DNA from: an uncultured Hyphomicrobiales bacterium
GTDB taxonomy: Bacteria; Pseudomonadota; Alphaproteobacteria; Rhizobiales; Beijerinckiaceae
Assembly (NCBI GenBank): GCA_903877935.1
Contig: CAIRGA010000062.1
Span: forward strand, 1 to 36,662
Reading direction: 5' to 3'
Length of the DNA stretch: 36,662 nt
Positions 1-36,662 of this stretch are shown here, one piece after another. The notes beneath the pieces are model-generated. The model saw nothing but the letters and a program-made list of their open reading frames with translations, had not been told where the DNA came from and made no database searches. Every line of letters begins with the position of its first letter. The first letter of the stretch is position 1. The position numbers were made by a program, and so were the translations under genes.

Positions 1-64
1 CGCCACAGGCGGCGTATAGAAGGATGAGTGTCGTCGCCCTCATTCAAGCCAGTAGGAGCGCCCC

Positions 65-1216
65 TTGGCCCTGCATTTCACGCCTGACGAATTCGCCTCG
101 CGAAAGCGCCGCCTGCTCACCGCGATGGCCGAAGCCCGGCTCGACGGCTTGCTGCTGTTTGCACAGGAGAGCGACTTCTGGCTAACGGGCTATGACACGT
201 TCGGCTTTTGCTTCTTCCAATGCCTCTATATCGGGGCTGACGGAACAATGGCCTTGCTCACCCGCTCCGCCGACTTACGCCAAGCGCAGCACACCTCCAT
301 CCTGAAAGACATCCGCATTTGGAAAGACGGCAAAGACGCCAATCCCTCCGTCGATCTAGTGGCGATGGTCAAAGATTTAGGCGGAACAGGCAAGCGCCTT
401 GGCGTAGAATACGACGCCTATGGGCTAAGCCACTTCCAAGGCAAACGTCTCGAAGCCGCTTTTGAGGGCCACGGCACTCTTATTGACGCATCCGATATTG
501 TAACAAGGCTTCGCGCCATAAAATCCGCCGACGAAATCGCCTATGTCCGGGAGGCGGCACGCCTATCCGATCTGGCCGATCAAGCCGGTATTGCAGCCAT
601 CCATGCCGGAGCCGATGAAGGTGAAATCTTAGCCGCTCAACACAACGCCATTTTTGCGAATGGTGGCGATTATCCGGCCAATGAATTCATTATCGGCTCG
701 GGGCGCGACGCGCTTTTATGCCGCTACAAGGCAGGACGTCGGGCGCTCGACGCGAATGATCAGATCACCCTCGAATTCGCCGGCACCTTCCGTCATTACC
801 ACGCAGCCTTGATGCGCACGGTCGTCGTCGGCCAACCCCGCCCGCTGCACCTCTCTTATCATGCTGCTGCTAAAGAAGCGCTTTTGGCCTGCGAAGCGGC
901 GCTTAAGCCTGGCGCGACCGCTGGTGAAGTGTTCGCAGCCCACACCACAATCTTCGATGCCCATGGCCTGAATGAGCATCGGCTCAATGCCTGCGGCTAT
1001 TCTTTGGGCGCCAAATTCACCCCCAGCTGGATGGATTGGCCGATGTTCTATGAGAACAATGATTGGGTCATCGAGCCGGGTATGGTGATGTTCGCCCATA
1101 TGATTCTCATGGACTCAGCCAGTGAAACGGCGATGTGCTTGGGGCGGACCTATTTGGTCGGCGAAACCGGCGCCGAAGCGCTGAACGGCCACGATCTTGG
1201 ACTTATGCAACGGTAG
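65..1216 (+). CDS. M24 (creatinase / ectoine-hydrolase-like) peptidase-fold protein
   Basis: 383 aa, TTG start; creatinase-type N-terminal domain plus pita-bread fold motifs (ITLEFAGTFRHYHAALMRT, CGYSLGAKFTPSW, EPGMV). The usual M24 metal-ligand Asp residues appear replaced. Confidence 0.75.
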   Translation: MALHFTPDEFASRKRRLLTAMAEARLDGLLLFAQESDFWLTGYDTFGFCFFQCLYIGADGTMALLTRSADLRQAQHTSILKDIRIWKDGKDANPSVDLVAMVKDLGGTGKRLGVEYDAYGLSHFQGKRLEAAFEGHGTLIDASDIVTRLRAIKSADEIAYVREAARLSDLADQAGIAAIHAGADEGEILAAQHNAIFANGGDYPANEFIIGSGRDALLCRYKAGRRALDANDQITLEFAGTFRHYHAALMRTVVVGQPRPLHLSYHAAAKEALLACEAALKPGATAGEVFAAHTTIFDAHGLNEHRLNACGYSLGAKFTPSWMDWPMFYENNDWVIEPGMVMFAHMILMDSASETAMCLGRTYLVGETGAEALNGHDLGLMQR

Positions 1217-1361
1217 ATTCGTCTATTCGCTCAAGTTTTATGTGGTTTGCCATATGGCGATATTGTGACACGGCGTCTGGCCTGATATGAGCCGGATCGC
1301 CAGCAATGATTGTTCGGCTTCGTTACCGTCGCAGCCTATTTATGAGTAAGGAAATAGCCCG

Positions 1362-2306
1362 ATGAAAGCTGACATCAAGCTCGTCGCGGGGAACTCAAAC
1401 CGCGCGCTCGCCGAGGCCATCGGAGCCTATTTGTCCCTTCCGCTCGCCAAGGCCCAGGTTCGGCGTTTCGCGGATATGGAAATTTTCGTTGAAATTCAGG
1501 AAAATGTCCGCGGACAGGACGTGTTCATTATTCAATCGACGTCCTTTCCGACCAACGACCATCTGATGGAGTTGCTGATCATCACCGATGCGTTGCGCCG
1601 CGCCTCGGCCAAACGCATTACCGCCGTCATCCCCTATTTCGGCTATGCCCGGCAGGATCGCAAAGCAGGCCCCCGCACCCCGATTTCGGCCAAGTTGGTT
1701 GCCAATCTCATCACCCAATCGGGTGTCGACCGCATTTTGACGGTCGATTTGCACGCTGGCCAGATCCAGGGCTTTTTCGATATCCCAACCGATAACCTCT
1801 TTGCTGCACCCCTTATGGCGCGCGACATCAAAGAAAATCTCGATACGTCGAATGCGATGATTGTATCGCCCGATGTCGGCGGCGTGGTCCGTGCCCGCGC
1901 CCTTGCTAAACGCATCGACGCCCCGCTCGCGATTGTCGACAAACGCCGCGAACGTGCAGGCGAATCGGAAGTGATGAACATCATCGGCGACGTATCGGGC
2001 CGTTCGTGCATTCTGGTTGACGATATCGTCGATTCCGGCGGCACACTATGCAACGCCGCCGATGCACTCTTGGCCAATGGCGCGAAAGAAGTTTTCGCCT
2101 ACATTACCCATGGCGTGCTCTCCGGTGGCGCAGTAGCCCGTATCGCTTCGTCTAAACTGAAAGAACTCGTTCTGACCGATTCTATCCAGCCGACAGAAGC
2201 GGTGAAGGTCGCCAAAAACATTCGGGTTATTTCTGTCGCCACCCTGATGGGCGAGGCGATTGGCCGCACGGCGACGGAATCGAGTGTTTCTAGCCTTTTT
2301 GATTAA
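1362..2306 (+). CDS. prs: Ribose-phosphate pyrophosphokinase
   Basis: 314 aa; PRPP synthetase motifs: [64 protein letters not shown]. Confidence 0.97.
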
Positions 2307-2359
2307 AAATACGAGCGCCGACGCTTTCCGAACGGCGAGACGCTCTCTATGTTGGAGGG

Positions 2360-2932
2360 ATGAACAAGGTTGCCCCTCCGCCGCTCGAGAATTTGACCGC
2401 AACGGCCAAACGCGCCGGCGAAAAAGGACCACCGCCCGTCCATCTTTGGCATCCCGATTATTGCGGCGAAATCGACATGCGCATCGCATCCGATGGGACT
2501 TGGTTTTATATGGGAACGCCAATCGGCCGCCCTGCCCTCGTCAAACTCTTCGCATCGATCTTAAGAAAAGATCCCGAACGGTTTGTTTTGGTAACGCCGG
2601 TCGAAATGGTCGGAATAATCGTTGATGATGCACCGTTTCTCGCAGTCGCGATGGAAAAGCACGCTGATGAACTTATTTTCCGAACCAATGTCGATGACGT
2701 TGTAAAAATGGGCGTTGATAACCCCATGCGCTTTGAGGAAGATCCAAAGGGCGGGCTCGTTCCCTACCTTAGAGTGCGCGGTGATTTATGGGCCAAACTC
2801 ACACGGCCGATCTTTTATGACCTGGTCGCATTGGGTGAAGAGCGGGAGATCGACGGGACCAAGATGTTTGGAATTGGTTCCAAGGACGCCTTCTTTCCGA
2901 TGATCGAAGCCGCTCGGCTAGCCAATTTCTGA
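2360..2932 (+). CDS. DUF1285 domain-containing protein
   Basis: 190 aa; WHPDYCGEIDMRIASDGTWFYMGTPIGRPALVKLFASIL signature; translationally coupled (ATGA) to the downstream NUDIX gene. Confidence 0.85.
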   Translation: MNKVAPPPLENLTATAKRAGEKGPPPVHLWHPDYCGEIDMRIASDGTWFYMGTPIGRPALVKLFASILRKDPERFVLVTPVEMVGIIVDDAPFLAVAMEKHADELIFRTNVDDVVKMGVDNPMRFEEDPKGGLVPYLRVRGDLWAKLTRPIFYDLVALGEEREIDGTKMFGIGSKDAFFPMIEAARLANF

Positions 2933-3594
2933 TGAATTCAACTTCTGCTCCGCACCCGATAACCTATGCCGATTTTAGAGCGAGAGCCGCAACGCGCCTT
3001 CTATCCCAACCCTTGCCTGACACCTTCGATCCCGAAGTCCTTCCTTCAAAGGGTGATCATCGCTTGGCTGAGATGTTAGCGCCAGACGACGGCACCCTTC
3101 ATCGTCCGGCAGCCGTACTTATCCCGATTATTGCTCGCCCTGAGGGTGCCACCATTCTTTTGACCCAACGTGCAGCCCACCTCAAAGACCATGCAGGTCA
3201 GATCGCGTTCCCGGGTGGCAAAATGGACGCCCAAGAAACCGACCCTGCCCAGACAGCCATCCGCGAGGCAAAAGAAGAAATAGGGCTTAACCCGAGCTTT
3301 ATTGAACCGATAGGCTATCTTGAACCCTATTTGTCATCGACCGGCTTCAGGATCGTGCCCGTTGTGGCGACCATCGATCCTGCCCATCATCTTTTAATTG
3401 ACCCCAACGAAGTTGAGAGCACCTTCGAAGTACCACTTAACTTTTTGATGAACCCTGTACATCATGAAACCCATAGCCGAGAATGGCGGGGGGCATTGCG
3501 CCGTTACTATGCAATGCCTTACAATGATTATTATATTTGGGGTGTAACGGCCGGAATTATTCGCAACCTCTATGAGAAAGTTTATGGCGAATGA
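2932..3594 (+). CDS. CoA pyrophosphatase, NUDIX family
   Basis: 220 aa; NUDIX box GGKMDAQETDPAQTAIREAKEEIGL with LLTQRAAHLKDHAGQIAFPGG typical of CoA/peroxisomal NUDIX enzymes. Confidence 0.92.
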   Translation: MNSTSAPHPITYADFRARAATRLLSQPLPDTFDPEVLPSKGDHRLAEMLAPDDGTLHRPAAVLIPIIARPEGATILLTQRAAHLKDHAGQIAFPGGKMDAQETDPAQTAIREAKEEIGLNPSFIEPIGYLEPYLSSTGFRIVPVVATIDPAHHLLIDPNEVESTFEVPLNFLMNPVHHETHSREWRGALRRYYAMPYNDYYIWGVTAGIIRNLYEKVYGE

Positions 3595-3848
3595 TACGCG
3601 TCACATTTGAAACGCTTCTGCTCTTCATCATACCGTTTGTTGTTTATTCAATATGGCTGAAAATCGGTCAAAAATCGACGCTTGACCCAGAAAATTGGAG
3701 CCGCCCTCTCCTCGGATTAGTGAGCGCTGGCTTTATTTTGATTGCACTCTTTTTTGTCGCGACAGGCCTATTTTCGGAGCGTCATTTGGGTGCCTATGTG
3801 CCTGCTCATGTAGAAAATGGTCAATTGGTTCCGGGCATTTTTAAATGA
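3591..3848 (+). CDS. Small membrane protein (DUF6111-like)
   Basis: 85 aa, two hydrophobic segments, overlapping starts/stops with the genes on both sides; usual alphaproteobacterial context between NUDIX and CCA transferase. Confidence 0.7.
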   Translation: MIRVTFETLLLFIIPFVVYSIWLKIGQKSTLDPENWSRPLLGLVSAGFILIALFFVATGLFSERHLGAYVPAHVENGQLVPGIFK

Positions 3849-5074
3849 GCATTATTAATCGCCGCATCACAATGACTGGGCCCTTGGCGGATCAAGGACT
3901 TCATCGCCTTTTAGCTGTTCTATCAAGCGAAGGGGATCAGGCTTTGATCGTCGGTGGTGCTGTTCGAAATTCGCTGATGGGCTACCCGATTGGCGATGTC
4001 GATATTGCAACGACGGTGCGGCCTGAAAAAGTGATCGCGCGCGCCGGGTTAGCGGGCATGCGTGCGATACCCACTGGCTTTGCCCACGGAACCGTCACCG
4101 TCGTAGCTGATGCGCAATCTTATGAGGTGACAACGCTTCGTGAGGACATCGAAACCGATGGACGCCATGCAACCGTCATTTTTGGCAATGATTTTAAGAA
4201 AGACGCCGCTCGTCGCGATTTCACGATGAATGCACTTTATGCCGATAATTCCGGCTTTATCCACGACTATGTCGGCGGCCTCGAGGATATTCTCTATCGT
4301 CGGGTTAAATTTATTGGCGATGCAAAAACACGAATCCAAGAAGATTACCTGCGCATTCTCAGGTTTTTTCGTTTCTCTGCAGACTACTCGGAAGGCAAGC
4401 TTGATCCTGACGGTTTAGCGGCAATTATCGAAGAAAAACAAGGCTTGGAAACGCTTTCGGCCGAACGTTTGAAAAATGAATTACTCAAACTATTGCTCGC
4501 AAGAAAGACCGTGCCGGTCTTAACAAGCATGACCCATATCGGTATTTTCGACATCATCCTGCAATTGCCGACGAATGTTGACGCTGTAGCCGGACTATTG
4601 CAACGCGACCCTGGGGCAGACGCTCTTTTACGCCTCGCGGCATTTTGCATCCATAAGCCGGATGATACGCTGACCCTGAAAAGTCTTCTCAAACTGTCAA
4701 ACGCAGAAACGGATCGGCTGACCAATATTGGCACCGCCCTGATGCGGTTATCGGCTATTCCCCGGCCGATTAACCCAAGTAGTATTCGGAAAATGGCGTT
4801 CCGGTTGGGCCGCCGCACCTTGACCGAGGCGCTTGTTATCGACGCCGCACGGCGGAATTATAAGACCGACCCCCTCCTGCTTTCGGCGGCAGGCAGCGCC
4901 CCAACGCTGTCGCCTTTTACCGGAAACATGCTTCTCAAGCGCGGCGTCCCGCAAGGCCGTAAAATTGGCGAAATGATCCAAAGGGCCGAGGAATCGTGGA
5001 TGGCAGCCGATTTTCCAAGCGATGCGGACCAATTGAATTCCTTTTTGAACGAGGCGATCAAAAACCTGTCATGA
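3845..5074 (+). CDS. cca: CCA tRNA nucleotidyltransferase
   Basis: 409 aa; class II nucleotidyltransferase motifs ALIVGGAVRNSLMGYPIGDVDIATTVRPEKV, RDFTMNALYAD, RIQEDYLRILRFFRFSADY. Confidence 0.93.
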   Translation: MSIINRRITMTGPLADQGLHRLLAVLSSEGDQALIVGGAVRNSLMGYPIGDVDIATTVRPEKVIARAGLAGMRAIPTGFAHGTVTVVADAQSYEVTTLREDIETDGRHATVIFGNDFKKDAARRDFTMNALYADNSGFIHDYVGGLEDILYRRVKFIGDAKTRIQEDYLRILRFFRFSADYSEGKLDPDGLAAIIEEKQGLETLSAERLKNELLKLLLARKTVPVLTSMTHIGIFDIILQLPTNVDAVAGLLQRDPGADALLRLAAFCIHKPDDTLTLKSLLKLSNAETDRLTNIGTALMRLSAIPRPINPSSIRKMAFRLGRRTLTEALVIDAARRNYKTDPLLLSAAGSAPTLSPFTGNMLLKRGVPQGRKIGEMIQRAEESWMAADFPSDADQLNSFLNEAIKNLS

Positions 5075-5148
5075 TGCGCAGGTTATTTAGGGCTTAACCT
5101 TTTCCCCCATGGTGCGTTAGACTGTGACCTGAGAAGGAAAGGTAACCC

Positions 5149-5421
5149 GTGAATTCATCCTCGAAAAGCCCATCGGGACTGGCGCAGCGAATGTCGGACC
5201 GCCGTCGTTCTGGCGGCCCCGTGCATTCGAGTTTTCGCCAAGATACGGGACAATGGAGCCGCGAAACCTTTCTGATGCCGCGCGTCGATGCGCGTGAAAA
5301 GGCTCGCTCGCTTTTCGCCCGCTTCCCAAAAGCGGCCTATATGACCGAAATCGAATGGTGGCGCGAGTGTGATGATGGCCAAATCGAGTTCACGATCCGT
5401 CGTCTGCGCAGTTCGGACTGA
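5149..5421 (+). CDS. Small conserved-looking hypothetical protein
   Basis: 90 aa ORF filling the gap between cca and the MoxR gene, RBS-like GAAAGG upstream; no recognised domain. The overlapping antisense ORFs are less plausible. Confidence 0.55.
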   Translation: MNSSSKSPSGLAQRMSDRRRSGGPVHSSFRQDTGQWSRETFLMPRVDAREKARSLFARFPKAAYMTEIEWWRECDDGQIEFTIRRLRSSD

Positions 5422-5493
5422 ACAAGCCAATCACGCGACCTTGCTTTCACTTTAAAAAAACGCGACCCTAAGCCGAGATATTTTCGGCCAACG

Positions 5494-6522
5494 ATGATCC
5501 TGAAAGCCACAGTGATGAATGATCAAGCACCAACGAATGCCACGAACGAAGGCGAGCTCATCGCATTTGCGGAAAATGTCGCACAACACCTCACAACCGC
5601 GCGCGAAGCGATTGGTATGGTCGTGTTCGGACAACACGAAGCCATCGAAAATTCGCTGATAACCGTTTTATCCGGTGGTCATGCCTTACTCGTAGGCGTT
5701 CCCGGCTTGGCCAAAACGCGGCTTGTCGAGACCCTTGGTATCGTCCTTGGCCTTGATAGCCGCCGCATCCAGTTTACACCCGACCTGATGCCCTCCGACA
5801 TTATTGGTTCGGAAGTCTTGGACGCGTCATCAACGGGCCAGCGCCAGTTTCGTTTTATCAAGGGGCCAATTTTCACGAGCCTTCTGATGGCGGATGAAAT
5901 TAACCGCGCAAGCCCGCGCACTCAATCCGCTCTCCTTCAAGCGATGCAGGAATATCACGTAACGGTCGCAGGCGATCGCTATGATCTGCCGCGTCCCTTT
6001 CATGTTCTTGCGACCGAAAATCCGATCGAGCAAGAAGGCACCTATCCGCTCCCCGAGGCACAGCTTGATCGCTTTCTCATGCAGGTCGATATGACCTATC
6101 CGGATGAAGCAACCGAACGTCGCATTCTCGTCGAGACGACCGCCAGCGACGAGGCCCATGCGAAACCCGTACTCTCGGCCAAAGAGCTTATATCGGCGCA
6201 ACACTTGGTACGCAGAATGCCGATTGGCGATTCAGTCGTTGACGCCATCGTGAAACTCACAAGAGCCGCGCGTCCCGGGGGCGATGCGCAAGAAATTGCA
6301 CACCACCTCGCATGGGGTGCAGGACCGCGCGCCGGCCAAGCGCTAATGTTAGCGGTTCGCGCACGAGCACTCATCCAAGGACGGTTCGCACCGTCCATTG
6401 ACGATGTTGCCGCTTTGGCAGCACCGGTTCTCAAACATCGCCTAGCGCTTAACTTTAAAGCGCGTGCGGAAGGTATAACGATTGATGGGCTGATATCGCA
6501 GCTCCTTGCAATCGCCTTGTAA
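5494..6522 (+). CDS. MoxR family AAA+ ATPase
   Basis: 342 aa; LVGVPGLAKTRLVETL Walker A, LLMADEINRASPRTQSALLQAMQE, ATENPIEQEGTYPLPEAQLDRFLMQ. Start may be 5515 (MNDQAP...). Confidence 0.95.
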   Translation: MILKATVMNDQAPTNATNEGELIAFAENVAQHLTTAREAIGMVVFGQHEAIENSLITVLSGGHALLVGVPGLAKTRLVETLGIVLGLDSRRIQFTPDLMPSDIIGSEVLDASSTGQRQFRFIKGPIFTSLLMADEINRASPRTQSALLQAMQEYHVTVAGDRYDLPRPFHVLATENPIEQEGTYPLPEAQLDRFLMQVDMTYPDEATERRILVETTASDEAHAKPVLSAKELISAQHLVRRMPIGDSVVDAIVKLTRAARPGGDAQEIAHHLAWGAGPRAGQALMLAVRARALIQGRFAPSIDDVAALAAPVLKHRLALNFKARAEGITIDGLISQLLAIAL

Positions 6523-6536
6523 CGGAACTCGATATT

Positions 6537-7427
6537 TTGGTTCAGGTCACACTTACATCGTCCGATCCATTACGCGTTCGTGCTGCCGCTGGTACCTTGG
6601 CAGCGCGGTTACCGCTGATTGTCATGGAGGCGCGTCGTGTATCTTCCGTTATGGCGCAAGGACTACATGGGAGAGGCCGCGCAGGATCTGGCGAGGCCTT
6701 TTGGCAATATCGCAATTTTATGAGCGGGGAATCGACAAGCCGAATTGATTGGCGTCGATCCGCACGCCAAGAATCGACTTATTTTGTTCGCGAGCGTGAA
6801 TGGGAATCACCTCATTCGTTTTATCTTTGGATTGATCGCTCGGCGTCTATGCAATTTTGTTCTCATCTTGCATCAATTTCAAAAGGCGACCGCGCACTGA
6901 TCATAGGCCTCGCACTCGCTGATCTGTTGGTTCGATCCGGCGAGAGCGTCGCATTGATGGGACTTATCAGGCCCACATCCTCGCGCCATATCATCGATCT
7001 TTTTGCCGAAGCCCTAATCGCCCAACCCGTCGATCGGCAAGATGCCATCCCCGATCAATCTCTACCTTCCCGAAGCGAAGCGATCTTGATCGGCGATGTA
7101 TTGGCACCAATCGATACAATTTCCAATCATCTGGCAATTCTATCGTCATTAGGTGCAAAAGGGCATATCTTGCAACTGCGCGATCCCGCAGAGATTTCGT
7201 TTCCGTTCAGCGGCGAAACAGAGCTGACTGCCATTGAAAGTAACGCAAGTCTCGATATTGGTGACGCAAAAGCCTTCCGTCCCCACTATTTAGCTACCAT
7301 GCGCCAACATAGTGAGCGCCTTGCACAGATAGCAGCAAAAATAGGATGGCACATTGACGAACATATTACCGACGCACCTGCATCGGACGCGGTACGAAAT
7401 CTCTTGATGCGGATGATTGCGTCATGA
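6537..7427 (+). CDS. DUF58 domain-containing protein with VWA-like region
   Basis: 296 aa, TTG start; RGRAGSGEAFWQYRNFMSGESTSRIDWRRSARQESTYFVREREWE is DUF58; MIDAS-like DRSASM. Confidence 0.9.
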   Translation: MVQVTLTSSDPLRVRAAAGTLAARLPLIVMEARRVSSVMAQGLHGRGRAGSGEAFWQYRNFMSGESTSRIDWRRSARQESTYFVREREWESPHSFYLWIDRSASMQFCSHLASISKGDRALIIGLALADLLVRSGESVALMGLIRPTSSRHIIDLFAEALIAQPVDRQDAIPDQSLPSRSEAILIGDVLAPIDTISNHLAILSSLGAKGHILQLRDPAEISFPFSGETELTAIESNASLDIGDAKAFRPHYLATMRQHSERLAQIAAKIGWHIDEHITDAPASDAVRNLLMRMIAS

Positions 7428-10207
7428 TGAGCCTATTCTCCATTGGCTTTTCTCAGCCTTGGCTCTTTGTCGCCCTATTGGCGGTTCCGGGACTTTGGAT
7501 CTTGCTTCGCCTTCATCCCCCGCGCCCGCAATCCATTCCCTTTCCACCGTTTCCGCTATTATCAAAGCAGACACAAAAGCAACCAGAACCCCGTCGACTA
7601 CCGTTGTGGCTGCTTATCATCCGTTTAGCGCTTTGCATCTTTGTCTTATCGGCAATGGCAGGGCCTATATGGGAGCCTGAACACCATCTTGTAGAAGGCG
7701 CAAATCCGCTTTTAATCATGATCGATGACGATTGGACAGCAGCACCGGATTGGGCAGATCGCCAAACCATGCTCCAAGAAATAATGGCAGAGGCAGAGCG
7801 CGCACATCGCGCCGTGGCTTTGTTGGCTCCAAGCAATCATATTCTGCCCAAACTCTCATCGGTCCCCATCTTACGCGATCAAGTGAGGAGTTTAGCGCCG
7901 CGGCCATTTGCCCAAGATCGAAACACCCTACTTGCTCCGCTTCAGCTCTTTTTAACCGAACAGCCTAGCGCAGATATTTTATATATAACGAGTGGAATAG
8001 CACTTGCCCATGATCGGGACATTGTACCGCCATTAAAGGCGGCGTTTAAGGCTAGAAACGTTACACTCATCGAAAACCCCTCATCGCATACCATTGCCAT
8101 CGCCGGTGCCATCAATGGACCTGGTGGATTTTCTGTACGGCTTGTTAAAGCCGATCGCAGCGTTGAACGCTCCGGTGTTTTACACGCCTATGATGCAAAG
8201 GGGCGCGCGATCAGCGAAACCAAGTTCAACCTTGATGCTTCCCAGCAGGAAACGGTGGCGCAATTTGTTTTGCCGACGGAGCTTAGAAACGAAATCACAC
8301 GCATTGAGATCGAGGGTCAGCATTCGGCAGGTTCTGTCGTCTTAATCGACGGACAAAGTCGGCGTCGTAAAATCGGACTCGTATCCGGCATTTCAGCCGA
8401 TGCCGCTCAGCCTCTGCTTTCCCCCACTTGGTTTATCTCCCAAGCCCTTCGTCCTTATGCCGACCTCATCGAGCCGCGCGGCGGACCGAATGAAGCCATC
8501 GCAAAACTGCTTGAGGCGAAGGCTTCGATGATTGTGATGACGGATGTCGGCACGCTTTCATCTGACATTGAAAAAAACCTATCCAACTATATGATATCAG
8601 GCGGTGTTGTTGTCCGCTTTGCGGGGCCACGGACAACATCTGTGAAAGACGGCCTGTTGCCCGTTCGTATTCGTCCCGGCGATCGGTCCCTTGGCGGCGC
8701 GCTAACTTGGGACACACCCAAACGTCTCGCGCCATTTTCATCCGAGAGCCCGTTTGCAGGCATGGATGCACCCCAAGATATTTCGATCACCCGACAGCTA
8801 CTCGCAGAGCCGGATGCCGATCTCGGACACAAAACATGGGCCGCTCTATCGGACGGTACGCCGATTGTAACCGCCGAAAAGCGCGGCAACGGTTTAATGG
8901 TTTTATTCCACATCACCGCCGACACAACATGGTCGAGCCTTCCATTATCCGGCACATTTGTTGATATGCTTCGCCGTATATTGGCACTTTCCAAACGCTT
9001 GGAAACAACGCCATCAAAAACCGCAATTAGCGGCATTGCAGCGCCAAGCTTGACGTTGAACGGTTTCGGTATCCTCGGCCCTCCAACGGCCAACGATAAG
9101 CCGATCGATGATTCAAATTCGAAAAAAGCCGATATCGATCACCCCGCAGGCCTCTATGGTGATTTGGAAAACCCATCAACCCTTAATGTGCTCATCGGTG
9201 GGGATGCACTATCAACGCTCAATTTTGCGGGGCTTGAGGCAACAGTCATCGAACTCGGTCAGCAAGGAAGTGTTGATCTTCGCCCAGCATTGCTCATCTT
9301 TGCCGCAGTTCTGTTCATGGTGGATGCGATAGCGACATTTGCGCTACGCGGTGGGTTAAGCGCATTTCCTTTCCGTGCTCAAAGCGTTGCCTTTGGGTTT
9401 GTATTCTTTCTCATCGGTTCATGTTTGCTTCCCGATCCTTCGGCTAACGCCGCCCCTCTATCACCAAAAGATGCGGAAGGGCCGCTTCTCACGCATTTTG
9501 CCTATGTTGTTACGGGGGATGCGACAACCGATGAGGTGAGCCGCGCAGGCCTATCGAGCCTCTCGATATTTCTGACCGAACATACAGCGCTTGAACCGGG
9601 TGAGCCTATTGGTGTCGATCTTACAACCGACGATCTCGCGGTCTATCCGTTGCTCTATTGGCCGATCGTATCGGATCGTCCGCTTCCCAATGCCTTAAGC
9701 TTAGCAAAGATCGATGCTTTTATGCGCGATGGCGGTACTGTTGTTTTTGATACACGCGATGCAACATTAGCAGCGCCGGGGCTGGATATCACACCAGAAA
9801 CAAAAACGCTCCGTCTCATTCTAGCCAATCTCTCGATACCGGCCCTTGAACCCGTACCCGTCGATCACGTATTGACCAAAGCCTTTTATCTCATAAACCG
9901 TTTCCCTGGGCGCTATGCCGAGGGAACGACGTGGATAGAAGCCTTACCGAAAACCACCCAAGAGGGTGATGAGCCCGTTCATGCGGGCGATGGCGTATCC
10001 TCGGTTATTATCACGTCCAATGATCTCGCCGCTGCATGGGCGATGGATCGCGATGGCCAACCGCTCTATCCGATCACGCAATCCATGCCACGCCAACGCG
10101 AAATGGCGATGCGTGCCGGAACCAATATTGCGATGTATGTTTTAACGGGCAATTACAAAGCTGATCAGGTGCATGTACCCGTGCTCCTTGAGCGATTGGG
10201 GCGATAA
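7424..10207 (+). CDS. BatA N-terminal / DUF4159 membrane protein
   Basis: 927 aa; N-terminal FVALLAVPGLWILLRLHPPRP (BatA-type), C-terminal DUF4159-type region (AYVVTGD...VDLTTDDLAVYPLLYWPI...FMRDGGTVVFDTRD). Confidence 0.88.
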   Translation: MMSLFSIGFSQPWLFVALLAVPGLWILLRLHPPRPQSIPFPPFPLLSKQTQKQPEPRRLPLWLLIIRLALCIFVLSAMAGPIWEPEHHLVEGANPLLIMIDDDWTAAPDWADRQTMLQEIMAEAERAHRAVALLAPSNHILPKLSSVPILRDQVRSLAPRPFAQDRNTLLAPLQLFLTEQPSADILYITSGIALAHDRDIVPPLKAAFKARNVTLIENPSSHTIAIAGAINGPGGFSVRLVKADRSVERSGVLHAYDAKGRAISETKFNLDASQQETVAQFVLPTELRNEITRIEIEGQHSAGSVVLIDGQSRRRKIGLVSGISADAAQPLLSPTWFISQALRPYADLIEPRGGPNEAIAKLLEAKASMIVMTDVGTLSSDIEKNLSNYMISGGVVVRFAGPRTTSVKDGLLPVRIRPGDRSLGGALTWDTPKRLAPFSSESPFAGMDAPQDISITRQLLAEPDADLGHKTWAALSDGTPIVTAEKRGNGLMVLFHITADTTWSSLPLSGTFVDMLRRILALSKRLETTPSKTAISGIAAPSLTLNGFGILGPPTANDKPIDDSNSKKADIDHPAGLYGDLENPSTLNVLIGGDALSTLNFAGLEATVIELGQQGSVDLRPALLIFAAVLFMVDAIATFALRGGLSAFPFRAQSVAFGFVFFLIGSCLLPDPSANAAPLSPKDAEGPLLTHFAYVVTGDATTDEVSRAGLSSLSIFLTEHTALEPGEPIGVDLTTDDLAVYPLLYWPIVSDRPLPNALSLAKIDAFMRDGGTVVFDTRDATLAAPGLDITPETKTLRLILANLSIPALEPVPVDHVLTKAFYLINRFPGRYAEGTTWIEALPKTTQEGDEPVHAGDGVSSVIITSNDLAAAWAMDRDGQPLYPITQSMPRQREMAMRAGTNIAMYVLTGNYKADQVHVPVLLERLGR

Positions 10208-10208
10208 G

Positions 10209-12293
10209 ATGATAATGATCATCTGGTCCCCTTTCCTTTCGCCCTTCTGGTTCAGCCTTTTCGGCTTGGGCATCATCATTCCCTGCATGGCCATGGCAAT
10301 CACACGGCAACGTGGCGCGGGGTTCCGGCTGATCGCGGCGGTCGCACTATTGGCAGCCTTGGGCAATCCTTCCTTTGAGGTTGAAAACCGTGAGGCCCTC
10401 AAAGATATCGTTGCCCTCGTGATCGATCATTCGGGTTCACAATCGCTTTCAAACCGTCCCGCGCAGACCGACCATACGGTTGAAGCGGTTAAAAAGAAAT
10501 TGGCCAATCTGCCGAATATCGATGTACGAACCATCGATGTGACAGACGCCAATGATGACGGAACACGCGCCTTCCACGCCTTACAGCGCGGGCTATCCGA
10601 TGTTGCGCCGGAACGCATCGGCGGCGCACTTTTGATCACCGATGGTCAGATCGATGATGTTCCAAAATCGATCGAAGCCTTAGGATTTCATGCACCTGTT
10701 CACGCTCTGATTACGGGCTATGACGGCGAGCGCGACCGACGCATTGAGCTTATCGATACGCCACAATTCGGCATTGTCGGGAAGGATCAGCTTATCCGCT
10801 TACGCATTACAGATCCGGGCTCGACTGCACCCATTTCCGTTACCGTTCGACGCGACGGGCAGCCGATTGCAGGCGGCACGGCAGAGCCCGGCAGGCTAAT
10901 CAGTCTGCCGGTCCATATTGATCACGGCGGTCCAAACCTCGTCGAAATTGAAGCGGAGCCGGTTGCGGGTGAACTTACAACGATCAATAACAAAGCGGTT
11001 ATAACGATTGAAGGTGTTCGTGATCGTTTAAAAGTGTTGCTCGTTTCAGGCATTCCGCACCCCGGTGAACGCACATGGCGAAACACGCTCAAATCGGACG
11101 CGAATGTTGACCTCGTCCACTTCACGATTTTACGTCCGCCCGAGAAGCAAGATGGCACCCCCGTCAATGAGCTTTCCCTCATTGCATTTCCAACGCGTGA
11201 ATTGTTTGAAACCAAAATCGCCGATTTTGATCTGATCATCTTTGATCGATATGCGGACCTTGCAATCCTTCCCCCTACCTATTTCGGCAATATTGTTCGG
11301 TACGTTCGAAATGGCGGCGCACTCTTGATTGCTGCAGGACCTGAATTCGCAGGTTCCGAGAGTCCGGCAGAAACACCATTGCGCGCCCTATTACCAGCAT
11401 TTCCCGATGGGGATATTATCGAACATCCCTTTCTTCCCCATCTGACCGAAGCCGGCAAACGCCATCCTGTCACGCGTGATTTATCAGGCAGCGCTACCGA
11501 GCCACCGCAATGGGGCGAATGGACACGGCAAATTTCAACCGGCAATATTTCTGGCACGGCGATTATGAGCGGCGACGCCGACAAGCCGCTTTTAATTTTG
11601 CGGCATGAAAACAAAGGCCGCGTGGCATTGCTTTTATCCGATCACGCTTGGCTCTGGGCAAGAAATTTTCGAGGCGGCGGCCCTCACCTTGATCTGCTTC
11701 GGCGCCTTGGTCATTGGCTGATGAAAGAGCCGCAATTGGAAGAAGAGGCGCTCAGGGCAACAACCCAAGGCACGCATCTCTTCATTGAGCGGCAAACGAT
11801 GGCCGACGCGATAAGCGCGATCAATGTCACAGGACCAAACGGACAAACGCAATCGGTTACGCTTCAACCGTACAAGCCCGGCCTATGGCGGGGTGATATT
11901 AATCCTGACTCCTTGGGACTTTATCGGATCAATGACGGCGCACTCACCGCCTTTGCTAATCTGGGTCCAGCCAATCCGCGCGAGTTCCAGAATGTGCTCT
12001 CAACGCCAGACAAACTTGCGGCCCTCACCACGGCCACCGGTGGTTCTGTTCGGCGCATCGCTCACCTTAAAGATGATATGCCAATGATACCATCGATCGT
12101 GTCGCTAAGTGGCAATGGCCGCTTTGCCGGCAATGATTTTATCGCCTTCCGTAATACCGGCAGTTCAACCATTCTTGGGTTAAGCCTCTGGCCCATCTTC
12201 ATAGGTGTTGCAGGCCTTGCTCTGCTTATGGCAAGCCTCTTAGCCGGTTGGCTTGGTGAAGGACGCGGCTTTAGGCGGCAACCGCGGCTTTAA
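10209..12293 (+). CDS. Membrane protein with VWA-like / glutamine-amidotransferase-like regions
   Basis: In-frame ATG at 10209, two bases after the upstream stop (the ORF track starts at 10173). TM segments at both ends, DHSGSQS and LLITDG motifs, later YVRNGGALLIAAGPEF segment. Confidence 0.85.
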   Translation: MIMIIWSPFLSPFWFSLFGLGIIIPCMAMAITRQRGAGFRLIAAVALLAALGNPSFEVENREALKDIVALVIDHSGSQSLSNRPAQTDHTVEAVKKKLANLPNIDVRTIDVTDANDDGTRAFHALQRGLSDVAPERIGGALLITDGQIDDVPKSIEALGFHAPVHALITGYDGERDRRIELIDTPQFGIVGKDQLIRLRITDPGSTAPISVTVRRDGQPIAGGTAEPGRLISLPVHIDHGGPNLVEIEAEPVAGELTTINNKAVITIEGVRDRLKVLLVSGIPHPGERTWRNTLKSDANVDLVHFTILRPPEKQDGTPVNELSLIAFPTRELFETKIADFDLIIFDRYADLAILPPTYFGNIVRYVRNGGALLIAAGPEFAGSESPAETPLRALLPAFPDGDIIEHPFLPHLTEAGKRHPVTRDLSGSATEPPQWGEWTRQISTGNISGTAIMSGDADKPLLILRHENKGRVALLLSDHAWLWARNFRGGGPHLDLLRRLGHWLMKEPQLEEEALRATTQGTHLFIERQTMADAISAINVTGPNGQTQSVTLQPYKPGLWRGDINPDSLGLYRINDGALTAFANLGPANPREFQNVLSTPDKLAALTTATGGSVRRIAHLKDDMPMIPSIVSLSGNGRFAGNDFIAFRNTGSSTILGLSLWPIFIGVAGLALLMASLLAGWLGEGRGFRRQPRL

Positions 12294-12786
12294 CGCCGCT
12301 GATCTTGCCTGAGAGAACAGCAATCGTTCCCTCTACCAAGTCGAGCGCAAGCAATCGCTTTGGATCAACAGGCCCCGGCATCTCGACTTTATTAAATGGC
12401 ATAACAACAAAGCCGGCACGCGCATAAAATGGCTCGTCCCCCACAAGTAAAATCGCGCGATGGCCTTCTGCTTTAGCCGTCTCTACGGCGCGGCCAATTA
12501 AGCTCATGCCAATACCGATCGAGGAAAAAGCCTGCTCAACCGCAAGCGGGCCCAAGAGCAATGCGGGCGTATCGCCGACCATAACCGGCGTTAACCGAAT
12601 GGAGCCAACAACAAGGGTACCAACAAGCGCAACATAAGAAAGGGTTGGAAGGGGAGCGACCCCTTCGCGCAAACGATAGGCCGTTTTCGCAAAACGTCCG
12701 GGACCAAAAGCACGTTCATGTAATTTTTCGATTGTCGCGGCGTCAGCCGGATGCTCGTGGCGGATGGTCAAAGGAAGATCGGTCAT
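12271..12786 (-). CDS. GNAT family N-acetyltransferase
   Basis: 171 aa; LLGPLAVEQAFSSIGIGMSLIGRAVETAKAEGHRAILLVGDEPFYARAGFV; YhbS-like. Confidence 0.9.
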   Translation of the reverse strand: MTDLPLTIRHEHPADAATIEKLHERAFGPGRFAKTAYRLREGVAPLPTLSYVALVGTLVVGSIRLTPVMVGDTPALLLGPLAVEQAFSSIGIGMSLIGRAVETAKAEGHRAILLVGDEPFYARAGFVVMPFNKVEMPGPVDPKRLLALDLVEGTIAVLSGKISGVKAAVAA

Positions 12787-13035
12787 GGTCTTAAACTCTC
12801 AGCGGAAGCTCAAAGCTGCACGTCGGGAATGCCGGCCAAAATGGCAGGCTGGCGCTAAAAAACCCTACAGGCTTGTCAAAGCGTCATCCTCGTCGCAACT
12901 GATCGTGGAGCAAAATCTGACCATTCATAAAACCGCTATTATCATGAACAAGACTGCCAGTCCATGCCTCGAATCGCCCTGCACAAACCGCCTGCTCCCC
13001 CCATTTTTTGGATTAGCCTATTCCCATTCAAGGCT

Positions 13036-13054
13036 TGATAACTAGAAGTTATCA
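13036..13054. promoter_or_regulatory. Candidate operator upstream of aldehyde dehydrogenase
   Basis: Perfect 7-5-7 dyad TGATAAC-TAGAA-GTTATCA, 56 nt before the ALDH start. Confidence 0.45.
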
Positions 13055-13110
13055 GACAAAATCAGCTAAAGAGTTCGAGAAGCCATTCCTCAATCGCGAG
13101 AGACCCGATC

Positions 13111-14613
13111 ATGCTGGACCGCCCAACGACGAAAGAAGCCTGGATTGCCCGTGCGCGAGCAACTATCCCCGAAGGCCGCGCCTTTATCAATGGCGAGTAT
13201 GTTCCAGCCAAATCCGGTAAAACCTTCGACAAAATCTCGTCTATGGATGGTTCCGTTGCTGGCAAAGTAGCCGATTGCGACGCCGCCGATATCAATGCAG
13301 CCGTCACTGCTGCTCGCACCGCCTTTGAGGATGGCCGCTGGCGCGACAAGCCCGCCACCGAGAAAAAGCGCATCCTGCTGCGCTTCGCCGAACTCATCAA
13401 AGAACACACGGATGAAATAGCCGTCCTCGAAACGCTCGATGTCGGCAAAGTCATCGGCAATTCGCTCGCCATCGATGTGCCCTATTGCTACGCCTGCATC
13501 CAGTACTATGCCGAACTCGCCGACAAAATGTATGACGAGATCGCGCCGATGTCGCCTAACGATTTGGTTCAGGTGCGCAAAGAACCGCTCGGCGTGATTG
13601 GTGCGATTGTCCCGTGGAACTATCCTTTGATTATCGCGGCATGGAAGCTAGGACCAGCCCTCGTCGCTGGTAACTCAGTCGTGTTAAAGCCCGCGGAACA
13701 ATCCCCTTTCGCCTCGCTCTCTTTAGGCAAGCTCGCCAAAGAAGCGGGCCTTCCCGATGGCGTGCTCAACATCGTTCCGGGCTATGGTGAAAAAACCGGA
13801 AAGCCGCTCGCGCTTCATATGGATGTCGATATGATCGCGTTCACCGGCTCAACCGAAGTCGGCAAGTTGATGCTCAAATACGCTGCCGAAAGCAACATCA
13901 AGCGTGTGGCTCTCGAGCTCGGCGGCAAGAGCGCCCAAATTGTTATGCCCGATGCGGATCTCGATAAAGCCGCAGAAGCGATTGCCTGGTCGATCTATTA
14001 CAATCAAGGCCAAACCTGCCACGCAGGATCGCGTGTGCTGGCGCATCGTTCCATCAAAGATACGCTCGTTGCCAAGATTGCTACGGTGGCTAAAGCGCAA
14101 ATCCCGCAAGGCCATTCGTTTGATCCATCCGCACAAATGGCCGCGATGGTCGAACAAAAGCAAATGGAACGCGTGCTCGATTATATCGCCATTGGCGAAA
14201 AAGAAGGTGCCAAGATCGCGCTTGGCGGTAAACGCGTCATGGAAGAAACCGGCGGTTTCTATATCGAGCCCACCATTTTCGACGATGTGAAGCCTGATAT
14301 GCGGATCGCACAGGAAGAAATCTTTGGCCCTGTTCTCGCTGTCATTCCATTCGATACGGAAGAAGAAGCCGTTCGTATCGCCAATGGCACCGTCTTCGGC
14401 CTCGGTGGCTCGGTATGGACAAAAGACATGAACATCGCGCACCGCGTCTCAAATGCCATTCGCGCCGGAACCGTATGGGTGAATTGCTACGATAAATCAT
14501 CGCCCGTCACGCCCTTCGGCGGCTTCAAACAATCCGGCTTCGGTCGCGATCGTTCGCCCCATGCGGTCGATAAATATATGGACTTCAAGACGATTTGGAC
14601 GGTGTATGAGTAA
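13111..14613 (+). CDS. Aldehyde dehydrogenase (NAD-dependent; betaine/gamma-aminobutyraldehyde-like)
   Basis: 500 aa; GAIVPWNYPLIIAAWKLGPALVAGNSVVLKPAEQ, VALELGGKSAQIV, NQGQTCHAGSRVL, EIFGPVLAV. Confidence 0.95.
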   Translation: MLDRPTTKEAWIARARATIPEGRAFINGEYVPAKSGKTFDKISSMDGSVAGKVADCDAADINAAVTAARTAFEDGRWRDKPATEKKRILLRFAELIKEHTDEIAVLETLDVGKVIGNSLAIDVPYCYACIQYYAELADKMYDEIAPMSPNDLVQVRKEPLGVIGAIVPWNYPLIIAAWKLGPALVAGNSVVLKPAEQSPFASLSLGKLAKEAGLPDGVLNIVPGYGEKTGKPLALHMDVDMIAFTGSTEVGKLMLKYAAESNIKRVALELGGKSAQIVMPDADLDKAAEAIAWSIYYNQGQTCHAGSRVLAHRSIKDTLVAKIATVAKAQIPQGHSFDPSAQMAAMVEQKQMERVLDYIAIGEKEGAKIALGGKRVMEETGGFYIEPTIFDDVKPDMRIAQEEIFGPVLAVIPFDTEEEAVRIANGTVFGLGGSVWTKDMNIAHRVSNAIRAGTVWVNCYDKSSPVTPFGGFKQSGFGRDRSPHAVDKYMDFKTIWTVYE

Positions 14614-14623
14614 AACGCGAATA

Positions 14624-14699
14624 GCGAATGGGGAGTAGCGAATAGGGAGGCCCAAGCGGATCATTAGCCCCAATTCGCCATTCGCTACTCACCATTCGC
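14624..14699. repeat. Intergenic inverted repeat between the ALDH and enolase-family genes
   Basis: Arms GCGAATGGGGAGTAGCGAAT (14624-14643) and ATTCGCTACTCACCATTCGC (14680-14699), 19/20 complementary. Confidence 0.75.
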
Positions 14700-14726
14700 C
14701 CCTTTAATTCCAACGACGAGCCCCTT

Positions 14727-15842
14727 ATGTCCATCAAAATTACAAACATCGAAATCACCAACCACCGTCTCCCCCTCGATCCACCGTTTAACGCAAGTTG
14801 GGATACGCAACCCCGTAAACATTTCGATGCCTGCATTGTGCGCGTGCATACGGATGCAGGGATTACCGGCGTTGCATCGGGCGATTTCATGGTTGGCTTT
14901 AAAGGCCATGAGCATCTCTTCATCGGGCAAGACCCGATGCAGATTGAGCGGCATTATCGCATCCTCAACAATATCCAATTCCATTATGGCCGCTGTTGGC
15001 CGCTTGATCTCGCACTTTGGGATTTGGCCGGCAAAATAACCAAGCAGCCCGTTTGGAAATTATTGGGCGGGCTTTCAAATCAAGTTCGCGCCTACGCGTC
15101 ATCCGGTACGCTGCGCGCACCAGAAGCCTTAGCGGACGCAGCTGAAAAATATTTAGCCGAAGGCTTTAAAGCGCTTAAAATCCGCTTTCATCGCGGCGAT
15201 TGGCGCGCCGACATCAAAGCGCTCGAAGCCGTCCGCGCCCGGGTCGGTCATAAACTCGATCTGATGGTCGACTGCAACCAAGGCTGGCGCATGTCGTGGG
15301 ATGCCTATTCGTCCTGGTCGTTGAAAGACGCAATCCCCGTTGCCCGTGAATTAGAACGGCTTGGTGTCTATTGGATGGAAGAACCCCTTCATCGCTCGGA
15401 CCGTGAAGGCATGCGCCGTTTGCGTGAAATGGTCGATGTGCGTATTGCGGGCGGCGAGATGACGCGCGAGCTCTACGAGTTCCGCGATCTCATCCGCGAC
15501 GGCTGCCTTGATGTCGTCCAACCTGATGCGGCTTTGGTCGGCGGCATCACAGGCCTGCGCCGGATTGCAGCGATGGCCGAGGAAAACAATATTGTCTTCA
15601 CGCCACACACTTGGACCAACGGCATGGGCGTCGTCGCCAATGCGCACCTCACCGCAGGTGTTGCGAACGCGCCGTTCCTCGAAATGCCCTATGATCCACC
15701 GGAGTGGAGCCTCGATCGGCGCGATTACATGATGGAAAAGCCGCTGGGCGTTGATAAAGACGGCCTCGTCGTCTTGAGCGACGAGCCAGGCATGGGCTAC
15801 AGTCTCGATGAGGAAAGGCTTGCCGCCACAAAAATCGGCTGA
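14727..15842 (+). CDS. Mandelate racemase / muconate lactonizing enzyme family protein (enolase superfamily)
   Basis: 371 aa; ALKIRFHRGD (K-x-R), MVDCNQGW, WMEEPL, IAGGEM, VQPDAAL, FTPHTW active-site segments. Confidence 0.93.
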   Translation: MSIKITNIEITNHRLPLDPPFNASWDTQPRKHFDACIVRVHTDAGITGVASGDFMVGFKGHEHLFIGQDPMQIERHYRILNNIQFHYGRCWPLDLALWDLAGKITKQPVWKLLGGLSNQVRAYASSGTLRAPEALADAAEKYLAEGFKALKIRFHRGDWRADIKALEAVRARVGHKLDLMVDCNQGWRMSWDAYSSWSLKDAIPVARELERLGVYWMEEPLHRSDREGMRRLREMVDVRIAGGEMTRELYEFRDLIRDGCLDVVQPDAALVGGITGLRRIAAMAEENNIVFTPHTWTNGMGVVANAHLTAGVANAPFLEMPYDPPEWSLDRRDYMMEKPLGVDKDGLVVLSDEPGMGYSLDEERLAATKIG

Positions 15843-15868
15843 GTCTTGTCGTTGGGGGAGTTACAGGC

Positions 15869-16846
15869 GTGGATCGGAAATGGCTACCACTGAATGCGCT
15901 CAGGGCTTTTGAAGCTGCAGGCAAACATTTAAGCTTTACGGCGGCAGCCAATAGCCTCACGGTTGCGCAAAGCGCAGTGAGCCGTCACGTCATCGTGCTC
16001 GAAAATTTTTTGGGCGTACCGCTCTTTGAACGCCGCCCGCAGCAATTGGTGCTCACCGAAGCGGGCCAGCATTTGCTGCCTGTCGTCTCCAAAAGCTTTG
16101 ATCGCATTGATCAAGCGCTCTCCGATATCATCAAAGAAGGCCGCTCGCCGCGTCGCGCTCTAAAGGTTTCGCTGCCCGCAACGTTCGCTCATCAATTGGC
16201 CGTGCCGATACTTAAAGATTTTCGGGCCGAGCATCCGGCCGTCACCCTCGATATCGAAAGCGATATGGGGCATAGCATTGAAACGGAAGCCGATGTGGCC
16301 GTTGTCTTCACCGAACCATCGGTCAGCGACACTGTGCTGGATCTCTTATGGATGGAACGATTAACGATCCTCTGTCATCCCTCGATAGCGGCGAAGGCGG
16401 ACCCAAGCGACCCGGCTCAATTTATTGAAAACAATGACCTGCTTCATATGAAGCTTGATCATCGCTCGCGCCACCATCAATGGGACCTTTTCGCACGCGG
16501 CATTGGTCGCCCTGATCTCGATGTGGATCGCGGTCTTGTGTTCGATACGTCGCGCCTCGTTGTGCAATATGCGTTATCGGGCGAAGGTCTCGCTTTGGTC
16601 GATCCAATGCTTTTCAAATCCGAAATAGACGCAGGCCAATTGGTCAGTCCCTTCGAGATCGCGGTTGATGGTGGCTACGGCTATTATCTTTCAACCCATC
16701 CAGAGGATTTGAACGATGAAGCGGTTGCCCTCTTCCGTTCATGGTTGATCAACCGCTTCGCCGCGCATCTTGCCGATGGTCCGACATCGCGTCTGAAAGG
16801 TCCGTCCGAAGCCGGTTCCAAAACAGGCTCGCCCTATAAGGCCTAA
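15869..16846 (+). CDS. LysR family transcriptional regulator (GcvA-like)
   Basis: 325 aa; N-terminal LNALRAFEAAGKHLSFTAAANSLTVAQSAVSRHVIVLENFLGVPLFERRPQQLVLTEAG. Confidence 0.95.
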   Translation: MDRKWLPLNALRAFEAAGKHLSFTAAANSLTVAQSAVSRHVIVLENFLGVPLFERRPQQLVLTEAGQHLLPVVSKSFDRIDQALSDIIKEGRSPRRALKVSLPATFAHQLAVPILKDFRAEHPAVTLDIESDMGHSIETEADVAVVFTEPSVSDTVLDLLWMERLTILCHPSIAAKADPSDPAQFIENNDLLHMKLDHRSRHHQWDLFARGIGRPDLDVDRGLVFDTSRLVVQYALSGEGLALVDPMLFKSEIDAGQLVSPFEIAVDGGYGYYLSTHPEDLNDEAVALFRSWLINRFAAHLADGPTSRLKGPSEAGSKTGSPYKA

Positions 16847-16872
16847 ACGACGGAAGAATTGGCAGAATCATA

Positions 16873-18183
16873 ATGGCAAAGCATTCCCTTTTTCATCCTG
16901 ACTTCAAAGCCAAACCCTTTTGGTGGGAAGCCTATGAGCCGCGCCCTCTGCCAGAAATCGACCTGCCAAAAGAAGCGCGTATTGTTATTGTCGGCGCAGG
17001 TTATGCAGGCCTCTCCGCTGCTTTGGAACTTCATAACCACGGCATTGAATGTATCGTGCTCGATGCCAACGAACCGGGCTATGGTGGCTCAAGCCGCAAT
17101 GGCGGCATGGTGTCGGGCGGCGTCAATGTCGGCAAACGCTATCTCGCAAAAGCAATGTCACCCGACGAAGCAGCCCCCTATCTGAATGATGCAGCGGATG
17201 CCTTCAGCCATATCGAAGCCTTGATCGAGCGCGAAAAGATCGAGTGTAACTGGACAAAATCAGGCTACTTCCTCGGCGCGTGGTGCAAGAGCCATTACGA
17301 CAGCATGGCGAGCAAAATGGACACGCTCAACGAAAACGCGCAATCTGAGGCCTATCTCGTGCCGCCCGAACGACAGCGCGAAGAAATTGGTTCTGATTAT
17401 TATCGCGGCGGAATGGTCATCGGCCGCGCAGCCATCCTCCACCCCGCACTTTATTTCAAAGGACTACTCGATCTATGCACCGCAAAGGGTATTCGCATCG
17501 CATCGAAAACACCCGTCAACAAGCTCACGCCAACTGGACCTAATTGGACGGTAGAAACATCACGCGGCACCATCAAAGCAAACGATGTCATCATCGCCAC
17601 CAATGGTTACACCGGCGACGTCACACCGCAATTCAAACGCCGTGTTGTGCCGGTGGGCTCCTACATCATCGCAACCGAAGAATTACCGCCCGAAATCGCT
17701 ACATCGCTCAGCCCCAAAAACCGCTCGATTGCCGATACCCGCCGCGTGCTTACCTATTATCGCATGTCACCGGATGGCAAGCGTTTGATCTTCGGCGGCC
17801 GCGCCAAATTCGGCCATACCGACCCTGTTGAAACGGCCAGTATACTCTATGAATTTATGACCGACCGCTTCCCGCAGCTTAAAGGCGTCTCCATTACCCA
17901 TGCTTGGACGGGTAATGTCGCCTTCACGCTCGATGAAATGCCGCATATGGGCAAAATGGACAATCTCCACTTTGCGCTAGGATGCAATGGTTCCGGCGTC
18001 GCGATGATGAGCTATCTCGGCCATCAAACCGCGCGCAAGATCATCGGCCTTTCCAATAAAATCTGTGCTTTCGATCAACCGGAATTCCCCGACCACCCGA
18101 TGTATAACGGTTCGACATGGTTTTTGCCGTGGATTGGACGGTATTTTAGAACACGGGATTGGGTGGATCGGCAGTTTAATTGA
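16873..18183 (+). CDS. FAD-dependent oxidoreductase (DAO family, PuuB/OrdL-like)
   Basis: 436 aa; IVIVGAGYAGLSAALELHNHGIECIVLDANEPGYGGSSRNGGMVSGG; VPVGSYIIATEELP; WTGNVAFTLDEMPHMG. Confidence 0.93.
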   Translation: MAKHSLFHPDFKAKPFWWEAYEPRPLPEIDLPKEARIVIVGAGYAGLSAALELHNHGIECIVLDANEPGYGGSSRNGGMVSGGVNVGKRYLAKAMSPDEAAPYLNDAADAFSHIEALIEREKIECNWTKSGYFLGAWCKSHYDSMASKMDTLNENAQSEAYLVPPERQREEIGSDYYRGGMVIGRAAILHPALYFKGLLDLCTAKGIRIASKTPVNKLTPTGPNWTVETSRGTIKANDVIIATNGYTGDVTPQFKRRVVPVGSYIIATEELPPEIATSLSPKNRSIADTRRVLTYYRMSPDGKRLIFGGRAKFGHTDPVETASILYEFMTDRFPQLKGVSITHAWTGNVAFTLDEMPHMGKMDNLHFALGCNGSGVAMMSYLGHQTARKIIGLSNKICAFDQPEFPDHPMYNGSTWFLPWIGRYFRTRDWVDRQFN

Positions 18184-18339
18184 AAAAAGTAGGTAAAGAC
18201 TAAACTAAAAGGCGCACTTTACCTTTCGCGATACCCCTATCCAAAAAAAAGGCGATGCGAACAACCTCCGGTGGGTTAGTTTCGGATTACCTTCATATAG
18301 AATTGCCTTTGACTAAGAGCGTGACGCGGAGATGAGACG

Positions 18340-20766
18340 ATGAAGACGAGTGCAAAAGTAGTGGTGATTGGCGGCGGCGTCGTCGGTTGTTCGGTTCTTT
18401 ATCATCTCACCAAAGCGGGCTGGACGGATGTTATGCTCATCGAGCGTGCCGAATTGACCGCAGGGTCCACTTGGCATGCTGCCGGCGGCTTCCACACGCT
18501 GAATGGAGATCCGAATGTCGCCAAGCTCCAACAATACACCGTCGAGCTCTATAAAGAGATCGAGGAACTATCGGGCGTCGCCTGCGGCCTGCATCTGACC
18601 GGCGGCGTCATGCTCGCTGGCACCGAAGACCGGATGGATTGGCTGAAAATGGCCCATGCCAAAGGCCGCTATCTCGGCATGCACACGGAAATCATCTCCG
18701 CCGAAGAAGCCAAGAAGCGCATGCCCCTGATCGACGAGAAGCATTTCGTCGGCGCGATGTATGATCCTTTGGAAGGCCATCTAGATCCCTACGGCACCAC
18801 GCATGCTTACGCTAAAAGCGCGAAGATCAACGGCGCTGAAATTGTCGTGCGCAACCGCGTGTTGGAACTCAACCAACGCGAAGATGGCACGTGGGATGTT
18901 GTCACCGAGCAAGGCACCGTGCACGCCGAACATGTCGTGAATGCCGGCGGCCTATGGGCGCGTGAAGTCGGCCGCATGGTAGGCCTGGAGCTGCCCATTC
19001 TCGCGATGGAACATATGTATCTGCTAACGGAAGATATTCCGGAAGTAGCCGAAGCCAATAAAACCACGGGCAAAGAAGTCATCACGGCACTCGATTTCGA
19101 AGGCGAAATCTATACCCGCCAAGAACGCGGCGGCATGTTGATGGGCACCTATGAAAAGGCTGCAAAACCTTGGTCCGAACAAGAAACACCATGGGACTTC
19201 GGGCAAAATTTGTTGGAGCCTGATCTTGATCGTATCGCGCCCGAACTTGAAGTAGGCTTCGAGCACTTCCCGTCTTACGGCAATACCGGCATCAAAAAAA
19301 TCATCAATGGCCCTTTCACCTTTGCGCCCGATGGTAATCCGCTGGTTGGCCCGATCCGTGGCTTGAAAAATTTCTGGGTCGCCTGCGGTGTTATGGCTGG
19401 CTTCTCGCAAGGTGGCGGCGTTGGTCTCGCACTTTCAAACTGGATCGTTAAAGGCGATCCGGGCTTCGACGTTTGGGGCATGGATGTCGCGCGTTATGGC
19501 GATTATGCAACGCTTGCCTATACCAATGCGAAAGTGCGTGAGAATTATTCGCGCCGTTTCCGCATTCGTTTCCCGAATGAAGAATTGCCCGCTGGTCGCC
19601 CGTTCCGCACCACGCCGATCTACGATCGCCTTCTCGCTGACAATGCCGTTATGGGCGAGAGCTATGGTTTAGAATATCCACTCTGGTTTGCGCCTAAGGG
19701 AATGGATGCTAAGGAGGTCTTCTCCTTCCGTCGCTCAACCGATTTTCCGCATGTCGGTAACGAAGTGAACCGCGTTCGCACCGCAGTCGGTGTGATGGAA
19801 ACATCGGGTTACGCAAAATACCGCGTCACAGGCGAAGGCGCAGAAGCATGGCTTTCCCATATGCTCGCCAATAAAATTCCGGCGACAGGCCGCATGGTGT
19901 TAACGCCCATGCTGAATGACAATGGCAAACTGATCGGTGATTTCACACTTGCAAAATTGGGCGCGGAAGAATTTTTGATCATCGGCTCAGGCCCAGCCGA
20001 GCAATATCATATGCGTTGGTTTGAAGCGCATCTGCCAGCATCAGGCGTGCAGATTGAAGCTTTGGGCCTCAATTTGGTTGGCCTTTCGATTGCGGGTCCA
20101 AATTCGCGTGACTTGCTCGCAAAACTAACGTCGAAAGATGTATCAAGTTCAGCATTCCCATTCATGGCAATTCGCAAAATGGATCTTGGTCCAATCCCCG
20201 CGATTGTTGGCCGCGTAACCTTTACCGGCGACTTGGGGTACGAAATTTGGGTTAAGCCTGAATATCAACGCGCCTTGCTCAATCTTGTCTTGCACCATGG
20301 CGAGGATCTGGGCATCGGCCATTTTGGCTTACGTGCCTTAAACTCCATGCGGCTAGAAAAGAATTTCGGCACATGGGCGCGGGAATACCGCCCGATCTAT
20401 GGCGCTCTTGAAGGGGGCTTGGGTCGCTTTGTCGATCTTAAAAAGAACGACTTTATCGGCCGCACCAAAGCAGCGGAAGAAAAGGAAAACGGCGGATCAC
20501 TGCGTCTCATTACTTTCAAGGTTGATGCAACGGACGCCGATTGCATGGGCGACGAACCAATCTGGCACGATGGCAAAGTGGTCGGCTGGATTACATCAGG
20601 CGGTTATGGCCATTGGGTCAAAGCCTCGATCGCGATGGGCTATGTACCAAAAGAGCTAGCAGACAAAACCGATGGCTTTGAGATCGAAGTGATTGGCGAA
20701 CGCCGCAAGGCCCATCCGATCCGCGAAACGCTCTTCGATCCAAAGGGCGAGAAAATGCGGGGGTGA
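18340..20766 (+). CDS. FAD-dependent oxidoreductase + GcvT/aminomethyltransferase fusion (dimethylglycine/sarcosine dehydrogenase-like)
   Basis: 808 aa; VVIGGGVVGCSVLYHLTKAGWTDVMLIERAELTAGSTWHAAGG (His in the position used for covalent flavin in DMGDH-type enzymes); C-terminal GcvT region (YRVTGEGAEAWLSHMLANKIP, GDLGYEIWV, ALNSMRLEKNFGTWAREY). Confidence 0.92.
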   Translation: MKTSAKVVVIGGGVVGCSVLYHLTKAGWTDVMLIERAELTAGSTWHAAGGFHTLNGDPNVAKLQQYTVELYKEIEELSGVACGLHLTGGVMLAGTEDRMDWLKMAHAKGRYLGMHTEIISAEEAKKRMPLIDEKHFVGAMYDPLEGHLDPYGTTHAYAKSAKINGAEIVVRNRVLELNQREDGTWDVVTEQGTVHAEHVVNAGGLWAREVGRMVGLELPILAMEHMYLLTEDIPEVAEANKTTGKEVITALDFEGEIYTRQERGGMLMGTYEKAAKPWSEQETPWDFGQNLLEPDLDRIAPELEVGFEHFPSYGNTGIKKIINGPFTFAPDGNPLVGPIRGLKNFWVACGVMAGFSQGGGVGLALSNWIVKGDPGFDVWGMDVARYGDYATLAYTNAKVRENYSRRFRIRFPNEELPAGRPFRTTPIYDRLLADNAVMGESYGLEYPLWFAPKGMDAKEVFSFRRSTDFPHVGNEVNRVRTAVGVMETSGYAKYRVTGEGAEAWLSHMLANKIPATGRMVLTPMLNDNGKLIGDFTLAKLGAEEFLIIGSGPAEQYHMRWFEAHLPASGVQIEALGLNLVGLSIAGPNSRDLLAKLTSKDVSSSAFPFMAIRKMDLGPIPAIVGRVTFTGDLGYEIWVKPEYQRALLNLVLHHGEDLGIGHFGLRALNSMRLEKNFGTWAREYRPIYGALEGGLGRFVDLKKNDFIGRTKAAEEKENGGSLRLITFKVDATDADCMGDEPIWHDGKVVGWITSGGYGHWVKASIAMGYVPKELADKTDGFEIEVIGERRKAHPIRETLFDPKGEKMRG

Positions 20767-20784
20767 GAGGAAGGAAGCGCGATT

Positions 20785-20835
20785 GCCTCTCCCATAAGGG
20801 AGAGGGTGGCCCCCGAACGGGGGTCGGGTGAGGGC
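20785..20835. repeat. REP-like palindromic intergenic repeat, copy 1
   Basis: CCTCTCCCATAAGGGAGAGGGTGGCCCCCGAACGGGGGTCGGGTGAGGG: two hairpins (CCTCTCCC/GGGAGAGG and CCCCCG/CGGGGG). Confidence 0.7.
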
Positions 20836-20888
20836 CTAATGGTAGCCGCCGAAAGCTCAACCGGAGCAGCTAAAAAATATCTGTCATT

Positions 20889-20935
20889 CCCTCATCCGTC
20901 GCGTCCCGCGACACCTTCTCCCCAACGGGAGAAGG
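20889..20935. repeat. REP-like palindromic intergenic repeat, copy 2 (opposite orientation)
   Basis: CCCTCATCCGTCGCGTCCCGCGACACCTTCTCCCCAACGGGAGAAGG; its reverse complement has the same layout as copy 1 (C-rich hairpin, GGTG, GC hairpin, GATGAGGG). Confidence 0.7.
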
Positions 20936-20962
20936 AAGCGTATTGGGGGCATCGGCGAGCCC

Positions 20963-22498
20963 TCAAAAATCCGTAGGCGCTCCACCTTCGGCCTTGCGCT
21001 TAGCAACAAAAGCCTCAAGCTCACCGTGAACCGCGTCATCGATCGGCGGCGGTGTATAGGCTGCAAGCTTTTCTTTATACAAACGATTGGCTTTATCATA
21101 AGCCGTCGGCGAGCCTGCTTCTTGCCAAGTCTCGTAATTCCGCCAATCGGAAATCATCGGCGCAAAGAACGCGTTGCGATATCGCGATTGCGTATGCTCG
21201 CAGCCAAAGAAATGCCCGCCAGGCCCCACTTCCTTCATCGCGTCAAAGCCTAGATCATCATCGGTAAAGGCAAGCGGCCGCATGAATTCGGTCAACATGC
21301 CCAAGAGATCCGCATCAATTACCATCTTCTCGAATGATGCATGCAAGCCGCCTTCCATCCAGCCGGCCGCATGCATAATAAGATTACCGCCACCCATAAT
21401 CGCGCCCCATAAAGAGAATACGCTTTCATAGGCTGCTTGCGCATCAATTGTATTCGCCGCGCAGGTATTGGATGACCGATACGGCACGCCATAACGCCGC
21501 GCGAGTTGGCCACCAATGATGGCCGACTTCATTTGCTCCGGCGTTCCAAAAGCCGGCGCACCTGATTTCATATCGACATTCGATGTAAACGCTCCATACA
21601 CAAAAGGCGCACCGGGATTAACGCTTTGCGTGAACACAAGTCCCGCAAGCGCTTCTGCGTTTTGTTCAACAATCGCACCGGCAATCGTTACAGGTGCCAT
21701 AGCACCCGCGAGCGTAAACGGCGTCAACACAATCGGCTGATTGCGCTTTGCCATTTGAATAATGCCTTCCATCATCGGCACATCAAGGCGAAGCGGTGAG
21801 TTGGAATTGATAATCGTAAACACGGACGGTTCACGATCAAGCGTCGCATCATCAATACCACGCGCAATCCGCACGAGTTCAAGCGCATCGATGTTACGTT
21901 CAGCACCAAGCGAATAAGCATGTACCGCTTTATCCGACAAAGTGAGCATATCGTAGAGCGCATCGAGATGACGCACAGAGGCATGAATATCGGCCGGCTC
22001 AACCGGATACCCACCCCATAAATGCACCGCATCCAAACTCTGCCCAAGGCGAATGAGGTTTTGATAATCAACACGATTGCCGGGCCTGCGTCCGCCATCA
22101 CGATCTGCGGCATTGGGTGCACTCGCTACCGAGCAAAACGCCACTGCATCGCCACCAATGGTTAGATTATTTTCAGGGTTACGCGCATGCAGCGTGAAGG
22201 TCTTTGGTGCTAATCCGATTTTGGACTCAACAAGGTCGCGCGGAAAACGCACGCGGCGCGTTTCTTCATCAACAATCGCGCCTTCTTTTTTCAATATCGC
22301 GCGCGCACCATCATGCAAAACATCAATGCCCAACTCTTCCAAAACACGCAGCGATTCCTGATGGATCCGTTCAATCTGCTCCGGTGTTGCAAGTTCTACG
22401 GCGGCAAACGGGCGACGTGGTTGTGGAGCCCTTGGCTGCTTTCCTGCGCGTTCCGCACGGCCAGCGCGGCGGCGGCCGCCTTCACTCATCAATTCCAT
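20963..22498 (-). CDS. Trimethylamine methyltransferase (MttB) superfamily protein, no pyrrolysine
   Basis: 511 aa uninterrupted ORF; ATPEQIERIHQESLRVLEELGIDVLHDGA, PFTLAGAMAPVTIAGAIVEQNAEALAGLVFTQSVNPGAPFVYG, ANTIDAQAAYES, HAAGWMEGGL typical of the MttB family. Confidence 0.93.
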   Translation of the reverse strand: MELMSEGGRRRAGRAERAGKQPRAPQPRRPFAAVELATPEQIERIHQESLRVLEELGIDVLHDGARAILKKEGAIVDEETRRVRFPRDLVESKIGLAPKTFTLHARNPENNLTIGGDAVAFCSVASAPNAADRDGGRRPGNRVDYQNLIRLGQSLDAVHLWGGYPVEPADIHASVRHLDALYDMLTLSDKAVHAYSLGAERNIDALELVRIARGIDDATLDREPSVFTIINSNSPLRLDVPMMEGIIQMAKRNQPIVLTPFTLAGAMAPVTIAGAIVEQNAEALAGLVFTQSVNPGAPFVYGAFTSNVDMKSGAPAFGTPEQMKSAIIGGQLARRYGVPYRSSNTCAANTIDAQAAYESVFSLWGAIMGGGNLIMHAAGWMEGGLHASFEKMVIDADLLGMLTEFMRPLAFTDDDLGFDAMKEVGPGGHFFGCEHTQSRYRNAFFAPMISDWRNYETWQEAGSPTAYDKANRLYKEKLAAYTPPPIDDAVHGELEAFVAKRKAEGGAPTDF

Positions 22499-22631
22499 CT
22501 TGCATTCCTCACAATCCGAAAGCGCCTATTTTCGATTTAAATCTATCCGCTCACCGCCCACCCGCAAAGCATGATCCAGTGCGGGTGACATATGTTTTCT
22601 AGATAGCGCCCACTTTTAAAGTTCGCCTGCC

Positions 22632-24272
22632 TTAGGCACGTCTGCGCCGACTTTCACGACGGCCCCGTGCAAGTGGCTCATTATCGCTGATCTCAACCCG
22701 GGTTGCTAACAGTGGGAACGCCTCGGTGCGGTGCGGAATACCCATCGCGCCAATTTGCTCGGCTTGGAAATCAGCGTCAAGAACAGTCTCGATGACACGC
22801 GTTTCACGCGCGAGCCTCGCCATTCCCTCGCGCGCAGATCGGCTCAACAGCGCCGCTTTAGCGCCTTGCAATGCCGCATTCTCAACGAAGGATATGGCGT
22901 TCGGATCGCAATCGGGAAACAATCCAATGATCGCAGCGTGCAATGGGTCAATGCTCACACCCGACCCACCCGTCAGAACCACACGGTCAATTCGATCGCC
23001 ACCATGACGCTTCAACAAAATACGTGCCGCTGCCTGAACCGCCGCTTTCGCCATTTGCAAGCTACGAACATCATGTTGCGTCAGAGCAATGCGCGGCTCA
23101 GCCTCACGCACCAGATAGGTCGAGGAGCGATACTCCTCTCTTATTCGGGGCGTCAGCGATGCCTTGACGGGATCAATCGTTCCATCGCGTCCCATCAGGC
23201 CTGCTAAACGTAATTCTGCCAACGCATCAATTAATCCAGCGCGGCAAAACCCGCCAATATCGAGCGCCTCAATGGAGGGCGTAAATTCTGGCTCGTCTGA
23301 CCAATAAGGTGACCCAATAACCTGATAGCGCGGCTCAAAGGTTTCAGGATCAATGCGAAGCGAATGAATTGCCCCCGGCACCGCATGTCGACCCGCTTCG
23401 AGCTGCACCCCTTCAAGCGCTGAGCCTGCAGGCGGCGCTGCTGCAAACATTCGGCCTTTCGAACCAAGTACAATTTCAGTCGTCGTGCCAATGTCGATGA
23501 GTAGCGTAACCTCATCACCCTGCCCCATCCCGCAATGATAGGCAGCGGCCAGCACGTCACTGCCAACATGCCCTCCGATCAAAGGCAAGGCATGCACCAT
23601 CGCGCCAGGTGCAAGCGGAAGTCCCAGCTCGTTGGCTGGCACATCAAACGCCTCAGCCAACACTGGCGTGTAAGGCGCAGTGCCGAGTTCGGACGGGTCA
23701 AGTCCAATCATCAGATGATGCATAACGGGATCAGCGACAAAGACCACATCGAGGATCTGCTCGCTTACAAGTCCCGCCTCGGCGGCAAGGGCTTCAACAG
23801 CCGCCTTAATCGAAGACCGGATCAACGACGTCATCTCGGCAAAGCCACCGGCCGTGGTCATCCCATACGCAACCCGACTGATCGGGTCGGAGCCAAAGCG
23901 GATGAGCGGATTTATGATGCTTTTTTGTGCAATTTGATCGCCATTGACCAGATTATTGAGCGAAACATGTATCGAACTGGCTCCAACATCTATCCCAAAC
24001 CCCGCTGGGACTATCTGATCGGGCCTCTGTACTACCACAACCCTATTGTTATTCACTCCAATTTGCACGGTCCAGTCCGACTTGCGCAAACGCTGTTGAA
24101 GTACTCGTAAAGTATCAAGGCCTATCTCGATCCCAAAAATCGAATATTGCTCCGCGAGTGCTAAAGCAAGACGACGGGCATCGCTAGAAGGGTCATGTAT
24201 ATCAGGCTCCGTTACTGTGACTGTACAGTAACGAATTACTTGATCAGATTGTGCGGCAAAATCCGCTTTCAA
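22632..24272 (-). CDS. ASKHA-domain (DUF4445) corrinoid-activation protein, RACo-like, lacking the N-terminal 2Fe-2S domain
   Basis: 546 aa; GFGIDVGASSIHVSL, INPLIRFGSDPISRVAYG, VTLLIDIGTTTEIVLG, VVLTGGSGVSIDP. Begins at the linker that normally follows the ferredoxin domain; no Cys cluster. Confidence 0.88.
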   Translation of the reverse strand: MKADFAAQSDQVIRYCTVTVTEPDIHDPSSDARRLALALAEQYSIFGIEIGLDTLRVLQQRLRKSDWTVQIGVNNNRVVVVQRPDQIVPAGFGIDVGASSIHVSLNNLVNGDQIAQKSIINPLIRFGSDPISRVAYGMTTAGGFAEMTSLIRSSIKAAVEALAAEAGLVSEQILDVVFVADPVMHHLMIGLDPSELGTAPYTPVLAEAFDVPANELGLPLAPGAMVHALPLIGGHVGSDVLAAAYHCGMGQGDEVTLLIDIGTTTEIVLGSKGRMFAAAPPAGSALEGVQLEAGRHAVPGAIHSLRIDPETFEPRYQVIGSPYWSDEPEFTPSIEALDIGGFCRAGLIDALAELRLAGLMGRDGTIDPVKASLTPRIREEYRSSTYLVREAEPRIALTQHDVRSLQMAKAAVQAAARILLKRHGGDRIDRVVLTGGSGVSIDPLHAAIIGLFPDCDPNAISFVENAALQGAKAALLSRSAREGMARLARETRVIETVLDADFQAEQIGAMGIPHRTEAFPLLATRVEISDNEPLARGRRESRRRRA

Positions 24273-25261
24273 TGACGCCTGCGTCCCGCCCGACGATCAC
24301 CACCCTCGTTCTTCGATGGCGGCGATTGGAGCGCTCCAAGCAATTGAATTACCTTGTCTTCTTCAGGCCTTGCACCCTGTGCGTGAGCCGTTACAGCCGC
24401 CCGAATGGCCGCCAGATGATTGAATCCCGTTCCGCAGCATCCGCCAACGATCCGTACACCCGAATCCACCGCAAGACAGGCGTAATCGGACATTAATTCC
24501 GGCGTACCTGAATAATGAATGTGCTCGCCTACAAAATGAGGAATTCCGGCATTTGCCTTCGCAATAATCGGAATTCCAGCCTCTTTTGCCGTCATTCCGA
24601 GAACGCTCATCACCAAATCGGACGCCCCAACGCCGCAATTCGCTCCAATCGCCAATGGCTTCGGGTCAAGTGTCTGAGCAAATTCAACCAGCCCCTCAGG
24701 CGTGATACCCATCATCGTCCGTCCCGCGGTGTCGAAACTGGCCGTGAAGGTATAGGGCAGGCCTACCTTGATTGCAGCATGGGCAGCGGCACGGATTTCT
24801 TCGATCGACGACATTGTCTCAATCCAGGCGACATCGGCTCCACCAGCCTTAAGTCCCTGCATTTGGTCAATAAATACCTCAACAGCCTCTTCTTCCGTCA
24901 AGGGTCCCAGCGGAGCAAACAGGTCACCCGTTGGCCCAACCGAACCAGCCACAACGACCGGCCTACCTGCTTTGGCAGCAACCGTCTTGGCTAGTCCTGC
25001 GGCAAGCTTATTGATCTCTTGTGCGCGATCTTGAAGGCCATGCAGCATCAAACGCCGCGAATTGCCGCCAAACGTGTTGGTTAGAATGATATCCGCGCCG
25101 GAATCGATAAATCCCTGATGCAGCGCCATTACCCGGTCAGGGTGTTCTAAATTCCAAACCTCAGGCGCTTCGCCCGCCACAAGGCCCATTTCGAACAGGT
25201 TTGTACCTGTTGCCCCATCAGCGATAAGGACTTTGCCCGATGACAGAAGAGAAGCCAGCAT
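24269..25261 (-). CDS. Betaine-homocysteine S-methyltransferase-like protein (Hcy-binding domain)
   Basis: 330 aa; LIADGATGTNLFEMGL, ILTNTFGGNSRRL, GANCGVG and RIVGGCCGTGFNH zinc-binding Cys motifs. Confidence 0.92.
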   Translation of the reverse strand: MLASLLSSGKVLIADGATGTNLFEMGLVAGEAPEVWNLEHPDRVMALHQGFIDSGADIILTNTFGGNSRRLMLHGLQDRAQEINKLAAGLAKTVAAKAGRPVVVAGSVGPTGDLFAPLGPLTEEEAVEVFIDQMQGLKAGGADVAWIETMSSIEEIRAAAHAAIKVGLPYTFTASFDTAGRTMMGITPEGLVEFAQTLDPKPLAIGANCGVGASDLVMSVLGMTAKEAGIPIIAKANAGIPHFVGEHIHYSGTPELMSDYACLAVDSGVRIVGGCCGTGFNHLAAIRAAVTAHAQGARPEEDKVIQLLGALQSPPSKNEGGDRRAGRRRH

Positions 25262-25457
25262 GAAGAATACCCTTTTTTCGAAACGATTGAATTCATTTAT
25301 GCGCTTGGGTAATCCCCGCCAAGAGAAATTACATCTAAAAAATCAAAGATATAGGTCAGAAAAATTAATCCCCGACAATTAATGGCCTCTGCGCGCTAAA
25401 TCTTTGACCTCGGGGAGCGATTTGGCATAGCCTCACGCCTAATGGAATAGGCTTCAA

Positions 25458-26129
25458 ATGGACGTCAAAGCGATGAAAACGATCGATCTTGTTTCAGATC
25501 AGGGCAATAGCCCGGATCTAGCTGATGCGGTTAGACGCGCAAGAATCGAGCGCGCAGAGAAGACAGGTATCGCTAACGATTTGATCGCGGCTGAATGTAG
25601 CCGTCTCGAAATTTTGCACAACCATCTAAAGCCGATCTTACAACAACTTCCACGCGACGCAGATTTGTTCAATCACGGACTAGTGGGCGGGGAACGGCCG
25701 AGACTCTATATCGATATGATTTCATTTATCGAAATGAGCCGCGATCGTCGTACTTATCGGTTTTTGATGGACACCCCCTCGGGTCGGCAATTGCTCGGCG
25801 AAAGTGACGATGCCGCCATCATGGCAAATGCCGTTACGAACTACCTTGGAAAACGCCTCGTCGAACGGGAAGCCGCTCTGTCCAATGCACTATCGTTTGA
25901 ACCCGTTGAGCGAAAAGATGAACAGTCTCCGCTTGAACTCGAACATGCGTCAACGGTTACATCCATTCCGGTTATCACCGAAGCGAGCGAACGAAGTGGC
26001 GTAAATTACTTTCTAATTTTCATCATCGGTTTGGCTGCGGGAATTGCGTCAGTTTATGTCGGAACCAATTGGGATGGCGTATTTTTACCCGAAATCGCCA
26101 AAATTTTTAGTTTATTTAGCGCTCGATGA
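25458..26129 (+). CDS. Hypothetical protein with a single C-terminal transmembrane helix
   Basis: 223 aa; charged N-terminal region, C-terminal YFLIFIIGLAAGIASVYVG hydrophobic helix; no recognised domain. Confidence 0.7.
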   Translation: MDVKAMKTIDLVSDQGNSPDLADAVRRARIERAEKTGIANDLIAAECSRLEILHNHLKPILQQLPRDADLFNHGLVGGERPRLYIDMISFIEMSRDRRTYRFLMDTPSGRQLLGESDDAAIMANAVTNYLGKRLVEREAALSNALSFEPVERKDEQSPLELEHASTVTSIPVITEASERSGVNYFLIFIIGLAAGIASVYVGTNWDGVFLPEIAKIFSLFSAR

Positions 26130-26135
26130 GCAAAC

Positions 26136-27023
26136 TCAAGCCATAAGCTTCAATGTGCCAATAGGCCCAATTTCTCCCGATTCAAGCAATCCACGCGTGT
26201 GACCTGCAATCGCAATGCCGGTTTCTGTCATGTCAAAATCAAAAATATGATAGCCGGCACGGTGTCCGGGTGTCCCCCTAGCAGCCGAGGCCGATGGCGC
26301 ACCAACAACAGGCACGAGCCCATCTGGGCCTTCAAGATACGCGATCGAGGTTCTGTGATTATGGCCGTGGAGGATGAGTTCCGCACCCGTTTCGGCAATA
26401 ATCGCCTCAAACTCAGCGGCATCCGTCAAAGTCCTGCCGGGCTTCGCACCACCTCGATAGGGGGGATGGTGAATAAGAATAACCCTTGCCAACCCTTGTG
26501 TTTTTAAGAATTTTAGGGCGCTCTTGAGATCATCGCGCTGCCTTTGGCCTAAGCGCCCGGTGGCCAACAAAGGCCATGTCGAAATACCTGACGACAATCC
26601 CACAATGGCCAAGGGACCCATCATTCGGATGTAGGGAAACCCCTCAAACCGGCCGGAATCGGTTGTCATCCAAGGCCCCCAATGTTTTCCAATTTCCGGC
26701 TGAGCCGAAGAAACATAGGAATCATGATTACCGGGAACAACACTAGCAGTAGTCGGGCTGCCAAGCCGGCCCATAAATTCTGCCGCAGGGCCAAATTCAG
26801 ACGGCAACGAAATATTGATCAAATCGCCTGTGCACGCGATATGACTCGGCGCTTGAGCCTGAATATCCGCCACAATTCGACCGAGAAGCGCCATATCATG
26901 CGAGGTTCGCCGCCGTAACGACCAGTTCACAAAGCCCGCAAACCGCTTTCCAATAAGTTCGGATGGGCGGGGATCGGGAATGGGGCCGAGATGGGGATCG
27001 GAAAGGTGAACGAGACGAAACAT
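26136..27023 (-). CDS. Metallophosphoesterase
   Basis: 295 aa; VHLSDPHLGP, IACTGDLIN, VVPGNHDSYV, ILIHHPPYRGG, LILHGHNHRT calcineurin-like signatures. Confidence 0.95.
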   Translation of the reverse strand: MFRLVHLSDPHLGPIPDPRPSELIGKRFAGFVNWSLRRRTSHDMALLGRIVADIQAQAPSHIACTGDLINISLPSEFGPAAEFMGRLGSPTTASVVPGNHDSYVSSAQPEIGKHWGPWMTTDSGRFEGFPYIRMMGPLAIVGLSSGISTWPLLATGRLGQRQRDDLKSALKFLKTQGLARVILIHHPPYRGGAKPGRTLTDAAEFEAIIAETGAELILHGHNHRTSIAYLEGPDGLVPVVGAPSASAARGTPGHRAGYHIFDFDMTETGIAIAGHTRGLLESGEIGPIGTLKLMA

Positions 27024-27054
27024 CGCGCATCCCTGCCCGCCATCCTTCCTCCCG

Positions 27055-28032
27055 TCAAGCGCTCCCGATCAATATTCCCGCGATGAATACGAGTGCGCCA
27101 CCGGCAACAACCTGAAATGCCGCTTGTAGGAATGGCGTATCCATGAATTTTGCACGGATCCACGCAATAGCCCAAAGCTCGACAAGAACGATGAACGTCG
27201 CAATGGCTGTGGCCAGTAGAAACGCATTAGGAACACTATCCGGCACAAGATAGGGTAACGTGTGTCCAATGCCACCGATTGTCGTCATCAGGCCACATAT
27301 GGCGCCTCTAATCCATGGCGAACCACGGCCCGTCAATGAGCCATCATCGGACAAGGCTTCGGCAAAACCCATCGAAATGCCAGCACCAATGGACGACGCC
27401 ATACCAACAAGAAAGGTAGGCCAGTTGCCATGGGTAGCAAAAGCCGCTGCAAAAACGGGCGCCAGTGTCGAAACAGAGCCATCCATTAACCCCGCAAGAC
27501 CGGGTTGGACGTATTGAAGCACAAACATACGCTTCTTTGTTTCAGCTTCCTCATCGGCAGCAGCGCCCTTGCCTGTCGCTTCCATCAAATCGATGGTTTT
27601 CTTTTCGTGGGTGCGCTCAAGTTCGGCTAATTTGAGAAGAAGACCGCGGATATCGATATCCAACACGCGATCGGCCGATTTTTCATAAAAATTTGCGGCC
27701 TGCATTTCCATGATTTCAGCTTCTTGGCGCATTTTATCGACACCAAGATTTTTAATCATCCAGACGGGGCGACGCTTCAAAAATCCCTTAACATCTTCCC
27801 GCCGAATGGGAGAAAGATGCTCGCCAAACCGGGTTTTATACATTTCATAGAGCATGTCACGATGCCCACGCTCGTCTTGTGCCATCTCGTCAAAGACCGC
27901 GGCGGAATGAGGGTAGACGTCACGCACTTCGTCCGCAAAACTCTGATAAATCCTAGAATCTTCCTCTTCATTGGAGATCGCAAGCGTCAGAATATCGCGT
28001 TCGGTAAGTTCGGACAGAGCAAGCTGGGCCAT
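27055..28032 (-). CDS. mbfA: Membrane-bound ferritin-like protein / VIT1-CCC1 fusion (MbfA)
   Basis: 325 aa; N-terminal rubrerythrin-like EExxR and DExxH motifs (NEEEDSRIYQSF, DEMAQDERGHRDML), C-terminal VIT domain (GLAGLMDGSVSTLAPVFAAAF...GAGISMGFAEALSDDGSL). Confidence 0.9.
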   Translation of the reverse strand: MAQLALSELTERDILTLAISNEEEDSRIYQSFADEVRDVYPHSAAVFDEMAQDERGHRDMLYEMYKTRFGEHLSPIRREDVKGFLKRRPVWMIKNLGVDKMRQEAEIMEMQAANFYEKSADRVLDIDIRGLLLKLAELERTHEKKTIDLMEATGKGAAADEEAETKKRMFVLQYVQPGLAGLMDGSVSTLAPVFAAAFATHGNWPTFLVGMASSIGAGISMGFAEALSDDGSLTGRGSPWIRGAICGLMTTIGGIGHTLPYLVPDSVPNAFLLATAIATFIVLVELWAIAWIRAKFMDTPFLQAAFQVVAGGALVFIAGILIGSA

Positions 28033-28055
28033 GGGATGGCACTCCTAAAGGATTA

Positions 28056-28078
28056 CTGTTTGGAATCCTTCTAAACAG
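28056..28078 (-). promoter_or_regulatory. Iron control element / Irr-box-like palindrome upstream of mbfA
   Basis: CTGTTTGGAA-TCC-TTCTAAACAG: 10-3-10 inverted repeat with one mismatch, 24-46 nt upstream of the mbfA start; resembles the rhizobial ICE core TTTAGAA-N3-TTCTAAA. Confidence 0.7.
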
Positions 28079-28283
28079 CAGCGCAATAAATGCAACACCG
28101 AACTGTACAAACGATAAGCTGAACTTATAATTTTGCGGAAAATCGATACCTCCCCGCCAAAAATCGATGGCTTCTCACAATTCAGAGCGTCATTTATCGC
28201 TTGTGGCGAGGATCAAAATGCCCGCACAATAGGGTTTAATAATCGATTAGAATCGAACAAAATTCAGGCAAGGGCCTATTTGG

Positions 28284-29534
28284 ATGAAATATTCAGTTTT
28301 TAGCCTTATCCATCAGGCCATACGCGGCCAGAAAGATTGGACACCGGCTTGGCGGGATCCTGAGCCGAAGGATGAATATGACATCATACTGATCGGCGGC
28401 GGCGGCCACGGGCTCGCAACCGCATACTACCTGGCCAAAGAACATGGGCTAAAAAATATCGCAGTTTTAGAAAAAGGCTATATTGGGGGCGGGTCCGTTG
28501 GCAGAAATACCACCATTGTGCGGTCGAATTATCAAGAACCGGGCAATATTCCCTTTTACGAATTGTCGCTCAAACTCTGGGAAGGCCTTGAGCAAGACTT
28601 AAATTACAACGTGATGATGAGCCAGCGCGGCGTCTTGAACCTGTACCATTCAGATGGCCAACGCGACGAATATGCGCGTCGCGGCAATGCGATGGCGATG
28701 CATGGCGTCGACGGTGAATTATTAAACCGCGATCAAGTCCGCGAAATGGTACCATTCCTCGATTTTGAAAATGGCCGCTTTCCGATCCAAGGCGGACTTT
28801 TACAGCGCCGTGGTGGAACTGCCCGTCATGATGCCGTGGCTTGGGGATTTGCACGCGGCGCCGACTCCCGTGGCGTTGATATTCTTCAAAATACCGAAGC
28901 CAAACAAATCCGGGTCGAAAATGGCAAGGTTGTGGGGGTTGAAACAAACCGAGGGTTCATCAAAGCCAAAAAAATAGGCATTGTCGCGGCGGGAAATACC
29001 ACCCGTGTTGCGGAAACTGCAGGGCTGCGGCTACCCATCGAATCCTACGTCCTGCAAGCCTTCGTTAGCGAGGCGATTAAACCTTTAATTCCGTGCGTCA
29101 TTACTTTCGGAGCAGGCCATTTTTACATTAGCCAATCCGATAAAGGCGGCTTGGTGTTTGGTGCCTCACTCGACTATTACACCTCCTACGCCGCCCGCGG
29201 CAACCTCCCCGCCGTTGAAGACACGATCGAAGAAGCGATGGCAATTATGCCTGGAATTAGCAGGGTAAGGCTATTGCGCCATTGGGGCGGGATTATGGAT
29301 ATGTCGATGGATGGATCGCCAATTATCGATAAAACTACTATCGAGGGTTTATATTTGAACTGTGGCTGGTGTTACGGCGGGTTTAAAGCAACACCTGGAT
29401 CTGGCTTTTGTTTTGCGCATTTATTGGCAAAAGATGAACTTCATCCCGCCGCAAAAGCATTGCGGTTAAACCGGTTTGAAACAGGCCACGTCATCGATGA
29501 AGCAGGCACGGGCGCCCAGCCTAACCTTCATTAG
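28284..29534 (+). CDS. soxB: Sarcosine oxidase subunit beta
   Basis: 416 aa; MKYSVFSLIHQAIRGQKDWTPAWRDPEPKDEYDIILIGGGGHGLATAYYLAKEHG; RRGGTARHDAVAWG region. Confidence 0.96.
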   Translation: MKYSVFSLIHQAIRGQKDWTPAWRDPEPKDEYDIILIGGGGHGLATAYYLAKEHGLKNIAVLEKGYIGGGSVGRNTTIVRSNYQEPGNIPFYELSLKLWEGLEQDLNYNVMMSQRGVLNLYHSDGQRDEYARRGNAMAMHGVDGELLNRDQVREMVPFLDFENGRFPIQGGLLQRRGGTARHDAVAWGFARGADSRGVDILQNTEAKQIRVENGKVVGVETNRGFIKAKKIGIVAAGNTTRVAETAGLRLPIESYVLQAFVSEAIKPLIPCVITFGAGHFYISQSDKGGLVFGASLDYYTSYAARGNLPAVEDTIEEAMAIMPGISRVRLLRHWGGIMDMSMDGSPIIDKTTIEGLYLNCGWCYGGFKATPGSGFCFAHLLAKDELHPAAKALRLNRFETGHVIDEAGTGAQPNLH

Positions 29535-29556
29535 TATGCCTTTTTAGGATAAAATT

Positions 29557-29835
29557 ATGAGAATACCATGTCCTTTCTGCGGTGAACGAGATTTGCAAGA
29601 ATACAGTTTTCTAGGGGAAGCTGGATTAAAACGACCCGACCCGGAAGCGTCCGATGCACAGAAGCAATTTCATGACTACGTTCACATTAGAAAAAATACG
29701 GCCGGGACAACGAGTGAGCTTTGGCTCCATACCTATGGTTGCCGGTCGTGGATCGTAGTTCAACGTAATACTCTAACCCACGAAATATTTTCGTCTGAAT
29801 TTGCGTCGGATACTTTGAAAGAACTAACCAAATGA
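29557..29835 (+). CDS. soxD: Sarcosine oxidase subunit delta
   Basis: 92 aa; MRIPCPFCGERDLQEYSFLGEA...WLHTYGCRSWIVVQRNTLTHEI. Confidence 0.96.
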   Translation: MRIPCPFCGERDLQEYSFLGEAGLKRPDPEASDAQKQFHDYVHIRKNTAGTTSELWLHTYGCRSWIVVQRNTLTHEIFSSEFASDTLKELTK

Positions 29836-32753
29836 GCCAAATCAATCGGCTGGCGGAAGGTGGTCTGATTAACAGATCCAAACGGTTAAAATTTTCTTTT
29901 GACGGCAAAGAATTTGAGGGATTTGAAGGTGATACACTTGCATCAGCATTGATCGCTAATGGTGTGTCTCTTTTTGGTCGCTCGTTCAAATATCACCGAC
30001 CACGCGGCGTATTGACGGCCGGTTCCGAGGAGCCCAATGCGCTCGTTGAACTCCGAAGCGGCAACCGACTCGAACCAAATACACGGGCTACAACGATTGA
30101 GCTCTTTGATGGTTTGGCGGCGAACAGCCAAAACCGTTGGCCATCCCTAGATATCGACGTCTTGTCGATCAATTCCCTGATGGCACCACTTCTAACAGCG
30201 GGATTTTATTATAAAACATTCATGTGGCCCGCGTCGTTTTGGGAAAAAATATATGAACCTGCAATTCGCAGGGCCGCGGGATTAGGCAAGCCTCCTGAAG
30301 GCTTCGATCCGGACCATTATGAGAAATCTTTTGCCCATTGCGACGTACTTGTCATTGGCGCGGGTCCAGCAGGAATTTCGGCGGCGCTAGCTGCAGGTCG
30401 CGCAGGAGCCCAGGTTATACTGTGTGACGAAGGCCCACGGCTCGGTGGGCGGCTGTTATCAGATAAAGAGTATATCAATGACAAGCCAGCCCTCGATTGG
30501 GTTAGGGACAGCACTTTAGAGCTAGAAAATCTGGCCAATATTCGAATTTTGCGTCGTACGACAGTATTCGGAATTTATGATCATGGGGTCTATGGTGCAA
30601 TAGAACGCGTAAGCGATCATATGGCCATTCCCCGCGAATTTAGCCCTCGACAGCGCAGCTATCGTATCATAACGAAGCGCGCTATCCTGTGTAGCGGCGC
30701 CATAGAGCGGACAATGGTGTTTGGCGACAATGACCGCCCAGGAATCATGCTTGGATCGGCAGTTAGAACCTACGTTAACCAATATGCCGCCATACCCGGC
30801 AAACGCGGCGTCGTGGTTACAAGCTCGAATGATGGTCTTAGCACAGTTGAAACGTTGAAAAAAAATGGAGTACAGGTCGATGCCATTGTAGACACAAGAA
30901 ATGGCGATATGATCCAACATGCGCTCGGCGGAAAGCGGGTGCAAGCGGTTCAAATTATCGATAAAAATGGGAAAACACGGGAAGTTGAGTGCGATCTTGT
31001 TTCAATTTCAAATGGTTGGAACCCTTCCTTGCATCTGACCTGCCACCTGGGTAGCCGACCAGTCTGGGATGAAAACAAAAATGCGTTCCTTCCTGGAAAA
31101 CTCCCGTCAGGCCTAGCGGTTGCGGGTGCGGCGCAAGGTCGATTTAGCCTGCAAGAAGCCCTATATGATGGAATTCGTACTGGAAATGAAGCAGCAGAGC
31201 TAGCAGGATTTGATCCAAAACAGTTTGAAACTCCTTCTGCGGAACCCGAAATTTTCGATCATCGACCGATTTGGCGAATTAAGGCGAGCAAAGGAAAACG
31301 ATTCGTGGACTTTCAGCACGACGTAACCGACCTTGATATTGAATTAGCTAACAGAGAAGGCTTCAAGTCCGTAGAACATATGAAGCGTTACACAACGCTA
31401 GGCATGGCCACAGATCAAGGAAAAACCGCTAATGTCGCGGGGCTCGCAATTCTTGGTGAAGTCTCAAACAGGACGATTTCAGAAGTAGGAACTACTATAT
31501 TCCGTCCTCCATATACTCCTGTCACGCTAGGCGCCCTCGCAGGACATCACAAACATCATGAATTTCGGCCAACAAGGCTAACCCCATCTCATAAATGGGC
31601 TAGTGAGCGTGGTGCCGTTTTCGTTGAGACCGGGCTTTGGATGCGAGCACAATATTTTCCTAAATATTCGGGAGAAAACTGGCTCGATGCGATGATTAGA
31701 GAAGTAAAAGGCACACGCGAAGCTGCTGGAGTATGTGATGTCTCAACATTAGGAAAAATAGATATACAGGGCGAAGATGCGGCAGTTTTTCTTGATCGGA
31801 TATATACTGGCACCTTTTCGACGTTACCGATAGGACGCGTGCGCTACGGTCTAATGCTCCGCGAAGACGGCTTCGTCTTCGATGATGGCACGACAGCTCG
31901 TCTTGGCGAAAAGCATTTCCTCATGACAACGACGACGGCAGGTGCAGCTAAGGTAATGGCCCATCTCGAATTTTGTCATCAAGTATTATGGCCAGAATTA
32001 AATATCGCATTTACGTCAGTAACGGAACAATGGGCACAATATTCAATTGCTGGGCCGAATGCGCGAGCCGTTCTCGAAACGCTAATTGATCCCAATATAG
32101 ACATCTCAAACGACAGTTTTTCATATATGGCATGCAAATCTATAACGATTTGCGGAAATATCCCGGCCCGTCTATTTCGGATTTCGTTTTCTGGCGAGTT
32201 AGCCTATGAAATTGGCGTCCCAAATCGCTATGGAGACGCACTAATCCGCGCCCTTATGGACGTTGGTAAAAAATATGGCTTAATTCCTTATGGACTAGAA
32301 GCCCTAACTACGATGCGTATCGAAAAGGGACATGTCGCCGGCGGAGAACTGAATGGGCAAACAACTCCTCGCGATTTGGGTTTAAATAAGATGGTCTCTC
32401 AAAAGAAGGACTGTATTGGCAAGCATTTGTCGGAACGCCCCGCTTTGCTAGAGAAAAATAGGCCAATTTTAGTTGGACTAAAATCAATAAGTGGAAAATC
32501 AAACCTTTCTGCCGGGGCACATTTTCTTGATATTGGCTCTAACCCCTCACTCGATAATGATTTAGGCCATATGACATCAACGACATATTCACCAACATTG
32601 AATTGTTGGATAGGCCTAGGGCTACTAAAAAATGGTAGAGAACGTTTAGGTGGGACAATACGAGCCGTCGATTTTATGCGAAAAACGGATGTATTAGTTG
32701 AGATTTGCGATCCGATATTTGTGGATATAAATGGAGAGCGTTTACGTGGCTAA
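29832..32753 (+). CDS. soxA: Sarcosine oxidase subunit alpha
   Basis: 973 aa; FDGKEFEGFEGDTLASALIANGVSLFGRSFKYHRPRGV, DVLVIGAGPAGISAALAAGRAGAQVILCDE, C-terminal GcvT domain. Confidence 0.96.
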   Translation: MSQINRLAEGGLINRSKRLKFSFDGKEFEGFEGDTLASALIANGVSLFGRSFKYHRPRGVLTAGSEEPNALVELRSGNRLEPNTRATTIELFDGLAANSQNRWPSLDIDVLSINSLMAPLLTAGFYYKTFMWPASFWEKIYEPAIRRAAGLGKPPEGFDPDHYEKSFAHCDVLVIGAGPAGISAALAAGRAGAQVILCDEGPRLGGRLLSDKEYINDKPALDWVRDSTLELENLANIRILRRTTVFGIYDHGVYGAIERVSDHMAIPREFSPRQRSYRIITKRAILCSGAIERTMVFGDNDRPGIMLGSAVRTYVNQYAAIPGKRGVVVTSSNDGLSTVETLKKNGVQVDAIVDTRNGDMIQHALGGKRVQAVQIIDKNGKTREVECDLVSISNGWNPSLHLTCHLGSRPVWDENKNAFLPGKLPSGLAVAGAAQGRFSLQEALYDGIRTGNEAAELAGFDPKQFETPSAEPEIFDHRPIWRIKASKGKRFVDFQHDVTDLDIELANREGFKSVEHMKRYTTLGMATDQGKTANVAGLAILGEVSNRTISEVGTTIFRPPYTPVTLGALAGHHKHHEFRPTRLTPSHKWASERGAVFVETGLWMRAQYFPKYSGENWLDAMIREVKGTREAAGVCDVSTLGKIDIQGEDAAVFLDRIYTGTFSTLPIGRVRYGLMLREDGFVFDDGTTARLGEKHFLMTTTTAGAAKVMAHLEFCHQVLWPELNIAFTSVTEQWAQYSIAGPNARAVLETLIDPNIDISNDSFSYMACKSITICGNIPARLFRISFSGELAYEIGVPNRYGDALIRALMDVGKKYGLIPYGLEALTTMRIEKGHVAGGELNGQTTPRDLGLNKMVSQKKDCIGKHLSERPALLEKNRPILVGLKSISGKSNLSAGAHFLDIGSNPSLDNDLGHMTSTTYSPTLNCWIGLGLLKNGRERLGGTIRAVDFMRKTDVLVEICDPIFVDINGERLRG

Positions 32754-33354
32754 TTTTGTTTTAGACCCAACATCGGCGTTAGATCCATTTTTAGTAAACC
32801 GTCGTCATGATAAAGAAATTGATAATGCTGGCGTGACTATAAAAGAAGAACGGAAATTTTTGTTTTTAAGTTTGACTGCTTTTAAAAATAATTATGAAGA
32901 ATTATCAGATGTAATATTTTCCGAATATGGCATTACACTGCCCAAATACGGTAAAATAAGTAGGTCTAGTCAAATTAATTTGATTAATATTGCACCAGGT
33001 CAATGGTTAATTTACTCTTTCGACAATCCGATTTCGAATTTTTTATCAATTATCGAACCAATTGTTGGCAATTTAGGCGCAATCGTTGATTTGTCTGATG
33101 CAAGAGCAATTATTAAAATTTCTGGGCCAAAGGTTCGCGACACTTTAGCTAAAGGAGTTTCAATTGACTTGCACCCTCGTAAATTTACACCCGACCGCGC
33201 GGTTTCAACTTTTGCTGCCCAATTAGGCATGACTATATGGCAGTCCGAGGATGGGCTAACTTTTTATATTTCAGTGTTTCGTGCATTTGGTTACTCACTG
33301 CTCAATTGGTTGATTACATCAGCATCTGAATTTGGCTACAATATTGAAATTTAA
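32746..33354 (+). CDS. soxG: Sarcosine oxidase subunit gamma
   Basis: GTG start at 32746 (VANFVLDPTSALDPF) overlapping the soxA end by 8 nt; fourth gene of a soxBDAG operon; APGQWLIYS and VDLSDARAIIKISGPKVRDTLAKGVSIDLHP motifs. Confidence 0.85.
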   Translation: MANFVLDPTSALDPFLVNRRHDKEIDNAGVTIKEERKFLFLSLTAFKNNYEELSDVIFSEYGITLPKYGKISRSSQINLINIAPGQWLIYSFDNPISNFLSIIEPIVGNLGAIVDLSDARAIIKISGPKVRDTLAKGVSIDLHPRKFTPDRAVSTFAAQLGMTIWQSEDGLTFYISVFRAFGYSLLNWLITSASEFGYNIEI

Positions 33355-33390
33355 TACTTCATTATATACTTTTTATTAAGAATTTAATAC

Positions 33391-33410
33391 TGAAAAAGTT
33401 TCAATTTTTT
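33391..33410 (+). terminator. Possible weak intrinsic terminator after soxG
   Basis: TGAAA-AAG-TTTCA hairpin followed by ATTTTTT. Confidence 0.3.
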
Positions 33411-33480
33411 ATTTAAATGAATAAATTTTCGACGCTATTTTAGCAAAGTATTTTTATAATTCTCCATATTTGCCATTTAC

Positions 33481-33500
33481 GGAATTGTGTGGATAATTCC
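33481..33500 (+). promoter_or_regulatory. Candidate lux-box-like dyad upstream of the luxR-family gene
   Basis: 20-bp GGAATTGTGTGGATAATTCC, outer 6-bp arms perfectly inverted, 75 nt upstream of the start. Confidence 0.35.
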
Positions 33501-33575
33501 CTTACGTCAGTTTCCTATTTTTATATCAATCGGACATTGTCGCGATTTTTCAGGAACCAGAATTGGAGGAAGGAA

Positions 33576-34331
33576 ATGTACATTAAACGCCTAAACACAA
33601 ATTTAGAAGAAGACGCACTTTTAACGATGATCGATCGTGTCGATACAATTAGAAAAAATAATGAAATTAACAGCGCCCTCAATGAAATGAAGGAAAAATA
33701 TTCTTTAAAGAATGCTGCCTATATTGGCTATAACATGGGGACATTAACTCAGGCAGAACCTTATGCTTCGGTAACTTATAGTGAGGAATGGATAAATCAA
33801 TATCGTGAAAAGTCTTATCTCGAGATCGATCCAGTATTACAGGCCGTCCAGAAATCAATACTTCCAATCGATTGGCAGTCTTTTGATATTAGCAATCAGA
33901 AAGTTCGTCGTTTTTTCAACGAGGCAAAAGACGCCGGGGTTGGCCGAAATGGAATTTCAATTCCAGTTAGAGGCCGAACTGGAGATTCCGCGATATTCAG
34001 TATAACAGCGAATGCAAAAGATAACGATTGGTTTCAATTTAAACGCCAGTTCATGAGAGATTTTCAAGTCCTCGCGGTGCACTTTCATCAATCGGTATTA
34101 ATATCGAATAATGTAATCCAACCCAAATTCAAACTATCCCATCGAGAAAATGAAGTTTTATATTGGACAGCGTGTGGAAAAACAGGAGAAGAGTCTGCAC
34201 TAATTCTTGGAATTTCTAAGCGAGGCGTAAGATTTCATATTTACAATATTATGCACAAGCTAAATTGTACAAATGTTACCCACGCAGTTGCAAAGGCAAT
34301 TTATTACAATCTGATAAAACCCCCAAGGTAA
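33576..34331 (+). CDS. LuxR family AHL-responsive transcriptional regulator
   Basis: ATG at 33576 preceded by GGAGGAAGG. AHL-binding motif spacing YSEEWINQYREKSYLEIDPVLQAVQKSILPIDW and GISIPVRG; C-terminal LSHRENEVLYWTACGKTGEESALILGISKRGVRFHIYNIMHKLN. Confidence 0.92.
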   Translation: MYIKRLNTNLEEDALLTMIDRVDTIRKNNEINSALNEMKEKYSLKNAAYIGYNMGTLTQAEPYASVTYSEEWINQYREKSYLEIDPVLQAVQKSILPIDWQSFDISNQKVRRFFNEAKDAGVGRNGISIPVRGRTGDSAIFSITANAKDNDWFQFKRQFMRDFQVLAVHFHQSVLISNNVIQPKFKLSHRENEVLYWTACGKTGEESALILGISKRGVRFHIYNIMHKLNCTNVTHAVAKAIYYNLIKPPR

Positions 34332-34427
34332 GCCGATTCGTTACTAATTAAACCCGTCGTTTGTGACGGATATCTTTAGGTAATTTATAAATTATTTTTT
34401 AATCCTGGTAATCAACAGGAGGTAAAA

Positions 34428-35069
34428 ATGATTTTCTTAGTCAATGGATCGGAAAGAGACCAATATTCGTATTATATGAATTCAATGCATAGAATTCGGG
34501 CGGCTGTTTTTCATGACCGCCTCCAATGGGAGGTCAAAGTCGAGAGAGGACAAGAGAAAGATAGGTTCGACGAGCTTAACCCATTATATTTACTGTCACT
34601 TGATGAAGAATCTGGCAGAATAAGAGGGTCAGCAAGGTTATTGCCGACAACTGGACCGAACATGCTTCGGGACGTATTCCCTTCGTTGCTGCCCGAGGAT
34701 GAATTTGTTGAAAGTGCTTCGATTTGGGAAAGCTCGCGCTTTTCCATGGAACCCGGAGCAGAAACGCCCTTACCTGGCCAACTTATTAGTCAAGTAACGG
34801 CAGAATTAATTGCTGGAATTTGTGAAGTCGGGTTAATCGCCGGTTTGACTGACGTTGTTTCAGTATTTGACGCGCGAATGGTGCGCATTATGCGGGCCTC
34901 CGGTAGCCCCGCAACTATTATCGGTAAACCTCAGCGAATTGGTGCATTCATGACTTATGCTGGTCTTTTTGAAGTTAGCGATGCGGCCTTAGCCAATATT
35001 CGTCGTGCTACAGGTCTAGAGGGTTCCGTACTCGAACCACAAAGCGTGTCACGTTGCTTGGCAGCCTGA
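34428..35069 (+). CDS. Acyl-homoserine-lactone synthase (LuxI family)
   Basis: 213 aa; RIRAAVFHDRLQWEV, DRFDELNPLYLL, GSARLLPTTGPNMLRDVFP, ESSRF conserved LuxI positions; strong RBS AGGAGG. Confidence 0.93.
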   Translation: MIFLVNGSERDQYSYYMNSMHRIRAAVFHDRLQWEVKVERGQEKDRFDELNPLYLLSLDEESGRIRGSARLLPTTGPNMLRDVFPSLLPEDEFVESASIWESSRFSMEPGAETPLPGQLISQVTAELIAGICEVGLIAGLTDVVSVFDARMVRIMRASGSPATIIGKPQRIGAFMTYAGLFEVSDAALANIRRATGLEGSVLEPQSVSRCLAA

Positions 35070-35085
35070 TTTAAACTGACGGTTC

Positions 35086-35118
35086 AGGTGCAGGACAAAA
35101 AAACATGATCCTGCACCT
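35086..35118 (+). terminator. Stem-loop downstream of the luxI-family gene
   Basis: Perfect 10-bp arms AGGTGCAGGA / TCCTGCACCT with 13-nt loop, 17 nt after the stop codon; no strong T-tract. Confidence 0.45.
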
Positions 35119-35227
35119 CAATTAATCGACCAATAGACAATTCTTTTTAGGAGCACTAAAGTTTTAAGGATTATAGTCATGAGAATTGGCTATTAATTAA
35201 CCTATAAACAAGGCAATTGCATAAATC

Positions 35228-35920
35228 GTGCCCGAGTTTCTTTCTCCTGCTGAGATTTCAGCGCTCCAGTTGAGTATAAAAATTGCGCTTACAGCCGTAT
35301 TGGCTGAGCTTCCGTTTGCAATATTCTTTGCCTTTATTTTAGCTCGGGGTAAATTTTTCGGTCGCGATATTATAAATATTTTAATTCATTTGCCTTTGGT
35401 TTTACCTCCAGTTGTGACAGGATATTTTCTATTATTGTTGTTTGGTAATAACGGCCCAATTGGTGAAATTTTATCAAAATACTTTGGTGTAAGCTTGGCA
35501 TTTCGATGGACGGGGGCTGCTCTTGCGTCTGCCATTATGGCCCTTCCGCTAATGGTAAGGGCCATAAGGCTGTCAATCGAATCCGTGGATTCCCAAATAG
35601 AGGATGCAGCGAGGACTTTAGGTGCAAACAGTATAATGGTCTTTTTCTCGATAACGCTGCCACTGTCCTATCGAGGCCTTTTAGTTGGAACTATCTTAGG
35701 ATTTGCTAAAGGACTTGGCGAATTTGGAGCGACCATCACCTTTGTTTCCAATATCCCTGGCGAAACCCAAACATTACCGTCTGCAATTTACGGCTATATT
35801 CAAAGCCCCGGAGGCGATCTACCGGCGTTGAGGCTCGCTGTACTTTCTGTATTGGTATCTGTTGCGGCTCTGGCTTTCTCAGAACTATTAGCCCGTATAC
35901 ATCTTGCAAAGTCAGCTTGA
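35228..35920 (+). CDS. modB: Molybdate ABC transporter permease
   Basis: 230 aa, GTG start; LPLVLPPVVTGYFLLLLFG, ALPLMVRAIRLSIESVDSQIEDAARTLGA, GFAKGLGEFGATITFVSNIPGETQTLPSAIY. Confidence 0.93.
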   Translation: MPEFLSPAEISALQLSIKIALTAVLAELPFAIFFAFILARGKFFGRDIINILIHLPLVLPPVVTGYFLLLLFGNNGPIGEILSKYFGVSLAFRWTGAALASAIMALPLMVRAIRLSIESVDSQIEDAARTLGANSIMVFFSITLPLSYRGLLVGTILGFAKGLGEFGATITFVSNIPGETQTLPSAIYGYIQSPGGDLPALRLAVLSVLVSVAALAFSELLARIHLAKSA

Positions 35921-35984
35921 TTCCAATTTTTTTCCCAATGAATTATTTGGGATTACGTCAGACTGCAGTAAGCTAATAAAATTA

Positions 35985-36662
35985 GGGGCTGACATAGCTA
36001 AGGTTGAAGTATTCATACTTTGACCCACTCGGCGAGCGTCTTCAAGAGGTTGCTAGCTGGTCGATGATTGAACCGCCATTCGCACTCTTTTAGAAACAGA
36101 TGGAAGTGGACCTTCGGTATACCGTTATAGCGGCGCATATGTCGCTTAGCCTGGTTCCAAAAGTTCTCTATGCCGTTTATATGGCTTTTTTCTTCGACGA
36201 ATGTTTCCGAATGATTGATCCGGACGTGGTGGAACTCCGAGACATCCAACACATCGTAGGATCTGAAGCTATCGGTATAAACGATGCTGTCAGGTTGGAT
36301 GCGGTCTCGAATAATTCCCATTAAAGTCTGGGCTTTAGCGTCCTCGATCATCATCGCATAGACCCTGCCACCACGCTTGAGGAGACCGAAGACTGGCACT
36401 TTACCGGCTGCACCTCTCCCTCGCTTGCCCTTTCGAACGCCGCCGAAATAGCTCTCATCAACTTCAATCTCACCGGCGAGAAAGGGAGCCTCTGCCGCCA
36501 TTTTCTCAGCGATAATTTCACGCAGTTTGTGGAAAAAGAGGATCGCCGTGTTCCGATTAACGCCCGCCAGTTCAGCAGCCGTTCGTGCCGAAACACCAGC
36601 TACAAACTGCTCAAGTAACTTCTTTTGAATACTTGGAAGAAGCCTGCTTTTTCGTCTTTGTC
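35985..36662 (-). mobile_element. IS1595-family-like insertion sequence, cut by the window edge
   Basis: Transposase on the minus strand plus putative terminal sequence GGGGCTGACATAGCTAAG starting at 35985; the other end lies outside the window. Confidence 0.75.
36013..36662 (-). CDS. IS1595-family transposase (IS1016/ISSod11-like), partial at the 5' end
   Basis: The frame stays open to the window edge: QRRKSRLLPSIQKKLLEQFVAGVSARTAAELAGVNRNTAILFFHKLREIIAEKMAAEAPFLAGEIEVDESYFGGVRKGKRGRGAAGKVPVFGLL...HINGIENFWNQAKRHMRRYNG. ORF 36013..36501 is only the post-ATG part. Confidence 0.88.
   Translation of the reverse strand, partial: QRRKSRLLPSIQKKLLEQFVAGVSARTAAELAGVNRNTAILFFHKLREIIAEKMAAEAPFLAGEIEVDESYFGGVRKGKRGRGAAGKVPVFGLLKRGGRVYAMMIEDAKAQTLMGIIRDRIQPDSIVYTDSFRSYDVLDVSEFHHVRINHSETFVEEKSHINGIENFWNQAKRHMRRYNGIPKVHFHLFLKECEWRFNHRPASNLLKTLAEWVKV

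Follow-up and report, generated by a model that had tools for sequence, protein, structure and literature searches.

A RamA/RACo-type paralogue without a 2Fe-2S domain, overlapping mtgE of a split methionine synthase in uncultured Alphaproteobacteria

A split methionine synthase has been described in Phaeobacter (PMC5764234), and its Ruegeria counterpart doubles as the glycine betaine demethylase MtgBCDE (PMC12478193, PNAS 2025). The S. meliloti-type 'BHMT' has been argued to lack the betaine-binding residues of human BHMT (PMC12478193). In the split system, one corrinoid protein serves both methionine synthesis and betaine demethylation, and how the partners of this protein, MtgC, take turns is left unexplained in both studies (PMC5764234, PMC12478193). 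The host system includes RamA-like proteins that combine DUF4445 with a ferredoxin domain, such as PGA1_c15200 of Phaeobacter inhibens and SPO2041 of Ruegeria pomeroyi.

The stretch of DNA analysed here (the window, 36,662 nucleotides) comes from the genome of an uncultured alphaproteobacterium in which MtgB, MtgC, MtgD, MtgE, DUF1638, a MetF-like protein and RamA are all present. Compared with the described MtgBCDE system (PMC12478193), the modules are dispersed over two loci, and there is an extra RamA paralogue without an Fe-S domain, referred to below as the short RamA. PGA1_c15200 and SPO2041 share its host system and, by domain content, its family, but they are complete reactivases, whereas the short RamA is an extra copy coupled to mtgE in a genome that also has a complete one. 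The linker, middle and ASKHA domains are common to the short RamA and RACo (PDB 3zyy, 4c1n); unlike RACo, the short RamA has no N-terminal 2Fe-2S domain, and several of its universal ATP-site residues are replaced.

The short RamA gene and its neighbourhood

On the minus strand, the genes are ordered mtgE (25261-24269), short RamA (24272-22632) and a gene for an MttB-family protein (22498-20963). The features of the locus are as follows:

24269..25261 (-): MtgE, homocysteine S-methyltransferase module of the split methionine synthase, annotated as betaine--homocysteine S-methyltransferase (PF02574, NCBIfam PRK07534, Phaeobacter/Ruegeria split enzyme)
24269..24272 (-): mtgE stop and short RamA start overlapping as TTGA, which couples the two genes (sequence; junction in 7 species and at contig edges of three further assemblies, G001, G003 and G005)
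22632..24272 (-): short RamA/RACo paralogue, 546 aa, TTG start (Pfam, phmmer, AlphaFold, Foldseek)
20963..22498 (-): MtgB-like methyltransferase of the MttB superfamily, downstream of the short RamA (PF06253, synteny)
18340..20766 (+): dimethylglycine/sarcosine dehydrogenase-like enzyme (DAO and GCV_T; domain content), context
28284..33354 (+): sarcosine oxidase-like soxB, soxD, soxA and soxG, context (labelled by homology to the annotated Terrarubrum plasmid)

The short RamA is a real gene. In the junction sequence CGTCATTGAAAG, its TTG start and the TGA stop of mtgE overlap by 4 nt as TTGA, and the next in-frame ATG, GTG or TTG lies ~60 codons further on. An earlier note on this DNA had described a four-nucleotide overlap and translational coupling to 'BHMT', which holds; it had given the overlap as ATGA, but the sequence reads A-TTGA and the start codon is TTG.

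The protein matches the Pfam families RACo_linker (residues 10-83), Raco_middle (91-250) and RACo_C_ter (254-520), with no Pfam match to Fer2 (2Fe-2S). A phmmer search against the PDB returned RACo (3zyy/4c1n, E ~6e-66 to 7e-66), aligned end to end over linker, middle and ASKHA domains. The AlphaFold model (pLDDT 89.7, low at 533-546) gave the same RACo structures as top Foldseek matches (TM 0.79 by query). The proposal of a RACo/RamA-type protein without a ferredoxin domain is borne out. The iron-sulfur domain in cis is absent from the short ORF in seven species, and the CGGRG-type cluster motif, kept in all full-length alphaproteobacterial homologues examined, is absent from the short clade. 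The first residues had been assigned to the linker; eleven residues (MKADFAAQSDQ) stand before the quoted 'VIRYC...'. By its sequence, we regard the short RamA as a genus-specific, derived paralogue of the corrinoid reactivase RamA/RACo without the 2Fe-2S domain, that is, a variant within a known reactivase family whose function has probably shifted. A DUF4445/ASKHA annotation is by itself no proof of reactivase activity.

As the earlier note had reported, no corrinoid protein gene was recognised among the genes neighbouring the short RamA. A search of the window found no riboswitch or other Rfam RNA at the gathering threshold. The intergenic stretch before mttB (22499-22631) holds a block, ATCTAGAAAACATATGTCA...GATCATGCTTTG, a possible regulatory element that several of the species in the genus conserve. 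Elsewhere in the window are a fast-evolving 223-aa protein with no Pfam match (25458-26129), which is conserved within the genus and divergent from mtgE; a membrane-bound ferritin-like protein that joins a rubrerythrin domain to a VIT1-like membrane domain (27055-28032) and whose place next to the locus is conserved; and an acyl-homoserine-lactone quorum-sensing pair (33489-35066), in which a LuxR-type regulator with an autoinducer-binding domain precedes an autoinducer synthase.

The ATP site and the B12 system elsewhere in the genome

A set of 92 positions is conserved across full-length alphaproteobacterial RamA and has the identical residue in Carboxydothermus RACo. All seven short forms keep 52 of them, and 15 are lost in all seven, among them the universal N264, P284, F286, G344 and F437. 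The losses affect the N of DxGTN, the P and F of GPAFEG, the G of GICGSG and the F of the GxFG motif; in single short-form species, D95 (phosphate-1 Asp) is replaced by H and D260 (phosphate-2 Asp) by N. With ATP-motif windows picked from general ASKHA knowledge rather than from a nucleotide-bound RACo structure, and with positions invariant in alphaproteobacterial RamA only as the reference, the short forms retain 19-23 of 34 motif positions, whereas RACos at a far greater distance retain 27-29. The distant RACos keep 0.79-0.85 of motif positions and 0.43-0.58 of other positions, whereas in the short forms the two classes are kept alike (0.56-0.68 and 0.59-0.66). The pattern argues for a relaxed ATPase constraint on the short RamA, although ATP binding may persist, as many residues of the ASKHA skeleton remain. 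The motifs, previously described as intact, are therefore partly eroded, at residues that even distant RACos keep.

The remainder of the system is on contig C141, which encodes MttB, a DMGDH-like enzyme, the corrinoid protein MtgC (B12-binding and B12-binding_2), DUF1638, a protein with a virulence-factor domain, a MetF C-terminal-type protein, MetF, a methyl-THF methyltransferase (MtgD) and a complete RamA with Fer2. The genome search suggested in the earlier note thus yields both the B12-binding corrinoid protein and the methyltransferase, and neither a corrinoid protein nor a RamA ferredoxin domain is missing from the genome. The short RamA is a second copy, since the full-length RamA with Fer2 is on C141, and the lack of a corrinoid gene beside it is expected, because MtgC is shared and encoded elsewhere. 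Inside the genus, close homologues show the same short form with a normal corrinoid partner elsewhere, a pattern that had been named as telling against the original proposal.

Separate homocysteine, pterin and cobalamin modules are present together with DUF1638 and a complete RamA, as in the MtgBCDE host system, which has neither MetH nor MetE. No MetE, no PF02965 reactivation domain and no MetH-type B12-binding_2 domain were found in the genus, where the last search returned only the corrinoid protein and weak matches; the split synthase is therefore the likely methionine route. A second, more distant S-methyl_trans protein is encoded on contig C129.

One alternative is a split activator: the short RamA would have remained an ATP-dependent reactivase and would draw its electrons in trans, either from a free ferredoxin or from the full RamA through its 2Fe-2S domain. 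The full RACo fold of the model and the many ASKHA residues kept are consistent with this, and the genome offers both a full RamA and a stand-alone 2Fe-2S ferredoxin. However, that ferredoxin, the only one in the genome (contig C89), is of a common type and unlinked to the short RamA, and no dedicated ferredoxin partner linked to it was found in the genome. The separate electron donor that the earlier note had envisaged is thus not supported. In addition, the motif losses exceed those of distant working RACos, and every other full-length homologue examined carries the 2Fe-2S domain in cis. We consider a split activator unlikely.

Distribution, selection and origin

Seven species of a single GTDB genus (G000, G002, G004, G007-G010) have the short ORF, the TTGA junction and the gene order intact, so that the suggested synteny comparison places the short ORF between mtgE and mttB in each. 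The genus records are MAGs labelled Beijerinckiaceae, Hyphomicrobiales/Rhizobiales, Alphaproteobacteria or Alsobacter, and the carriers are uncultured, mostly aquatic bacteria. In G001, the 3' part of the short RamA is on one contig with MttB and the mtgE junction on another, and this partial copy has an in-frame TAA; in G003 and G005, the contigs end just past the start of the gene, with the same junction. The assembly of G006 has no short RamA. These breaks of three MAG assemblies, at the beginning of the gene or within it (G001, G003, G005; L065, L066, L064, L049), may reflect strain-level variation.

Outside the genus, the other full-span homologues in ~300 genomes of the family are long forms, and no further short orthologue of the clade was seen among them. 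A survey of 389 alphaproteobacterial genomes gave 81 linker matches in 79 genomes, and the window copy was the only short frame unexplained by a contig edge; one remote RACo-like frame (G104) has 579 aa.

The dN/dS of the short RamA is 0.10-0.22, compared with 0.012-0.055 for the full RamA of the same genomes (in round figures, ~0.1 and ~0.016), with MtgE and MttB in between or near the full RamA. Its dN is ~10x that of the full RamA. Since the frames are open in seven species although the synonymous distances between them are near or beyond saturation, the substitution pattern indicates that the short RamA is functional and under purifying selection, with loose constraint.

Those rates could also be read as the mark of a relaxed remnant: a truncated copy of RamA that has only residual function left, is gradually disappearing and persists mainly by its position between mtgE and mttB. 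The raised dN, the in-frame TAA in G001 and the absence from G006 fit such a history. Against it, dN/dS is well below 1 and the ORFs have stayed intact over the distances just described; the G001 copy is a MAG fragment at a contig edge, and the G006 assembly also lacks the tested neighbours, so that an assembly gap is possible there. A remnant is, in our judgement, unlikely too, slightly more so than a split activator.

In the maximum-likelihood tree, the short clade forms one branch (100/100) that groups with the RamA of G117 and G030, apart from the full RamA of the genus. Holding the short clade and the genus's full RamA together was rejected by the AU test (p 0.029), a moderate result involving a long branch. 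A recent in-genus duplicate of the full RamA is accordingly disfavoured, with the same caution as to long branches. Contig C4 of G030 matches the Terrarubrum flagellatum plasmid NZ_CP091854.1, which carries mtgE-mttB, a sox gene set similar to that of the window nearby, mtgC-DUF1638 and a RamA whose place in the tree is close to the short clade. Unlike the short RamA, the Terrarubrum RamA has Fer2 and intact motifs and is not located between mtgE and mttB. As mtgE and mttB are directly adjacent on the plasmid and RamA is ~16 kb away, behind mtgC-DUF1638, insertion of the 3' part of a RamA between mtgE and mttB appears at least as likely as a single deletion. The earlier suggestion that one deletion removed a corrinoid gene together with the ferredoxin domain is therefore not favoured.

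An assembly or sequencing deletion at 24269-24272 can be ruled out as the origin of the short form with near certainty because, although these are MAG data and contig ends fall at the gene in G001, G003 and G005, the same junction occurs in independently assembled genomes with different accessions, and the short RamA groups apart from the genus's full RamA in the tree and AU test.

Arginine-rich tails and a candidate role

Three proteins encoded at the locus have Arg-rich termini:

22635..22673 (-): C-terminal tail of the short RamA (GRRESRRRRA), in the region of low pLDDT at 533-546
24272..24304 (-): C-terminal tail of MtgE (GGDRRAGRRRH), from terminus comparison
22439..22483 (-): N-terminal segment of MtgB (EGGRRRAGRAERAGK), from terminus comparison

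Across Alphaproteobacteria, such segments (typically GGRRRRRG) are C-terminal on MtgE, MtgD, RamA and the short RamA, and N-terminal on MtgB. A run of eight residues with at least four Arg occurs in 159 of 168 C-termini of the core proteins, compared with 0 of 152 from neighbouring families (Fisher p 2.5e-81, which overstates independence, the sequences being related), and in 94% of 35 MtgB N-termini. The tail of the short RamA is kept in all seven species, with a short extension in G002. The N-terminus of MtgC is acidic, with a net charge of ~-13 over the first 40 residues and a pI of 4.5. In the PDB homologues 9yce (glycine betaine methyltransferase), 2yck (MeTr), 3zyy (RACo) and 1y80 (corrinoid protein), the alignment extends almost to the end of the chain, so that the extensions appear to be missing from these; 4yyc has an Arg-containing start. 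A search of the main text of the MtgBCDE paper (PMC12478193) gave no mention of the tails, and no published Fe-S-less RamA or Arg-rich tails in the split system were found in the open-access literature.

With the domain loss, motif erosion, purifying selection, coupling and conserved tail evident in the sequences, we infer that the ATPase and redox activities of the short RamA have been lost and that it binds MtgC in an adaptor role. Without a 2Fe-2S domain and with a relaxed ATP site, the protein would be unable to reduce Co(II) itself. Its RACo body and Arg-rich tail would dock on MtgC, and the docked protein, co-translated with MtgE, could tune which partner (MtgE, MtgB or the full RamA) meets MtgC. 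We give this non-redox adaptor or holdase slightly less than an even chance; the many ASKHA residues still kept, and the fast evolution of the protein, which also fits slow decay, count against it.

A broader and more doubtful proposal is that the Arg tails on every visiting module and the acidic N-terminus of MtgC form a docking code on MtgC. The Fe-S-less RamA would then be a pseudo-reactivase that has kept tail and body, has lost both chemistries and regulates access to MtgC. The short RamA and the common Arg tails offer a direct and cheap experimental handle on how the partners of MtgC alternate.

On the Terrarubrum plasmid (L201:11756-14038, NZ_CP091854.1), the complete RamA carries the small 'virulence factor' domain PF13769 as an N-terminal fusion. 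In other cases this domain has its own gene in the mtgC-DUF1638 operon, and the fusion suggests that the PF13769 protein works with the reactivase.
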